A stretch of DNA of 64,000 bases from Alteromonadales bacterium alter-6D02. Its GTDB lineage: Bacteria > Pseudomonadota > Gammaproteobacteria > Enterobacterales > Psychrobiaceae. Shown here piece after piece: positions 1 to 64,000 of this stretch; positions within the stretch are counted from its first letter, which is position 1, and the number at the start of each line of letters is the position of its first letter. The notes beneath the pieces were generated by a model that worked only from the letters and a program-made list of their open reading frames with translations, was not told the DNA's origin and searched no databases. The stretch lies in contig PIZK01000021.1 of assembly GCA_002835545.1 (NCBI GenBank), forward strand, positions 62,001 to 126,000, read 5' to 3'. Position numbers and translations under genes: made by a program.

Positions 1-1024
1 GAACTATCTTCGCGTTTGGTAAGTAGTGTTGATAGTTTTCAACAAAGTCCGTCGGGCCGCCAAGTTTAGCAACCATCTTGCCAAATAACTCAGCCGCCTG
101 ACCGTTTACTAATACTTGATTAACCTTTTCACGAGCGTGCATTTCATTGTCGGCAAGGCCTGTGATGGTTAGCATTTCTGCGGCTAGAGCAACGGTCACT
201 TCATGTAAGCGAGGGTTATCCAATTCATTACGCAAATACTTAACTGCATCAACCATTTCAACCGCATTACCCGCACTTGCAGCAAGTAATTGATCCATGT
301 CGGTAATTAGGGCGCTAGTTTTGACCCCAGCCCCATTAGCTACGTGAACGATACTGTGCGCTAGCTCTTGTGCTTGAGGGAGTTCACTCATGAATGCACC
401 ATTGCCTGTCTTAACATCCATCACTAAAGCATCAAGACCTGCTGCCAACTTCTTCGCTAAGATAGAGGCGGTGATCAAAGGCACTGACTCAACGGTTGAT
501 GTCACGTCTCGAATGCCATAAAACCGCTTATCCGCAGGAGCTAAATCTCCAGTTTGACCAATAATAGCAACGCCAAGCTCTTTAACGGTATCACGAAATA
601 GTTGATTGCTCGGTACCGTGGTATAACCAGGAATGGAGTCGAACTTATCAAGTGTTCCTCCAGTATGTCCTAAACCACGTCCAGTGATCATTGGGACATA
701 ACCACCACAGGCAGCAACGATAGGGCCCAACGTTAAGCTGACCATATCACCCACACCACCCGTTGAGTGTTTATCAACCACAGGGCCATTTAAGTTAAGT
801 GACTGCCAATTTAACACAGTGCCGGAGTCCCGCATGCCTTTGGTTAAAGCAATACGCTCGTTCATGGTCATATTTTGAAAATAAGTTGCCATTGCAAAGG
901 CACCGATTTGCCCTTCACTAATTGAATCATTAGTAATGCCATCAACAAAAAAAGCAATTTCTTGCTCTGTTAGCTCTTGGCCATTGCGTTTACGGCGGAT
1001 AATTTCTTGTGGGAGAAATTCCAT
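1..1024 (-). CDS. deoA: Thymidine phosphorylase, 3' part missing at window edge
   Basis: Cleaves thymidine with phosphate to thymine and 2-deoxyribose-1-phosphate in the cytoplasm, feeding the deo salvage/catabolic route. The visible ~341 residues carry the phosphate-binding stretch KHSTGGVGD (residues 85-93) and the family signature [15 protein letters not shown] (about 114-128). The E. coli enzyme has about 440 residues, so roughly 100 C-terminal residues lie outside the window. The ATG at 1024 follows the deoC stop by 3 nt and is preceded by an AAGGA ribosome site inside the end of deoC, so the two genes are one operon. Homology is clear by eye; only the C-terminus cannot be judged. Confidence 0.95.
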
Positions 1025-1027
1025 TAA

Positions 1028-1798
1028 TTAGTATCCTTGTTGCTCTGAAGCTTGGCCTTTACCTAAAGTGCTTAGCAGGTTATCTAACAAGCTACTTGCA
1101 CCAAAACGGAAGTTCTCTGGTTTAATCCAGTCACTTGAAAGCAACGTTTCAGTCAATGTTAAATAATCTGCTACATCTTGTGCATTCTTCACGCCACCAG
1201 CGGCTTTAAAGCCACATTCACCACCAGTTTCTACAATTGCCTGTAGCATTTGCTCTGCTGCCTCTAAAGTTGCATTCACTGCTACCTTACCAGTCGATGT
1301 CTTAATAAAGTCAGCGCCTGCGGCAATAGCGATTAAGCTAGCTTCTTTGATTAACTCAGGGGATTTAATTTCACCAGTTTCTAAAATCACTTTTAAAATT
1401 GCTTTATCACCACAAGCTTCTTTACACGCTTTAACTAACTCATGGCCAACTTCACGATCACCCGCTAAAAATGCGCGATAAGGGAAAACAACATCAACCT
1501 CATCAGCGCCTAAAGCGACAGCCTGCTCGGTTTCTTTAACCGCTGTTGCAACATCGTTATTACCATGCGGAAAATTAGTTACTGTCGCGATAAGAATATC
1601 TGTGGACTTCAAGTCTTTAAGGGCTTGCTTTGCGGCAGGAATAAATTGAGGAAAAATACACACGGCAGCGGTTTTACCACCAGCACTTACCGCTTTTTGA
1701 CAAAGTTCAACAACCTTTTGGTCAGTATCATCTGCGCTCAATGTGGTTAAGTCCATTAACTGAATACCGTAATAAGCTGCGCGTTCTAGGTCTGTCAT
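1028..1798 (-). CDS. deoC: Deoxyribose-phosphate aldolase
   Basis: Class I aldolase that splits 2-deoxyribose-5-phosphate into acetaldehyde and glyceraldehyde-3-phosphate. The Schiff-base lysine lies in FIKTSTGK (K166), with the supporting D102 in [11 protein letters not shown] and K198 in GFKAAGG. I start at the ATG at 1798, which gives 256 residues (E. coli 259) and has GGAG 8 nt upstream. The open frame extends 25 codons further to 1873, but that part is unlike the family. It lies directly upstream of deoA, as in the enterobacterial deo operon; deoB and deoD are not next to it within this window. No obvious DeoR or CytR operator was recognised upstream. Confidence 0.96.
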
Positions 1799-1970
1799 CA
1801 GACGCTCCATAAATTTGTAAAAAACAGATAAATAACAACAATAATTATCGCTGCCAATAAAGTGGTGAGTCAAATCTAGCGGTATTTAGCTAACGTTACT
1901 TTTGCCGTGATCACATTTGTTATAAAAAGAATAACTAAGCGATGATTTTGCCTAAATAGTTTAAGCTTGA

Positions 1971-2729
1971 TCACAAAGCAAAAAGTGCACGGGATTGTTG
2001 CGAGGTTATATTTGCTACATCCGCTAAGCTCACCTGTTTAAGCTTAGCAATCGCGTGGGCGATTCTGGGAATATTTACTGGTGTGTTCAATTGACCTTGC
2101 TGACCATAAAGCGGCATATCTGGTGAGTCCGTTTCTAATAAGAAATGCTCTAGCTCTAGTGCTGTGACGGTACTTGCTAAGCGCTGCGCTCGCGGATAAG
2201 TAATCACGCCACCTAGGCCCAGTTTAAACCCCAATTTAATAAATTCATTCGCTTGAACCAAGCTGCCGCTAAAACCATGAATGACTCCAGCACGAGGAAG
2301 TTTAAAACGTCTTAATTGCTTTAATAAGGGATCATAGGCTTTATGAGCATGACAAATAACGGGTAATTCAAGCGTTTTTGCTAATTTTAGCTGCGCAACT
2401 AATACATCAAGCTGTTCGTTAATCGGCACTTCAATTGTACCATCGAGCCCAATCTCACCAATAGCCACAATGTCATTGCGTGACGCAGATGCTAAAGCGA
2501 TAAGCTCCGCAAGCTTATTATCCGACTCTAAGAAGTAGGGATGAATACCTAAAGCACCATAAAGTTGCGGATATGTTTGAGTGAGCTTTAATACTTTACG
2601 CCAATTATGCGCTGAAACACTCGGCACAACAAACGCCGAAACATCTTGCTCAAGAGCCGCAGCTAATACTGTATCAACGCTGCCTAAGCGCTCAAAATCG
2701 AGGTGACAATGACTATCAATAAACTCCAT
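1971..2729 (-). CDS. yjjV: TatD-family metal-dependent hydrolase, YjjV type
   Basis: Predicted metal-dependent deoxyribonuclease of the TatD amidohydrolase superfamily, cytoplasmic. Metal ligands are visible: H7 and H9 in DSHCHLD, E92 in GEIGLD, H127/H129 in VICHAHK, H151 in HGFSGS and D201 in LLETDSPDMP. Length (252 residues) and the blocks GVIHGFSGS and GGVITYPRA match E. coli YjjV better than TatD or YcfH. The gene lies about 170 bp upstream of deoC, and yjjV is also a deo neighbour in E. coli, which supports the assignment. The natural substrate of YjjV is not established; the DNase role is carried over from the family. Confidence 0.9.
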   Translation of the reverse strand: MEFIDSHCHLDFERLGSVDTVLAAALEQDVSAFVVPSVSAHNWRKVLKLTQTYPQLYGALGIHPYFLESDNKLAELIALASASRNDIVAIGEIGLDGTIEVPINEQLDVLVAQLKLAKTLELPVICHAHKAYDPLLKQLRRFKLPRAGVIHGFSGSLVQANEFIKLGFKLGLGGVITYPRAQRLASTVTALELEHFLLETDSPDMPLYGQQGQLNTPVNIPRIAHAIAKLKQVSLADVANITSQQSRALFAL

Positions 2730-2809
2730 AATACCTAACTAATAGAACTACCAAAGCTCAGTATATCCTATCACTACGAGACTAAAAATAGCGTGCCCTC
2801 TTCACTTCG

Positions 2810-3991
2810 TTAACTAGCGATAAAGTAGATGCCATAACCCACTATTAATGCCGGTACGGAGGAATATAATGTCGCCACCAATGCCGCTTTAGGAGCCAAA
2901 GCGATTGCAGGAAATAAAGCATCACCATCATTTGACATGGCATTAGCAATGAGGGCACTAAAGGGAACAATTCCTTGGATATATAGAGTAGTCACTAATA
3001 TTTGTGGACCGCAGCCCGGTAACAACCCAATCGCCATACCTATTAATGGGGCCAAAATAGCGTAGTTAGTAAACCACTGCCTTAAGTCTAAACCTAATAA
3101 GTTGACACAAAGTTCGTAAAATATAAAAGCAACAACAACCCAAGTTGTAACAAAGTGAGTATCTTGAATGACTTTATTTAATCGAGAGTAAGGGTCGGGC
3201 TTATCATCTTCACAAGCAAAGGCTTGGTAATCTTGCCCAGGGGATGCAATAGACCATAAACAAATAACAATAAAGGCCGAGACAGCGCCAAACCACACCA
3301 CATACTGCTCAATGGCTGGAGATATAACATCAAAATTAAATTGAAACGCAATCAATAAAGCTAAAACAAGAGAAGGGGTTAATAAAGTACGCCAAAAAGT
3401 TCTAGCCACCTTAAACCGCTTACTATCTTGAATGGCATGACAAGTATGAACAGGAATAGCTTTGGAGTTATCAGGCTGCAAGTAGTTTTCTGGATGAATA
3501 GCATTAACAACATACCCACATACCGCCCCAACCATTAGACCACTCACCATAATCATAACCCCTTCAATGGGTTTAGTCGCGAGTAACAAAAATGCAGCGT
3601 CGCCCATCGTCGCCACTAAAACCGCAACGACAGAACCAAAACTAGCCTGCCCTTTGGTAAACTGAGTAACAACAATAATAGCCCCACCACAACCGGGCAA
3701 AGCCCCTAGAAATGCGGCTAATGGTGCCTCAAAATGAGGGAAATTTTGCCTGACGTGAGCGAGTTCAAGCCATTGATAGCGCCCAACAAAGAAATAATAA
3801 AAGTAAAGTGTCGCAGCAACAAAGACACTGACCTGTAGAAACGCGTCAGCTAGCGATTGCAAAACAACATTTTGCATGCTGGGAATACAAGCAAGAATTA
3901 TCAAAGCCAATGGTAAAACTGTGCGCTTTATTGCTAGAGGAAATGTAATGCGCTGCAATCGCAGTCGTAACGGGTCAGTTGTTGTGTTCAT
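2810..3991 (-). CDS. Putative ~10-TM manganese/heavy-metal transporter (ArsP_2-like)
   Basis: Hydrophobic polytopic membrane protein of about 393 residues. It has two similar halves, each with an LPGCG motif: LPGCGGAIIV near residue 98 and LPGCGPQILV near residue 324 (counted from the start chosen here). Each motif is followed about 30 residues later by an acidic M(G/N)DAxF-like segment (ATMGDAAFLL and SNDGDALFPA). This fits families labelled putative manganese transporter or 10-TM heavy-metal exporter. The frame is open to a GTG at 4030 and an ATG at 4024, but both lie inside the large Fur-like palindrome at 4012-4051. I therefore prefer the ATG at 3991, just downstream of it. Metal-responsive control is inferred from that palindrome; ion and direction of transport are not proven. 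Confidence 0.75.
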   Translation of the reverse strand: MNTTTDPLRLRLQRITFPLAIKRTVLPLALIILACIPSMQNVVLQSLADAFLQVSVFVAATLYFYYFFVGRYQWLELAHVRQNFPHFEAPLAAFLGALPGCGGAIIVVTQFTKGQASFGSVVAVLVATMGDAAFLLLATKPIEGVMIMVSGLMVGAVCGYVVNAIHPENYLQPDNSKAIPVHTCHAIQDSKRFKVARTFWRTLLTPSLVLALLIAFQFNFDVISPAIEQYVVWFGAVSAFIVICLWSIASPGQDYQAFACEDDKPDPYSRLNKVIQDTHFVTTWVVVAFIFYELCVNLLGLDLRQWFTNYAILAPLIGMAIGLLPGCGPQILVTTLYIQGIVPFSALIANAMSNDGDALFPAIALAPKAALVATLYSSVPALIVGYGIYFIAS

Positions 3992-4011
3992 ACACACCAC
4001 ACAGTTAGTGT

Positions 4012-4051
4012 TAATAATTCTCATTAACACTACAGTTAATGAGAATTATTA
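4012..4051 (-). promoter_or_regulatory. Perfect 17-bp-arm palindrome with Fur-like boxes
   Basis: Arms at 4012-4028 and 4035-4051 are exact reverse complements separated by 6 nt. Each arm contains AATAATTCTCATTA, close to classical Fur boxes with a TAATTCTCATT core. The element sits just upstream of the start chosen for the metal transporter on the minus strand. A double Fur (or Fur-family Mur) operator is the simplest reading; a leader-RNA hairpin is an alternative, since transcribed it would form a 17-bp stem. Confidence 0.7.
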
Positions 4052-4077
4052 TCAATACTTAAGTGAGGCATTTAATC

Positions 4078-4117
4078 AAAAAAAATCCGAAGTTGCTAAG
4101 AGCTAACTTCGGATTTC
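4078..4117 (-). terminator. Rho-independent terminator after prfC
   Basis: On the minus strand the stem AAATCCGAAGTT / AACTTCGGATTT is followed by a run of eight T, about 42 nt past the prfC stop codon. It lies between prfC and the palindrome of the metal transporter gene. Confidence 0.85.
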
Positions 4118-4158
4118 ATCGACTCAGAGAGCCTTAGAACCAATCATACTTAATTTAA

Positions 4159-5739
4159 TTAGTTTTCACGTGTCTCACGGAAAGTAATTTCAGGGTAACG
4201 CTCATAAGCTAAGTTTAAATTAACTCGTGTCGGCGCGATGTAAGTTAAGTTATCACCACCATCAAGCGCTAGGTTATCGTAAGCTTTCTTTTTAAACTTC
4301 TCTAATGCAACGTTATCATCGCAGCTAATCCAACGGGCTGTCGCTACGCTAATTGGTTCATAGATAGCTTCTACTTTATACTCTGCACGAAGGCGCGCAA
4401 CAACCACTTCAAACTGAAGTATACCCACAGCGCCTAAGATTAATTCATTTGAGCGTAACGGTCTAAAGACCTGTACAGCGCCCTCTTCCGATAGTTGAAT
4501 CAAACCTTTTTGTAGCTGTTTCATCTTCAAAGGATCTTTTAATAAGATCCGACGGAACATCTCTGGAGCAAAGTTAGGGATACCAGTGTATTTAAGCTTT
4601 TCACCTTGAGTGAAAGTATCACCAATTTGAATCGTTCCGTGATTGTGTAGACCAATGATATCACCTGCAACCGCACCATCGGCTTGAGCACGGTCACCCG
4701 CCATGAAAGTAAGTGCATCAGAGACATTAATATCTTTACCAATACGGACATGATTCATTTTCATGCCTTTTTTATACTCGCCTGAACAAACGCGCATAAA
4801 TGCAATACGGTCACGATGTTTAGGATCCATGTTTGCCTGAATCTTAAACACGAAGCCTGTGAACTTCTCTTCCGTTGCTTCAACCTCACGCTGTTCCGCA
4901 ATACGATTAACTGGTGCTGGAGCCCAATTAACGATGCCATCAAGCATATGGTCGACACCAAAGTTACCCATCGCGGTACCAAAGTAAACCGGGGTTAGTT
5001 GACCTGCTAAGAACATTTCTAGATCGAAAGGATTACAAGCACCTTCGATAAGTTCCATTGATTCACGCAATTCTTCAGCGTAATGACCAATGGCTTCATC
5101 TAATTCAGGGTTATCTAACCCTTTAATCACCCGTTTTTCTTGAATCGTGTGACCCTGACCTGTTTTATAGAGAACTGTCTCTTGAGTTAGCAGGTTATAA
5201 ATTCCCTTGAATTCTTTACCCATACCAATTGGCCAAGTGATCGGTGCACAAGCAATATCAAGGACATCTTCAACTTCATCCATCAGCTCAATAGGATCAC
5301 GTGTATCGCGATCTAGCTTATTCATAAACGTCACGATAGGTGTGGTACGTAAACGCGTAACTTCCATCAGTTTAATCGTTCGAGCTTCTACACCCTTTGC
5401 TGCATCAATCACCATTAAACATGAATCAACGGCAGTTAAGGTACGATAAGTATCTTCCGAGAAATCTTCGTGTCCAGGGGTATCAAGTAGATTAACTAAA
5501 CAGTTTTTGTAAGGGAATTGCATTACCGATGTGGTTACTGAAATACCACGCTCTTTTTCCATTTCCATCCAGTCAGATTTAGCATGCTGGCCAGACTTTT
5601 TACCTTTAACTGTACCCGCTTTTTGTAGGGCTTGTCCGAATAATAAGACCTTCTCAGTGATGGTCGTTTTACCCGCATCGGGGTGCGATATAATCGCAAA
5701 AGTACGGCGTTTATTCACCGAATCAGCAAAGGTTGTCAT
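4159..5739 (-). CDS. prfC: Peptide chain release factor 3 (GTPase)
   Basis: Translational GTPase that recycles RF1/RF2 from the ribosome after peptide release. G-domain motifs are complete: SHPDAGKTT (18-26), DTPGH (86-90) and NKLD (140-143). The switch I region with [10 protein letters not shown] is also present. At 526 residues it matches E. coli RF3 (529). The ATG at 5739 begins [20 protein letters not shown], typical of the family. It is transcribed alone and ends in a strong hairpin terminator at 4078-4117. In E. coli prfC also lies close to holD-rimI and yjjV, as here. Confidence 0.97.
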
Positions 5740-5888
5740 AAAAATCTCTAACGTTAAGCGTAATTAATATATTGCGCGCGATTATAACGGATTTTAAACA
5801 ACAATGTGTGATGTTTTCCCCACAACCAATAAAACGCGCGTTTAAAAACACATTGACCAGTAAGCTTTTTGTGCTAACTTAATAGCTC

Positions 5889-6111
5889 ATACCAACGCCT
5901 TTAATTAAGAGATCAGTTTAAGAGAGCAATTTTGTAACGAGGATGAACGGGGTAGCGCACAGGTTCGACATTCCAACTGAACCGAAGTGCCGACATCCAG
6001 TTCGGCAAGGTATTATTATCCTATATTGTTATTCCATAGAGATAAGAAATAACGCTGCTATCATTCGTTTAGACCGTGAAAAATGATTCAAGTTATTAGT
6101 GAAATTGGTAT
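5889..6111. repeat. MITE-like element, copy 1 (ATACCAA ends)
   Basis: Most of the ~400 bp gap between prfC and the SCP2 gene is bounded by ATACCAA at 5889 and its inverse TTGGTAT ending at 6111. The imperfect inverted ends continue inward for about 20 bp, with a TTAATTAAG-like block on the left side. A related element is at 29625-29765, where the left end continues in the same way (TTAATTAAG, then a nearby CCAGTTT versus TCAGTTT here). No ORF is visible inside. The assignment rests on two diverged copies, so it is tentative. Confidence 0.45.
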
Positions 6112-6147
6112 CACTATATTTAAAATTAAAACAATAAAAGGATAGCT

Positions 6148-6459
6148 ATGTCGATAGTCGCAGAATATACAGAAATTTTAGGTCGTAAATTCAATTCACA
6201 AGCCGCAGCGGGAGTTAATGAAGTATTCCAGTTTGATTTAGAAGGAGAGTTATTTCATTTAATCATTGCGGATGCTAAGTTTGAGCTCGTTGAAGGCGAA
6301 CACCAAGACCCATCTGTCACCCTAATATTAAAAAGCTCAACCTTAAAAGGGCTATTAGACGGCAGTGTTAATGGCATGACCGCCTTTATGATGGGTAAAG
6401 TTAAAGCGGTTGGTGATATGATGCTAGCAACCAAACTACCACAACTTTTCCCTGCTTAA
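6148..6459 (+). CDS. SCP2 sterol-binding domain protein
   Basis: Small single-domain protein of 103 residues of the SCP2 (sterol carrier) fold. The pattern FQFDLEGE followed by DPSVTLILKSSTLKGLLDG and a closing GKVKAVGDMMLATKLPQLF is typical of bacterial SCP2 proteins, which bind lipids or acyl chains in a hydrophobic tunnel. There is no signal peptide, so it is likely cytoplasmic. AAAGGAT lies 7-8 nt before the ATG. It is convergent with rimI, 7 bp apart. The ligand and cellular role are unknown. Confidence 0.85.
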   Translation: MSIVAEYTEILGRKFNSQAAAGVNEVFQFDLEGELFHLIIADAKFELVEGEHQDPSVTLILKSSTLKGLLDGSVNGMTAFMMGKVKAVGDMMLATKLPQLFPA

Positions 6460-6466
6460 GCTAAGA

Positions 6467-6916
6467 TTAACCAAATGAAAAGTAGCTCATGATGATGGCA
6501 TCTTCATGCCCTGTTTCCGTCGGGTAATAGTTGACCCGGCGATCGACCTCATTAAAGTCTAACGATTGATAGAGCTTATGTGCGCTATGGTTAGACTCTC
6601 TCACTTCTAGCCAACAACTCATTGCACCGCGTGACTTAGCCGCTTCAATATAATGCGTCAATAATTGTTTACCTAATCCTTGGCCTTGAAATGTAGGGGC
6701 TACACAAATCTCAATTAGCGATGACTCGTCTAATACATATTCGCCAATATAAAATCCCGCAACAACGCCTTCAACTAAAACCATCGCATTAAAATAACGT
6801 TTCGATAAACACGACTCCATCACTGTTCGAGACATGGGGTGTGATTGAGCGGCTTGTTCGATTGGATAAACAGTATCGATATCAGCTTGGGAAAAAGTGG
6901 AAAAAACAACGCTCAT
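6467..6916 (-). CDS. rimI: Ribosomal protein S18 alanine N-acetyltransferase
   Basis: GNAT acetyltransferase that modifies the N-terminal alanine of ribosomal protein S18. The acetyl-CoA P-loop QGQGLGK is at residues 77-83, preceded by the beta-4 segment LIEICVAP. The later block WLEVRESNHSAHKLYQSLDF is characteristic of RimI. It has 149 residues, as E. coli (148). Its start overlaps the end of holD by 4 nt, and the holD-rimI pairing is conserved in gammaproteobacteria, which supports RimI over other GNAT members. Confidence 0.93.
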   Translation of the reverse strand: MSVVFSTFSQADIDTVYPIEQAAQSHPMSRTVMESCLSKRYFNAMVLVEGVVAGFYIGEYVLDESSLIEICVAPTFQGQGLGKQLLTHYIEAAKSRGAMSCWLEVRESNHSAHKLYQSLDFNEVDRRVNYYPTETGHEDAIIMSYFSFG

Positions 6917-7302
6917 CGATAGATCTCACAAAGGTGTTGCCATAGTTGCTGCTTTAACTGGGCATCTGAAAATAATGTCGCTAATGGCGGTAATTGAAGT
7001 AGTGGTGCTTGATAACTGACTAAGTCATTACTTTCACTTTCAACCCACTCAATTTCAATATCATTATCAGCGGCATGCTGTTGACAGTAGTCTATTGCTA
7101 ACGTTAATTGCGCAACTAATTCAGGCGCTGACTCCACGACAGTAACGTTATCTATCACGTCACTCGCCACTACAGGTAAGTCATGCTTGGCTGTAGAACC
7201 AATGCGGTCATGGCTATAGCGATATTCAGGTTTTAGTTGCCACTGTTCAATCCCTAAGGCATCGAGACACTTTAATTGCAACGCAGAAAAAGGTTGAGTC
7301 AT
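6913..7302 (-). CDS. holD: DNA polymerase III psi subunit
   Basis: Psi bridges the chi subunit and the clamp loader of the replicative polymerase and stabilises SSB contacts. The N-terminus LKCLDALGIEQWQL fits the short psi helix that binds the clamp loader, with the LGI-QW motif shared with E. coli psi. The end LWQHLCEIYR resembles its LWQQICTYE. At 129 residues it is slightly shorter than E. coli HolD (137). HolD diverges quickly, so the call leans on these two motifs plus the 4-nt overlap with rimI. Confidence 0.88.
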   Translation of the reverse strand: MTQPFSALQLKCLDALGIEQWQLKPEYRYSHDRIGSTAKHDLPVVASDVIDNVTVVESAPELVAQLTLAIDYCQQHAADNDIEIEWVESESNDLVSYQAPLLQLPPLATLFSDAQLKQQLWQHLCEIYR

Positions 7303-7405
7303 TTTGTTATATACAGAAATTTAATTGAGTAGATACTACAAGAAATAATTAAAATTAAAAGTGATTTAATTAGGAAGATACTATGAAGATATTCTAGAAA
7401 AGAAT

Positions 7406-7481
7406 TGGCAGGGGTGGAGAGATTCGAACTCCCAACCGTCGGATTTGGAATCCGCTGCTCTGCCGTTAGAGCTACACCCCT
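7406..7481 (-). tRNA. tRNA-Trp (CCA anticodon)
   Basis: 76-nt cloverleaf on the minus strand with acceptor AGGGGTG/CACCCCT, loop TTCCAAA giving anticodon CCA, T-arm GGGAGTTCGAATCTCTCC and an encoded 3' CCA. Closely resembles E. coli tRNA-Trp. It stands alone, between holD and a hypothetical gene. Confidence 0.97.
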
Positions 7482-7670
7482 TTGGAACGAAACGAATCAT
7501 ACATAAGCCAATGGGTAAGGTAAAGCGCTTTTTTAAAATAAATCAATCAAGCGTACTTTTTTCAAACAACTTGATATAAAAAACAACGAACCATTGCCAA
7601 AGAGCGCTTACCAATAGCTTTACACTAAGGTTTAAGTGGCTTTGTTTCAGTGCAGTTTACCTTGGTAATA

Positions 7671-7697
7671 AAAAAGCCCGTTACAAAAACGGGCTTT
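7671..7697 (-). terminator. Rho-independent terminator
   Basis: Stem AAAGCCCGTT / AACGGGCTTT with a 5-nt loop followed by six T on the minus strand, 31 nt after the stop of the hypothetical gene at 7728. Confidence 0.88.
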
Positions 7698-7727
7698 CTA
7701 GAAATATTGAGTACTGACCACTCAAGG

Positions 7728-8342
7728 TTAAGCAACATTCATTTCAACGTTCACTTTCGAGTCACTTTTTGCCGGTTCAGCGACATCGGCTTGATAGTTT
7801 ATCGTAACCTCGGCCATAGGCTCTTTGCTCTGCGGGTTTTCCTGCTCCGCTTCTTTGGCTTCAGCCGCAGCAGAGGGTGGCACGGTTAATAATTCATTGA
7901 GCATTGGCAACTGATGCATATAAAAAGACGTATTATACCCACTATTGCCTTTAGGCAACGCATCAACAAATAGACTCAGTCGTTCGCTCAATACGTCTGA
8001 TTGAGGGTGGTCATGAATAAAACTTGATAATGCACTAAAGCTTTCATTAATTCGGTCAATAGCAAAGGCAAAAGCTTTAACACTGGCACCATCAATTGCT
8101 TGATAGACAAAAAAGTTATTAGCAACCGCATACAACCGGGTACGGGAGTTACTATCAACCCCTGCTAACTCGGCAATATTTTCTACAACTAGCTTATAAT
8201 TTGCTTTAATGTCACTCACTTGATTAGTTAAGCGACTCTTTTCCTTCTTTAGTTTTTCTTTTCGTTGATGTTCAATGAAAAAGTAAGCTAACAACAACGT
8301 CATTAGTGATAAAAAAGCTACGATAGCCACAATAGATGACAT
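7728..8342 (-). CDS. Hypothetical membrane-anchored protein
   Basis: I do not recognise this 204-residue protein. Residues 1-24 form one hydrophobic helix, followed by a highly charged lysine/glutamate stretch (about 25-40) predicted as a short coiled coil. A mostly helical middle part follows, and then an acidic low-complexity tail rich in A, E and P from about residue 155. The topology suggests an inner-membrane anchor with a cytoplasmic body. It is transcribed alone and followed by a strong terminator. No catalytic motif is visible, so no function is proposed. Confidence 0.75.
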   Translation of the reverse strand: MSSIVAIVAFLSLMTLLLAYFFIEHQRKEKLKKEKSRLTNQVSDIKANYKLVVENIAELAGVDSNSRTRLYAVANNFFVYQAIDGASVKAFAFAIDRINESFSALSSFIHDHPQSDVLSERLSLFVDALPKGNSGYNTSFYMHQLPMLNELLTVPPSAAAEAKEAEQENPQSKEPMAEVTINYQADVAEPAKSDSKVNVEMNVA

Positions 8343-8636
8343 AACAACCCTATACGTCCATGACGAACCTATGACAAGATTAAGTTACTAAAAATCAATC
8401 ATTAGTTCGTTAATTATTTTTATGGCTCAACTTTATCACAAGCTATCACTTTTTGTAGCGAATAATTCTCAATCTTATAAAAAACAGAAGCAGCAATAAA
8501 AATTAACTTATTTCTCATAATTTAGCTTGCCATTAACCACATCAATAAAGGTATAATGTATGCAATTTAATTACTTTATTCGCTGACTAGCTATCTATAC
8601 TCTAGTGGTTAGCTTTTTCTCAATAGGGTTATACTC

Positions 8637-8855
8637 ATGAATAGTGCTACTTGTCCCATCTGTCAGCAACAAAATGCCTGTGGTGCTCAACAGACGTCTT
8701 GTTGGTGCTTTGAAGTGAAAGTTCCCACTGAGCTTATAGCTCTATTACCTAAACATTTCACTCACAAACAATGTATTTGTCAGCAATGTGTTAATGACTT
8801 TAAGCACGATCCTCTGCTAATTGAACGCAAGCTAGCTGAAATAAAAGCACCTTAA
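8637..8855 (+). CDS. Cysteine-rich CWC-family protein
   Basis: 72-residue protein with eight cysteines at positions 6, 9, 15, 22, 24, 46, 48 and 51. They include the CWC triplet (22-24) that names the family and two CxxC-type pairs, so metal binding is likely though not shown. Small and without a signal peptide, hence probably cytoplasmic. AGGG lies about 9 nt upstream of the ATG. It is followed 42 nt later by the MFS transporter gene on the same strand, so the two may be co-transcribed. Biological role unknown. Confidence 0.8.
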   Translation: MNSATCPICQQQNACGAQQTSCWCFEVKVPTELIALLPKHFTHKQCICQQCVNDFKHDPLLIERKLAEIKAP

Positions 8856-8897
8856 ACTCCCTCATACTTTAGCAACCCCTTCACCACAGGTGCTTTC

Positions 8898-11153
8898 GTG
8901 AAAAATACATTACTTTCTCTCTTATCATTATTTGCTAGTTGCTTCATTCTGTTTTTTGCCAATGGCTTAATCAATGTATTGCTCCCTGTGCGCATGGGCT
9001 TAGACCAAGTAGATACCGATACTATCGGCATGGTGCTATCACTCTACTTTGTAGGTATGTTACTTGGGGCAATATTTAGTAAAAACTTGATAAAACAAGC
9101 AGGTCATATTCGTGTTTTTGCCGGGTGCGTAGCATTAAGTGCCGTCAGTATTCTGATTTGTAGTCTACATACCGATCCACTGTTATGGGGGGTAATGCGA
9201 ATACTACTCGGTTTTTGTAACGCCTGTGCCTTTACCGCGATGGAGAGTTGGCTGAGCGATAGCGCCACCAAAGAGAATCGCGGCCGCTTACTCTCGGTTT
9301 ATCATGCAACGGCACTGAGTGGCTTATTCGCTGGGCAGTTTTTGATGAATGCCGCCGATCCAATGACCAGTACCTTATTTGTCCTCTCGGGGATCTTGCT
9401 CGCCTTAGCAGTCATTCCCGTCGCCTTTAGTCGCCATAAAGGGCCAAAGGTTGAAGATGTTGTTACGATGTCGATACCTAGCTTATTTAAGATATCGCCT
9501 CTCGCCGCAATCACTTGTTTCATCTACGGTATCGTCTATGCGTCAATGTTTAACTTACTGCCTGTCTTTGCCCAAGCCAATGATATAAACAAGTTTGATT
9601 TATCTTTGTATATCGGCTGTGCCATCTTCGGCGCCTTTATCATGCAGTTCCCTGTCGGATACCTTTCAGATAAGCTAGATCGCCGTAGCTTATTGCTTGG
9701 CATGCTGATCATTTCAATCATCATGGCGAGTCAAATCCCGCAGTTTGTAAGTGCGAGTCTCAATCCCGTCTTACTCATTGCAACGCTTATTACTGGGGGT
9801 ATTCTCGCCTGTCTCTATCCATTAAGCGTTGCTGAACTATTAGATAAGCTAAAACAACAACAAATGGTGTCAGCGATGGGTACGATGATTTTAATTTCGG
9901 CCATTGGTGGCGTTATTGGCCCTTACAGCGCTTCGGTGTTAATGAATCAATTTGGTAGCGATGCACTATTCTATTTTATTATTAGCATTGAACTGTTTTT
10001 AGCCATCTTTGTTGTGATTAGAATGAAAGCCCGTCAGGCTTTACCTGTCGCTGAGCAAGAGTCGTTTGTGGCGCAAGTGGCGACAGCACCATTATCATCT
10101 GAGCTAGACCCTCGCACCCAGTTTAACCAGCAGCAACAGCCGTTATCAGCCCAAGCCCAAATAGCACAGCAGATTGCCGAGCTAGACCCTGGAGCAGCCG
10201 TCAAAATGGCGCGAGCGATTGCAATTGATAACCCAGAACATGGGGTGGAAGTAGCTAGCGCCGTGGCGGCCGTTGAAGGAATTAATGTATTACGTCTCTA
10301 TGAAGTGATGAAAGAGGCGGCGCCTTTTGATATGCCTCACATTACCCAAGCGATTATTAACACTAAACCAGAGCTTGCTTATCAGTTAGTTAGCCAACTT
10401 GCCATCTGGTATCCAAATCAAGTTGTCAGTGTCGCGATGCAAATCAGTGAGAGTTTTCCAGAACTACGTAATGAGATGGCGCGCGTTGCAGTCGAATCAG
10501 CCCCCGAGAGCGCCACACAGGTTGCTGAGTATTACGCCAACGTGCTTGCGCAAGAACAACACAATACCCGCCCAGCAGATAGACAAGAATCAACAACCCA
10601 GACTGATGCGGTTTCTTTGGCTCAAGAGCTGTGGCAGAGCTCGCCACAACAAGCCTTGGATGTCACCGTCGCGATGATTGATAATGTACCCGAAGCCGCC
10701 GCGTCATTAACGCAAGGTTATATCACCAACACGAAAGAGCAGCATTCAGCAGCGGATTCAGCGCAAGGGGCTCAACTCCTGTCCAGAGTCGCAAAAGTCT
10801 CACCTCAGCAGGTGGTTGATGTCGCGGTGGCGGTTGCCGATAGCAAGCCACAACACGTAGTAGAAATAGCAACGGATGTGGCGAATCTCATTCATGAGCA
10901 ACAACCTGAATCACCACAGGCTCAAACGGTTAACCAATCTGTGGAACAAAGTGATGAAAATAAAGTTGCCCTTGAGATTGTCCAGCGCCTCGCCAATGTA
11001 TCACCCGAGGATACCGAAGAGGTTGCCGCTGCAGTGATTGACGCCATCCCAAGCGCCGCGTCACAAGTAGTGAGTGCGATTAGTACGGGGGATGAGCCCA
11101 AAGAAGGTGAATGGGTTGAGTTAATTGAAGATAAGCCAGTGGTTCGACAATAG
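8898..11153 (+). CDS. MFS transporter with long repetitive C-terminal domain
   Basis: Residues 1 to about 380 form a 12-helix major facilitator carrier of the YcaD-like kind. It has the loop motif GYLSDKLDRRSLL between mid helices and RILLGFCNACAFTAMESWLSD in the first half. Beyond it runs a soluble tail of about 365 residues made of degenerate helical repeats. The cores include PGAAVKMARAIAIDNP (about 431), PQQALDVTVAMIDNVP (about 583), PQQVVDVAVAVADSKP (about 636) and PEDTEEVAAAVIDAIP (about 703). Glutamine-rich linkers join the repeats. MFS proteins are normally 400-450 residues, so the tail is unusual. The start is the GTG at 8898, which follows CAGG. Substrate unknown; the tail may bind a partner or form a superhelix. 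Confidence 0.85.
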   Translation: MKNTLLSLLSLFASCFILFFANGLINVLLPVRMGLDQVDTDTIGMVLSLYFVGMLLGAIFSKNLIKQAGHIRVFAGCVALSAVSILICSLHTDPLLWGVMRILLGFCNACAFTAMESWLSDSATKENRGRLLSVYHATALSGLFAGQFLMNAADPMTSTLFVLSGILLALAVIPVAFSRHKGPKVEDVVTMSIPSLFKISPLAAITCFIYGIVYASMFNLLPVFAQANDINKFDLSLYIGCAIFGAFIMQFPVGYLSDKLDRRSLLLGMLIISIIMASQIPQFVSASLNPVLLIATLITGGILACLYPLSVAELLDKLKQQQMVSAMGTMILISAIGGVIGPYSASVLMNQFGSDALFYFIISIELFLAIFVVIRMKARQALPVAEQESFVAQVATAPLSSELDPRTQFNQQQQPLSAQAQIAQQIAELDPGAAVKMARAIAIDNPEHGVEVASAVAAVEGINVLRLYEVMKEAAPFDMPHITQAIINTKPELAYQLVSQLAIWYPNQVVSVAMQISESFPELRNEMARVAVESAPESATQVAEYYANVLAQEQHNTRPADRQESTTQTDAVSLAQELWQSSPQQALDVTVAMIDNVPEAAASLTQGYITNTKEQHSAADSAQGAQLLSRVAKVSPQQVVDVAVAVADSKPQHVVEIATDVANLIHEQQPESPQAQTVNQSVEQSDENKVALEIVQRLANVSPEDTEEVAAAVIDAIPSAASQVVSAISTGDEPKEGEWVELIEDKPVVRQ

Positions 11154-11436
11154 TTTTGGTGTCTTGATTAGCGTGTCGTAGCTCATATTGGCCCAGATGA
11201 TACTTTCAATATTAGCTTAAACTCAACCTAATTAGAGTTCGGCTCTTCCAGTGCAAACTTCGATGTTTCTTTGCGAATAAGTGTCCGTCTACGTGCCAAA
11301 GTGGACGTATGAGAGTTAGGTATTAACACCATAGTTTCTTGTTAAACAAAGCCGCTCCGCGGCAGAGTATACTCGCGGTTGTTGATACTTAACCAGATAA
11401 ACCACCACTCGGTGCGTTTTAACTGGAGACATCACG
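11154..11436. other. Intergenic, no gene seen
   Basis: About 280 bp between the MFS gene and the recombinase remnant. It contains a short GC-rich hairpin GCCGC-tcc-GCGGC near 11353 and a GTCC...GGAC inverted pair near 11282-11305. No convincing ORF on either strand. It may include the promoter of the broken recombinase gene. Confidence 0.4.
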
Positions 11437-11606
11437 ATGAACACTGCCCAACAACAACGCTTTATCAACCTTCGCTTGCAAGGTAAACCCCATCAACCAT
11501 TGATGCTTATATCCGTGCCGTTCGCCGTATTACTGAGTATTTCGACTGCGTACCCGATACACTGACCACTGCTGATTTGTTTTATTACTTAAGTAAAAAA
11601 ACTCCT
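11437..11606 (+). pseudogene. Frameshifted N-terminal remnant of a tyrosine-recombinase-type integrase
   Basis: An ATG at 11437 with GGAG nearby starts MNTAQQQRFINLRLQGKPHQP. The reading then continues in another frame as IDAYIRAVRRITEYFDCVPD followed by TLTTADLFYYLSK. This arrangement (short leader, IDxYxRAVRRI, PDxLT, YLSK) resembles the SAM-like core-binding domain that opens tyrosine recombinases, including those carried by IS91-type elements. The frame breaks near 11500 and the catalytic domain is absent: only about 55 residues remain before unrelated sequence near 11590. It is probably a decayed relic at the edge of the accessory stretch. The family call rests on short motifs, hence moderate confidence. 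Confidence 0.55.
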
Positions 11607-11659
11607 ATAAAAGCTATTATAGCTAGAACTAACATCATGGCTAATTTACCCTTTTCCAC
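11585..11659 (-). CDS. Possible 24-residue single-TM peptide
   Basis: GTG start at 11659, preceded by a near-perfect Shine-Dalgarno AAGGAGGT at about 5 nt spacing, stronger than most in this window. The peptide begins MEKGKLAMM, has a central hydrophobic run of about 16 residues and ends with a lysine. The composition fits a small inner-membrane peptide. Its last codons overlap the end of the recombinase remnant on the other strand. Too short for statistics; the case rests on the ribosome site and the clean hydrophobic profile. Confidence 0.4.
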   Translation of the reverse strand: MEKGKLAMMLVLAIIAFIGVFLLK

Positions 11660-11685
11660 ACTTACCTCCTTGAAAGAAAAATAAT

Positions 11686-11781
11686 GGGAGAGGCTTAAAA
11701 ACACTCTCTGTCATCAATAGAACCAATTTTTCAGGTTCAATTTAACGTCCACTCTAATTCACGATTTTTTTTGCCTGTCCT
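11686..11781. repeat. REP/MITE-like hairpin element, copy A
   Basis: 96-bp element beginning GGGAGAGGCTTAAAA and ending CACGATTTTTTTTGCCTGTCCT, a diverged copy of the element at 13363-13452. The shared blocks are GGCTTAAAA, CACTCTCTGTCA (TACTCTCTGTCA in copy B), CACTC(T/C)AAT(T/C)CACGATT and CCTGTCCT. An internal stem GAACC/GGTTC is present. Same orientation as copy B. The two copies bracket the gene pair at 11915-13305. Confidence 0.75.
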
Positions 11782-11914
11782 AACTAGTCAGATAAACAAA
11801 TTATGGCTCTAGCTTTTGAGCAAAACTAGTCACATTCAGCTTGACGTGGGGAATCATATCAACGCCCAAATAATGGGCTAAAATAAACGACGAGGAAGAG
11901 GTAGCCAACTGCTT

Positions 11915-12136
11915 CTAGTCCTTATTAGCTTGTTTGTTATATTTTTTATACGCCTCTAATAGAGCCTTTTCAGCCCGGCTTACCTCTATAAAAAGGTATT
12001 CTTCTCCATCGGAACTACTGTGGCTAGCAAGATGTTCCTCAACCAATATTTCAGCTTTTTTAGCTTTTTCCTGATCTCCGATGTAATCATAAAAGCTAGG
12101 TGCTGTTAATGCTGAACCCAAAGCAACTTTAGACAT
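11915..12136 (-). CDS. Hypothetical protein, coupled to upstream gene
   Basis: 73-residue charged, helical protein that I do not recognise. It has no signal peptide or membrane segment and ends in a lysine/asparagine-rich helix. Its ATG overlaps the stop codon of the upstream membrane protein gene as TAATG, so translation is coupled and the two products probably work together. It is the distal gene of a two-gene unit lying between the two hairpin repeats. The region is visibly more AT-rich than the flanking housekeeping genes, consistent with acquisition. No function proposed. Confidence 0.7.
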   Translation of the reverse strand: MSKVALGSALTAPSFYDYIGDQEKAKKAEILVEEHLASHSSSDGEEYLFIEVSRAEKALLEAYKKYNKQANKD

Positions 12137-13305
12137 TACGCAGCTTCCTTCTGTAAAGATAATAAATAATTTTTCAACGAATAGTTGTCATCAATCATAT
12201 CTAGCAAATCCTCAATTAAAATTTCAAATTTTATATATGACATAAATTTTAAAAAGTTTGATAATTCCGAGCTTGATCCCTGAATAGATATATTCATAGA
12301 AATAAGCGGATGTTCGTCAAGGACATATTGTTCAAATGTACTAGTTAAATAATCATCCCATTTAGAACCAATACCATTTGAATTATAGTCATATTCAGGA
12401 TTTATGCTTTTAACCAACCCTCTCTTGGCACCTGCTGACGCTTTGATCATATTTGTACTATCATTAGGAATATCAGAAACGCTTTCAGCTGCTCCACCTC
12501 GAGAATCGACAGCAAAAGCTTTAAAATGATTACCATCTGAAACTCTGAATGTTACTCTAGCTGATGAATCTTGAATCAGATGACTTCGAATACTTCGGGC
12601 TATGACCTCTAGACTAGATTTTATTAAAATTTCTTTTGGAAAGTCATCTGTAGAAGGGAACCGTGCATTAAGTTGCTCAAACTGTAAACCTACTTCATCT
12701 AAAAACCGAAGAATATGCTCAAAGTATCGAGGTAATGAACGAACCATAGCTTCACTCAAAGGAATATTTTTTGAGTCAGGTAAGCTAAGTGTGTATCCAT
12801 TTTTTATCCTTTCCTTAATATTACTCTCCATTTCTTCCTGAGCTTTTCGCTGTTTTTCTAACTCTTTTAATTTAAGATTTAGAGCATCTTCTTTTTCTTT
12901 AAGTTCCTTAGTCTTTTTATCTAATTCATCTTTGCGAGCTATACCTTGTTTTTCAGATTCAATATATTGTTCATATATCTCCGATAATTTGCTATCTGAG
13001 GAAATAAGGTATGAAATATTGAAAGGAAGCTTTGGGCACTTTTCTTTCAGATCAGATACATAAAAATATATCAATAGACTTGCAGTAACTAATGCAGTTA
13101 ATGGAAGGAATAAGAAGCTTAATGTAACTTCTACTTCGGCGAACTTTGTCGCTTGTGCAATAAGTACCCCTGTAATAGAGCCCCCACTGCCTAATAAAAA
13201 TATTTGCTTTGCTTTACCTTTTAAACTACAAACGGCAAAGCTTATCCCCCAACCGAATGGAACTCCCATAACAATAGATAACACAATTGGATAATACTCT
13301 TCCAT
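12136..13305 (-). CDS. Membrane/coiled-coil protein with GAF-like C-terminal part
   Basis: 389 residues with no confident family match. Three hydrophobic helices at about 6-26, 34-52 and 60-83 are followed by a strongly charged coiled coil (about 112-168, repeated ELKEKE and KELEKQ). A globular domain from about 180 to the end contains VTFRVSDGNHFKAFAVDSRG and later HPLISMNISI. The latter pattern resembles the central strands of GAF-type sensor domains, but this is my reading only. The layout (membrane helices, stalk, sensor-like domain) would suit a signalling or effector role. The stop overlaps the start of the 73-residue gene. Base composition is AT-rich compared with neighbours, and the unit is bracketed by repeat elements. 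Confidence 0.75.
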   Translation of the reverse strand: MEEYYPIVLSIVMGVPFGWGISFAVCSLKGKAKQIFLLGSGGSITGVLIAQATKFAEVEVTLSFLFLPLTALVTASLLIYFYVSDLKEKCPKLPFNISYLISSDSKLSEIYEQYIESEKQGIARKDELDKKTKELKEKEDALNLKLKELEKQRKAQEEMESNIKERIKNGYTLSLPDSKNIPLSEAMVRSLPRYFEHILRFLDEVGLQFEQLNARFPSTDDFPKEILIKSSLEVIARSIRSHLIQDSSARVTFRVSDGNHFKAFAVDSRGGAAESVSDIPNDSTNMIKASAGAKRGLVKSINPEYDYNSNGIGSKWDDYLTSTFEQYVLDEHPLISMNISIQGSSSELSNFLKFMSYIKFEILIEDLLDMIDDNYSLKNYLLSLQKEAA

Positions 13306-13362
13306 TAATATGCTTACTCCTTTAAAAATATGACACCCTGTTAAGAGGCCGATAAAAATAAT

Positions 13363-13452
13363 AGGACAGGCTTAAAATACTCTCTGTCACATTGAACCAC
13401 TTTTTCGACTCAATGTGACATTCACTCCAATCCACGATTTTTTTCCTGTCCT
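13363..13452. repeat. REP/MITE-like hairpin element, copy B
   Basis: 90-bp element with exact 8-bp inverted ends AGGACAGG and CCTGTCCT. The internal perfect stem TGTCACATTGA / TCAATGTGACA encloses a 14-nt loop. It lies upstream of the two-gene unit and is a direct-orientation relative of copy A at 11686-11781. No ORF inside. Such structured short repeats in gammaproteobacteria are often moved in trans by transposases encoded elsewhere. Confidence 0.8.
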
Positions 13453-13480
13453 AATTTGTCCTATAATTTGCTTTAAATAC

Positions 13481-14509
13481 CTATGGTTGAGGATCTAATT
13501 TCATTGTTGTTTTTGGTAGTAGCTCTACAACTGAACGACTCCCTCCACTATTGTTTTGTGAAGCCTCATGTTTTACATAGCCGGTATCTTGAGGTGAGAA
13601 AATACAACAAGATGCATGATTTAATACAATATCTTTGCTTTCATCAGATGCAGCGGAATCCGTTAAAGCGGTATAAGTCATTAAAGCATTTTGTCGGTGC
13701 TTATTAACAATAGCATTGTGTTTATGCGATAAGAAATTTTTAGATGAAAGGAAAAGCATATATGCAATTACACCAAAAATTAATACCTTACTTGTAACCA
13801 ATTGAACTGATTGAATTGCATCAGTAGGTTGAATCCAAGACCACTTGTGAAAGAAAATACTTAAAAATGCATATCCGCCAAGTAGCCATGCGAGTTTCAT
13901 TGTTCTTTCGCGCCATGCCTCAGCTAACTCATCATGTGCTTCAGATTCTTCTTTGAAGTATATAGCTTGCTGAGAAACACCTTGTTCAGCAGCGACTTTA
14001 CGCACGTCAGCTAAAACATTTTGAGCTTGGTCTTGATGTTCATTAAGTTGCCCTGTGATCACACCAGCTTCATCTTTTACACTCTGAAGCATTGCCCTAG
14101 CTTCATTTTCCATTCGTTGGAAATCTACAGCTTTACTTGTGCCATATGAAATAAACGGAAATAACTTTTGAAAAGCAGGGTCATAGGCTACTGTAACTTG
14201 CTTGATAATATTGTCTCGCGGTAGCGTCGGATTTTGATTTTGAACTGTAGTCGGATCAAAATCTAATGCCTGTTGAAAACGATTAAAATCAGCATCTGCC
14301 TGCTGCTTTATTTGCACAAGTATTGCGTCAGGAAAATCTTCTAAAGTTGACAAGCCTAATTGGTTATAAAGCCTTATCAATTTTGAAGCTGGAGCAATAA
14401 TTGCGGAAAAATCAAAATTGCGCCCAAGCTCTTCTTCTCTAGCTAAACTTTTCGGATCAAAAGCTTGCATCCGCGAAAGTGATTCTTGTGTTTCTTCCAA
14501 TTGACTCAT
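13481..14509 (-). CDS. Uncharacterised two-TM coiled-coil protein
   Basis: 342 residues from the ATG at 14509. That start has GGAGG 5 nt upstream; the frame is open four codons earlier, but there the ribosome site would lie inside the gene. A mostly helical N-terminal part with a coiled-coil-prone segment (about 130-200) is followed by two membrane helices (about 205-221 and 237-256). After the second helix comes a compact motif region: HRQNALMTYTAL (271-282) and CCIFSPQDTGY (301-311). I recall the same end motif (HRQNAL ... IF ... TGY) in other uncharacterised bacterial two-TM proteins, but no function is attached. It lies next to repeat copy B and may belong to the same accessory stretch. 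Confidence 0.75.
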   Translation of the reverse strand: MSQLEETQESLSRMQAFDPKSLAREEELGRNFDFSAIIAPASKLIRLYNQLGLSTLEDFPDAILVQIKQQADADFNRFQQALDFDPTTVQNQNPTLPRDNIIKQVTVAYDPAFQKLFPFISYGTSKAVDFQRMENEARAMLQSVKDEAGVITGQLNEHQDQAQNVLADVRKVAAEQGVSQQAIYFKEESEAHDELAEAWRERTMKLAWLLGGYAFLSIFFHKWSWIQPTDAIQSVQLVTSKVLIFGVIAYMLFLSSKNFLSHKHNAIVNKHRQNALMTYTALTDSAASDESKDIVLNHASCCIFSPQDTGYVKHEASQNNSGGSRSVVELLPKTTMKLDPQP

Positions 14510-14734
14510 CATTTCCTCCATTATTGATTAAGGCATTTAACATTATATTATGTAACGATCGTAGTTATTACAGCTATCACAGAAGCTTAAAATTCAAGTT
14601 AATATTTATATATCCTGCTATTTCCTAAGCAAACCTAAACTACTTCCAATTTAAAAACATGATTACAACTTTCGGTTGAAAAAATTATACATTACCAATC
14701 AAGAATATAATCTTATACTTTTGTTCTTTTTAGG
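14510..14734. other. AT-rich intergenic stretch
   Basis: About 225 bp upstream of the two-TM protein gene, very A/T-rich, with no ORF of note on either strand. It presumably holds the promoter of the 13481-14509 gene; no clear -35/-10 pair stands out. It ends at the terminator of the yqiJ-yqiK operon. Confidence 0.4.
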
Positions 14735-14772
14735 GAAAAAACGAGCGTTACTATACGGTCATAGTAACGCTC
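14735..14772 (-). terminator. Terminator of the yqiJ-yqiK operon
   Basis: Perfect 12-bp stem GAGCGTTACTAT / ATAGTAACGCTC with a 6-nt loop followed by TTTTTT on the minus strand, about 75 nt past the yqiK stop. Confidence 0.9.
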
Positions 14773-14845
14773 ATCTTGATGCTGATTTAGTAGCATTCAA
14801 CGATTCTATTTATAATAGATAACCGTCGGTTAGCGTTACTACTCG

Positions 14846-16606
14846 CTATACATGCTCACCATTAACAGGCTTCGAACCATTAACAGGCGTTGGCACTTTC
14901 GATTGCTTTACCACGTCACGGGCTTCACTGACTAATGAGTTATTACCGGATAATAAATCATTAAGGTTGCCACCGTCTTTATCAACTAAGCCGAGTTCTT
15001 GTAACATCGCATCAATCACTGGCGCATTGGCGCGGTAATTAAGCGCTGCACTGGTGATCTGCTCAGCGATACCGCCTTGAGAAACGCTATTACCGTTAGC
15101 ACTGCCACCTTGAGCGGCCGTGTTACCATAACCTTGTAGGATCTTAATGCCGTCAATGTTTTCTAGTGGTTTAACCGAGTTTGCGATCATTTCAGGTAAT
15201 GACTTAAGGATTGCCAGTGATTTTTGTAGTTCAATTTGCTCATCACGTAAGGTATTTTCTGCTTCATAAAGCGCTTGCTTACCATCCGCTTCAACGGCAT
15301 AAATCTTCTCATCTGCTTGCGCTTGCAGCATTTTAGCGTCAGCACTTGATTTCGCTTCGATTAATACCGCAGAGGCTTTATCTTCCGCAGCACGTTTTTC
15401 TGCATCGGCTTGCACGGTAATACTCACCGCTTCACGTTCTGCTTCTTTACGCGCATCAATCACTTCAATTTCTTTGCTACGATTAGCTTGTGCTACTTGC
15501 CTTGCCGTAACAACCGCTTCTTCTTTTTCAACTTTACTCTTTTCTGCTTCAGCGGCTTTAGCACGTGCTGCTGACTCTGCTTCCGACTTCTCTGCAACCG
15601 CAATTTGTTTGTCTTGTTCAGCTACTTCAATATCACGCTGCTGCTGAATACGCGCTTCCTCAAGGAATTTACGTTTCGCAATTTCCTGCGCTTCAATTTC
15701 ACGGCTCTTGATCAGCTCGGCTAATTCAACGGCTTTTTGTTTAGAGATTTCCGCTTCGCGCTCTTCTTTTTCTTTAAGCTCACGCGTTTTTGCAATCTCC
15801 GCTTTTTGTTCAACACGTTTAAATTCAAGTACCTGCTCTTGAATTAGGCGCACTTCCTCTTCTTCTTTTTTGATCTCAAGTGACTGGCGCTCGGCGTCTA
15901 AGTTACGACGTTCTATTTGAACACGGTTCTCTTGCTCAATATCATTGGTTTCTTTACGCTTCTCTTCGATAATTTTAGCCAGTCTTGCACGACCTTCGGC
16001 GTCAAACGCATTATTTTCATTAAAGAAGCGTAGATCGGTTTGGTCAAAGCCAGTTAGGGAAACAGACTCAAGCTCTAGACCATTCTTTTCTAAATCATTG
16101 GCCACACTTTGCTGCACTTTTTGTACAAAATCAGCACGCTGCTCATGCATTTCGGTCATTGTCATCTCGGCAGCCACAGCACGCAGCACATCGACAAACT
16201 TAGACTCCATTAATTTCTTAACTTCATCAGCACGCATTGTTCGCGTACCTAAGGTTTGTGCAGCCATCGAAATCCCTTCACTGTGCGGTGCAACGCGCAG
16301 GTAAAAGTCAGATTTCACATCAACACGCATGCGATCTTTGGTGATTAAGGCATCTTTTTCAATCTTTTCCACTTCAATACGCAGGGTATTCATATTCACG
16401 GGAATGGTTTCATGCAGTACAGGCAAGCAGATAGCACCGCCGTCTTTTACCACGCGCTCACCACCTAAACCCGTACGTACAAAGGCAACTTCCTTAGTCG
16501 CGCGTACGTAAAGTTTGGCAAAAATAAGGCCAATAGTAATTAACGCAATAAGACCAACAGCAACCATAATAATAATGAAGGTTGTGTTTTCATCTAAATT
16601 TTCCAT
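14846..16606 (-). CDS. yqiK: Flotillin-family membrane protein YqiK
   Basis: 586-residue SPFH protein. An N-terminal membrane helix (about 10-31) is followed by an SPFH domain (about 35-210, with RTGLGGERVVKDGG and DVKSDFYLRV). A very long charged coiled coil (about 215-460) made of EKE/ERE/AEA-type repeats comes next, then a small C-terminal domain starting near LPEMIANSVKPLENIDGIKI. This is the standard bacterial flotillin layout, associated with ordered membrane microdomains. It lies 20 bp downstream of yqiJ in the same operon, as in E. coli, and ends in a strong terminator. It looks complete. Confidence 0.93.
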   Translation of the reverse strand: MENLDENTTFIIIMVAVGLIALITIGLIFAKLYVRATKEVAFVRTGLGGERVVKDGGAICLPVLHETIPVNMNTLRIEVEKIEKDALITKDRMRVDVKSDFYLRVAPHSEGISMAAQTLGTRTMRADEVKKLMESKFVDVLRAVAAEMTMTEMHEQRADFVQKVQQSVANDLEKNGLELESVSLTGFDQTDLRFFNENNAFDAEGRARLAKIIEEKRKETNDIEQENRVQIERRNLDAERQSLEIKKEEEEVRLIQEQVLEFKRVEQKAEIAKTRELKEKEEREAEISKQKAVELAELIKSREIEAQEIAKRKFLEEARIQQQRDIEVAEQDKQIAVAEKSEAESAARAKAAEAEKSKVEKEEAVVTARQVAQANRSKEIEVIDARKEAEREAVSITVQADAEKRAAEDKASAVLIEAKSSADAKMLQAQADEKIYAVEADGKQALYEAENTLRDEQIELQKSLAILKSLPEMIANSVKPLENIDGIKILQGYGNTAAQGGSANGNSVSQGGIAEQITSAALNYRANAPVIDAMLQELGLVDKDGGNLNDLLSGNNSLVSEARDVVKQSKVPTPVNGSKPVNGEHV

Positions 16607-16626
16607 AATATAATTCTCTTGTTATT

Positions 16627-17268
16627 TTATTGAGTAAATCTAACCCCAATCCAATGGGTCTCTGTTTTTTCAACCAACACAACCTGCTCTCCTTGCTTAA
16701 AGGTCTCTGCTTCGTCCTCTGGGGCAAGTAGAACATAATGTTTTTGTTTGAATTTATCGGTTAATACCGCTTCAGCAGGGCTATCAAAACGCGCCCGGCC
16801 AATAGTGATTTGAGCAATTAAGCCGTTAAAGCTATCGTTAGACATAGCCGACGACTCATTTTTAGGTAAAAGGCGAGATAACGGGCCACCAATCAGGTGC
16901 GTGGCATAAGCAGCAACAAGCAAACTAGCGCTATAGGCTAGCCAACCACTGATAACATAGTCAGCCTTGGTCAATGCAATATAGTTAATCGTTAAGCCAA
17001 TCACACCAAAGCAAGTAAGATATAAAACAAGCCATACTAACAGTGGTAAACGGTTTAGAAATAGCCAAGCTAAAATGGGGGTCAAGCCACCGGAAGGGAG
17101 CTCGATATCGGCATCAACGTCTAAATCAATTGGGGAAAGTTGGTCAAGGAGATTCATCAGGCTTAGCCCAATGACAAGGCCGATACCTTCGAGAAAAGCA
17201 ATGGCCAGAACTAGGCCTAAGGCAATGGAAAAGCCAGTATTAATATCAAGAAATAAGAATTCAACCAT
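16627..17268 (-). CDS. yqiJ: YqiJ-family inner-membrane protein
   Basis: Membrane partner of the flotillin YqiK. Hydrophobic helices at about 9-35, 70-100 and 105-135 are followed by a soluble C-terminal domain (about 150-213, starting NGLIAQITIGRARFDSPAEA). That domain resembles the OB-fold of NfeD-like proteins that accompany flotillins. The frame runs to a TTG at 17277, but I use the ATG at 17268, giving 213 residues (E. coli about 209) with AAGGA further upstream. The pairing with a flotillin gene 20 bp downstream is the main support beyond the topology. Confidence 0.88.
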   Translation of the reverse strand: MVEFLFLDINTGFSIALGLVLAIAFLEGIGLVIGLSLMNLLDQLSPIDLDVDADIELPSGGLTPILAWLFLNRLPLLVWLVLYLTCFGVIGLTINYIALTKADYVISGWLAYSASLLVAAYATHLIGGPLSRLLPKNESSAMSNDSFNGLIAQITIGRARFDSPAEAVLTDKFKQKHYVLLAPEDEAETFKQGEQVVLVEKTETHWIGVRFTQ

Positions 17269-17342
17269 TTGATTCAACGTCCTTTTTAAATCGTTATGAT
17301 ACGTTAGTTTAAAATGGCCGTTAAATCAAATGAAAATATGCA

Positions 17343-18176
17343 CTAATGCGCTGCTTTATTGTTCAACCAAAACTGCCATTGTTGTTCAAAATTTAGCATC
17401 TGCTGGTGACGTTTTGACGCATGATGAGCTGCTAAGTCTTGCTGAGTAAGGATCGGACCCACTCGGCACATCGCACAAAATGAGCTTTCGGTTGTAGCTG
17501 ACTTTTTAAGATAGTTAGGCAGGGTGACGTTTGCAACTGACTGATCATCGCATTGGGAAACATCATCATAAATATCACTCCAATAATAACTAAACGCTTC
17601 GGTATGTTTAACAAACTTATCGCGATCAACATTACGCAACTGGTAGCCAGGAAAGTCGGCAAAGGAGAATGTTTGCTGCCCTAAGTAGTTAATCTCGGTA
17701 CTCGCGTTTAATGATTGCTCAATGTTCCATTGGCGATAAGGTTTCACATCTTTAGAGGTAATAATCGCTAGTCTTGCACCATTGGCTGACAGAAAGTACT
17801 TAAAGGCATGGACTAAATATTGATGTAACAACGCTCTGTTTAGGGTATTACTGCTTTGCTGTTGCTGCCCATTAGCGAGTTGCTTGGTTTTGTCATTGGG
17901 TAATAATGGAAACTGAAAGATAACCACATCAAAATCAGTGAGGTTAAGTCCCTGCCAGCTACTTGGCTTAGTCACATCAAACCCCGTTAACACCTGACAC
18001 GAACGTTGTTGCAGGCGCTGATAATGCTTTAGGCCATATTTATTCTCGAGTGTCGTCAGATCATCGTAAATGGTGGCCGTTAAATGGCGAGGCTTATGAT
18101 GCGCTAATAGGGCTGCTGAAAAGGCGAGATCACCATCACCAACGGTTAACACGCGCCAACTGGGGTTAATCTTCAT
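17343..18176 (-). CDS. BMT5-like (DUF2431) methyltransferase with C2H2 zinc finger
   Basis: 277 residues. The N-terminal Rossmann-type domain opens with WRVLTVGDGDLAFSAAL, the glycine-rich loop seen in the DUF2431/BMT5-like family. Eukaryotic members of that family methylate uridine N3 of 25S rRNA. A VVIFQFPL strand follows. The C-terminus adds a compact zinc-finger-like motif with C234, C237, H251 and H257 (CxxC-x13-H-x5-H). The start overlaps the end of the RecQ-like helicase gene by 4 nt, so the two are coupled. Methyl transfer and RNA as substrate are family-based inferences; the helicase coupling could instead suggest a DNA-linked role. Confidence 0.75.
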   Translation of the reverse strand: MKINPSWRVLTVGDGDLAFSAALLAHHKPRHLTATIYDDLTTLENKYGLKHYQRLQQRSCQVLTGFDVTKPSSWQGLNLTDFDVVIFQFPLLPNDKTKQLANGQQQQSSNTLNRALLHQYLVHAFKYFLSANGARLAIITSKDVKPYRQWNIEQSLNASTEINYLGQQTFSFADFPGYQLRNVDRDKFVKHTEAFSYYWSDIYDDVSQCDDQSVANVTLPNYLKKSATTESSFCAMCRVGPILTQQDLAAHHASKRHQQMLNFEQQWQFWLNNKAAH

Positions 18177-20119
18177 CCTGTGAACTCAGTATTTAAGTGC
18201 CCTTGCACCCAATCACGCACTTCGGCAAACGGGTAGTGCTCTAATCGTGAAAAACCGGATTGAGAGCGCGCTTTTATCTTAGTAAACAATGGGGTGGTTA
18301 AACCGCATAAAAAGCGAGTAAGGAGAACTGCTGTTACTGGGTGTTTTCGTTGCTGTAATAACTCAACTACAGGTAAACACAATTCACTAAATTGCCATTG
18401 TGACAACGGTGGCAACGCCGCTGGTGCTGGTAACTGCGCTACTTGACCATGGCAAACACTACAATGCCCACAAGATCCCTTGACACTGTCATCGGAAAAA
18501 TAGGTCGCCAAGCGTTGTGATAAACAACGCTCGCTGGCAAAGAAGTTAACGAGTTGCTCAATCCGTTTGATTTCACTGTGTTCTTTTTGCAAAAATTTAG
18601 TACTTAGCTTTTCGGTGAGTTGCTCAGGGTTTATCGGCTGAGTTGTCACCTGATAAACTTGGGTTAATTGCTTCGTTTGTAAAGTAATTGCCCCATGTGA
18701 TTCAAGGTAATCAAGGGCACTTAACACACGAGAGCGCTCACACGGGTAATTAGCCTCAAGCTTGGCAAAGTCTAACGTTGACCATAAGCGCGCCTTATTA
18801 GAGCTGGTAAAAATTGCCTGAATAAACTGCGCCCGCTCCCCGCTAAACTTAGCGAGAATTTCCTGCTCACTGAGTAAAAATTTATATTTATATTCAGCAA
18901 AAAAGCTATATAGCGGTTTAACCACTTGTAATAGTTCCAAGTACACCAGCAAGGTTTTTAAGCTCAGCACGCGAATATTTGCATCACTTGAAAGTTGGTT
19001 ATCAATGACTTCCCACGATAGCCCTTGCTGCTGCGCCTGTTGAATTTGCTCCAACACCACCGCAATAGCCGATGCTTCTGGGGTATCAGCATAAACAAAG
19101 TTTTCTAATACCGTCAGGTTGTCGCGATTGGCTAGTACCAAACAATCGGCGGCTAAGCCATCTCGCCCTGCACGGCCAATCTCTTGCGCGTAGTTCTCTA
19201 TCGATTTTGGCATATCGAAATGTGCGACAAACCGTATATCACTTTTATCAATCCCCATCCCAAATGCAATAGTGGCGACAATAATTTGCCCGGAACTTTG
19301 CATAAATTGACTGACGATTTGCTGGCGCACTTCATGATCTAGCCCGGCATGATAAGCGGTCGCATTCAGCCCTTGTTGCTGTAACTGCGCTGCAAGTTGC
19401 TCTGCGGTTTTTTGTAACGTGACATAGACAATTCCGCTGTGCTGCTGCCTTGCTTGCAACCAAGGTAGCAGCACATCGAGGCGTTTCGCACTAGGAACTC
19501 CTTGAGCCGCAAGATTCAGATTGGCGCGATAAAAACCGGTTAAGGTAATATCGTTTGGACTGATGGCAAATTTTTCTCCCATATCTTTCACCACCTGACT
19601 AGTCGCTGTCGCAGTGAGTAATAGTGTTTGAGGGATTTGAAATTGCTGGCGATACTTAGGCAGCTTTAAATAATCAGGCCTAAAATTATGGCCCCATTCT
19701 GAAATACAGTGAGCCTCATCAACCACCAGCAGGGATACCGGAATGGTAGTTAAAAACTCACGAAAGCGCTCATTATTAAGACGCTCTACAGAGATCATTA
19801 GAACTTTAGTTTGGCCCGCTCGCACACTGTCCATAACTTGGCTGACCTGCTCGCGAGATAATGTCGAATCAATACTCGCAGCGGCAATACCCTTACTGTG
19901 TAAAAAGGCCAGCTGATCTTGAATAAGCGCTAATAACGGTGAAACCACTAACGTTAAATGGGGTAACTGGGTTGCGGTAAATTGATAACAAAGAGACTTT
20001 CCCGAGCCCGTTGGAAAGATTGCAGCGGCACTGCGCCCAGCTAACAGATTAGTAACAACACTTTTTTGTCCGCCTCTAAACGTTGAAAAGCCAAACGTTT
20101 GTTCAAGTAACTGTTCCAT
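18173..20119 (-). CDS. RecQ-family ATP-dependent DNA helicase
   Basis: 648-residue superfamily 2 helicase, 3'-5' directed by family analogy. Walker A PTGSGKS (36-42), DEAH box (134-137) and FRPDYLKLPKYR after it. In the second RecA-like domain, VATIAFGMGIDKSDIRFVAHFDMPKSIE and the arginine-finger region QEIGRAGRDG are present. A cysteine-bearing zinc segment (CLSQRLATYF ... CGHCSVC) follows in the RecQ-Ct region. No HRDC domain is evident. It is longer and more divergent in the C-terminal third than E. coli RecQ (609), so I leave the symbol blank; it could be a second RecQ. The next gene (methyltransferase) overlaps by 4 nt. Confidence 0.9.
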   Translation of the reverse strand: MEQLLEQTFGFSTFRGGQKSVVTNLLAGRSAAAIFPTGSGKSLCYQFTATQLPHLTLVVSPLLALIQDQLAFLHSKGIAAASIDSTLSREQVSQVMDSVRAGQTKVLMISVERLNNERFREFLTTIPVSLLVVDEAHCISEWGHNFRPDYLKLPKYRQQFQIPQTLLLTATATSQVVKDMGEKFAISPNDITLTGFYRANLNLAAQGVPSAKRLDVLLPWLQARQQHSGIVYVTLQKTAEQLAAQLQQQGLNATAYHAGLDHEVRQQIVSQFMQSSGQIIVATIAFGMGIDKSDIRFVAHFDMPKSIENYAQEIGRAGRDGLAADCLVLANRDNLTVLENFVYADTPEASAIAVVLEQIQQAQQQGLSWEVIDNQLSSDANIRVLSLKTLLVYLELLQVVKPLYSFFAEYKYKFLLSEQEILAKFSGERAQFIQAIFTSSNKARLWSTLDFAKLEANYPCERSRVLSALDYLESHGAITLQTKQLTQVYQVTTQPINPEQLTEKLSTKFLQKEHSEIKRIEQLVNFFASERCLSQRLATYFSDDSVKGSCGHCSVCHGQVAQLPAPAALPPLSQWQFSELCLPVVELLQQRKHPVTAVLLTRFLCGLTTPLFTKIKARSQSGFSRLEHYPFAEVRDWVQGHLNTEFTG

Positions 20120-20147
20120 TGCTGCTCCCGTTAGCTAGCAAGCCAAC

Positions 20148-20774
20148 CTACCACCAGCTACTTGATAGGTTGTCTTTACATTTTTTGTATTGCCCAGCAT
20201 AACGTTTAGCACGGGATTCAACTTTACGCGCAACTTTTTTTAGCCAAGGTTTTTTATTATAAGATTTACGTTTGTAACCGCCCCAACCTTCATGGTAATT
20301 GAGGTATTGACCATAAGCGTTCCACTTTGAAACACCGTTGATCCGATGAGTCTTATAGATAAACCAGCCCATGAAGTCCATCGCATCATCAAACTCATTG
20401 CGATCGCTCCAGCTATTCCCCGTTTCCCTAACATAATCTTGCCAAGTCATGGTCTTCGCTTGGGCATAGCCATAAGCAGAACTAGCTCGGCCGTAAGGAA
20501 TAAAGCCCCAAAAATAGCGCATCGGCGGTCTTGCTTCAGCCTTAAATGAGCTTTCTTGATACATCATCGCAATAGGGATATGGACAGGAACACCCCATTT
20601 CTCTTTCGCATCGAGTGCAGCCTCATGCCAATGCTCATGTTCCTTGAAAATAGCACAAATATTTTCTGGGTTGGCCGGCGGCGACGTACTGCAACCCGCA
20701 GTCATAAACGCCAATGTGATGGCAATAACGGCTACAAGCTTTGGCTGTTTTTTAAATTTAAGCACGCGCATCAT
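20148..20774 (-). CDS. Lytic-transglycosylase-like lipoprotein
   Basis: 208 residues with a lipoprotein signal: basic start, hydrophobic core and lipobox MTAGC with acylated C28. The mature part looks like a soluble lytic transglycosylase domain. MYQESSF places the candidate catalytic glutamate at E74, followed by the SAYGYAQAKTMTW segment and the late NYHEGWGGY block. This predicts cleavage of peptidoglycan glycan strands from the outer or inner membrane. The first codons overlap the last 17 nt of gshA. A lysine/arginine-rich tail could bind murein. Not one of the classical MltA-F proteins by length. Confidence 0.85.
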   Translation of the reverse strand: MMRVLKFKKQPKLVAVIAITLAFMTAGCSTSPPANPENICAIFKEHEHWHEAALDAKEKWGVPVHIPIAMMYQESSFKAEARPPMRYFWGFIPYGRASSAYGYAQAKTMTWQDYVRETGNSWSDRNEFDDAMDFMGWFIYKTHRINGVSKWNAYGQYLNYHEGWGGYKRKSYNKKPWLKKVARKVESRAKRYAGQYKKCKDNLSSSWW

Positions 20775-22335
20775 TAAAGTATTGCTCTAAGTATTGACTA
20801 AAACTGATGCTATCGGCTTGTTCAATATCACGCTGTTGCTTATGAGACAGTTCAGCCTGTTGCAACAGTGATTGATAAGAAATGGCTTGGTAATCACCCG
20901 CACTTAATTGTTCTCTAAATTTCTTCGCTTGCTCGATACCAAATGGCGTGTTGTCTAAGTTGTCCTGTTTTAGCTTAGCCATCAGTTGGCCAGAAAACGT
21001 CGCTTGAGGATCATTGACCATCGGTGAAAACAACGCTAAACATTGCTTGTAGTCATCACCACCTAAGTGATGGTCAAACAGCTGTGCTATGGTTGTTAAC
21101 GCATCAAACAATTGAGCCATCCACGCTTTGAGTTCAACTTCTTGACCTGATTGCATCAGATTAAGCGCTGGATCGCGGCCTTGGAGGATTACTTTATTTA
21201 AGTTATCCACTTTCTCTTGCCGCTGCTCTTGGCTCATCGGCTTATCTTGCCATAATAAACAGTGGACTAAGAATAAGTCCAAGAAACGAATTTGATCTTT
21301 GGTGATCCCGATATCGGCAAATGGGTTGATATCTAATGAACGTACTTCAATATATTCAACACCACCCGCTTTTAAAGCTTGAGACGGTGTTTGCCCCGAG
21401 TCAGCGACGCGTTTAGGTCGAATTGGCGCATAGAGTTCATTTTCAATTTGCAATACATTACTATTTAACTGGCTATAAACCCCGTCTTGTTCGATGCCAA
21501 TTTCTGCAAACTTCAGTGACGGTGTGGCAATAGCTTGATTGACCGAATCGACATAGTTATCAATGTTGTTGTAACAAATCGATAAATTATCTTGTTCACT
21601 GTTGGTATATCCTAAATCGCTCAGGCGTAAACTCGTACCATAGGGTAAGTAGTATGTTCCCTGCCCCATTTTCTCGAATTCATACGGCATATCACCTTGT
21701 AAAAATGAGCCACATAGCGCGGGGGATGAGCCAAACATATAAGGGATGACCCAACCAAGACGATGAAAATTACGAATCAATGAAAAATAGCGCTCTGAAC
21801 GAAAATCCGCCGTCTCATCTTGATTGTCAAAAAATGTTTGCAATAATGGCCATGCCTGATCAGACAGAGAGAAGTTAAAGTGCAAGCCAGAAATAATTTG
21901 CATCAGGCTGCCGTAACGATTTCTTAACCCTTCACGATAAACCGTTTTCATCTTGCCTACATTAGAGTCACCATACTGCGCTAATTCGATATCTTCTTCA
22001 TTAGCAATGACACAAGGCATACTCATTGGCCATAACATTTCACCATCAATATTATTTAACGTATAACGGTGAACGTCTCTAAGATAAGTCACCAACTCAT
22101 CAATATCCTGACTAACTGGTGTAATAAATTCCAATAATGTTTCTGCATAATCGGTGGTGATCGATGGGTGGGTTAGTGCAGACCCTAATGCCTCAGCATG
22201 AGGTTTGGTCGAGAGTTTTGCATTATCATCTATTCGCAATGCCTCACGTTCAATTCCCCGTTGAATCTGAGTGAAAACAGGGGCGTATTGCGCATCCATC
22301 AGCTCGGTGATTTTGCTTTTATAACAATCAGTCAA
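20758..22335 (-). CDS. gshA: Glutamate-cysteine ligase
   Basis: Catalyses the first step of glutathione synthesis, joining glutamate and cysteine with ATP. At 525 residues it corresponds to the gammaproteobacterial class I enzyme (E. coli 518). Recognisable stretches are GIEREALR near residue 26, the ISGLHFNFSLSD segment in the middle, FGSSPALCGSF, and YIEVRSLDINPF about two-thirds along. Its 3' end overlaps the lipoprotein gene by 17 nt. yqaA lies about 130 bp upstream, as next to gshA in E. coli. No clear regulatory site seen. Confidence 0.96.
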   Translation of the reverse strand: MTDCYKSKITELMDAQYAPVFTQIQRGIEREALRIDDNAKLSTKPHAEALGSALTHPSITTDYAETLLEFITPVSQDIDELVTYLRDVHRYTLNNIDGEMLWPMSMPCVIANEEDIELAQYGDSNVGKMKTVYREGLRNRYGSLMQIISGLHFNFSLSDQAWPLLQTFFDNQDETADFRSERYFSLIRNFHRLGWVIPYMFGSSPALCGSFLQGDMPYEFEKMGQGTYYLPYGTSLRLSDLGYTNSEQDNLSICYNNIDNYVDSVNQAIATPSLKFAEIGIEQDGVYSQLNSNVLQIENELYAPIRPKRVADSGQTPSQALKAGGVEYIEVRSLDINPFADIGITKDQIRFLDLFLVHCLLWQDKPMSQEQRQEKVDNLNKVILQGRDPALNLMQSGQEVELKAWMAQLFDALTTIAQLFDHHLGGDDYKQCLALFSPMVNDPQATFSGQLMAKLKQDNLDNTPFGIEQAKKFREQLSAGDYQAISYQSLLQQAELSHKQQRDIEQADSISFSQYLEQYFNDARA

Positions 22336-22467
22336 AATACTCTCTCAAATTATCATTCATTGATAAATGGGTAGTTATCTAGCCATAGCTAGCTTAATGG
22401 TGTCGACTCTAGCACTGCTAAAAGTGTTCAACAAGTCGCGAATGTAAGCAAAAGCTTCAGCGCACCA

Positions 22468-22875
22468 TTATTGGATAAATTTTATATAGCCCCACACCAA
22501 AATGGTGTAGCGCAATGTTTTACCTAAGCTAATCAAAATTAAGCTTGGTATGAAGCGATACTTAAAGTAGCCTGCTAGTACACACAATAGATCACCTACA
22601 AGTGGTAACCAACTAAAAATCAGTGAATACACACCATAGCGTTCAACTAAACGCGCCGCCTTTGAGTCAAGTTGCTCTGGATTTACTTTAACCCGCCCAA
22701 GATAGCCTAAGCCATAACTTGTTAATGAGCCTAAGCTATTGCCAACACTTGCAACAATAAGCATTGCAGTTACTTGAGTAGGGTGCTGCTCCACTAAATA
22801 TAATAGCAGTGCTTCTGAACCACCGGGTAACAATGTCGCTGCTAAGAAGCAGCTAATGAATAACCCTAAAAGCAT
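22468..22875 (-). CDS. yqaA: YqaA-family (DedA-like) membrane protein
   Basis: 135-residue inner-membrane protein of the SNARE-associated/DedA superfamily. The family pattern is visible as an early LLPGGSEALLL, then VASVGNSLGSLTSYGLGYLGR and later FSWLPLVGDLLCVLAGYF, where the re-entrant loop residues are expected. Four or so hydrophobic segments. DedA-type proteins are linked to lipid carrier or phospholipid movement and envelope homeostasis, but YqaA itself is uncharacterised. It lies 9 bp downstream of the oxidoreductase gene and upstream of gshA, the latter as in E. coli. Confidence 0.9.
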   Translation of the reverse strand: MLLGLFISCFLAATLLPGGSEALLLYLVEQHPTQVTAMLIVASVGNSLGSLTSYGLGYLGRVKVNPEQLDSKAARLVERYGVYSLIFSWLPLVGDLLCVLAGYFKYRFIPSLILISLGKTLRYTILVWGYIKFIQ

Positions 22876-22884
22876 GAATGTGGC

Positions 22885-23856
22885 TTAACTAAATTCAAGA
22901 ACGACTTTACCTTTAATCTCACCAGACTCTAGTGCTTGATGTGCATTAGCCGCAAGTTTAAAATCAATTATCTTAGCGATATTGAGGCGTAGTTGTTGGT
23001 TTTCAACCATCTGCACTAATTTAGTTAACTGATTTATGTCTGGGCTAACTAACATACCCTGCCCCTCAACACCTTTGTTAGCGACGCTATCGCACACTTC
23101 TGAAGCAGTAATGGTCGGCACGGTCACTAAGCGTTCAACGTTTTCAACTAACTCTAGCTGTGATATTGCAGCTACGCCGCCGACCAAATCAAACCATAAG
23201 TTAACTGTTGATAGCTGGCTAAGTGCTTGTGGTGTTTTATAGTCAATGACTTGTACGTCACCTAACGCCTCAAGCATGGGATTAGATACCGAGCTTGCAA
23301 GTGCAACAACATTGGCACCCGCTGCAAGCGCAAGTTGAACAGCTAAAAAGCCCACACTGCCACTAGCACCACTAATAACGACCGTCTCACCAGCGATTAA
23401 ATTTCCATGACTGAATAATCCTTGCATCGCCGTTAAGCCAATTAACGGTAAAGCAGCCAAGTCACTGCTAGCTTGCCCACTGACTTTTATAATGTCTTTA
23501 CTCTCAACACTGACATATTCGCCATAGGCTCCGGCGTTTAATGGAAAACCCACCATCCCCAAGACTTTATCACCTACGTTAAAACCCTCGACATCATCAG
23601 CAACAGCAACAACTTCGCCAAGGCAATCATAACCTAGAACCATCGGGAGTTTGTCCGCATTTTGTTGGGCTGCCCACCCGAGGCCAGCACGCGTTTTGTA
23701 ATCGATGGGATTAATGGACGCAGCATTGCTTTTTACAAGCACCTGTCCAGCGTCAAGTTGTGGTAAGGGTAATTGCATAAGAGTTAATACTTCAGCAGCG
23801 CCAAACTCTTTTATTGCCATTGCATTAAATTGACTAGGTAAACAATTGTCTGACAT
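22885..23856 (-). CDS. Zinc-type alcohol dehydrogenase-like NADP oxidoreductase
   Basis: Medium-chain dehydrogenase/reductase of the quinone-oxidoreductase kind, 323 residues. It has an N-terminal GroES-like domain (SNAASINPIDYKTRAG, then LGYDCLGEV) and a Rossmann domain with GASGSVGFLAVQLA (nucleotide loop about 153-159). The catalytic zinc ligands of true alcohol dehydrogenases are not apparent, which fits the quinone-reductase branch using NADPH. The closing HQALESGEIKGKVVLEF is typical of the family. Substrate unknown. It is followed after 9 bp by yqaA and is probably co-transcribed with it. Confidence 0.88.
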   Translation of the reverse strand: MSDNCLPSQFNAMAIKEFGAAEVLTLMQLPLPQLDAGQVLVKSNAASINPIDYKTRAGLGWAAQQNADKLPMVLGYDCLGEVVAVADDVEGFNVGDKVLGMVGFPLNAGAYGEYVSVESKDIIKVSGQASSDLAALPLIGLTAMQGLFSHGNLIAGETVVISGASGSVGFLAVQLALAAGANVVALASSVSNPMLEALGDVQVIDYKTPQALSQLSTVNLWFDLVGGVAAISQLELVENVERLVTVPTITASEVCDSVANKGVEGQGMLVSPDINQLTKLVQMVENQQLRLNIAKIIDFKLAANAHQALESGEIKGKVVLEFS

Positions 23857-23921
23857 AACACTGTGCCTCTTTCAAACATTTTGGTAAAGTTAGCTAAATT
23901 ACCTACTATGATAATCGAATC

Positions 23922-24089
23922 ATGATAACAAAAATATTTTTATTGCCACTAATTCTCTGTTTGGTCTGGGCTTTGTATTTAAATGCTAATGGCTGGAGTT
24001 TAAAACAAGGTAAAAAAGGCTTTATATACATCCTAGGCATTGGCGGCACAATTGCAGCCTACCTCAGCTTAATGTTGTGGTTGACCTAA
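23922..24089 (+). CDS. Small two-TM hypothetical protein
   Basis: 55-residue ORF from the ATG at 23922 to TAA at 24089. Two hydrophobic helices (about 4-20 and 34-53) are joined by a hydrophilic turn with WSLKQGKKGFIY. The paired helices and lysine turn look like a genuine small inner-membrane protein, and I recall similar short proteins in related marine bacteria. The ribosome site is weak, which lowers confidence. It reads divergently from the oxidoreductase and lies ahead of the lipoprotein gene. Confidence 0.55.
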   Translation: MITKIFLLPLILCLVWALYLNANGWSLKQGKKGFIYILGIGGTIAAYLSLMLWLT

Positions 24090-24220
24090 ACGAGAAGTTC
24101 AAGTCTGTTAGCTAAAGCTCAGTTAGACTAATGACAACGATGAAATCAACCATTAATTACAGTTAGTCCTTCCCTGTACGGATATAATAGCTCCAATTTA
24201 TAACGGAATATTTACACTCT

Positions 24221-25570
24221 ATGAAAAACTTAAACAAAACTCTGATTGCTGCAACAGTAACAGCCCTGCTTGTTGGCTGTGGTGGTGGAGGCTCTGGCTC
24301 AAGCTCAACGCCTGGAAATAACACCAAAGAATATACTTTTGATCTTACCGTTAGCACCACCAATCAATGTGGAGAGTCACAAGCGGTTCCAAATGTCGAA
24401 GTGCTACTTCAAGATGCCAACTGGGATGTCATTTCAACTCACCAAACAGACGAGTTGGGTCAAATTTCGATTGTCACCACTCAAAGCATAATTAACTATT
24501 CAGTAGTGAGTCCAAGTTATAACGGTGATAATTTAAAAGATCTTAATATTTACAGCTACGCCAATATCAGCTCTAGCATCAATGCAGCATTAACCCTCGA
24601 TAGGGCAGCGTTAGCCGATAACACAAATTGTCAGTGTGTTACGCAAGATATTGAATTGGCACATACCAGCTTAGATGAATTAACACTAGCAGGGACGTCA
24701 GCGGGCACAGTTACTGCCGAGCTTGTAGATGATAGAACTACACTATTTAAAGATGTGGAAGTTTGCCGTGTCGCCGATGGCGAGTGGCCAACTCATTCAT
24801 TTTTTGTCCAAGGGCCAAGCGGCTCGGATGAGTTAATTGGTCGCACAGAAATCACCAATGATTTTACTCAACCCGAGCAAGGCAATTTACAATTAATTTC
24901 TTTTGATTCAGCAATAACAACAGGTATCGCAGCCACGCAGTTTGATGAGTTAACGACAGGGCAATTATTTGCTGATAACTTACATTTCTTAACCACATCG
25001 CCAGAACTGACAGAAAGCGTATTGTTATTTGAAACTCACAGTCACAGTGATGATGCTCGCTTCTACTCACAGGGTAAAAATAACCACGTAGATGCAGATT
25101 CACTCTTTGGTACATTTCAAGTTTCAAGTACTCATTCGCTCTATGCAGCGCAGCATGACACGCTGTTAAATCTATCACCTGAAGCAGAAATGCCAGACAT
25201 TGATACAGGATTTTTTACTGAGTTCAATGGTGATGGCAGTTATGATTTTTCTGCCGTTGCAGACTACCCAATGGTCAGCATTACCAGCCATTACCGTGTC
25301 GTAGACGAGAGCAATAACACCTTTGTTCCAATTCGCTGGACCTTTGTCGGTGAGACCTCAGGCACGCTACCAACGGCCAAGTCATTACCCGATTATAAAT
25401 CTTTAGTTAATGCAGAAACTAAAGTGAGTAGTAGTGAGGTCATTCTATATAAAAGCGAACTAGCCAATAACTACGCGGCTCTCAGCACAGCGCTACTAAA
25501 AGAAGAAAAATACAATAGTTCAGGACCATTAAGTAATTTACATCAGCATCATATCTTTTTCTCTAAATAG
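24221..25570 (+). CDS. Hypothetical lipoprotein
   Basis: 449 residues. A lipoprotein signal peptide ends in LLVGC with C20 the likely acylated residue, followed by a glycine/serine linker. The first mature part (about 35-120) begins TFDLTVSTTNQCGESQAVPN and reads like a carboxypeptidase-regulatory or Ig-like beta domain. The remainder is a large extracytoplasmic region without recognised motifs. Exposed on the cell envelope; role unknown. Its 3' end shares a bidirectional terminator with oadB, which is convergent. Confidence 0.8.
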   Translation: MKNLNKTLIAATVTALLVGCGGGGSGSSSTPGNNTKEYTFDLTVSTTNQCGESQAVPNVEVLLQDANWDVISTHQTDELGQISIVTTQSIINYSVVSPSYNGDNLKDLNIYSYANISSSINAALTLDRAALADNTNCQCVTQDIELAHTSLDELTLAGTSAGTVTAELVDDRTTLFKDVEVCRVADGEWPTHSFFVQGPSGSDELIGRTEITNDFTQPEQGNLQLISFDSAITTGIAATQFDELTTGQLFADNLHFLTTSPELTESVLLFETHSHSDDARFYSQGKNNHVDADSLFGTFQVSSTHSLYAAQHDTLLNLSPEAEMPDIDTGFFTEFNGDGSYDFSAVADYPMVSITSHYRVVDESNNTFVPIRWTFVGETSGTLPTAKSLPDYKSLVNAETKVSSSEVILYKSELANNYAALSTALLKEEKYNSSGPLSNLHQHHIFFSK

Positions 25571-25594
25571 CCACGATAAAATGACCTAACAAAT

Positions 25595-25629
25595 AAAAAG
25601 GCAGCTAAAATAAATTAGCTGCCTTTTTT
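25595..25629. terminator. Bidirectional terminator between lipoprotein gene and oadB
   Basis: Stem AAAAAGGCAGCTAA / TTAGCTGCCTTTTTT works in both directions, with A-run before and T-run after. It lies 25 nt past the lipoprotein stop and 29 nt past the oadB stop. Confidence 0.92.
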
Positions 25630-25657
25630 ATCACTGAACATTTAGTGTTATTTATGC

Positions 25658-26791
25658 TTAGCCGCCAACGATAGCCAGTAAGATACCAGCAGCAACAGCC
25701 GACCCTAGAACACCTGCCACATTTGGACCCATTGCATGCATCAATAGGAAGTTATGCGGATTCGCCTCTAAACCGACTTTATTTACAACACGGGCTGCCA
25801 TTGGAACCGCAGATACACCCGCAGCGCCAAGGAGTGGGTTAATCGGTGATTTAGAGAAACGCCCCATCACCTTCGCCATCATTACACCTGATGCCGTACC
25901 GATACTAAATGCCACAGCACCTAGTGCTAAAATACCTAGTGTTTCCACTGATAAGAACGATTCAGCCGATAGTTTCGAACCAACTGCTAAGCCTAAGAAG
26001 ATGGTTACGATATTGATTAACTCGTTTTGTGCTGTTGAGCTTAAACGATCAACTACACCCGATTCGCGCATCAAGTTACCTAAACAGAACATACCTACAA
26101 GCGGTGTTGCTGCTGGCAAGAACAGAATTGTTAAGAACAGTACCGCTAACGGGAAAATAATTTTTTCACGTTTAGATACATGACGTAACTGCTCCATTAC
26201 AATTTCACGCTCTTTTGATGTCGTTAACGCTTTCATAATTGGCGGTTGGATAATTGGTACCAACGCCATGTATGAATATGCAGCTACCGCAATTGCCCCT
26301 AATAATTCTGGCGCAAGTTTAGACGCTAAGAAAATCGCAGTTGGGCCATCTGCACCACCAATAATTGCAATAGCAGACGCATCAGCTAAGCTAAATTCGA
26401 AACCTGGAACAACATTTAACGCAATTGCGCCAAATAAGGTAGCAAAGATACCAAATTGAGCAGACGCACCTAAAAACAGCATTTTAGGGTTAGCAATAAG
26501 CGCCCCAAAGTCAGTCATTGCGCCAACGCCCATGAAGATCAACAAAGGGAATATTCCGGTTTCAATACCAATATAATAGATATACCACAACACTCCACCT
26601 TCTTCGGTAAAGCCTGCCATTGGAATATTCGCTAGAATACAACCAAAACCAATGGGTAGTAATAATAATGGTTCATAACCGCGAGCTATTGCTAAAAACA
26701 ATAACCCGGCACCAACTGCCATCATGATCATCTGGCCTAGCTCGAAGTTTGCTAAACCAGTGTCACGCCATAGTGTAAGTAATCCTTCCAT
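25658..26791 (-). CDS. oadB: Oxaloacetate decarboxylase beta subunit (Na+ pump)
   Basis: Integral membrane subunit that decarboxylates the carboxybiotin and exports Na+. 377 residues, almost entirely hydrophobic helices. The conserved [10 protein letters not shown] (145-154) carries the aspartate implicated in ion translocation. Other family blocks are [15 protein letters not shown] and the late [14 protein letters not shown]. The gene follows oadA by 9 bp, making the order oadG-oadA-oadB, as in Klebsiella and Vibrio operons. The subunit converts the free energy of decarboxylation into a sodium gradient. No citrate fermentation genes are nearby, so the complex probably serves general C4 metabolism. 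Confidence 0.96.
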
Positions 26792-26800
26792 TACTGCCTC

Positions 26801-28591
26801 TTAACCTATTGTCAGTAAAGCTTCGCCAACTGCAACAGCGTCACCTTCTTTTGTCATCACTTGAGCCACTGTTCCGCCAGTCACTGCACGTACTTCAGTT
26901 TCCATTTTCATTGCTTCAAGAATAATGACAACTTCACCAGCAACGACTTGCTGACCTGGCTGCACTAGCACTTTAAAGATATTACCAGCGAGTGGAGCTA
27001 CTAATGGCTCAGCACTTGTTGGCGCTGCCGCTGGTGCAGGAGTTGCTGAAATTGGTGTTGCTGAACCACTCACAGGAGTGATTTCACTGATTTCACCGCC
27101 TGCTGCAACATCGACTTGATAAACTTGACCATTAACACGAACACTGTAAGTTTCTGCACCACCAGATGCTGCTGGAGTAGACGGAGCAGGTGCTGCAACT
27201 TCGTTGTCTGGATGCGGTTCAAACGCATCAGGGTTATTTCTATTCTCTAAGAATTTAAGTCCGATCTGAGGGAACAGTGCATAAGTTAATACATCATCCT
27301 CGACATTCTCACTTAACTGAATGTTTTTCTCTTTGGCTAAAGCAATTAACTCTTCACTTAACTGTTTAAACTCATCATCAATTAAATCCGCAGGACGACA
27401 AGTAATTTCTTCTGCACCATCAAGAACACGAGCTTGTAATTCAGCATTTTTAGGCGCTGCTGTTGCACCGTACTCACCTTTTAGTACGCCAGCTGTCTCT
27501 TTAGAGATGCTCTTATAACGCTCACCGGTCAATACGTTTAATACCGCTTGTGTTCCAACGATTTGCGAGGTTGGTGTCACTAGTGGAATAAAGCCAAGAT
27601 CTTCACGTACTTTCGGGATTTCCAAAAGAACCTCATCCATCTTGTCGCCTGCGCCCTGCTCTTTAAGCTGGTTTTCCATGTTAGTTAACATGCCACCAGG
27701 AACTTGCGCCAGTAAAATACGTGCATCAACACCACGTAGGCTACCTTCAAACTTTTCATACTTCTTACGCACAACACGGAAGTAGGCTGCGATTTCCTCT
27801 AACAGCTCTAAATCAAGGCCTGTGTCATATTCTGTACCTTGAGTCATTGCAACCACAGTTTCTGTCGCAGTATGACCATAAGTTGAACTCATTGACGAAC
27901 TTGCGGTATCTAACATATCAATATCAGCTTCAATCGCTTTTTGATAAGTCGCCGTTGATAGGCCCGTCGTTGCGTGACATTGCATGGTGATAGGTAGATC
28001 AACTGTCTTTTTAAGGCTCGTAATTAACTCATACGCATCAAACGGCTTTAATAGGCCCGCCATATCTTTAATACAAATTGAGTGAGACCCCATATCTTCA
28101 AGACGTTTAGCCATATCCAACCACATTTGTAGGTTGTGTACTGGGCTAGTCGTATAAGAAATTGTGCCTTGAGCATGTCCGCCAACGGCAACAACTGATT
28201 TAATGGCTGTTTCAAGATTGCGCACGTCATTCATTGCATCAAATACACGGAATACATCAACACCGTTCTTGTGCGCGCGCTCAACAAATTTAACTACAAC
28301 ATCATCAGCATAATGGCGATAGCCTAATAAGTTTTGGCCGCGTAGCAGCATTTGTTGTGGGGTATTTGGCATCGCTTTCTTTAACTCACGAATTCTATGC
28401 CAAGGATCTTCGCCTAAGTATCGAATACAAGAGTCGAAGGTAGCTCCGCCCCATGTTTCTAAAGACCAAAAGCCAACTTTATCTAGTTTATCGGCAATAG
28501 GTAACATATCTTCGAGACGGAAACGGGTCGCCAATAAAGACTGATGAGCATCTCTTAAAACCACATCGGTCAGGGCAAGACGTTTAGACAT
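26801..28591 (-). CDS. oadA: Oxaloacetate decarboxylase alpha subunit
   Basis: Cytoplasmic biotin-dependent carboxyltransferase of 596 residues. The N-terminal TIM-barrel domain opens with [15 protein letters not shown] (metal and substrate site). A PYC_OADA-type middle domain is followed by an alanine/proline-rich linker (about 455-525). The C-terminal biotinyl domain has EAMKMET, with biotinylated K562. It transfers carboxyl from oxaloacetate to biotin, forming pyruvate. oadG lies 35 bp upstream and oadB 9 bp downstream. It is full length. Confidence 0.97.
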
Positions 28592-28626
28592 AATAACTCC
28601 TAGTTACAAAATCTTATGCGAGTAAA

Positions 28627-28860
28627 TTATTCGCGCGATTGACGGTATTTGTGAACGGCAGCTGTAATAGCGGCAACCACATCAGGGTTGAGTGGATCAT
28701 TTGTATTTGTTGGTTTAGCTGGTGCAGGAACCACCTCTTCAGGGCAAAACTTAGCCAAAAGATTAATGGCGACAACGAGTAAACCAAGAAACACAAAGAC
28801 ACAAACCATTCCGAGCAACATGATATTTGCTGCGGTAGCTAGCGCTTGTGAAATATCCAT
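28627..28860 (-). CDS. oadG: Oxaloacetate decarboxylase gamma subunit
   Basis: 77 residues from the ATG at 28860, which has AGGTG 6-7 nt upstream. The open frame begins 16 codons earlier at 28908, but that portion is unlike the family. A single membrane helix (about 13-35, with LLGMVCVFVFLGLLVV) is followed by a proline-rich linker. The soluble tail ends near PDVVAAITAAVHKYR, a motif shared with OadG proteins. The subunit tethers alpha to beta. It is first in the oadGAB operon. Confidence 0.92.
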   Translation of the reverse strand: MDISQALATAANIMLLGMVCVFVFLGLLVVAINLLAKFCPEEVVPAPAKPTNTNDPLNPDVVAAITAAVHKYRQSRE

Positions 28861-29624
28861 AAAAACACCTACATTTGTTAATAAAGAAACAAGAATTAAA
28901 ACACTCAATTAAATATCAATTCACATAACACTAGACTTTAGTCACATAAAACGAATTAATATTCACAAAATCGAGATAAAAACTCTAATTTAACAAAAAC
29001 ACAACCTTTGCTGTACTTTGATGACACATTTATACCTGTGCTAAAAACAAGAATCAAGCAAAATTGGTAAGACAACTTACCCACCATAAAAAACAAATAA
29101 ATAAACTTTTAATTTCAACAACTTAAGAAAGGCAGAAATAAAAAAGCATACTTTATGCTTACTTTTTGTTCACAAATATAAAAGCGAGATCACCCCACAC
29201 AAAGTTTACGCATAGGTAAACTTCAAGAGTTAAAGTTTATAAAAACAAAAAAGAACAACTGTTAAAAAACAATAAGCTAGAGCAAGAAAGGCACTGTGAA
29301 TTAAAACTAAAGCATCAAGGTTCGAAACCATCAACACCGCGAAAAGTTTACCTCCACGTAAACAATGATGATTTTTTTGTAAGCTAAAAAAGACAAAAAA
29401 CTTAACCAAAATAATAAAAAAGTTTCTTTTTTAACAAAAACACAAAAACATATACTTCTTTAACTGGTTTTTTATTAACAATCTGAAGGGGGTCGAAAGT
29501 GGAACAATAGAAAAAGCTATTCATCAGGCAGGCTGAAAGCGATGAGCATGTTGAAAAGCGTTTTAAATGATAGCAGCCCCTCTTAGAAGCTGGAAATGAA
29601 GTGGCGTAATGAGTTTTTTAACTT
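28861..29624. other. Long AT-rich intergenic region upstream of oadG
   Basis: Some 760 bp without a credible gene. It is very A-rich and includes a hairpin AAGCATA-ctt-TATGCTT at 29144-29160. GTTTAC/GTAAAC inverted pairs near 29207-29223 and 29347-29367 are also present. It presumably holds the oadGAB promoter; I could not fix one. A small RNA cannot be excluded. Confidence 0.4.
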
Positions 29625-29765
29625 ATACCAACCCCGTTAATTAAGTGGCCAGTTTGTAACGGGTTAGAGTGCAGACTATTAATGAGATTACTTTTAAATC
29701 TAGCGTCTTGTTTACGCGTATTTTGTAAAGATGCGGTAAGGTGACTTAACTAATGAAATAGGTAT
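29625..29765. repeat. MITE-like element, copy 2 (ATACCAA ends)
   Basis: 141 bp from ATACCAACCCCGTTAATTAAG at the left to the inverse CTTAACTAATGAAATAGGTAT at the right; the two ends pair imperfectly over about 20 bp. It resembles the element at 5889-6111 in its ends, while the interior differs strongly. No ORF. Lies 166 bp from the tRNA-Arg cluster. Confidence 0.45.
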
Positions 29766-29930
29766 AAAGTTTAATGATTAATTGAGTGAGGCTTAACAGA
29801 GTTAATATATGCAACACATGAAAAGTTTTAATAGTTATCGTACGAAAGTAACGAGACAAATTAACGATATCTTTTTAAGGTATAGGATTTTTATTTTTTG
29901 AAGGTGTTTAGATACTTAGAAAAGAAAATA

Positions 29931-30007
29931 TGGCGCGCATGGAAGGAGTCGAACCTCCGACCGCCTGGTTCGTAGCCAGGTACTCTATCCAGCTGAGCTA
30001 CATGCGC
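29931..30007 (-). tRNA. tRNA-Arg (ACG), copy 3 of operon
   Basis: 77-nt cloverleaf, acceptor GCGCATG, anticodon loop CTACGAA (ACG), T-arm GGAGGTTCGACTCC, CCA encoded. Identical in sequence to the two upstream copies. Last gene of the Ser-Arg-Arg-Arg operon read on the minus strand. Confidence 0.97.
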
Positions 30008-30027
30008 GCAACAATTTCAAAATAGGA

Positions 30028-30104
30028 TGGCGCGCATGGAAGGAGTCGAACCTCCGACCGCCTGGTTCGTAGCCAGGTACTCTATCCAGCTGAGCTACAT
30101 GCGC
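30028..30104 (-). tRNA. tRNA-Arg (ACG), copy 2 of operon
   Basis: Identical 77-nt sequence to the flanking copies, anticodon ACG, CCA encoded. Separated by 20 bp from copy 3 and 63 bp from copy 1; the spacers are unrelated beyond a few bases. Confidence 0.97.
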
Positions 30105-30167
30105 GTATCTTATTTCTAACAACGAATTACATATCGTCCCATTCATTATAATAAAAAAATTAAAAAG

Positions 30168-30244
30168 TGGCGCGCATGGAAGGAGTCGAACCTCCGACCG
30201 CCTGGTTCGTAGCCAGGTACTCTATCCAGCTGAGCTACATGCGC
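30168..30244 (-). tRNA. tRNA-Arg (ACG), copy 1 of operon
   Basis: 77-nt cloverleaf with anticodon ACG and encoded CCA, 35 bp after tRNA-Ser. The serV-argVYZQ order next to csrA and alaS is the same as in E. coli. Confidence 0.97.
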
Positions 30245-30279
30245 ACTTTAATACCTTTCAATTTACTTAAATAAGTAAA

Positions 30280-30371
30280 TGGCGGAGAAGGAGGGATTCG
30301 AACCCTCGATGGGAGTTAAAGCCCATACTCCCTTAGCAGGGGAGCGCCTTCGGCCACTCGGCCACCTCTCC
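30280..30371 (-). tRNA. tRNA-Ser (GCT)
   Basis: 92-nt class II tRNA with a long variable arm, anticodon stem CTCCC/GGGAG around loop CTGCTAA (GCT), acceptor GGAGAGG and encoded CCA. First gene of the operon, as serV in E. coli. Confidence 0.97.
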
Positions 30372-30383
30372 GGTATGCGGCGT

Positions 30384-30411
30384 ATAATACTGGGTAGCAG
30401 AAATAAGTCAA
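30384..30411 (-). promoter_or_regulatory. Promoter of the tRNA-Ser/Arg operon
   Basis: On the minus strand TTGACT (-35) and TATTAT (-10) are spaced 16 nt, followed by a GC-rich ACGCCGCA discriminator a few bases before the tRNA-Ser 5' end. The GC-rich discriminator fits stringently controlled stable-RNA promoters. Confidence 0.75.
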
Positions 30412-30800
30412 ACAGTTTTTTCATACTTATTTACCCTTTGCATCCTTTTTAAGCAACACGCTCAATAAATAGTTCATATTAGGCATTTTAATTAGGGAAT
30501 TGCGTTTCACAATCGCAATAAGGTATTTTTAACGATGAATGTACCGAGTTCAGTATCAATCATTTGATTCCCTAGATTGATACTCTGGCGTTAAAAACAA
30601 AGGCCACAAGCATTCTAAATGCGCTTTTAAACTTAAGGACGGAAGCAATAAACACCTAAATGTTCATTGTAAAAATAAAATAGGTGATTAGGTTTAGGTC
30701 TGAGAATTCGACAGAGCAGTAGAATAAAGAAAGAGTAGATATGAAAGAGAGGGAAAAGTGTGGAAACAAGAATGTTTCCACAGAACATCAAACTAACCAA
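30412..30800. other. Intergenic region between tRNA-Ser and csrA
   Basis: About 390 bp. Contains no ORF that I would defend and no strong hairpin terminator for csrA. Read-through from csrA towards the tRNAs is therefore possible, though the tRNA operon has its own promoter at 30384-30411. Confidence 0.4.
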
Positions 30801-30989
30801 CTATAAGCCAGTTTCTCCTGATGTTTTTTCTTGCTGAATACGCTGATAGATTTCTTCACGATGAACAGCAACTTCTTTAGGCGCGTTAACACCAATACGT
30901 ACTTGATTACCTTTAACACCTAAAACGGTAACAGTAACTTCATCACCAACCATTAAAGTTTCACCGACACGGCGAGTTAAAATTAACAT
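30801..30989 (-). CDS. csrA: Carbon storage regulator, RNA-binding protein
   Basis: 62-residue post-transcriptional regulator that binds GGA motifs in mRNA leaders and adjusts carbon flow, motility and biofilm. The sequence opens [20 protein letters not shown] and retains the RNA-contact residues L4 and R44 (in [10 protein letters not shown]), giving a canonical CsrA dimer. Same length class as E. coli (61). AGGAG lies before the ATG. It sits between alaS and the tRNA-Ser/Arg operon, as in E. coli. CsrA partner RNAs were not found in the window. Confidence 0.98.
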
Positions 30990-31165
30990 AACTTACTCCT
31001 GTAACTAAAAATCCGATTGACCCCGGGTTAAAAAACAAGCGAATTATATAGACTCACTTGCGTAAATTATATATTAAATAGTTAATCTTTGATGCTTTAT
31101 TTGAAATATTACACTGCCATCACACAATAAGATCACAATAAATACCTAATTAACAATTTACATAC

Positions 31166-31192
31166 AAAAATGCCAACGTGATGTTGGCATTC
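31166..31192 (-). terminator. Rho-independent terminator after alaS
   Basis: Stem AATGCCAAC / GTTGGCATT with 5-nt loop followed by a T-run on the minus strand, about 30 nt past the alaS stop. Confidence 0.88.
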
Positions 31193-31221
31193 AGATTCGG
31201 TTTATTGCAAAAAAAACTAAA

Positions 31222-33825
31222 TTACAGTTTATCTGCTAACCATTGCTCTACGCTTGCCATTGCTTGCGGTAACGCAGCAACATCTGAGCCACCAGCCATA
31301 GCCATATCAGGGCGACCACCGCCTTTACCACCGACTTGGGTAGCAACCACGTTCACCAATTCACCTGCTTTGACTTTACCTGTTAAGTCCTTTGTAACAC
31401 CAGCAATTAAACTAATTTTGGCACCATCAACAACTGCTGCCATAACAATACCACTGCCTAGTTTATTTTTAAGCTCATCAACAGAGCCTCGCAGTGTTTT
31501 ACTATCAACGCCGTCCAGTTGCGCAATAAGAACTTTAATGCCATTTATTTCGATCACATTATCTAACAAGTTTGCGCCTTGCTGACTAGCAAGCTGTGCC
31601 TTAAGCTCATTAACTAATTTATCTAATTGACGGTTCTTTTCAACTAACTGCTGAGACTTTTCAATTAAGTTGCTACTGTCAGTTTTCAATACCGACGCAG
31701 TGGTGCTTAACTGATTCTCTAACATTTGCATATGCTCGATTGCATAGCTGCCTGTTACAGCTTCAATACGACGTACGCCAGCAGCAATACCTGCTTCAGA
31801 GACAATTTTAAATAAACCAATGTCACCTGTATTTGTGACATGCGTACCACCACATAGTTCAACCGATAATGGCCCCATACTAACAACGCGAACATCGTTA
31901 TCGTACTTTTCACCAAATAATGCCATCGCACCAGCAGATTTCGCTTGTTCTAGGTCCATCAACTGAGTTTCTACAGCAGCATTTTGACGAATATAGTCAT
32001 TAACCATTCGCTCAACTTCCATTAACTGATCAGCTGTGACACCTTCAAAGTGAGAGAAGTCAAAACGCAGCTTATCAGCTTCTACTAGAGATCCTTTCTG
32101 AGTAACATGTTCGCCAAGTTCACGACGAAGTACTGCATGTAAGATATGCGTAACAGAATGATTTAATGCAATGTCGTTACGACGCTTATGGTTAATTTCA
32201 GCGTTAGCTTTATCATTAATACTAACAGTACCTGAGATAACAACACCAACATGGCCAAATACTGAACCAATTTTAGTGGTGTCTTCAACTTTGAATACGC
32301 CATTTGATGTGGTGATGGTACCAGTATCGCCAACCTGACCACCTGACTCTGCATAAAATGCTGATTGATCTAATACCACAATTGCGCGTTGATCTTGAAC
32401 TAACTCACTTACTTCTTCGCCATCAACGACTAAAGCTGTTACAAGCGCATCATTGGTCTGCTCTTCGTAGCCTAAGAACTGTGTTTCACCTTCAAGCTTT
32501 AACTGCTCATTATAATCAACAGCAAAGTTACTCGCTTTTTGTGCTCGCTGACGCTGAGCTGCCATCGCACTCTCAAAACCAGCTTGATCGATCTCTAGGT
32601 CACGTTCACGAGCGATATCCGCCGTCAGATCTGCCGGGAAGCCGTAAGTGTCATATAATTTAAACACTAACTCACCATCAATCACTTTACCCTGCTGCTT
32701 TTCTAATGCTTCATCAAGAATCATCAAGCCACGATCAAGCGTACGAGCAAACTGCTCTTCTTCAGCTTTTAATAATTTGGTAATAATTCCTTTATTCTTT
32801 TCAAGCTCTGGGTAGGCTTGACCCATTTGAACAATTAATTCGTCCAACAATTGATAGAAAAATAAGCCTTTCGCACCTAAGCTATTACCGTGTCGTACCG
32901 CACGGCGAATAATACGTCGTAATACATACCCGCGCCCTTCATTCGACGGCATAACTCCATCAGCAATAAGGAAAGAACATGAACGGATATGATCGGCAAT
33001 AACTCGTAACGATTTATTGTCTAAATCATTAGTACCGATAATCTTTGCAGCAGCTTTAATTAAGCCTTGAAAAATATCAATTTCATAGTTTGAGTGAACA
33101 CCTTGCATAATGGCAGCAATTCGCTCAAGACCCATACCTGTGTCAACAGACGGTTTTGGTAGATCTTCCATTGTTCCGTCGGCCTGACGGTTGAACTGCA
33201 TAAATACTAAGTTCCAAATCTCAATGTAACGATCACCATCCTCTTCTGGTGTACCAGGTGGACCACCTGCAACACCTTCACCGTGATCAAAGAAAATTTC
33301 AGTACAAGGTCCACAAGGACCTGTGTCTCCCATAGACCAGAAATTATCTTTAGCGCCAATGCGCGATAGGCAATCAGGGTTTACACCGATTTCGTTTAAC
33401 CAAATCTCTTCAGCTTCACGATCTTCTTCAAAAACTGTCACCCATAATTTTTCTTTTGGTAACTTTAATTCTTCTGTTAAAAAGTGCCACGCAAATTTGA
33501 TCGCTTCACGTTTAAAGTAATCACCGAAACTAAAATTACCTAGCATTTCAAAAAATGTATGGTGACGTGCTGTATAGCCAACGTTTTCTAAATCATTGTG
33601 CTTACCACCAGCACGAACACAGCGCTGCGATGAAGTAGCTCGGTTGTAAGCACGCTTATCAGTGCCAATAAAGACATCTTTAAATGGCACCATGCCAGCG
33701 TTAGTAAATAATAATGTGGCATCATTGCCCGGGATTAATGAGCTACTAGCCACAACCTGGTGTTGTTGCTGTTGATAATAAGCTAAAAATGCATCTCTAA
33801 TTTCAGCAGTCGACATGTGCATCAT
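31222..33825 (-). CDS. alaS: Alanyl-tRNA synthetase
   Basis: Class II aminoacyl-tRNA synthetase of 867 residues (E. coli 876) with all expected parts. The catalytic domain begins [20 protein letters not shown] and contains [17 protein letters not shown]. An editing domain with the zinc-type HSVTHILH and CGGTH motifs follows, then the C-terminal C-Ala region ending in the glycine-rich [16 protein letters not shown]. Start at 33825 has AGGA 5 nt upstream; a second ATG directly follows. Located between csrA and recA; recX, found there in E. coli, is absent from this gap. Confidence 0.98.
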
Positions 33826-34068
33826 AAGGTTCCTACTTGGTAACTTAATCTAAAAAATATGGCGTATTATACGTCTACAAACAGGCATTGAGCCAGCTTA
33901 TCGCTTAAAAAGCTAGTTTTAATCAATATCAAGTTAAAAAATAGGTATAAAGAGGGAGTTTTATAAGAGTAATTTGATTATAAAAAGGATTGGGATAAAT
34001 TTTAATGCAATGGTTATTAGTTTCAAACAGACTGCGTCATCGTTAATTTTCAAGTTATTCTATTATGC

Positions 34069-34096
34069 AAAAAAATAGCAACCTTATGGTTGCTAT
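34069..34096 (-). terminator. Rho-independent terminator after recA
   Basis: Stem ATAGCAACC / GGTTGCTAT with a 4-nt loop and seven T on the minus strand, 18 nt after the recA stop. Confidence 0.9.
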
Positions 34097-34113
34097 CTTA
34101 ATAGGATGATTAC

Positions 34114-35148
34114 TTACTCTTCTGGTTGAGCAAGCGGCTCTTCATCAGGCTCATCCGTTGGCTTAATTAACAAGGCGTCACGTAATTTTGTTTCGATTTC
34201 GCCTGTTACTTCAGGGTTATCTTTTAAGAAGTTAATGCTGTTCGCTTTACCTTGGCCAATTTTACTGCCTTTATAGCTATACCAAGCACCGGCTTTTTCA
34301 ACAAGCTTCTCTTTCACACCCCAATCGATTAACTCACCATATTTAGAGGTGCCTTCACCGTATAGGATTTGGAACTCAGCTTGCTTAAATGGTGGCGATA
34401 CTTTATTTTTAACTACTTTAACACGCGTTTCATTACCAACGATCTCATCGCCATTTTTAACCGCACCAATACGACGGATATCTAAACGCACCGAAGCGTA
34501 AAACTTAAGCGCATTACCACCTGTCGTTGTTTCAGGATTACCAAACATCACACCAATCTTCATACGTATTTGGTTAATGAAAATACATAATGTGTTAGAG
34601 CGTTTGATGTTTGCTGTCAATTTACGTAAAGCCTGAGACATCAAACGTGCTTGCAAGCCCATATGAGAGTCACCCATATCGCCTTCAATCTCAGCTTTTG
34701 GTGTTAATGCGGCAACTGAATCGACGATAATCACATCAACAGCACCAGAGCGCGTTAACATATCAACAATTTCTAATGCCTGCTCACCAGTATCAGGTTG
34801 AGAAACTAATAGTTGATCGATATCAACACCTAGCTTAGTTGCATAAATAGGGTCTAATGCATGCTCAGCATCAACAAAGGCACACACTTTGCCTTTCTTT
34901 TGTGCTTCTGCGATAACTTGCAATGTTAATGTTGTTTTACCTGATGATTCTGGGCCGTAGATTTCAACAATACGTCCCATAGGCAAACCACCTATGCCTA
35001 AGGCAATATCTAAACCTAACGAACCCGTTGATACTGACTCGATATCTAAGGCGCGTGCATCGCCTAGACGCATAATAGAGCCTTTACCAAATTGTTTTTC
35101 GATCTGGCCTAATGCGGCGTCTAAAGCTTTAGTTTTGTTGCTGTCCAT
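34114..35148 (-). CDS. recA: Recombinase RecA
   Basis: DNA strand-exchange ATPase and SOS co-protease. The Walker [10 protein letters not shown] is at 65-73, with the family signature [16 protein letters not shown] and the L2-loop region [10 protein letters not shown]. The acidic tail ends [11 protein letters not shown] start at the ATG at 35148 (344 residues), with GGAG 7 nt upstream; an ATG four codons earlier has no ribosome site. A LexA box forms the spacer of its promoter at 35193-35220, and a strong terminator follows. alaS lies downstream on the same strand about 290 bp away. Confidence 0.99.
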
Positions 35149-35192
35149 TAACGGCTCCATTGCATTAATCTAGTATAAAGTTGATGTCGATT

Positions 35193-35220
35193 AGTATACT
35201 GTACAATCATACAGTATCAA
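35193..35220 (-). promoter_or_regulatory. SOS-controlled recA promoter with LexA box
   Basis: The 20-mer TACTGTACAATCATACAGTA (35197-35216) matches the consensus CTGT-N8-ACAG. Read on the minus strand, the 16-nt spacer between -35 TTGATA and -10 TATACT is exactly the LexA core. E. coli recA has the same arrangement. It is 45 bp upstream of the recA start and about 140 bp from divergent mutS. Confidence 0.95.
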
Positions 35221-35359
35221 GTGTAATTTTAATTTTTTTTATTTGTTTTTGCTAAAAGCCTTTTCCAGTGGGATTTTAGATGAGTTTTTCTTTTGATCTT
35301 TTTATTAATCACGTATCCTTGCACAGTGTTTTAACCAGTAAATTATTTGAGTTTATTTT

Positions 35360-37939
35360 ATGACTGCCGCTACATCAAACAATGACACTTTTGCTAATCA
35401 CACGCCAATGATGCAACAGTATCTAACGATAAAAAGTCAACATCCCGACATTTTAGTTTTTTATCGTATGGGAGACTTTTATGAATTGTTTTTTGATGAT
35501 GCTAAGCGTGCCTCACAATTACTCGACATTTCTTTAACAGCCCGTGGTAAAAGTGGTGGCGCACCAATCCCAATGGCTGGCATTCCTTATCATGCTGCTG
35601 ATAATTATTTAGCCAAATTAGTCAACCTAGGCGAGTCAGTCGCATTATGTGAGCAAATTGGTGACCCCGCAACAAGTAAAGGGCCGGTCGAGCGTCAGGT
35701 AGTACGCATAGTCACTCCAGGCACCATTACAGATGAAGCATTATTAAATGATCATCAAGACAATATCGTTGCCAGTGTCTTTGAGCAAAAAGGTATTTTC
35801 GGCTTTGCCACCCTTGATGTAGCCAGTGGTGAATTTAATATCAGTGAATTAGAAACTACTGAGCAATTTGAGTCAGAACTCCATCGAACCAACCCGACTG
35901 AAATTCTATATCCTGAGCAGTGGGATAATTTAGCCTTAATTGAACAACGTAAAGGTTTACGTGCCTGCCCTCCTTGGGAATTCGATTTAAGCACGGCAAT
36001 TGATTTATTAAACCGTCAATTTAAAACGGACACCCTTTCGGGCTTTGGCGTTGAGTCAGCAAAAGTCGCACTGACTGCCGCCGGTTGTTTAATGCAATAT
36101 GTCAATGACACACAGCGCGTTGCATTACCACAGATTAGTCAAATCAAGTTAACCGATCACACTAATTGTATAATCTTAGATGCAGCCACACGTCGCAACC
36201 TCGAGCTCACGCGCAATATCGGGGGAGGTGTTGATAACACCTTGGTCTCTATACTCGATAAAACCGCAACAGCAATGGGTTCGCGCTTACTACAACGTTG
36301 GATTCATCAACCATCACGCGATCACCACCTGATTAGTCAGCGACTTAGTGCTGTGGGTTCATTTATTGAGCAACAAAATATCGAACCCATTCATCAAACA
36401 CTACGCAATGTTGGCGATATTGAACGTGTATTAGGCCGAATGGCATTACGCTCAGCGAGGCCACGTGACTTTGCAAAGTTACGCCACGCATTAATGCAGC
36501 TCCCAACACTACAAGAACTTTTGATTGAAAATAAAGACAATTTACGAATAAAACAACTGGCTAAAGAAATTAGCTTATATCCAGAGTTGGTCGCACTTTT
36601 ACAAGCAGCAGTTGTGGAAAACCCTCCAACATTAATTAGAGACGGTGGCGTAATTGCCCCTGGCTACCACGAAGAGCTTGATCAATGGCGCTCATTAAGC
36701 AAAGGGGCCACAGACTTTTTAGAGCAATTAGAGATTCGTGAGAGAGAAGCCACAGGACTGTCTTCACTTAAAGTTGGCTATAACAAAGTCCATGGCTATT
36801 TTATCGAAATCAGCAAGTCACAAGCAATGAATGCGCCTGAGGCATATATTCGTCGCCAGACATTGAAAAATAACGAGCGCTTTATTATTCCTGAATTAAA
36901 GGAACATGAAGATAAAGTACTCAGTAGTCAAGGCAAAGCATTAGCATTAGAAAAGCAACTTTACGAGCAGTTATTTGATCAATTAATGCCGTTGCTGGCG
37001 CAACTACAAAAGACTTCGACAGCACTTTCACAACTAGATGTTTTAACAAACTTTTCAGCGAGAGCTGAAGACTTAAATTACCACTGCCCGACATTTCATC
37101 AAGGTATTGGTATTGAGTTGAATGAAGCAAGGCACCCCGTAGTTGAACAAGTAATGAGTGCTCCATTTATCGCTAACCCAGTTAAATTAACAGACCAGCG
37201 TCAGATGCTTGTGATCACAGGCCCTAATATGGGCGGTAAATCTACATATATGCGTCAAACAGCATTAATTTGCCTGATGGCACACATTGGTTGTTACGTG
37301 CCCGCAAGCACAGCTCACCTTGGTAAAATTGATCGCATCTTTACCCGTATCGGCGCATCGGATGACTTGGCTAGTGGCCGTTCAACCTTTATGGTTGAGA
37401 TGACTGAAACAGCTAACATCCTTCATAATGCTACTGAACATAGTTTAGTATTAATGGATGAGATAGGCCGAGGGACCAGCACCTTTGACGGTTTATCACT
37501 CGCTTGGGCATCTGCTCATTACTTAGCAACCAAAGCGAACTCTCTAACACTTTTTGCGACCCATTACTTTGAGTTAACCCAGTTATCTGAACAATTGCCG
37601 CAACTCGTTAATGTTCATTTAGATGCTATTGAACATGGCGACGATATTGCCTTTTTACATCATGTTGAGGAAGGTGCAGCGAATAAAAGCTACGGTATTC
37701 AGGTTGCGAAGTTAGCTGGGATCCCAAAGGTCGTTACTCAAATAGCCAAAGCTAAACTAACCGAGCTTGAGTTAAATAGCCAATCACAGTCGAGTGACAA
37801 GCCAATTACAATACCTACTATTATTGAGGATAATCCTAATCAGGCAGTAGTCGACCAACTAGTCGAACTAGACCCTGACGACTTATCTCCGAAACAAGCG
37901 CTTGAGTTGGTGTATCAATTAAAAAACCAACTCAAATAA
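35360..37939 (+). CDS. mutS: DNA mismatch repair ATPase MutS
   Basis: Mismatch-recognition protein of 859 residues (E. coli 853). The N-terminal mismatch-binding domain has the F40-Y41-E42 motif (RMGDFYELF). Connector, lever and clamp domains follow. The ATPase has Walker [10 protein letters not shown] (621-629), then [18 protein letters not shown] and the ATHYFEL segment. The C-terminal dimerisation region ends [16 protein letters not shown]. Divergent from recA and convergent with rpoS. Ends in a clear terminator. Confidence 0.99.
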
Positions 37940-37941
37940 GC

Positions 37942-37979
37942 AAAAAAAAGAGTTGCTATCAATGATAACAACTCTTTTC
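37942..37979 (+). terminator. Terminator after mutS
   Basis: Stem AAGAGTTGCTATC / GATAACAACTCTT (one mismatch) followed by TTTT on the plus strand, beginning 3 nt after the mutS stop; the A-rich left flank could let it also act toward rpoS transcripts. Confidence 0.85.
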
Positions 37980-38073
37980 CTCAATGGCTTAGACTAGCCG
38001 ATTAAATCAATTTACGCCAAGACATCACATGACTGACCTAGCGTGCATAACTCAACATATCGATAATTGCACC

Positions 38074-38982
38074 TTAACTCCCCGCTGGGAATAAGGTTTC
38101 AACAGACAAACCTTGGCTTTTTAAAATATCTTGCATCCTCTTTAAGGCTTCGACTTGAATCTGACGAACACGTTCTCGTGTCAAGCCAATTTCACGACCC
38201 ACTACTTCTAAGGTTGAAGGTTCATGGCCTAACAGTCCGAAACGGCGGGCTAAAACTTCTCGTTGCTTAGTATTTAGCTCATTTAACCAGCGCACTAAAC
38301 TTTGATTAATATCATCATCCATTGTCGTACTTTCAGGAGTATAACTATCCCCAGCAGCAATAATGTCAAGCAATGCTTTATCACTTGCCCCACCAACAGG
38401 GTTGTCAACTGAGCTCACTTTTTCATTCAGTTTCAACATTTTACTGACATCAGATATTGGCTTATCTAATTTCACTGCTATATCTTCAGCAGTTGGCTCA
38501 TGATCTAGCTCTTGTGCTAGCTCACGCGCTGCACGTAAATATATATTTAACTCTTTAACCACATGGATAGGTAAACGAATGGTGCGGGTCTGATTCATGA
38601 TGGCACGTTCGATTGTTTGACGAATCCACCACGTCGCATACGTTGAAAAACGAAAACCTCGTTCAGGATCAAATTTTTCAACCGCACGAATCAGCCCTAA
38701 ATTTCCTTCCTCGATTAAATCAAGTAAAGCTAGGCCACGGTTTAAGTAACGGCGTGAAATTTTAACCACTAAACGTAGATTACTTTCAATCATTCGTTTA
38801 CGGGCAGCTTCATCACCTTTTAATGAAAGTCGGGAAAAATAAACTTCTTCTTCTGCACTTAAAAGTGGAGAGAAGCCTATTTCACTTAAATAGATTTGAG
38901 TTGCATCCAGATTTAATGCTTTTTCTGATTCTGTTGTGTTAGTAGTTTTTTCTACGGTTGAAGTAGCTGCTTGACGTCCCAT
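38074..38982 (-). CDS. rpoS: RNA polymerase sigma factor RpoS (sigma-38)
   Basis: Stationary-phase/general stress sigma factor. The 302 residues include region 1.2 ([21 protein letters not shown]), region 2 with [29 protein letters not shown], region 3 with [14 protein letters not shown], and region 4 ending ETLFPAGS. The region 4 helix-turn-helix has [18 protein letters not shown]. The length is shorter than E. coli (330), mainly at the N-terminus. nlpD lies 55 bp upstream; in enterobacteria the main rpoS promoter is inside nlpD, so the same may hold here. Region 2-3 spacing and PIHVVKEL favour RpoS over RpoD. Confidence 0.97.
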
Positions 38983-39037
38983 AATATTGCTCCCCTGAAA
39001 AATGTCAGTAAACTGAACATTAATCGTTATCTAAGAG

Positions 39038-39880
39038 TTATCGTTTTGGTAGATAATGAGCTGGGTTAACGGACTTACCACGGAAGCGAATCTCAAAATG
39101 GAGTTGAACCTTATCAGATCCAGTATCCCCCATTTTGGCAATCACCTGCCCTTGTTTTATCCGTTGTTTTTCCTTCACAAAGATTCTGTCATTATGAGCA
39201 TAAGCACTAAGGAAATCGTCGTTATGTTTGATAATAATCAAATTTCCATAACCTCTTAACGCATTGCCAGAATAAACAACTTTGCCTGCTGCGGAAGCAA
39301 CAATGTCACTTCCCCGTAGTCCAGCGATATCTATCCCTTTATTCCCCTGCGCACTCGCAGAGTATGCCGATACAACACGCCCTTTTGCAGGCCAAACCCA
39401 TTTGGCGATCTTGCTTGCAAAGTTATTATCTTTAGACTCTATATAGCTTTTCTTTTGTTGAGTCGTGGTTGAGCGTTTTGGCTTAGTTACATTTTTAGAA
39501 TACGTACCTTTTTTTTGACTATCAAGTTTTTTCTGCCATTTTTTTGACACCTTAGCCGTTACCACTGGTTTGGGTGTTGCAGACGTTCCTTGATTAACTA
39601 AACTTAACCATTTTCCAGGATAAATGATATAGGGAGGAGCAATTTTATTGTATTTTGCCAGCAATTTAGCAGAGACACCTGTCGCAAACGCAATGGAGTA
39701 AAGGGTATCCCCCTTTTGAACTAAATATTTTTTTTCTGAGAGATTAGCCAATGGCGGCGGCTTTGGTGATGTTGAAATCGATGCAACGGGCGCAGGCCCT
39801 GTACCGGAAGCACAACCAAAAAGTAATGTAATGAGTACGACAGTAAAAACTGTTCGCGTAAAAGACAAATGCCAGTCCAT
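39038..39880 (-). CDS. nlpD: NlpD-type murein hydrolase activator lipoprotein
   Basis: 280 residues from the ATG at 39880 (an upstream TTG at 39904 is less likely). The lipoprotein signal ends in LLFGC. A LysM domain (about 45-95, KYLVQKGDTLYSIAFATGVS ... YPGKWLSLV) binds peptidoglycan. A basic linker leads to a LytM/M23 domain (about 165-280). In that domain the first zinc ligand of true M23 enzymes is replaced (NKGIDIAG instead of HxGxD), so it is probably non-catalytic. E. coli NlpD is likewise a degenerate LytM protein, which activates the amidase AmiC at the division site. Lies directly upstream of rpoS and downstream of pcm, the conserved order. Confidence 0.93.
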   Translation of the reverse strand: MDWHLSFTRTVFTVVLITLLFGCASGTGPAPVASISTSPKPPPLANLSEKKYLVQKGDTLYSIAFATGVSAKLLAKYNKIAPPYIIYPGKWLSLVNQGTSATPKPVVTAKVSKKWQKKLDSQKKGTYSKNVTKPKRSTTTQQKKSYIESKDNNFASKIAKWVWPAKGRVVSAYSASAQGNKGIDIAGLRGSDIVASAAGKVVYSGNALRGYGNLIIIKHNDDFLSAYAHNDRIFVKEKQRIKQGQVIAKMGDTGSDKVQLHFEIRFRGKSVNPAHYLPKR

Positions 39881-39939
39881 GTATATATACAGCCTAAATC
39901 CCAATGTTAGTGCTAAAAATAGTTAACCTTGCCGCTAAA

Positions 39940-40587
39940 TTAACACAACTCACCAGCTAATAAAGGAACAAATTTTACCGCCTCTATCCGCTGTTGCGCA
40001 AAGCGCTCCCCTTCTCGCGTAATCAGCATTAAGGTTTGCGAGTCAACCCCAACCGGAATAATCATTTGCCCACCATCTTTGAGCTGCTTTAATAATTCAA
40101 CGGGCACTTGGTCAGGAGCAGCAGTTACCATAATTGCGTCAAACGGCCCTTTCGCAGCCCAACCTTGCCAGCCATCACCATGTTTCATCGACACATTATG
40201 AAGATCGATCAAGCGCAAACGTCTTTTTGCTTGCCGTTGTAATGCTTTAATTCTTTCAACGGTATAAACATGCTCAACTAACTGAGCTAACACAGCACAC
40301 TGATAGCCTGAGCCAGTACCAATTTCTAAAACACTACTTAAGGGGCCCTTTGCTAATAACACTTGAGTCATCCGAGCCACAATATATGGCTGAGAAATGG
40401 TTTGACCATGCCCTATAGGCAAAGCCGTATTCTCATAGGCTTTATACTCTAGTGCTTGGTCGATAAATATTTGTCTAGGTGTCGCAGCTATAACTTCAAG
40501 TACTCGAGGATCATTTACCCCATCTTCAGCCAAACGTTTTGCTAACCGTTGGCCATGTAAAGTACTCGCTTTAACTTGAGTGCTCAT
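39940..40587 (-). CDS. pcm: Protein-L-isoaspartate O-methyltransferase
   Basis: Repairs age-damaged proteins by methylating L-isoaspartyl residues with S-adenosylmethionine. 215 residues (E. coli 208). The signature stretch [15 protein letters not shown] comes before the SAM-binding [18 protein letters not shown], with VYTVERI and KHGDGWQGW following. The family end GGQMIIPVG is present. The start overlaps surE by 4 nt, and the gene is followed by nlpD and rpoS, an order conserved from E. coli. Operon control is not visible from this gene alone. Confidence 0.97.
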
Positions 40588-41333
40588 AAATCAGATGCCC
40601 AGTGCTTTAATTTTTCAATACGATGATGAGCTGTCAAGTCTACCGTTAATGGCGTAATTGATACATAGCCATTTGCAATTGCGTGAAAATCGGTGCCCTC
40701 TCCGGCATCATCTTCTTTGGCTAACGGACCGACCCAATAAATATCCCGCCCTGCTGGATCTTGTGTCTTAACCATCGATGTAGCACGGTGTCTTGCGCCT
40801 AAACGAGTGACCTTTATACCTTTAACTTGATTAATTGGTATATCTGGAACATTAATGTTTAAGATTTGGTTCGCTGGTAATGGACATTCTCTAAGCTGCT
40901 GTGCAATCTTTGCAGCATAATAACCCGCCGTTTCATAATGAATTAATGCCTTACCACATAGGGAAACGGCTACTGAAGGTAACCCCATATAACGCCCTTC
41001 CATTGCCGCAGCGACAGTACCCGAGTAGATAACATCATCACCTAAATTAGCACCAGCATTAATGCCTGTAATAACTAACTCAGGATCATGTTCTAATAAC
41101 ATATTTATTGCTAAGTGTACGCAATCTGTTGGAGTACCGTTGACCGAAATAAACCCATTATCCATCGTGGCACAACGTAAAGGGTTTTGTAACGTCAAAG
41201 AGCTACTAGCTGCACTACAGTTGCGATCAGGGGCAACAACAGAAATGTCACCAGCAATATCTTTTAAAGCTTTATATAAAGCTTCAATACCCGGAGCGTT
41301 CACCCCGTCATCATTACTTACTAATATATTCAT
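40584..41333 (-). CDS. surE: 5'/3'-nucleotidase SurE
   Basis: Metal-dependent phosphatase acting on nucleoside 5'- and 3'-monophosphates, survival protein in stationary phase. 249 residues. The metal site is seen as NDDG at 7-10 (D8, D9), S39-S40 region [11 protein letters not shown] and N92-type [18 protein letters not shown]. The gene overlaps truD upstream and pcm downstream by 4 nt each, so translation of the truD-surE-pcm set is probably coupled. The same cluster is present in E. coli. Complete and ordinary. Confidence 0.98.
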
Positions 41334-42370
41334 TTAGCCTCCTGAGATAAGCTAGCATCACTGATTAGTGCCAACTCACGTAATACACTTGTAGCATAAC
41401 TACCTGCGGGTAATGAAAACGAAATCCTGACACCGTCAGTGGACTCTTGCCATGCCAAAGACTGAGGCCAGACCAATATGGCGCGTCGCTCTTGCTTGAG
41501 GCCGGCATTTTCTAAGCCTTGGCATAAAAAAGCATCATTGTCGACCACCGAAGACTCAAAGGCTAAAGCTTGATCCTTCGCTTTGGACAGCCCTTTCCCC
41601 CACATGGGTGCGCTTAAAATAATATCGCGCTGTTTGAAACGATCGATAATTTCATTATCAAGACTCTCAGGAGTAAAGCCTGCTTTACTGCCAAAGAGAA
41701 TAAACGCATCGCCAGCTAATGGCTGTTGATAAAGAGAAGCTTGAATTCGTTCACTGACCACATTGTTAAAAATATAGGAGCGGGCAGCAGATAAATACAT
41801 AGAACGCTTATCGCGATTTTTAACCTTTTCTCCACCAAACATAACGCGAGCCGCTTCAATGTTGCCACCTTGATGCCCAAAGCGTTGTTCACCAAAGTAA
41901 TTAGGTACACCGCACTCTTTAATAGTAGCTAAACGTTTTTCAAGTGCAGGGTCAAGGTTTAGACCCTGAATATTTAAAGTAAAACAATTGCCTTTTAACG
42001 CGCCGCGACGTAGTTTTTTGCTATTACGAGTGACAGATAAAACCTTAAGCTGCTCTGACTCTAATGCTCTGATTTCCGGAGCTTCTCGCCCTGGCAGCTG
42101 CACACTAAAAGTTTGTGTCGTAACGCCATGACGATCTTTAAGGCCGGCATAGCTTACTTCACGAGATGTAACACCAGCCCAGCGTGCAATTAACTTAGCA
42201 ACATAAGTTGTATTTAACCCCGTTTTCTCGATTAACAAAAAAAGGTGTTCACCTTGACCATCAGCCTCATAACCTAGGTTTTCAACCACTTTAAAATCAC
42301 TTGGTTGACTTCTTATCACCCCTTTTTGAGATGGTTGACCATGTAAGTAGCTCCACTGAGGTAACGCCAT
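41330..42370 (-). CDS. truD: tRNA pseudouridine(13) synthase
   Basis: Converts uridine 13 of certain tRNAs to pseudouridine. 346 residues (E. coli 349). The catalytic aspartate is D79 in [10 protein letters not shown], and the TruD-family blocks [14 protein letters not shown] and ARSYIFN follow. The C-terminal [13 protein letters not shown] is typical. Its first base overlaps the ispF stop as TAATG, giving tight coupling. It ends overlapping surE by 4 nt. All are standard for the ftsB-ispD-ispF-truD-surE-pcm operon. Confidence 0.98.
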
Positions 42371-42852
42371 TAAGCCTGTCCCTGCTTCATCAGTAACACC
42401 ACAGCATGGGCAGATATACCCTCTTTACGACCAACATAACCTAACTTTTCTGTTGTAGTCGCCTTGATGTTCACTTGCTCTAAATCACAGGCCAAGTCTT
42501 GAGCTACAATTGCACGCATAGATTCAATATGTGGTGCCATTTTTGGTGCTTGAGCGACGATGGTTAAGTCTAAGTTACCCATAATAAAGCCTTTAGCACG
42601 GATTAATTGCCACACGTGACGCAACAACTCTCTTGAATCAACGCCTTTAAAGTTGTCATCGGTATCAGGGAAATGGTGACCTATATCCCCCATCGCACAG
42701 GCACCTAACAACGCATCACATAATGCGTGTAGCGCGACATCACCATCTGAGTGAGCAATTAAGCCCTGTTCATGTTCAATTGCAACACCCGCAATAATCA
42801 CGGGGCCTGGCCCACCAAATTTATGGACATCAAAGCCATGACCTATTCTCAT
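42370..42852 (-). CDS. ispF: 2-C-methyl-D-erythritol 2,4-cyclodiphosphate synthase
   Basis: MEP-pathway enzyme forming the cyclic diphosphate intermediate of isoprenoid synthesis. 160 residues as usual. Zinc ligands D8 and H10 in GHGFDVHKF, and the third histidine in the [12 protein letters not shown] segment. The family motif [10 protein letters not shown] and the late [19 protein letters not shown] are intact. Located 4 bp after ispD; its stop overlaps truD. Confidence 0.98.
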
Positions 42853-42856
42853 TATG

Positions 42857-43555
42857 TTATCCTTGGTTTATTCGTTGTTGCTGCGTTAAAAATAACGTGG
42901 CCAATTGTAAGTCTTCTGCTCGAGTAACTTTTATATTATCGCTGCGCCCTGCTACTAACTTTACCGTATACCCAGCCCACTCCATGGCAGAAGCTTCATC
43001 AGTAATGGTAACACCTTGTGTTAACGCATTGCTGAGCGCTTTACGTAAGCTAGCTAAGTCAAATAATTGCGGAGTCAGTGCGTGAAATAAATTTTCACGT
43101 TCAACGGTTGTTGAGATCGTCCCATCAGCCTTACCGCGTTTCATCGTATCGCGCACTTGGCTCGCAAGAATAGCGCCATGCTCAGCCGTCTGTGCTGCTA
43201 ATAAAGCGTCGACATCACCAGTTGTCAAACACGGTCTAGCTGCATCATGAACCAGTACTCGCCCTTGCTCGGACAATGACTTTAAGGCACTTAAAACTGA
43301 ATCAGCACGTTCCCCGCCACCAACAACACATTGAATTTTAGGGTGTGAAGCAATAGCTAGCGCTGAAAACCAGTCATCATTTTCACTTAAAGCAATCACA
43401 ACTGATTCAACCTCAGAACAAGCTAGTAACGGCTCAAGGCTGTATTCAATAATCGCTTTTTTTGCTATCTGCAAGTATTGCTTAGGGATATCACTGCCCA
43501 TGCGTTTGCCAACTCCAGCAGCAGGCATCACAGCGAACAAAGGTAATTTTGCCAA
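42857..43555 (-). CDS. ispD: 2-C-methyl-D-erythritol 4-phosphate cytidylyltransferase
   Basis: MEP-pathway enzyme attaching CMP to methylerythritol phosphate. 232 residues. CTP-binding loop [19 protein letters not shown] at 10-28, then the [15 protein letters not shown] and [10 protein letters not shown] blocks and the late [10 protein letters not shown]. Lies 17 bp downstream of ftsB and 4 bp upstream of ispF, so it is the second gene of an ftsB-ispD-ispF-truD-surE-pcm run. No unusual residues seen. Confidence 0.98.
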
Positions 43556-43572
43556 TATAAACTCTTTATTTA

Positions 43573-43842
43573 TTATTCGATAATACGATAGTAATCTTCA
43601 TTCTTTTTTATTAACCCCAGCTGACTGCGCGCTCGTTCTTCAATGGCTTCTAAGCCATCCTTAAGATCCGAAATTTCTTTGTACTGTAGATTATTTTTAT
43701 TGGCTAACACTTTATTAGCCTGTGTTTGAGAGGCAATTTCTTGCTTAAGCTGTATATAGTCAGGCCAGCTGTTTTTACCAAACCATAACCGATGTTGCAA
43801 TAACACTAATAAAGTCAGTAAGATGATAGTTAACCACTTCAT
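43573..43842 (-). CDS. ftsB: Cell division protein FtsB
   Basis: Small bitopic divisome protein of 89 residues. One N-terminal membrane helix (about 3-21) is followed by a periplasmic coiled coil (about 28-70) and a short end with RSQLGLIKKNEDYYRIIE. That matches the FtsB pattern of ARxxLGMIKPGETFF. It forms a complex with FtsQ and FtsL at the septum. First gene of the operon leading into ispD, as in E. coli. The assignment relies on topology, the end motif and the strict synteny. Confidence 0.95.
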   Translation of the reverse strand: MKWLTIILLTLLVLLQHRLWFGKNSWPDYIQLKQEIASQTQANKVLANKNNLQYKEISDLKDGLEAIEERARSQLGLIKKNEDYYRIIE

Positions 43843-44028
43843 AGAAACACTCGAATAACGTTATTGAACATAGAGAGGTCATCATATTGCACATGTAATG
43901 ATTCGCTTGCACTCTCATTGGGGATAAAAATATTAATCTACATTCTATCAGGCAATTAAATTTATGTAAGCCTCAAGCTCTGTTAAAATGTAAGTATGCA
44001 TTAGGTAAATTAAGTTAGGAAAGGATAA

Positions 44029-44358
44029 ATGCGCCATAACGAAGACTCAGTTTTAGTTTTTTCAACCGATAGCGGCCGAATTAAACAAGAAAAGCCACCA
44101 GCAGCTGTGCCAACTGGCGATGGTATCGTAAGAATAAAGCGCGAGACAAAAGGCCGAAAAGGTAAAGGGGTTATTACAGTCAACGGTTTATTACTTGAGG
44201 CAGCAGAGCTAAAAAAATTAGCTAAAGAGCTTAAAAAAGTCTGTGGCTGCGGCGGTGCAGTAAAGGATGGTATTATCGAAATTCAAGGGGATCAGCGTGA
44301 AAGTATTAAGCAGTTCCTTGAAAAGAAAGGATTCACAGTCAAACTTGCCGGTGGTTAA
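44029..44358 (+). CDS. yciH: SUI1/YciH-family translation initiation protein
   Basis: 109 residues with the eIF1/SUI1 fold: VRIKRETKGRKGKGVITVNG followed by LKKLAKELKKVCGCGGAVKDGIIEIQGD and an end IKQFLEKKGF. E. coli YciH influences start-codon discrimination on the ribosome; the function here is by homology. AGGA 9 nt before the ATG. Divergent from ftsB and followed after about 20 bp by yqgE, possibly co-transcribed. A complete member of the family. Confidence 0.93.
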   Translation: MRHNEDSVLVFSTDSGRIKQEKPPAAVPTGDGIVRIKRETKGRKGKGVITVNGLLLEAAELKKLAKELKKVCGCGGAVKDGIIEIQGDQRESIKQFLEKKGFTVKLAGG

Positions 44359-44380
44359 CAATAACTAAGGATCAAACACA

Positions 44381-44944
44381 ATGGGAAGCTTACAAAACCA
44401 TTTACTAATAGCAATGCCAAATTTAGATGACCCTTACTTTCAACGAAGCGTTATCTATCTTTGTGAACATGATGAAGACGGAGCTATGGGCTTGATCGTT
44501 AATCAGCCCATCTCACAGTTAAGCGTCAGCCAGTTACTCGATAAATTAGAGTACCCCAATGAAACCGATCCACAAACCACATTAAACAAACAAGTTTTTA
44601 ACGGCGGTCCTGTTGAACAAGAGCGAGGATTTGTGCTTCACTCCCCTCAACTACCTTGGAACAGCAGCCAAAAGATATCAGAGCAAATTATGCTTACCAC
44701 GTCAAAAGATATCTTAGAAGTCATCGGCACAACTTCAGCTCCCGACGATTTTATTATTACACTAGGTTATGCAAGCTGGACCAAAGGGCAATTAGAACAA
44801 GAGTTAGCAGATAACACTTGGTTAACTATCCAGGCTGATGCGGATGTAATCTTTAAAACCCCCGTAGAACAGCGCTGGGAAAAAGCCACGAAAAAGCTCG
44901 GTTTTGACGTTTGGCAACTCACATCACAAAGTGGTCATTGCTAA
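44381..44944 (+). CDS. yqgE: YqgE/AlgH-family protein
   Basis: 187 residues of the UPF0301 family, cytoplasmic. Characteristic blocks: SLQNHLLIAMPNLDDPYFQRSVIY..., GAMGLIVNQPI, VFNGGPVEQERGFVLH and LGYASWTKGQLEQELADNTW. The AlgH name comes from a Pseudomonas gene linked to alginate expression, but the biochemical function is unknown. ruvX (yqgF) follows 46 bp later, the same pair as in E. coli. Complete. Confidence 0.95.
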   Translation: MGSLQNHLLIAMPNLDDPYFQRSVIYLCEHDEDGAMGLIVNQPISQLSVSQLLDKLEYPNETDPQTTLNKQVFNGGPVEQERGFVLHSPQLPWNSSQKISEQIMLTTSKDILEVIGTTSAPDDFIITLGYASWTKGQLEQELADNTWLTIQADADVIFKTPVEQRWEKATKKLGFDVWQLTSQSGHC

Positions 44945-44990
44945 TGGTAAAGCATCTGAAAACAGCTACGTTTAAGAAAAGTAAAATTGT

Positions 44991-45410
44991 ATGACATGTA
45001 TTATTGCCTTTGATTATGGCGTAAAAAGTATCGGAGTTGCTGTCGGGCAACAAATAACGGGAACAGCTAGCCCATTAGCAGCAATTAAAGCAACCAACGG
45101 TATCCCAAATTGGGACGACCTTGATAAATTAGTACAAGAGTGGCAACCAAGCCAATTTGTGGTTGGTTTCCCAACAAACATGGACGGTTCAGATCAAGAA
45201 ATAACCCTACGAGCCCGTAAATTTGCAAAACGACTCTATGCCCGGTTTAAATTATCAGCTACTGGTCATGACGAACGATTAACGACAGCAGAAGCCAAGG
45301 AGCGGCTATTCGAGCTGGGGGGCTATAAAAAATTAACAAAAGGAAAGATAGATAGTGTTTCAGCAGTGCTGATTTTAGAAAGTTGGTTTACTAGCCAGTA
45401 CGAAGAATAA
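44991..45410 (+). CDS. ruvX: Putative Holliday-junction resolvase / pre-16S rRNA nuclease
   Basis: 139-residue RNase H-like nuclease (YqgF). D7/D8-type active-site strand [16 protein letters not shown] and the later [10 protein letters not shown] and the [15 protein letters not shown] end carry the conserved acidic residues. In E. coli the protein is tied to 16S rRNA 5'-end processing, while the family name suggests junction resolution; either is possible. It pairs with yqgE and is convergent with pilU. Start at 44991 gives the usual length. Confidence 0.95.
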
Positions 45411-45519
45411 CAAAGAATATTGCATCCAACATCAAGATAATGGGCATTGAGCGCAAACCTTATTGTACAAGACAACTACAGTGAACGCCCAACGCCTATA
45501 CGTTAAGTATAGCTAACGA

Positions 45520-46632
45520 TTAGTCTAAGTCTAATGTAACATCATCTAAAAGACCGACGTCAATATCTTTACCGCCTTGTAATTTAATCATCAAGCGTAA
45601 ATCATTTGGTGAATCAGCATGATGCAACGCATCGGCATAACTGATTTCACCTTGTTGATATAGATTAAATAATGCTTGGTCGAATGTCTGCATACCCAGT
45701 TCATTCGACTTTGACATGGTTTCTTTCAATGAATGCAACTCACCTTTGGCAATCAAGTCAGATACACGCGCAGAGTTAAGCATCACTTCAATCGCTGCTC
45801 GGCGCCCTTTGCCGTTTTTCACAGGAACTAATTGCTGCGCAACAATACCGCGTAAGTTAAGTGATAAATCAAACAGTAATTGCTGATGCTTTTCTTTGGG
45901 CACGAGATGCATAATACGCTCTAATGCCTGGTTAGCGTTATTAGCATGTAATGTTGCGACACATAAATGACCGGTTTCAGCAAATGTTAACGCATACTCC
46001 ATGGTCTCACGGGAACGGATCTCACCTAATAACACGACGTCAGGTGCTTGACGCAACGCCGATTTAAGGCCAGCTTCAAAAGACTCTGTATCCACTCCAA
46101 CTTCACGCTGATTAACGATGCTTTTACGATGCTCGTGAACAAACTCAATAGGGTCTTCAACGGTTAAAATGTGCCCCTTTGAGTGCCGATTTCGATAGCC
46201 AATCATTGCAGCAAGCGAGGTCGATTTACCAGTGCCAGTTGCACCAACCATAATCACTAAACCGCGTTTACTCATAATCACATCTTTAAGTACCGCAGGA
46301 AGCTTCAATGCATCCATTTCTGGTATTTCAGTTTCAATACGACGAGCAACCAACCCAGCCATATTGCGCTGCCAAAAAGCACTGATCCTAAAGCGGCCGA
46401 CATCATCAATAGCTAATGCATAATTGCACTCTCTTGTGTCATCGAATTCAGCACGTTGCTTATCGTTCATTGCACCATAAACAATATTCAATGTATCTTC
46501 TTCTGTAAGCGACTCCGAGCTGATTGGAACGATTTCACCATGAGCTTTAATACTCGGGCTCGCATTAGCAGAGATAAATAAATCCGAGCCCTCTTGTTCA
46601 ACCAGCGTTCTTAAATACTCTGTAATTTTCAT
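45520..46632 (-). CDS. pilU: Type IV pilus twitching ATPase PilU
   Basis: PilT-like hexameric ATPase, 370 residues, a retraction accessory of type IV pili. Walker A GATGTGKSTS at 130-139, a Walker B region VVLLGEIRSRETMEYALTFAE, and histidine-box motifs HLCVATLHANNANQALERIMHLVP. It lies 8 bp downstream of pilT, the usual PilT-PilU pair. Its longer acidic tail and sequence features fit PilU rather than a second PilT. Located in the inner membrane-facing cytoplasm. Complete. Confidence 0.94.
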   Translation of the reverse strand: MKITEYLRTLVEQEGSDLFISANASPSIKAHGEIVPISSESLTEEDTLNIVYGAMNDKQRAEFDDTRECNYALAIDDVGRFRISAFWQRNMAGLVARRIETEIPEMDALKLPAVLKDVIMSKRGLVIMVGATGTGKSTSLAAMIGYRNRHSKGHILTVEDPIEFVHEHRKSIVNQREVGVDTESFEAGLKSALRQAPDVVLLGEIRSRETMEYALTFAETGHLCVATLHANNANQALERIMHLVPKEKHQQLLFDLSLNLRGIVAQQLVPVKNGKGRRAAIEVMLNSARVSDLIAKGELHSLKETMSKSNELGMQTFDQALFNLYQQGEISYADALHHADSPNDLRLMIKLQGGKDIDVGLLDDVTLDLD

Positions 46633-46640
46633 AACATTCT

Positions 46641-47675
46641 CTAAATTGACTGCTTGCCTGAGCCTTTTTGCTCAGCATCCTGACGGGTAATATCACCACT
46701 ATTAACTAGATTTGATAACGATTGATCTAATGTCTGCATACCAAATGCCATACCCGTTTGAATAGCAGAGTACATTTGTGCCACTTTCGCTTCACGAATC
46801 AAGTTTCTAATCGCTGGTGTCCCCACCATAATTTCGTGGGCAGCAACTCGACCACCACCAATTTTTTTAACCAGTGTTTGTGAGATTACCGCTTGCAGTG
46901 ACTCTGAAAGCATCGTTCGAACCATATCTTTTTCAGCCGCTGGGAATACGTCCACTATACGGTCAATCGTTTTTGAAGCAGAGGTCGTGTGTAGAGTACC
47001 AAAGACTAAGTGACCCGTTTCAGCAGCCGTTAAGGCTAAACGAATTGTTTCTAAATCACGCATCTCACCAACTAAAATAACATCAGGATCTTCACGTAAT
47101 GCGCTACGCAGTGCATTTTCAAATCCGTGGGTATCACGATGAACTTCACGTTGATTGATTAAACATTGTTTATTCTGATGAACAAATTCAATAGGATCTT
47201 CAATGGTTAAGATATGCTCACGTCTCGATTCATTAATATAATCAATCATTGCCGCTAATGTCGTTGATTTACCTGAACCAGTAGGCCCTGTCACTAAAAC
47301 TAAACCACGCGGCTTCTCTGAGATTTGACGAAAAATTTGCGGTGCGTTAATTTTATCTAACGTTAAGACTTCACTAGGAATGGTTCTAAATACGGCACCA
47401 GCGCCGCGATTTTGAACAAAAGCATTAACCCTAAAACGTGCCATATTCGGTACTTCGAAAGAGAAATCACACTCTAAATGTTCTTCATAATCTTTACGCT
47501 GTTTATCGTCCATAATATCGTAAATCAAACTATGAACTTCTTTATGATCAAGTGGCGGTACATTAAGTTTACGTACTTCACCGTCAACGCGTATCATTGG
47601 TGGAACACCTGCAGAAAGGTGCAAATCCGACGCGTCATGCTTTACACTAAAGGCAAGTAACTCTGTAATATCCAT
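46641..47675 (-). CDS. pilT: Type IV pilus retraction ATPase PilT
   Basis: Drives depolymerisation of type IV pili for twitching motility and DNA uptake. 344 residues from the ATG at 47675, which has AAGG 5 nt upstream; the frame continues to a TTG four codons earlier. Walker A GPTGSGKST at 130-138, the AIRNLIREAK motif and the VGEMRDLETIRLALTAAETGHLVF region, all canonical. pilU follows within 8 bp. Divergent from yggS, with only 31 bp between starts. E. coli carries the pilT relative yggR at this place. Confidence 0.96.
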   Translation of the reverse strand: MDITELLAFSVKHDASDLHLSAGVPPMIRVDGEVRKLNVPPLDHKEVHSLIYDIMDDKQRKDYEEHLECDFSFEVPNMARFRVNAFVQNRGAGAVFRTIPSEVLTLDKINAPQIFRQISEKPRGLVLVTGPTGSGKSTTLAAMIDYINESRREHILTIEDPIEFVHQNKQCLINQREVHRDTHGFENALRSALREDPDVILVGEMRDLETIRLALTAAETGHLVFGTLHTTSASKTIDRIVDVFPAAEKDMVRTMLSESLQAVISQTLVKKIGGGRVAAHEIMVGTPAIRNLIREAKVAQMYSAIQTGMAFGMQTLDQSLSNLVNSGDITRQDAEQKGSGKQSI

Positions 47676-47706
47676 AAAAACCTTCAACTTAATTTATTTA
47701 AAATAT

Positions 47707-48390
47707 ATGACTACCATAACAGAACAATTAAATTCAGCAATTAAGACAATAAGAACAAACGAAAAAAAGTACGCTCGCTCGCCTCAATCGGTCGATTTAT
47801 TAGCGGTTAGTAAAACAAAGCCTGTTTCTGATATTTCTCAAGCAATCACTGCTGGTCAACGCCATTTTGGTGAAAACTATGTCCAAGAAGGAGTTGATAA
47901 AATCATTCACTTTAATGATAGTTCATTAATCTGGCATTTTATTGGCCCATTACAATCCAACAAAACCCGGCCTGTTGCTGAACATTTTGACTGGGTTCAT
48001 ACCATCGACCGATTAAAAATAGCGAAACGCCTGAATGAACAACGCCCACAAGGCTGTAAACCTCTTAATGTCTGTATTCAGGTCAACATTAGTGGTGAAC
48101 AAAGCAAGTCTGGCATCACCGTAAACGAAGTACCAGTTTTAGCCCAAGCTATTGACAATATGCCGAACCTTACCCTTCGTGGGCTGATGACAATTGGTCA
48201 AAAAAGTACAGATCCACAGGTAACTGAGCAACAATTTAAACAAATGAATCAGCTTTTTGAGACGCTAAAAAAAGAATTTGCTACAGTAGACACATTATCA
48301 ATGGGGATGAGCGCTGATATTGAGCCTGCAATTGCTCATGGTTCGACCATGGTTCGTATTGGCAGCGCTATTTTTGGTCAGCGGATTTAA
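47707..48390 (+). CDS. yggS: PLP homeostasis protein YggS
   Basis: 227-residue single-domain protein of the alanine-racemase barrel fold that binds pyridoxal 5'-phosphate. The PLP lysine is K36 in LLAVSKTKP. Later motifs HFIGPLQSNKTR and the SMGMSADIEPAIAHGSTMVRIGSAIFG end are typical. It balances B6 vitamers and amino acids rather than acting as a racemase. Followed by proC 43 bp later. Divergent from pilT. Confidence 0.96.
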   Translation: MTTITEQLNSAIKTIRTNEKKYARSPQSVDLLAVSKTKPVSDISQAITAGQRHFGENYVQEGVDKIIHFNDSSLIWHFIGPLQSNKTRPVAEHFDWVHTIDRLKIAKRLNEQRPQGCKPLNVCIQVNISGEQSKSGITVNEVPVLAQAIDNMPNLTLRGLMTIGQKSTDPQVTEQQFKQMNQLFETLKKEFATVDTLSMGMSADIEPAIAHGSTMVRIGSAIFGQRI

Positions 48391-48433
48391 ACTTTCCTCT
48401 ATTTAACAATCATGTTTAAAAGTGAATAACTCA

Positions 48434-49252
48434 ATGGAACAACAAAAAATTGCGTTTATCGGTGCAGGCAATATGTCTCGCAGCATCATTAGTGGCTTAG
48501 TGACCCAGCATTACCCTGGCTCACTGATAATGGCAGCCAACCCTAGCCAAGATAAACTAGATAAGCTGCAGCAAGATTTCGGTATTTTAACCACTAATAA
48601 TAATGACGAAGCCGTAGCATGGGCTGATATTGTTGTATTAGCAGTGAAACCTCAAATTATGGCAAAGGTTTGTCAAGACATCACTAATGATGCTCTAGCG
48701 GATAAATTATTTATTACCATCGCTGCTGGCATTTTAAGTGAACGTTATCAAGCCTACTTTAACCACCCTATTCGCCTCGTTCGTTGCATGCCAAATACAC
48801 CATCATTATTAGGTCTAGGCATGAGCGGCTTATATGCTGGCTCGGCGATTAATCAAGATGATCGAGCGATCAGCGAACAGATTATTCGTAGTGTTGGTGA
48901 AATATTATGGGTTGATGAAGAGACACACATTGATACAGTGATTGCCTGTAGTGGCAGCTCACCTGCTTACTTCTTTTTATTTATGGAGTATATGCAGCAA
49001 AGCGCAGTATCAATGGGGCTTAGCGGTGAAGAGGCCCGCCTTTTAATCCAGCAGTCAGCTTTAGGTGCCGCCCAAATGGTTCGCCACAACAATCATTTAG
49101 AACTATCTGAACTACGCAAACAAGTGACTTCGAAAGGCGGTACCACTCATGCGGCCATCGAGACATTTAAACAACAAAAGCTAGACGAGACGGTTGATAA
49201 AGCAATGAAAAATGCTGTCGAGCGTGCTCAAGAAATGGCTAGCCAATTTTAA
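48434..49252 (+). CDS. proC: Pyrroline-5-carboxylate reductase
   Basis: Last step of proline synthesis, reducing P5C with NAD(P)H. 272 residues from the ATG at 48434 (E. coli 269); the frame also starts at a GTG at 48422. N-terminal Rossmann loop KIAFIGAGNMSRSI, then the VRCMPNTPSLLGLGMSGLYAG and the signature block near SGSSPAYFFLFMEYMQQ...; KGGTTHAAIETF near the end. Lies between yggS and yggT. No sign of damage. Confidence 0.97.
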   Translation: MEQQKIAFIGAGNMSRSIISGLVTQHYPGSLIMAANPSQDKLDKLQQDFGILTTNNNDEAVAWADIVVLAVKPQIMAKVCQDITNDALADKLFITIAAGILSERYQAYFNHPIRLVRCMPNTPSLLGLGMSGLYAGSAINQDDRAISEQIIRSVGEILWVDEETHIDTVIACSGSSPAYFFLFMEYMQQSAVSMGLSGEEARLLIQQSALGAAQMVRHNNHLELSELRKQVTSKGGTTHAAIETFKQQKLDETVDKAMKNAVERAQEMASQF

Positions 49253-49274
49253 CTTTTAGGGAATAAATATTCGC

Positions 49275-49838
49275 ATGAATGCATTAACTTTTCTTATTGA
49301 CGTTGCTTTTAATACCTATTTAATGATCGTCATTTTACGAGTGTGGTTACAGCTTGCCAAGGCTGACTTCTATAACCCATTAAGCCAATTTATCGTTAAA
49401 GCAACAAATCCAATCCTTGTCCCTTTGCGTCGTATCATTCCTGGTGTTTTTGGGATTGATATGGCAGGCGTAGCATTAGCCTTCATCATTGCCATCGGTA
49501 AGTTTGCCGTGCTATCTCTGGTTCAAGGGGAAGCGCTAAACTGGGTTGTTTTACCTATTCTAGGCATCTTAATGGCGATAAAAAAAGCTGGCGTTTTATT
49601 GTTTTGGATATTATTAATTCGCGCTATTTTAAGTTGGGTTAGTCAAGGTGGCCATCCCGTTGAATATGTCATGGCTCAATTGACTGAACCGCTATTAGCG
49701 CCTGTTCGACGAATTCTTCCTGCAATGGGCGGTTTAGACTTATCAATGCTAGTCGTCTTCATCGGCCTAAACTTTATCAATATCTTAATTGGGGATCTAT
49801 TAACCCCAGTCATTGGCCCTATTTGGTTTAGCTTATAA
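49275..49838 (+). CDS. yggT: YggT-family inner-membrane protein
   Basis: 187-residue membrane protein composed of two similar YggT halves. Each has a helix, the arginine-rich LRVWLQLAKADFYNPLSQFIVKAT-like loop, and then a PLRRIIPGV or PVRRILPAM motif followed by another helix. Linked to osmotic tolerance in some bacteria; also fused or adjacent to division genes in others. Follows proC by 22 bp. The stop codon is followed almost directly by an 11-base C tract. Confidence 0.93.
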   Translation: MNALTFLIDVAFNTYLMIVILRVWLQLAKADFYNPLSQFIVKATNPILVPLRRIIPGVFGIDMAGVALAFIIAIGKFAVLSLVQGEALNWVVLPILGILMAIKKAGVLLFWILLIRAILSWVSQGGHPVEYVMAQLTEPLLAPVRRILPAMGGLDLSMLVVFIGLNFINILIGDLLTPVIGPIWFSL

Positions 49839-49839
49839 G

Positions 49840-49850
49840 CCCCCCCCCCC
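49840..49850 (+). repeat. Poly-C tract of 11 bases after yggT
   Basis: Eleven consecutive C residues begin 2 nt after the yggT stop codon, exceptional in this AT-rich sequence. It lies before the hairpin terminator, in untranslated RNA. Length polymorphism is expected from slipped-strand mispairing. Confidence 0.9.
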
Positions 49851-49862
49851 TAAATTAAATCT

Positions 49863-49897
49863 AAGCGCTAACCCATTTTGGTTTAGCGCTTTTTTTA
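49863..49897 (+). terminator. Terminator after yggT
   Basis: Stem AAGCGCTAA / TTAGCGCTT with an AT-rich loop, followed by seven T, 25 nt past the yggT stop. Confidence 0.9.
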
Positions 49898-50132
49898 TCA
49901 ACACCATTAATAATATGCTCGAGTTTCTAACAAGAGTAGACAATCTTTAGTCAATATAGGCATTTGCACAGACAGAAACTAATAAAGCTATCATTGTTAA
50001 AGGCGACAAAAATGTTCAGATTATGAATTGGGTTGGCATTAATACATTTTTCAACAATAAAACTACCGACTACTACTGATTCTATTACAATTAAAAGATA
50101 TACTTAATTCATACTTATTGAGGATATTTACC

Positions 50133-50600
50133 ATGGCTACCCTACGCACGCTATTTCTATTTATTTCATTACTTTCTTTATCATTAATTAGCACCCAAAG
50201 CTTCGCCAACAGTCAAACTCAAGGTGGCCAATTTCAACAATCTGGGCGTTATCAAGTTCATTACATGGCATTATCAAGCACATTTTTAACACCGCAAGTC
50301 GCAATGGCTTATAACATTAAACGCTCTCGTTATAATGCCTTCGTTAATATTTCAGTTCTTGATACTCTCATCGATGGTAACCCAGCGGTTAAAGCTAATA
50401 TTACTGGTAAAGCCGTTAACCTAACGGGCAACACTCGCCAATTAACGTTTAAAGAGGTTATCGAAGGAAATGCAATTTATTATATTGCGGAACTGCCGTT
50501 TCGTAATGAAGAGCGTTTCACGATTCAGATCAATAGCTCGAATAAAGATGGCTTAAATAGCCGTGTTAGCTTCAAACAACAATTTTACGCTGACCAATAA
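50133..50600 (+). CDS. DUF4426-family exported protein
   Basis: 155 residues from the ATG at 50133, with GAGG upstream (the frame extends five codons to a TTG at 50118). A signal peptide of about 25 residues ends after SFANS. The mature domain begins about GGQFQQSGRYQVHYMALSSTFL and has several beta-strand-like stretches (AYNIKRSRYNAFVNISV, NSSNKDGLNSRVSFKQQF). This matches DUF4426 proteins found next to yggT and rdgB in marine gammaproteobacteria. Likely periplasmic; function unknown. Ends in its own terminator. Confidence 0.88.
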   Translation: MATLRTLFLFISLLSLSLISTQSFANSQTQGGQFQQSGRYQVHYMALSSTFLTPQVAMAYNIKRSRYNAFVNISVLDTLIDGNPAVKANITGKAVNLTGNTRQLTFKEVIEGNAIYYIAELPFRNEERFTIQINSSNKDGLNSRVSFKQQFYADQ

Positions 50601-50628
50601 ACTTACATTGAACTAAGCAGAAACATTT

Positions 50629-50660
50629 AATATCGAGCCCTTTGTGCTCGATATTTCTTT
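50629..50660 (+). terminator. Terminator after DUF4426 gene
   Basis: Stem AATATCGAGC / GCTCGATATT with a 7-nt loop followed by a T-rich tail, 28 nt past the stop codon. Confidence 0.85.
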
Positions 50661-50696
50661 TAAAAAACTACTTAATTACACTAGGTCTTAACACTC

Positions 50697-51314
50697 ATGT
50701 CTCAAATCGTCTTAGCCACTGGCAATCAAGGTAAAGTAAAAGAGCTAGCCAACATGCTCGCCCCATTGAACGTGGAAATTGTCGCACAAAGCGCATTTAA
50801 TGTTCCTGACGTGCCTGAAACTGGCACAACTTTTATCGAAAATGCAATTATCAAAGCACGCCATGCCGCAAAGTTAACAGGAAAACCTGCGATTGCTGAT
50901 GACTCAGGCTTAGAAGTGCGTGCGTTAAAGGGGGCTCCAGGTATTTATTCAGCTCGCTTTAGCGGTGAAGGTGCCACGGATCAATCGAACATCGATAAAT
51001 TACTAGTAGAAATGGCAACAGTACCGACTGAGCTGCGCCAAGCAAGGTTTGTCTGTGTCTTAGTTTACATGCGCCATGAACATGATCCTACGCCACTAAT
51101 TTGCCAAGGTTTTTGGGATGGAACTATTACTACTGAGCAAAGTGGCCGCGATGGGTTTGGCTACGATCCCGTGTTTTATGCACCCGAAAGTAATTGCACC
51201 AGCGCAGAACTATCAAAAGAGCAAAAGAATAAACTCAGCCATCGAGGAAAAGCGCTCGCGGCTTTATTACCTCAGCTGACAACCGAACTATCTCAACTAA
51301 AGGTTGAGCAGTAA
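50697..51314 (+). CDS. rdgB: XTP/dITP pyrophosphatase (RdgB/HAM1)
   Basis: Removes non-canonical purine nucleoside triphosphates (dITP, XTP) and so prevents their incorporation into DNA. 205 residues (E. coli 197). The N-terminal [14 protein letters not shown], the metal-binding block [24 protein letters not shown] and the closing [14 protein letters not shown] and LSHRGKALA are all canonical. hemW starts on the very next base after its stop. Order rdgB-hemW is conserved with E. coli. Confidence 0.97.
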
Positions 51315-52481
51315 ATGACACACAGCTCAACGGTAACAAATACGTTATCACTGCCGCCATTAAGCTTATACATCCATATCCCTTGGTGTGTACAAAAGTG
51401 TCCTTACTGCGACTTTAATTCGCATGCGCAAAAAGGTGAAATACCTCACGTTCAGTACGTCGATGCGCTTCTCGAAGACTTAGCTAATGACTTGCACTGG
51501 GTACAAGGGCGTACTTTACAATCTATTTTTATTGGTGGTGGTACTCCTAGTTTATTAGACCCAAAACAAATGAAGCGCCTATTGGATCAGGTAAAACGGC
51601 TGATCCCGTGTCGAGATGACCTTGAAGTAACGATGGAAGCTAATCCAGGCACAGTAGAAAGTGGCAAGTTTGCATTGTTTCAACAGGCGGGAGTCAACCG
51701 AATTTCAATTGGAGTTCAATCTTTTCAAGAAGATAAATTGACAATTCTAGGTCGTATTCATGATCATAACGAAGCAATTAACGCAGCAAAGCAAGCGAAT
51801 ACTCTCGGGTTAAAATCATTTAATATCGACCTAATGCACTCTTTGCCACAACAAAATGTCAGCGATGCTCTCGTCGATTTAAATCAAGCAATTGCCCTGA
51901 ATCCGCCTCATTTATCGTGGTATCAATTAACCATAGAGCCAAATACGCAGTTTCACTCTAAGCCACCAACTATTCCAGATGATGACACTTTAGCGGACAT
52001 CTACGAAGCGGGAAAACAAGCGCTTACTGATGCTGGGTATCAGCAATATGAAATTTCAGCCTTTTCTAAGCCTGATTATCAATGTTTTCATAATCTCAAT
52101 TACTGGCGCTTTGGTGATTACCTCGGTATTGGCTGTGGTGCCCACTCGAAGGTTACTTGTTTAAAAACCAATAGTATTGTGCGTCATGAAAAGATTAAAC
52201 ACCCAAAGGGTTATCTTGATTGTGAAAATCAGTATATATTTAGACAATGGTCTACCGCAGATGAAGACTTGCCGTTAGAGTTTTTTATGAACCGCTTTAG
52301 ATTAACCGAGCCATGCCCTCGGCAGGACTTTATTGATTATACCGGACTAAATGAAAGCATCATTCGCGTTCAGTTAGAACAAGCCATAACGAAAGGATTA
52401 ATTGAGCAAAGCTCAACACACTGGCAAGTGACTCCTTTAGGGCAACGTTTTTTGAACGAGTTATTAAATATATTTATGTAG
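51315..52481 (+). CDS. hemW: Radical SAM heme chaperone HemW
   Basis: 388 residues. The [4Fe-4S] motif C25-x3-C29-x2-C32 sits in HIPWCVQKCPYCDF, followed by FIGGGTPSLL. The HemW hallmark HNLNYWRFGDYLGIGCGAHS is present; true coproporphyrinogen III oxidases (HemN) lack it. HemW delivers heme to respiratory enzymes rather than oxidising coproporphyrinogen. C-terminal HTH-like domain (QAITKGLIEQSSTHWQVTPLG). Abuts rdgB exactly. Confidence 0.96.
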   Translation: MTHSSTVTNTLSLPPLSLYIHIPWCVQKCPYCDFNSHAQKGEIPHVQYVDALLEDLANDLHWVQGRTLQSIFIGGGTPSLLDPKQMKRLLDQVKRLIPCRDDLEVTMEANPGTVESGKFALFQQAGVNRISIGVQSFQEDKLTILGRIHDHNEAINAAKQANTLGLKSFNIDLMHSLPQQNVSDALVDLNQAIALNPPHLSWYQLTIEPNTQFHSKPPTIPDDDTLADIYEAGKQALTDAGYQQYEISAFSKPDYQCFHNLNYWRFGDYLGIGCGAHSKVTCLKTNSIVRHEKIKHPKGYLDCENQYIFRQWSTADEDLPLEFFMNRFRLTEPCPRQDFIDYTGLNESIIRVQLEQAITKGLIEQSSTHWQVTPLGQRFLNELLNIFM

Positions 52482-52544
52482 CCTTTTAGGTACTAAAAGT
52501 TTGTGCATTGGGCACCCAACGAAGAACACACAGAAGTAATGAGT

Positions 52545-54428
52545 ATGAATAAAATAAATAAAACTTTACTTGCCTTAACCACGGGCGCTCTATTTATTGG
52601 TGGTTGTAGCCACAAACCGACTTACGAATCAGCCTCTGCAGCAGAGCCATTGCAACAGTCATTAACTGATCCGGCCAATCTAAAGTCAACAGTAGATAGC
52701 GCACGCGTAATAAGCGAGTCTAAAAAAGCTAATCAGTTATTTGATGAAATATATCAAGAGAACCTAATGGCTAGCCCTATGGGTCAAACCTACATGGGCA
52801 TTAAGCAAGATTACGATAAATGGGATGATATAAGTGATGCCCAAGCGCAGCAAAACCATAAAAAAAATATAGCTGATCTTGCTCGTTTAAGCTTAATTAA
52901 CCCAGAGTATCTAGATACACAAACTAAATTAAGCTATACCTTATTTAAAAACAGATTAAATGATGACATTAATGATCATCAGTGGCGTTTTCATAACTAC
53001 CCAGTAAACCAAATGTATGGCATGCATTCACAAGCAGTTAGCTTTTTAATTAATGCGCACCGCATTACTGATGTTGCTGATGCTCATGCATATATTGCTC
53101 GTTTAAATGGCTTAAAGCCATTAATGCTACAAGTAACAGAGTCTTTAAGAATACGCGAAGAGAAAGGTATTATGGCACCTCACTTTGTCTTTGACTATGT
53201 CATCAATGACTCTGTGAATATCATCAAAGGTCAGCCTTTTAATGCTGGTAAGGATAGTCCATTACTCGCTGACTTCAAAAAGAAGATTAGCGGTTTAGAT
53301 TTACCGAACTCTGAATTAAAAGCACTAGAGGATAAAGCTAAGCAGGCACTATTAGCGAATGTAAAACCAGGTTATAGCACGCTAATTAGTTATTTACGTG
53401 AACAACAGTCACGTGCAACTTACGATGATGGTGCATGGAAATTACCACAAGGTGCTGATTTCTATAAACGCGCTTTACAAAATACCACCACAACAGACAT
53501 GTCAGCCAATGAAATCCATGAGCTAGGCTTAAATGAAGTCACTCGTATTCATAATGAAATGCGTGAAATTATGCATAAAGTTGGATTTAAAGGTGATTTA
53601 AATGAATTCTTTGCCTTTATGCGTACCGATGAGCAGTTCTATTTTGAGAACACCGAAGAAGGACGTCTAGCCTATCTCTCACAAGCAACAGGTTTTATCG
53701 ACCAAATGCGTGAGCGATTAGATGAACTGTTTATTGTAAAGCCCAAAGCGGATCTTGAAGTTAAACGTGTTGAAGCATTCCGTGAAAAGTCAGCTGGTAA
53801 GGCGTTCTATAACCGCCCAGCGCCAGATGGCTCTCGCCCAGGCACGTACTATGCCAATCTATATGACATGAAAAATATGCCAAAATATCAAATGGAAGCC
53901 TTAGCTTTCCATGAAGGTATTCCAGGTCATCACATGCAACTAGCGATTTCAATGGAATTAGAAAACATTCCAAAGTTTAGAAAGTTTGGTCACTACACCG
54001 CCTACTCTGAGGGATGGGGTCTTTACACTGAACTACTACCGAAAGAAATCGGCTTCTATCAAGACCCATATTCTGACTTTGGTCGTTTAGCGATGGAACT
54101 ATGGCGTGCCTGCCGCCTAGTCGTCGATACAGGCTTACATGAAAAGCGTTGGACTAGAGAACAAGCGATTGACTATCTTGCCCAAAATACGCCAAACCCT
54201 CAAGGTGATGTGATTAAAGCCATTGAGCGATATATTGTAATGCCGTCGCAAGCCACCGCATATAAAATTGGTATGATAAAAATCTTGTCATTAAGAGAGC
54301 ATGCTAAAGAACAGTTAGGTGAAAAATTCTCTATCCGTGAATTTCATGACATTATTCTAAAAAATGGACCTGTTCCGCTGTATATCCTAGAACAACAGAT
54401 CAATGCTTATATCAAGACTAAAAAATAA
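52545..54428 (+). CDS. DUF885-family lipoprotein (putative metalloprotease)
   Basis: About 627 residues from the ATG at 52545; GAAG lies 8 nt upstream, and the frame is open to a GTG at 52503. A signal peptide with lipobox FIGGC gives an outer-surface or periplasmic lipoprotein. The large helical domain carries LAFHEGIPGHHMQLAIS near residue 456, the DUF885 version of a zinc HExxH-type site, then YSEGWGLYTELL. DUF885 proteins are distantly related to M32-type metallopeptidases, so a peptidase role is inferred. Terminates at a hairpin shared with the convergent gene. Confidence 0.88.
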   Translation: MNKINKTLLALTTGALFIGGCSHKPTYESASAAEPLQQSLTDPANLKSTVDSARVISESKKANQLFDEIYQENLMASPMGQTYMGIKQDYDKWDDISDAQAQQNHKKNIADLARLSLINPEYLDTQTKLSYTLFKNRLNDDINDHQWRFHNYPVNQMYGMHSQAVSFLINAHRITDVADAHAYIARLNGLKPLMLQVTESLRIREEKGIMAPHFVFDYVINDSVNIIKGQPFNAGKDSPLLADFKKKISGLDLPNSELKALEDKAKQALLANVKPGYSTLISYLREQQSRATYDDGAWKLPQGADFYKRALQNTTTTDMSANEIHELGLNEVTRIHNEMREIMHKVGFKGDLNEFFAFMRTDEQFYFENTEEGRLAYLSQATGFIDQMRERLDELFIVKPKADLEVKRVEAFREKSAGKAFYNRPAPDGSRPGTYYANLYDMKNMPKYQMEALAFHEGIPGHHMQLAISMELENIPKFRKFGHYTAYSEGWGLYTELLPKEIGFYQDPYSDFGRLAMELWRACRLVVDTGLHEKRWTREQAIDYLAQNTPNPQGDVIKAIERYIVMPSQATAYKIGMIKILSLREHAKEQLGEKFSIREFHDIILKNGPVPLYILEQQINAYIKTKK

Positions 54429-54452
54429 TCTTGTTACAGAGTAATAGAATAA

Positions 54453-54480
54453 AAAAGCTGAGTTTTTACTCAGCTTTTTT
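54453..54480. terminator. Bidirectional terminator overlapping a stop codon
   Basis: Stem AAAAAGCTGAGT / ACTCAGCTTTTT, A-run and T-run on both sides, serving the DUF885 gene on the plus strand and the small exported protein on the minus strand. The stop codon of the latter (54466-54468) lies in the loop region, so its last codons form part of the stem. Confidence 0.85.
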
Positions 54481-54771
54481 TATGGTTAACTGATGGATAC
54501 TACCTTCTTGGGGCGGATTCGCATCAACTAGCTTTTGGTACTCTTGACGTGGCACTTCAACGCTAAGCGCCTTGAAATAAACTCGCCAATGTTTTGTTTT
54601 ATCGCAGGTCTGTTGCTTATCTTCGATACATTTAGGGTCAATTAATCGTAAAACTTGTTGAACCCTCTCAACGCGATACAACGCACTAGACGACTCTTCA
54701 GCAGCGTGTGAATTGACGGACATAACGCTCAACATTACAAACATACTGACTCGAATCATAAAATTTTTCAT
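54466..54771 (-). CDS. Small exported hypothetical protein
   Basis: 101 residues with a typical signal peptide (about 1-24, ending in SHAAE). The mature part of about 77 residues contains two cysteines 9 residues apart (PKCIEDKQQTCDK), so one disulphide is likely in the periplasm. I recognise no family. Its stop codon lies within the bidirectional terminator. Function unknown. Confidence 0.75.
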   Translation of the reverse strand: MKNFMIRVSMFVMLSVMSVNSHAAEESSSALYRVERVQQVLRLIDPKCIEDKQQTCDKTKHWRVYFKALSVEVPRQEYQKLVDANPPQEGSIHQLTIKKAE

Positions 54772-55014
54772 ATATTAGCTCTTTATTAATGCTTTAAATA
54801 TTATAGCTCGACCTAAATCGAACTGCACTTCCAAGCATCATCGACTATTGTACAATCCTATTATTTCTACAATAACTTAATATAAGAATAAAATCACAAA
54901 GGATTAGATATTTAACTTTAATAATGCGAATTTATTAACTTATAGTGAATAAATATAGAATTGTGTCTATTTTATGTTTATATTATCGGCGACGTGTTCC
55001 CATTGGTTTGCAAG

Positions 55015-57789
55015 ATGAGATTATTAATAAAAAGAAGAGCTTGGTCCATTTTTAGTGCATTATTGCTCTTGTTGCATTTCCCTTCTGTAGCAAACGATAA
55101 TGGCAATACGAGGGAGTTGGACAAAGTAACGTTACAGCTAAAGTTTGAACATCAATTTCAATTTGCAGGTTACTACGCCGCCAAAGAACAAGGTTATTAT
55201 CAAGAAGTTGGTCTGGATGTCCACATTGAACCAGCAAAAATTGGCGATAGCGCAACCGATGCAGTATTATCAGGTGATGCTAATTATGGTGTGGGAGGCT
55301 CAGAGCTTTTAATTAAGCATAGCAAAGGCTTACCCGTTGTTATGTTAGCGGTTATTTTCCAACATTCCCCTTTTGTTCTTGTCACCCCTAGGGGAGTATC
55401 TCTCTCTTCCTTAAACCATAAAACTATCGGACTATCGAAAAACTCACACGAACTTTTAATGATGTTAAAAAGAGCTGGTGTGGATAAATATCACGTCCCA
55501 ACACAAAGTTATACTTTGTCCGATTTCACCACGGGAAAGCTTGACGCACTTTCAGCTTATATCACCAATAGCCCTTTTAAACTAACAAAACAAGGCGTTG
55601 ATTTTGACCTTCACACCGCTAGAAACTATGGTGTTAACTTTTATGGCGATAATATTTTTACTAGTAAATATGAACTAGAACAGCACCCGCAGCGAGCAAA
55701 GCGTTTTATGGAGGCAAGTATAAAGGGCTGGACTTATGCTATGGAAAACCCTGCCGAAATTGCTCAGCTTATCCATAACAAGTATCAAAGTAAGCGAAAT
55801 ATTGAAAGCCTGCTTTATGAGGCGAAACAGCTCGGTTACCTAATTCAACCTCAACTACTAGAGATTGGTACATCCAATAAAAAACGCTGGCAAAATATTG
55901 CTAAAACCTATGAAGAGTTAGGGCTGATAAAACCTAATTACGACTTTAAAGGTTTCCTGTATCAACGCGAAGAAAACAATCGAACAAAAGTAATTTATAT
56001 TGTCTCGGCTATTCTCTTGGTTGTTGTCATTGCTATTTTATTACTGCATATCTCATCATTGCTTCGTGAACGACAAAACTCAGCACATGAGATGCGTTTT
56101 ATGAATAGTATATTGCGCACCCAGCAGCAAGCATCAATTGATGGCATCATGACTTTCGACGCTAATGGGGATCTTGTTAACGTCAACAAACAATTAAGGA
56201 AACTGTGGGGTTTACAAGGGGATACATTTACTCCAAAAGATACGTGGAAGATCATCTACTCTATGGTACGCCAGCTTAATAATGCTCAAGAGTTTTTAGC
56301 TACAGTCCGTTTGCATAACAATAACCCAAAGATGCAAAGTTTTGCCGAAATACAGCTAAAAGACGGCCGTACCTTTGAACGCTTTTCTGCCCCTCTGTTT
56401 CATGATGACAAAAGTTTTCTAGGCCGCTTTTGGAGCTTTAGAGACATAACAGAGCGGAAACTCGCCGAAGAAAACATTTGGCTGCAGGCTAACTTTGATA
56501 CCCTGACTAACTTACCAAATCGCTTAATGTTTAAAGAGCGACTAGCGTTTGAAATAAAAAAGAGTCAACGTAGCCAAAAACTCATTGCATTATTGTTTTT
56601 AGACCTTGATCGTTTTAAAGAGATTAATGACTCATTAGGTCATGATTTTGGCGACAAACTACTGATTAAGGTTGCTCTACGATTAAAGCAATGTGTGCGT
56701 GATGTCGATATGGTTGCACGACTAGGAGGGGATGAGTTCACTATCATTATCAGTGAATTAGAGCATGTAAATGATATTGAGCGTATAGCTCAAAGTATCT
56801 TAGTCGCGTTGTCGACCCCATTTCAAATCAACAACCAATCACTTTATATCAGTACTAGTATCGGTATCACATTTAGCCCTTCCGATAGTGATAATGACGT
56901 GCAATTACTCAAGAATGCCGATCAAGCAATGTACCATGCGAAAACATTAGGTCGTAATAATTATCAATTTTTTACCCCTTCTTTACAATCTGATGCGCTA
57001 GATAGGATGGCTCTTACTAACGATTTACGTCATGCAATTGAAAAAAATCAGCTATTCGTTGTTTACCAGCCAATTGTATCGCTAGAAACATTAAAGATTG
57101 TTAAGGCAGAAGCACTCGTTCGTTGGCGACACCCTGAACGAGGTATCGTTAGCCCAGTTGAATTTATCTCGATTGCAGAAGAGACTGGTTTAATTAATAA
57201 TATTGGTGAATGGGTATTCAAACAGGCTGTAAGCCAAGTTAAGCAATGGCAAGATTACCATCCTGGTTTTCAGGTCGCCGTTAACACATCCCCGATCCAG
57301 TACCATAGCGGTTCAATAACCCCCCAGAAATGGCATCAACATTTAGCTTTCAATCAAGTTGATAGTAAATTATTAACGATAGAGTTAACTGAAAGCTTAT
57401 TGATGGAGTCAAATGCGTCACTGCTAGATACGTTACGTAACTTTAGAGAGCAAGGGACACCAATCTCTCTAGATGATTTTGGTACCGGTTACTCATCACT
57501 ATCATACTTAAAGAAATTTGATATCGATTATTTAAAAATCGACCGAAGCTTCGTTAATGATCTCACTCGACACTCTAAAGAGTCAGCATTATGTCAGGCG
57601 ATTATTACCATGGCTAAAAGTTTGGGGATGCAGATAGTAGCAGAAGGTATTGAAACTAAAGAGCAGCAACAGTTATTAACAGAATTCGGGTGTGACTTTG
57701 GTCAAGGATATTTGTTCTCAAAGCCAATCACAGCAAACGAATTTAGTAATAAACTACAACAGCAAGCAGACTCTTTATGCCAAGATTAG
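55015..57789 (+). CDS. NMT1-type sensor with PAS, GGDEF and EAL domains
   Basis: About 924 residues from the ATG at 55015 (the frame begins at a TTG at 54961). After a signal/anchor segment comes a periplasmic NMT1/THI5-like ligand-binding domain (about 35-300; FQFAGYYAAKEQGYY, GVGGSELLIKHSKGLP). A membrane helix (about 326-347), a PAS domain (about 365-480) and a diguanylate cyclase domain with intact GGDEF (571-575) follow. The EAL phosphodiesterase domain has EAL at 699-701 and DDFGTGYSSLSYLKKF. Both catalytic motifs appear intact. The periplasmic part may sense a pyrimidine/thiamine-like ligand, by analogy with NMT1 proteins, and adjust c-di-GMP. It converges with another GGDEF gene, overlapping by 4 nt at the stops. 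Confidence 0.9.
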   Translation: MRLLIKRRAWSIFSALLLLLHFPSVANDNGNTRELDKVTLQLKFEHQFQFAGYYAAKEQGYYQEVGLDVHIEPAKIGDSATDAVLSGDANYGVGGSELLIKHSKGLPVVMLAVIFQHSPFVLVTPRGVSLSSLNHKTIGLSKNSHELLMMLKRAGVDKYHVPTQSYTLSDFTTGKLDALSAYITNSPFKLTKQGVDFDLHTARNYGVNFYGDNIFTSKYELEQHPQRAKRFMEASIKGWTYAMENPAEIAQLIHNKYQSKRNIESLLYEAKQLGYLIQPQLLEIGTSNKKRWQNIAKTYEELGLIKPNYDFKGFLYQREENNRTKVIYIVSAILLVVVIAILLLHISSLLRERQNSAHEMRFMNSILRTQQQASIDGIMTFDANGDLVNVNKQLRKLWGLQGDTFTPKDTWKIIYSMVRQLNNAQEFLATVRLHNNNPKMQSFAEIQLKDGRTFERFSAPLFHDDKSFLGRFWSFRDITERKLAEENIWLQANFDTLTNLPNRLMFKERLAFEIKKSQRSQKLIALLFLDLDRFKEINDSLGHDFGDKLLIKVALRLKQCVRDVDMVARLGGDEFTIIISELEHVNDIERIAQSILVALSTPFQINNQSLYISTSIGITFSPSDSDNDVQLLKNADQAMYHAKTLGRNNYQFFTPSLQSDALDRMALTNDLRHAIEKNQLFVVYQPIVSLETLKIVKAEALVRWRHPERGIVSPVEFISIAEETGLINNIGEWVFKQAVSQVKQWQDYHPGFQVAVNTSPIQYHSGSITPQKWHQHLAFNQVDSKLLTIELTESLLMESNASLLDTLRNFREQGTPISLDDFGTGYSSLSYLKKFDIDYLKIDRSFVNDLTRHSKESALCQAIITMAKSLGMQIVAEGIETKEQQQLLTEFGCDFGQGYLFSKPITANEFSNKLQQQADSLCQD

Positions 57790-58859
57790 CTCTCTAATTT
57801 TGACTCAACCCTATTGCGCCCGTTTGATTTGGCTTGATAAAGTAATTTATCTGCATCACTTGCAGCTTTAGATAACTCATCAGGCCTATTTGCTAACGTG
57901 ACTCCTAAACTGATTGTAATATTGATATCCTGCTCATCCAAGACGAAAGGTGAGTAGTGCAATACACGATTCAATTTTTGGCCAATGGATACCGCTGAGT
58001 CATATTCGGTATTAGGTAATAGAATCATAAACTCCTCACCACCCACTCTTGCTATTACGTCACCGTTTCGTAAATTACTTTTAATGACTTTAACGACATG
58101 GCAAATAACATCATCACCAACGACATGTCCATACTGGTCATTCACCCGCTTAAAGAAATCGATATCAGTAGCAATCACTGCAACAGGAAATAAGCTTTCT
58201 TCATTTTGCTGTAATAAGGGGAGGTAGGAATTAATTAGGAAGCGTCGGTTAGGGATCTTAGTTAGTGGATCAGTATTCGCTTGATGATTCTTCTCAATGC
58301 TAACTTGCGCTAATTCATTTTGACTTTGGCCACGGAAAAACTCTGTTATAAACGCAGCAACAATAGTGACAAACATTGATGCTTGAAACCTTGCAACTTC
58401 CTCCTCTCTATATTCAGCAATGATTAAATGTTGGTTTTCTAATAGAAAAAATACTAAACCGAATACGACAATATTCGCCAATAGCCCCGCGCAGCAGTTT
58501 AATAAGACGAAGAATATTAGTGGAAAGGGGTAAGTCCAATAAAGCGCTGTATTACTTTCTCCCCCGCTATAGACTAGACATAAAATAAAAAATGCAATAC
58601 AGCTGAACCCGGAATAACAACAATGTTGGAATTTTTTATAACAAGAAGAAAAAGCAGAATTGAGACAGATAACAACAGATGTTAAGACGAGTAACCAGAA
58701 TAGTAATCGATCATTACTGAAAGTGTGTTTAGAAGCAAAAATTAACATCATGATACTGCCAGCATAGCTTACGGTGTAAAGTATCAATTTTTTTCTTTTG
58801 TGCTCGATATCATCAACTACACTTAAGTTGATAAAACTTTTCCACCAATCTGAACCCAC
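57786..58859 (-). CDS. Membrane diguanylate cyclase
   Basis: 357 residues starting at a GTG with GGTGAG about 8 nt upstream. Six or so membrane helices fill about residues 25-175 without a recognised sensor fold. A cytoplasmic GGDEF domain (about 195-355) with DPLTKIPNRRFL and the active-site GGEEF at 273-277 predicts synthesis of c-di-GMP. No product-inhibition RxxD site is evident directly before GGEEF (the four residues upstream read VIARV). Its stop overlaps that of the GGDEF-EAL gene on the other strand, a neighbourhood of two c-di-GMP proteins. Confidence 0.9.
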   Translation of the reverse strand: MGSDWWKSFINLSVVDDIEHKRKKLILYTVSYAGSIMMLIFASKHTFSNDRLLFWLLVLTSVVICLNSAFSSCYKKFQHCCYSGFSCIAFFILCLVYSGGESNTALYWTYPFPLIFFVLLNCCAGLLANIVVFGLVFFLLENQHLIIAEYREEEVARFQASMFVTIVAAFITEFFRGQSQNELAQVSIEKNHQANTDPLTKIPNRRFLINSYLPLLQQNEESLFPVAVIATDIDFFKRVNDQYGHVVGDDVICHVVKVIKSNLRNGDVIARVGGEEFMILLPNTEYDSAVSIGQKLNRVLHYSPFVLDEQDINITISLGVTLANRPDELSKAASDADKLLYQAKSNGRNRVESKLES

Positions 58860-58924
58860 AACATATACTCACCACTTTCAACATGCGTACTTTATCATAT
58901 AAGAAAAACCTAATAAGCGATAAA

Positions 58925-58961
58925 AAGCATACCTTATTCCTTTCGGTAATAAGGTATGCTT
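58925..58961 (-). terminator. Terminator after yggN
   Basis: Perfect 14-bp stem AAGCATACCTTATT / AATAAGGTATGCTT with a 9-nt loop followed by TTTTTA on the minus strand, about 35 nt past the yggN stop. Confidence 0.92.
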
Positions 58962-58995
58962 GATTTAAGTGGTTTGGAAACAAATTACTCAGTTA

Positions 58996-59784
58996 TTAAA
59001 TGTGCTGGGTCGACACTAAATTAAAGTCCGCAATTGCAGGGATTTTTTGCTGCATCTTAGTTTCCACTTGCTCTAAACGCTCAATCTTGGCACACATCTG
59101 CTCAGCTTGTAACTCAAGCTCTTTACCTTGAGCCTCGATACGCTCACCAAAGCTTTCCATTTTTTGTTCAAAGTCTTGCATACCATTTTCACCTTGAGTT
59201 AATAACTTGCCTAATAACATTAACATATGGCCACTAGACTCTCTGATTAATGATTCAACCTCACTCTCAATTTCTTGGCCTAAATCATTTCCAGCGACAT
59301 CCATTTGCTCTTTAGATAAATAATACTCACCATCTGCTGTGTTCATCATCGGCGCTAAGCGCTGTTCAAATTTTTCGACAATCGATTCTATCTTTCCTTG
59401 TAGTTCCGTCTCACCCTCAAAAAGGTTTTCGAACACTTCGGTAATCGTAGTCTGTGCTAACGCTAAACCTTCAGCGACTAGTTCAGCCACTTGAGGTGCA
59501 AGCTCTTGCACTAAATCGTGATACTCATTAACAATGGCTTGTTGCTCAGCATCTAAATGAATTAACTTACCTTGGCTGTATAGCTTTGCGTCTTCAGTAA
59601 TTCGAAATAATGACTTCTCACCATCTAGTACTTGAATATAAGCTGGTGTCACCTTGACACTTTGTTCTAGATTAACTTCACAACTACGGTCAGATGAATA
59701 GCCAACATCATGCGCGAACGCTGACATCGATAGAGTTGAAGTTGTTAAAAATGCTGCAGCGGCAATAGCTAATTTAGTTTTCAT
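58996..59784 (-). CDS. yggN: DUF2884 periplasmic protein YggN
   Basis: 262 residues with a signal peptide cut after about AFAH. The opening of the mature part (SCEVNLEQSVKVTPAYIQV) and the extended helical remainder match the YggN/DUF2884 family. It is rich in glutamate and glutamine, with coiled-coil-prone stretches (about 130-260). Located periplasmically; function unknown. It lies upstream of a strong terminator and near yggL-trmB-mutY-yggX, the conserved order in gammaproteobacteria, which supports the assignment. Confidence 0.88.
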   Translation of the reverse strand: MKTKLAIAAAAFLTTSTLSMSAFAHDVGYSSDRSCEVNLEQSVKVTPAYIQVLDGEKSLFRITEDAKLYSQGKLIHLDAEQQAIVNEYHDLVQELAPQVAELVAEGLALAQTTITEVFENLFEGETELQGKIESIVEKFEQRLAPMMNTADGEYYLSKEQMDVAGNDLGQEIESEVESLIRESSGHMLMLLGKLLTQGENGMQDFEQKMESFGERIEAQGKELELQAEQMCAKIERLEQVETKMQQKIPAIADFNLVSTQHI

Positions 59785-59963
59785 AATACAGTCCTATCTA
59801 AGTATCATTTAGTAATATGACATGATAAGAGCAAAGGCGATGCCAAGATAAGATAAAGCATTAAAATCAAAGAGATAGATAAAAACTGAGAAGGAGTAAC
59901 AAAAGATATAGGTCAATATCATTCTAAAGTGGTGATATTGACCACATTGTAGAGGTTAAAAAA

Positions 59964-60296
59964 TTAACCCCACCAAAGATCAAATAAAGGTGTTACTTGA
60001 ACGTTTTCCATGCCTTTGCCTTCCAAGTATACTTTCACAGCTTCGCGCTGCTCGTCAGTACATTTACCTAGCATTTGAGTGCAGATTAGTCCTTCCCACT
60101 CAAGGTCACCACCACCAGCAAAGCCTAAACCGTTCACTTCGATAACATCGTTAATCAAACCATCAATAACAGTATCAATTTGTGCGTTATCAGTGCCAGA
60201 AGCAAAGTTCCAGCTCACTTCAAAACCTAACTCTTGAAATTCATCAACGCGAAGCTTCTTACGAATACGGCGATTACGTTTTGCATTATCTTTCAT
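59964..60296 (-). CDS. yggL: YggL-family protein (DUF469)
   Basis: 110 residues. The basic start KRNRRIRKKLRVDEFQELGF is typical of YggL, followed by DAVIDGLINDVIEVNGLGF-like text and the C-terminal EREAVKVYLEGKG. E. coli YggL associates with the 50S ribosomal subunit; the exact role is unclear. It lies downstream of trmB on the same strand by 76 bp, as in E. coli. Complete. Confidence 0.93.
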   Translation of the reverse strand: MKDNAKRNRRIRKKLRVDEFQELGFEVSWNFASGTDNAQIDTVIDGLINDVIEVNGLGFAGGGDLEWEGLICTQMLGKCTDEQREAVKVYLEGKGMENVQVTPLFDLWWG

Positions 60297-60372
60297 GGTA
60301 TTTCCTTTATATTTACGGTAATTAAGTATTGTAGCTTAATCTATAGAATAATTGTTTTATTAGTCAGATTTA

Positions 60373-61101
60373 TTAACTAACGCGTTGATACATCAAATCC
60401 CAAACGCCATGACCTAAACGGTGACCACGCGCTTCAAACTTAGTTAACGGGCGATGAGCTGGGCGCTCAATGTAATCACCATCCGTAGCGATATTTTTAT
60501 AGCCTTGGGCCACACTCAATACCTCGACCATATGCTCAGCATAATTTTCCCAATCTGTCGCTAAATGAAAGATACCACCAACCATTAAGCTGCTACGTAC
60601 ATTTTGCGCGAATAATGGCTGTACGATACGACGTTTATGATGGCGTGCCTTATGCCATGGATCAGCAAAAAATAACTGCATACATGACAGGCTGTTTGCT
60701 GGAATACAATCAGCAAGGATTTCGATTGCATCATGACAATATACGCGTAGGTTTGTGACGCCCTGCTCACCGGCTTCCATTAGACAAGCACCAACACCAG
60801 GGGTATGTACTTCAATACCAATAAAGTTTTTCTCGGGTGCAGCCTTAGCCATTTCAACTAACGACTTACCCATGCCAAAACCTATTTCAGCAACAACGGG
60901 GTTGTCATTACCAAAAACCTCTTTAAAGTCAATCAAACCATCTTTATGCTCTAAGCCCATGGTTGGCCATAATTGCTCTAACGCAGCCTCTTGCCCTTTG
61001 GTTAAACGGCCTTCGCGTTTAACAAAACTTTTTATTGTACGAATATAAACACCATCTTTTTGTTTTTGTGCGATGGTTTCGGCGCTATCTTGCTTAGTCA
61101 T
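60373..61101 (-). CDS. trmB: tRNA (guanine-N7-)-methyltransferase TrmB
   Basis: Methylates N7 of guanosine 46 in tRNA. 242 residues. SAM-binding motif [17 protein letters not shown] and the [12 protein letters not shown] and [15 protein letters not shown] segments are characteristic, with the end motif [17 protein letters not shown]. Located divergently from mutY and upstream of yggL, as in E. coli. Start at 61101 with AAAGG close by is convincing. Confidence 0.97.
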
Positions 61102-61328
61102 AATTTGGCAACCTTTATAAAGAGTGTCAGCTAGTATTCAATCGGCGGCATTTTTATACGTTGTAGTGAAAATAGTCAATATATATTGGCTTATTCGGCT
61201 AAATAATGTGGCTTTGTTTAAATAATTAGCGCAATCCCGCTTTCGGGCTCTCACTGGTTGCTATTAATTATGGCACTAGTACACTGCTCGATCATCAATA
61301 GTATTAAGACAGTTTTAGAGTTAGCTTT

Positions 61329-62372
61329 ATGTCATTACCTTCATTTTCTCAGCGCATTGTTGATTGGTATCATATACACGGTCGCAAAACGTTACCATGG
61401 CAACAGGACAAAACCCCTTACAGAGTTTGGGTTTCTGAAATAATGCTTCAGCAAACTCAAGTAGCCACAGTCATTCCATATTACCAGCGCTTTATGGATA
61501 AATTCCCGACTATTACTGACCTTGCCAACGCACCTCAAGATGAAGTGTTACATCTATGGACAGGTCTAGGCTATTATGCACGAGCACGCAACTTACATAA
61601 GACTGCTCAAATTGTTCGCGATCAATACCAAGGTGAATTTCCTACGGATATAGAACAAGTGGTTGCCCTGCCCGGAATTGGGCCATCTACTGCTGGTGCG
61701 GTATTATCTCTATCACTTAATCAACCTCACGCCATTTTAGATGGTAATGTAAAACGTGTATTAGCGCGTCATTTTGCGATTGAGGGCTGGTATGGTGTTT
61801 CAAAGGTTGAAAAAGAGTTATGGCGCGTTAGCCGTGAGCTAACTCCAACGACCGATACACGCTTTTATAATCAAGCAATGATGGACTTAGGGGCCTCACA
61901 CTGTAGCCGCAGCAAACCAAACTGCGAAGCTTGCCCAGTCAACTCAACTTGTATCGCTTTTAGTGATGGGCGGACTAGCGAGCTACCTCACTCTAAGCCA
62001 AAGAAAACCACTCCCGTTAAAACAACTAATATGCTGATTATTCATACAACAGAAGAAGCACATTTAATTCAGCGCCCACCTCAGGGGATCTGGGGTGGTT
62101 TATACTGTTTTCCGGAATTTAATTCTCGAGAAAGCCTTGATGCTTGGTTAGAGCAGCAATCATTTGGCGGCGTATTAAAAAAATTACCACAAATTAGGCA
62201 TACATTTAGCCATTACCATTTAGATATCACGCCATATCATTTATTATTGGTACAACCCAGCGATAATGTTGTGATGGATGCTAATAGTAGCCTCTGGTAT
62301 AACTTAGTTAACCCACCCGAAGTCGGCTTAGCGGCAATCACACAAACACTGTTGCAACAAATCAGTAAATAA
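61329..62372 (+). CDS. mutY: Adenine DNA glycosylase MutY
   Basis: Removes adenine mispaired with 8-oxoguanine. 347 residues. The catalytic glutamate is E37 in [11 protein letters not shown]. The helix-hairpin-helix around [15 protein letters not shown] and the aspartate in [11 protein letters not shown] follow. The [4Fe-4S] cluster has cysteines spaced C-x6-C-x2-C-x5-C ([17 protein letters not shown]). The C-terminal Nudix-like domain begins near [18 protein letters not shown]. Followed 15 bp later by yggX. Normal for the family. Confidence 0.97.
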
Positions 62373-62387
62373 TTAGAGGATATTAAC

Positions 62388-62660
62388 GTGGCTCGTACCA
62401 TATTTTGCACCCACTTAAACAAAGAAGCCGAAGGCCTAGACTTTCAAACCTTACCAGGTGAATTAGGTAAAAAGGTATTTGATAATATCTCTAAGGAAGC
62501 ATGGGCTCGCTGGATGTCTAAACAAACAATGCTAATCAATGAGAAAAAACTCAATTTAATGAGCCCTGAAGATCGTGCTTTATTAGAAAAGAACATGGTC
62601 GCCTTTTTATTTGACGGCGAAGACGTTCAAATTGATGGCTACGTACCTGAACAAAAATAA
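62388..62660 (+). CDS. yggX: Oxidative-damage protection protein YggX (Fe traffic)
   Basis: 90 residues starting at a GTG preceded by AGAGGA. The opening [19 protein letters not shown] contains the conserved C7, and [20 protein letters not shown] is typical. YggX helps protect Fe-S proteins against superoxide and affects iron handling. It pairs with mutY in the same order as E. coli. SoxRS-type control is known in E. coli but no such site was identified here. Confidence 0.97.
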
Positions 62661-62721
62661 CTCAAAATGTTAAATTCAGCTGATATTTTAAGCACAAGTT
62701 AGTCAAGGCGAATACAATTCA

Positions 62722-62749
62722 AGCAACTAATAGAATTGTTGCCTTTTTT
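62722..62749 (+). terminator. Likely terminator after yggX
   Basis: Short stem GCAAC / GTTGC (62723-62727 and 62738-62742) followed by six T, about 60 nt past the yggX stop. A weaker hairpin than others in the window. Confidence 0.6.
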
Positions 62750-62761
62750 ATAAAATATTAG

Positions 62762-62790
62762 TTGACTTAAACCGCTAAAATCTATTTAAT
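62762..62790 (+). promoter_or_regulatory. Promoter of the tRNA-Phe/Thr operon
   Basis: TTGACT (-35, 62762-62767) and TTTAAT (-10, 62785-62790) spaced 17 nt, then the GC-rich discriminator AGCCGCC just before the first tRNA at 62801. It resembles the tRNA-Ser/Arg promoter (same TTGACT and a GCCGC discriminator). Confidence 0.75.
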
Positions 62791-62800
62791 AGCCGCCGTT

Positions 62801-62876
62801 GCCTCGATAGCTCAGTCGGTAGAGCAGAGGATTGAAAATCCTCGTGTCCCTGGTTCGATTCCGGGTCGAGGCACCA
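62801..62876 (+). tRNA. tRNA-Phe (GAA), copy 1
   Basis: 76 nt, acceptor GCCTCGA/TCGAGGC, loop TTGAAAA giving anticodon GAA, T-arm and encoded CCA intact. First gene after the promoter. Confidence 0.97.
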
Positions 62877-62929
62877 TTTATATTCCTTTGGAAAATAAAC
62901 GGTGCAAGCAACAATCGTTTTAAAGGTGC

Positions 62930-63005
<76 letters not shown>

Positions 63006-63056
63006 TTTAAAACACAGATTAAACATTACATCGTTTAATCGCTTCTCAAAAGAGAG

Positions 63057-63132
63057 GCCTCGATAGCTCAGTCGGTAGAGCAGAGGATTGAAAATCCTCG
63101 TGTCCCTGGTTCGATTCCGGGTCGAGGCACCA
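63057..63132 (+). tRNA. tRNA-Phe (GAA), copy 2
   Basis: Identical in sequence to the first tRNA-Phe, with anticodon GAA and encoded CCA. Set between the two tRNA-Thr genes. Confidence 0.97.
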
Positions 63133-63175
63133 TTTTGAAAAGTTAGCAAATTATACTCGAAAGAGATATAACGTT

Positions 63176-63251
63176 GCCTCGATAGCTCAGTCGGTAGAGC
63201 AGAGGATTGAAAATCCTCGTGTCCCTGGTTCGATTCCGGGTCGAGGCACCA
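63176..63251 (+). tRNA. tRNA-Phe (GAA), copy 3
   Basis: Third identical copy of tRNA-Phe, GAA anticodon, encoded CCA. Spacer of 43 bp from copy 2 is unrelated to the earlier spacers. Confidence 0.97.
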
Positions 63252-63335
63252 TCTAATTTAAGAATAGAGCCAAGGCTTTATTCGGTGCCAAGATAAATAC
63301 AGTTTGTCAGATATTTATCGCACACAGTTTTGTGT

Positions 63336-63411
<76 letters not shown>

Positions 63412-63422
63412 TTCATTAAGAG

Positions 63423-63453
63423 AACCTCATCACTTTGTGTTGAGGTTTTTTTT
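63423..63453 (+). terminator. Operon terminator, unit 1
   Basis: Stem AACCTCA / TGAGGTT with an 11-nt loop and a run of eight T. Near-identical copies follow each tRNA fragment downstream. Confidence 0.92.
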
Positions 63454-63483
63454 CGTTTCCAATAAAGTCCCCCTTACATCAAC

Positions 63484-63537
63484 TGTGAATCAGTAACTAA
63501 GTAGGGGTTGGCAGCTCGACTCCGGCAGTCGGCACCA
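63484..63537 (+). pseudogene. tRNA-Thr 3' fragment, unit 2
   Basis: Matches the 3' half of tRNA-Thr copy 2: GAATCAGTA, then an altered segment AACTAAGTAGGGGTTGG. From CGACTCCGGCAGTCGGCACCA the match is exact to the CCA end at 63537. The 5' half, D-arm and anticodon are missing and the T-loop TTC is CTC, so it is not a working tRNA. Confidence 0.85.
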
Positions 63538-63548
63538 TTCATTAAGAG

Positions 63549-63579
63549 AACCTCATCACTTTGTGTTGAGGTTTTTTTT
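63549..63579 (+). terminator. Repeated terminator, unit 2
   Basis: Same stem AACCTCA/TGAGGTT, same loop and T-run as unit 1, 12 nt after the CCA of the fragment. Confidence 0.9.
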
Positions 63580-63612
63580 CGTCTTCAATAAAGCCCTACA
63601 ATAACTTCAGTC

Positions 63613-63637
63613 GTCCTGAAGTTCTTTTATTCAGGAC
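63613..63637. repeat. Inverted repeat in spacer of unit 2
   Basis: GTCCTGAA ... TTCAGGAC, 8-bp perfect arms around a 9-nt loop. The same arms recur in unit 3 with a different loop. Confidence 0.75.
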
Positions 63638-63683
63638 CTCCCTAAAAACATGTATTGAAGTAAATGACTTTCACTAACCAAGC

Positions 63684-63737
63684 TGTGAATCAGTAACTAA
63701 GCAGGGGTTGGCAGCTCGACTCCGGCAGTCGGCACCA
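63684..63737 (+). pseudogene. tRNA-Thr 3' fragment, unit 3
   Basis: Differs from unit 2 by one base over the fragment (AAGCAGGGG versus AAGTAGGGG) and ends in CCA at 63737. Same missing 5' half. The distance between CCA ends of units 2 and 3 is 200 bp. Confidence 0.85.
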
Positions 63738-63748
63738 TTCATTAAGAG

Positions 63749-63779
63749 AACCTCATCACTTTGTGTTGAGGTTTTTTTT
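63749..63779 (+). terminator. Repeated terminator, unit 3
   Basis: Identical hairpin and T-run to unit 2, 12 nt after the CCA end of the fragment. Confidence 0.9.
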
Positions 63780-63811
63780 CGTCTTGAATAAAGCCCTCAA
63801 TAACTTCAGTC

Positions 63812-63836
63812 GTCCTGAAACGCTTTTCTTCAGGAC
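63812..63836. repeat. Inverted repeat in spacer of unit 3
   Basis: GTCCTGAA ... TTCAGGAC arms as in unit 2, but the 9-nt loop sequence differs. The stem is kept while the loop drifts. Confidence 0.75.
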
Positions 63837-63867
63837 CCCTCTTTAAGCTTATTCATAGTACAAAACC

Positions 63868-63920
63868 TCGAATCAGTAACTAAGCAGGGGTTGGCAGCTC
63901 GACTCCGGCAGTCGGCACCA
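63868..63920 (+). pseudogene. tRNA-Thr 3' fragment, unit 4
   Basis: From GAATCAGTAACTAAGCAGGG on, the same as unit 3 through to the CCA end at 63920; only the first bases upstream differ (TC versus TGT before GAATC). A fifth unit begins at 63994 (TGTGAAT) and is cut by the window end. Confidence 0.85.
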
Positions 63921-63932
63921 TTTATTAAGAGA

Positions 63933-63962
63933 GCCTCATCACTTTGTGTTGAGGTTTTTTTT
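63933..63962 (+). terminator. Repeated terminator, unit 4
   Basis: Same hairpin as the earlier units, with one outer-stem base changed (GCCTCA versus ACCTCA), followed by eight T. Confidence 0.88.
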
Positions 63963-64000
63963 CGTCTCCAATAAAGTCCCCCCTTACATCAACTGTGAAT

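Follow-up and report, generated by a model that had tools for sequence, protein, structure and literature searches.

What is the role of the long inverted repeat that lies just upstream of the minus-strand MntX/ArsP_2 gene in the window, the whole 64-kb stretch of Alteromonadales bacterium alter-6D02 DNA analysed here? The evidence in hand comprises the sequence itself, the family of the gene, the conservation and pairing of boxes in relatives, the presence of a Fur gene and searches that turned up none of the alternative regulators looked for. Taken together, these point to Fur, which very probably controls mntX through this palindromic element, a predicted two-box operator that brackets the promoter. 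The coordinates of the features are collected in Table 1.

The inverted repeat and its transporter gene

The left arm, TAATAATTCTCATTAAC, is the exact reverse complement of the right arm, GTTAATGAGAATTATTA, over 17 bp, and the two are separated by the six nucleotides ACTACA. The preliminary description spoke of a 40-bp perfect palindrome; the arms are indeed exact, but the spacer interrupts it. Among the perfect inverted repeats with loops of up to 20 nucleotides in the window it is the longest, six having arms of at least 12 bp. When the window was replaced by 20 first-order Markov shuffles, one yielded any such repeat (two, with 12-bp arms), and on this basis a chance origin for the 17-bp arms was rejected. 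Exact RATAATTCTCATTAAY is found in the whole genome at these two arms only; at up to two mismatches it occurs in 32 places (30 besides the arms), barely above the 23 found for the backwards control. An overlapping inverted repeat with 10-bp arms, TAGTGTTAAT-N7-ATTAACACTA, occupies positions 4006–4032 and covers box 2.

The product of the mntX-like gene scores far above the PF11449 (ArsP_2) cut-off (440.8 compared with 32.5 bits) and also matches NF037962 (239.4, cut-off 100). It is the one ArsP_2 protein found in the genome, and an ArsP_2-type gene is missing from four of the nine genomes of the family, some of which are incomplete. The names attached to this transporter family are in conflict, being 'arsenic efflux protein' in NCBIfam, 'heavy-metal exporter' in Pfam and 'MntX manganese importer' in the literature; a Neisseria manganese exporter is also named MntX, but is placed in another family (LysE, DUF204) in the excerpted text of PMC9936198. 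A second, C-terminal fragment of this transporter family (L019; G001 contig 197, 4020–4181) is found in one own-genus genome, some 2.5 kb away from the complete gene.

The longest open reading frame begins at a GTG that falls within the palindrome, and the doubt already cast on this start is one that we share: with transcription predicted to begin near 4020, ATG 3991 is the more probable choice. Strong conservation, in an alignment of matched segments, begins at about residue 22 counting from ATG 3991, so that conservation cannot settle the start codon. On the upstream side, the hairpin that precedes the palindrome is likely to separate prfC from mntX as a terminator; it is absent from the terminator scan because the loop limit of that scan is 8 and the hairpin loop is 10.

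Table 1. Positions of the features in the window, with one group of repeats at orthologous loci.
Feature	Position	Strand	Remarks
mntX-like gene	2810..3991	-	PF11449 ArsP_2; probable start ATG 3991, preferred to GTG 4030
Fur-like box 2	4009..4028	.	promoter-downstream; 19-mer 4010-4028, 15/19
Interrupted palindrome, 40 bp	4012..4051	.	arms 4012-4028 and 4035-4051, spacer 4029-4034
Predicted mntX promoter	4027..4055	-	by analogy with orthologues and by inference
Fur-like box 1	4035..4054	.	promoter-upstream; 19-mer 4035-4053, 16/19
Hairpin then U run, likely prfC terminator	4083..4116	-	inverted repeat and sequence
prfC, peptide chain release factor 3	4159..5739	-	upstream neighbour of mntX
AAAGTGCAAC/GTTGCACTTT repeat, orthologous loci	44 to 152 bp before match start		L037, L040, L044, L046, L047, L049, L051-L055

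Box pairs and predicted promoters in the window and in orthologues

Each arm of the palindrome contains AATAATTCTCATTA and is itself contained in one 19-mer resembling a Fur box. These two 19-mers have the top two 19-bp Fur-box scores of the window, scored with the letters of the classical Fur consensus. In the 7-1-7 form, box 1 (TGAGAATTATTATCA, 4040–4054) is exact to TGANAATNATTNTCA at all 12 specified positions and box 2 (TGTTAATAATTCTCA, 4009–4023) has one mismatch (11/12). The box centres are 31 bp apart, corresponding to about three helical turns.

Exact TGANAATNATTNTCA occurs at four sites in the 4-Mb genome, box 1 among them; the remaining three adjoin argR, a Na+/H+ antiporter gene and a GST gene, none of them a classical iron gene. 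With up to one mismatch there are 55 sites, compared with 30 for the pattern read backwards, and a one-mismatch site precedes a TonB-receptor plug gene. With so limited an excess, and exact sites beside non-classical genes, Fur control is poorly proved by a matching box on its own. Among the 50 sites listed of the 55, read by eye, two within 45 bp of each other are seen at mntX only. The exact box at the Na+/H+ antiporter-family gene (L103; G000:C8:116507-116521) lies just upstream of it.

Orthologous promoters were drawn from the best 80 of 557 confirmed loci, a set weighted towards close species, whose counts are therefore not independent. To these 80, all of which entered the box counts, were added the window, L012 and, with a longer stretch, L017. 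L022 and L010 denote one gene, as do L024 and L011. A box was counted if it matched at least 10 of 12 positions within 220 bp before the start of the match, and a second box if it lay within 45 bp. Boxes of this quality precede 72 of the 80 loci, compared with 38 of 830 Markov controls, and are found before all 32 Vibrionaceae loci, 34 of 36 from Pseudoalteromonas, both own-genus MAGs and 4 of 10 others; none was found before the remaining eight of the 80 (L048, L059, L087, L089, L090, L093, L094 and L100). A cruder count of 19-mers gave at least 15/19 in 39 of these 80 loci, compared with 1 of 400 base shuffles.

A second box is present in 17 of the 32 Vibrionaceae loci among the best 80 of 557, compared with 1 of 830 controls, at a spacing of 26 bp (seven loci), 27 bp (nine) or 32 bp (one); 26–27 bp corresponds to about 2.5 helical turns. 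Lowering the second-box threshold to 9/12 adds, within the same 80, 7 of 36 Pseudoalteromonas loci, with a spacing of 16 bp in six and 39 bp in one, and one of the 10 other loci; the controls beside this count had a box in 42 of 830 and a second box in 3 of 830. Comparison with orthologues bears out the preliminary description in its two Fur-like boxes at a metal transporter gene. In the own-genus orthologues examined, four in number (the two MAGs, L012 and L017), a single box is present, with no second one inside 45 bp.

Perfect arms made by the boxes reach 18 bp in L082 (Vibrio sp. CAU 1672), in a palindrome whose sequence differs from that of the window, 17 bp in the window, 15 bp in L074 (uncultured Photobacterium) and 13 bp in L083; arms of at least 15 bp are seen in two of the 17 Vibrionaceae loci with paired boxes among the best 80. 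The preliminary description had looked to orthologues for the palindrome as a check on its reading, and the answer is divided: L082 and L074 have perfect arms of their own, whereas the single boxes of the own-genus orthologues led us to reject the exact arms as a genus-conserved element. That a long inverted repeat upstream of such a gene is not necessarily an operator is illustrated by L070, in which a repeat with 15-bp arms is terminator-like. An inverted repeat around AAAGTGCAAC ... GTTGCACTTT is seen in 11 of the 36 Pseudoalteromonas mntX loci of the same set.

The predicted mntX promoter of the window has a good −35 match, TTGATA at 4055–4050, and weak −10 options, TGTAGT (spacer 15, 4/6) or TAGTGT (spacer 17, 3/6). 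A consensus promoter scan listed no minus-strand promoter at the palindrome, only two plus-strand promoter-like sites, compared with 1.0 expected. The predicted position agrees with that in orthologues, by analogy with which transcription would start near 4020, within the palindrome. In the orthologue scan, for which the −35 position was fixed at the start of box 1 by construction, a −10 with 5–6 of 6 matches lies 16 or 17 bp further on in 14 of the 17 paired-box loci (best 80 of 557); over all 73 box loci such a −10 is found in 34, compared with 17 of 365 controls in which the DNA after the box was shuffled. The best −10 lies at 16 bp in every pair except that of L083, where it is at 17. It ends beside box 2 or one base inside it, with the exception of L079, in which box 2 lies 5 bp further.

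This arrangement suggests how the element might work. Metal-loaded Fur (with Fe2+, perhaps also Mn2+) would bind box 1, over the −35 hexamer and the promoter spacer, while Fur at box 2 would cover the region after the −10 together with the transcription start. Under metal sufficiency, Fur on both boxes would exclude RNA polymerase from the mntX promoter; in iron shortage its release would allow mntX to be expressed and manganese, or a similar divalent metal, to be imported. The exact arms would then be two near-identical facing boxes, possibly perfected by quasi-palindrome correction during replication. Counting against this model are the 31-bp spacing, compared with the usual 26–27 bp, the weak −10, the single box in own-genus orthologues, the lack of a box before eight of the 80 loci and the missing gene in four of nine family genomes.

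Regulators and alternative explanations

The symmetry could be purely mutational in origin, a Fur box having acquired a template-switched inverted copy that has no role of its own. This explanation, which does not conflict with control through box 1, we consider unlikely. Given two Fur boxes, symmetry between them becomes less surprising, and its extent was gauged by comparing 13 distinct Vibrionaceae boxes and their flanks in 78 pairs, each in both orientations. Of these 156 comparisons, one gave a perfect run of at least 17, two of at least 15 and ten of at least 12; with near-identical boxes kept in, 52 of 992 had a run of at least 17. The window arms match better than nearly all the distinct-box pairs, and since a run of 17 is seen in only one of 156, a mutational second arm, or quasi-palindrome correction, is plausible. 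The four own-genus relatives, with a single box each, also favour such an origin and indicate that the perfect symmetry is this species' own. Against a second copy devoid of function, the paired boxes are recurrent in the Vibrionaceae loci of the best 80, 16 of the 17 pairs being spaced at 26–27 bp, and this recurrence, with the different perfect palindrome of L082, suggests a use for two boxes.

It is considerably less probable that the element serves a different metalloregulator that senses manganese or zinc (Mur, MntR or Zur). One precedent is the mntX of the alphaproteobacterium Roseovarius nubinhibens, a gene of the homologous transporter family that is reportedly under the control of Mur, a FUR-family repressor. 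Manganese import by this MntX homologue is cited in the excerpted text of PMC13274385, where VP1164 of Vibrio parahaemolyticus responds both to zinc limitation and to manganese excess. In the present genome, however, for which assembly completeness is 100%, only two FUR-family (PF01475) proteins were found: Fur (NF006999, 264.5 bits compared with a cut-off of 146) and a second protein closest to Zur, at 159 bits just under the cut-off of 167. No match named Mur is among those listed for these two proteins, and a search of the genome for PF02742 (MntR-type) proteins found none, the E. coli control being positive. On these PF01475 and PF02742 searches a separate Mur, which the preliminary description had raised, was rejected, as was a separate MntR. 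The Zur-like protein does offer a candidate, but the boxes agree with the Fur consensus at 16 and 15 of 19 positions and seem unlike the gammaproteobacterial Zur site. In contrast to R. nubinhibens, then, the window genome combines Fur-type boxes with a single Fur, which may also sense manganese.

Least credible is an RNA hairpin in the mntX leader, reached by read-through from prfC or from an upstream start and acting as an attenuator or stabiliser, since it needs transcription from upstream and the predicted promoter starts inside the palindrome. An RNA hairpin was among the readings of the preliminary description, and the minus-strand RNA, if transcribed, would fold stably (17-bp stem, −25 kcal/mol, z −5.29, with none of 200 shuffles as good), but no U run follows the hairpin, the likely prfC terminator precedes it, and in paired-box Vibrionaceae (best 80 of 557) it is the Fur consensus that recurs, perfect arms of at least 15 bp being confined to two of 17. 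Membership of an Rfam family was rejected, as the four matches, with E-values up to 1, were all under the gathering score.

Metal response and comparison with known systems

We return to the Fur operator. On the sequence evidence, the window element is very likely of an ordinary kind, a known type of Fur switch in remarkably neat form, and its two-box layout is recurrent but little described; the titles and abstract openings covered by a literature search leave paired Fur boxes at mntX unmentioned. A close described parallel is iucA P1, a two-site Fur operator according to the excerpted text of PMC3788343. There, a single metal-uptake promoter has Fur sites at both its −35 and its −10 regions, as is predicted for mntX in the window; the window boxes, however, are exact inverted arms with centres 31 bp apart. 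Vibrionaceae mntX promoters share with the window an orthologous gene and paired boxes bracketing the predicted promoter, and in L082 and L074 also the perfect arms, but differ in their closer spacing (16 of 17 pairs), their stronger −10 (14 of 17, both among the best 80 of 557 loci) and the sequence of the arms.

Expression data from vibrios speak both for and against the model. In V. cholerae, mntX (VC1688) is raised (log2 4.65) in a VCA0231 mutant along with many siderophore and haem iron-uptake genes; the mutant is that of an AraC-type regulator, not a fur or iron experiment (PMC7600106, Table 1). A riboflavin comparison gives the same gene a value of −1.127 (excerpts of PMC5816637). Manganese excess induces VP1164 of V. 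parahaemolyticus about 12-fold, and copper excess and zinc limitation induce it as well; homologues are named MntX manganese importers, a function doubted for VP1164 (PMC13274385, in the part available). Such a pattern is not predicted by a simple manganese-importer story, and we infer that disturbed iron loading of Fur is a possible common cause of the VC1688 and VP1164 responses.

Control by Fur would link a transporter family whose names range from arsenic or heavy-metal exporter to manganese importer with the iron response, in a bacterium that its relatives place among the gammaproteobacteria and whose genome, when searched, yielded neither an MntR-type nor a Mur nor an Nramp protein (the Nramp search of the genome had a positive E. 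coli control). If Fur alone controls mntX, manganese entry would track iron status. As a tentative generalisation, more doubtful than the Fur operator itself, MntX promoters of marine Enterobacterales may carry a dedicated, promoter-bracketing double Fur box of near-fixed spacing that acts as a two-dimer clamp, so that, where MntR and Mur are lacking, one iron sensor alone would control the entry of manganese into the cell, the arms being repeatedly perfected by quasi-palindrome correction. The recurrent box pair offers a ready test of two Fur dimers acting together.
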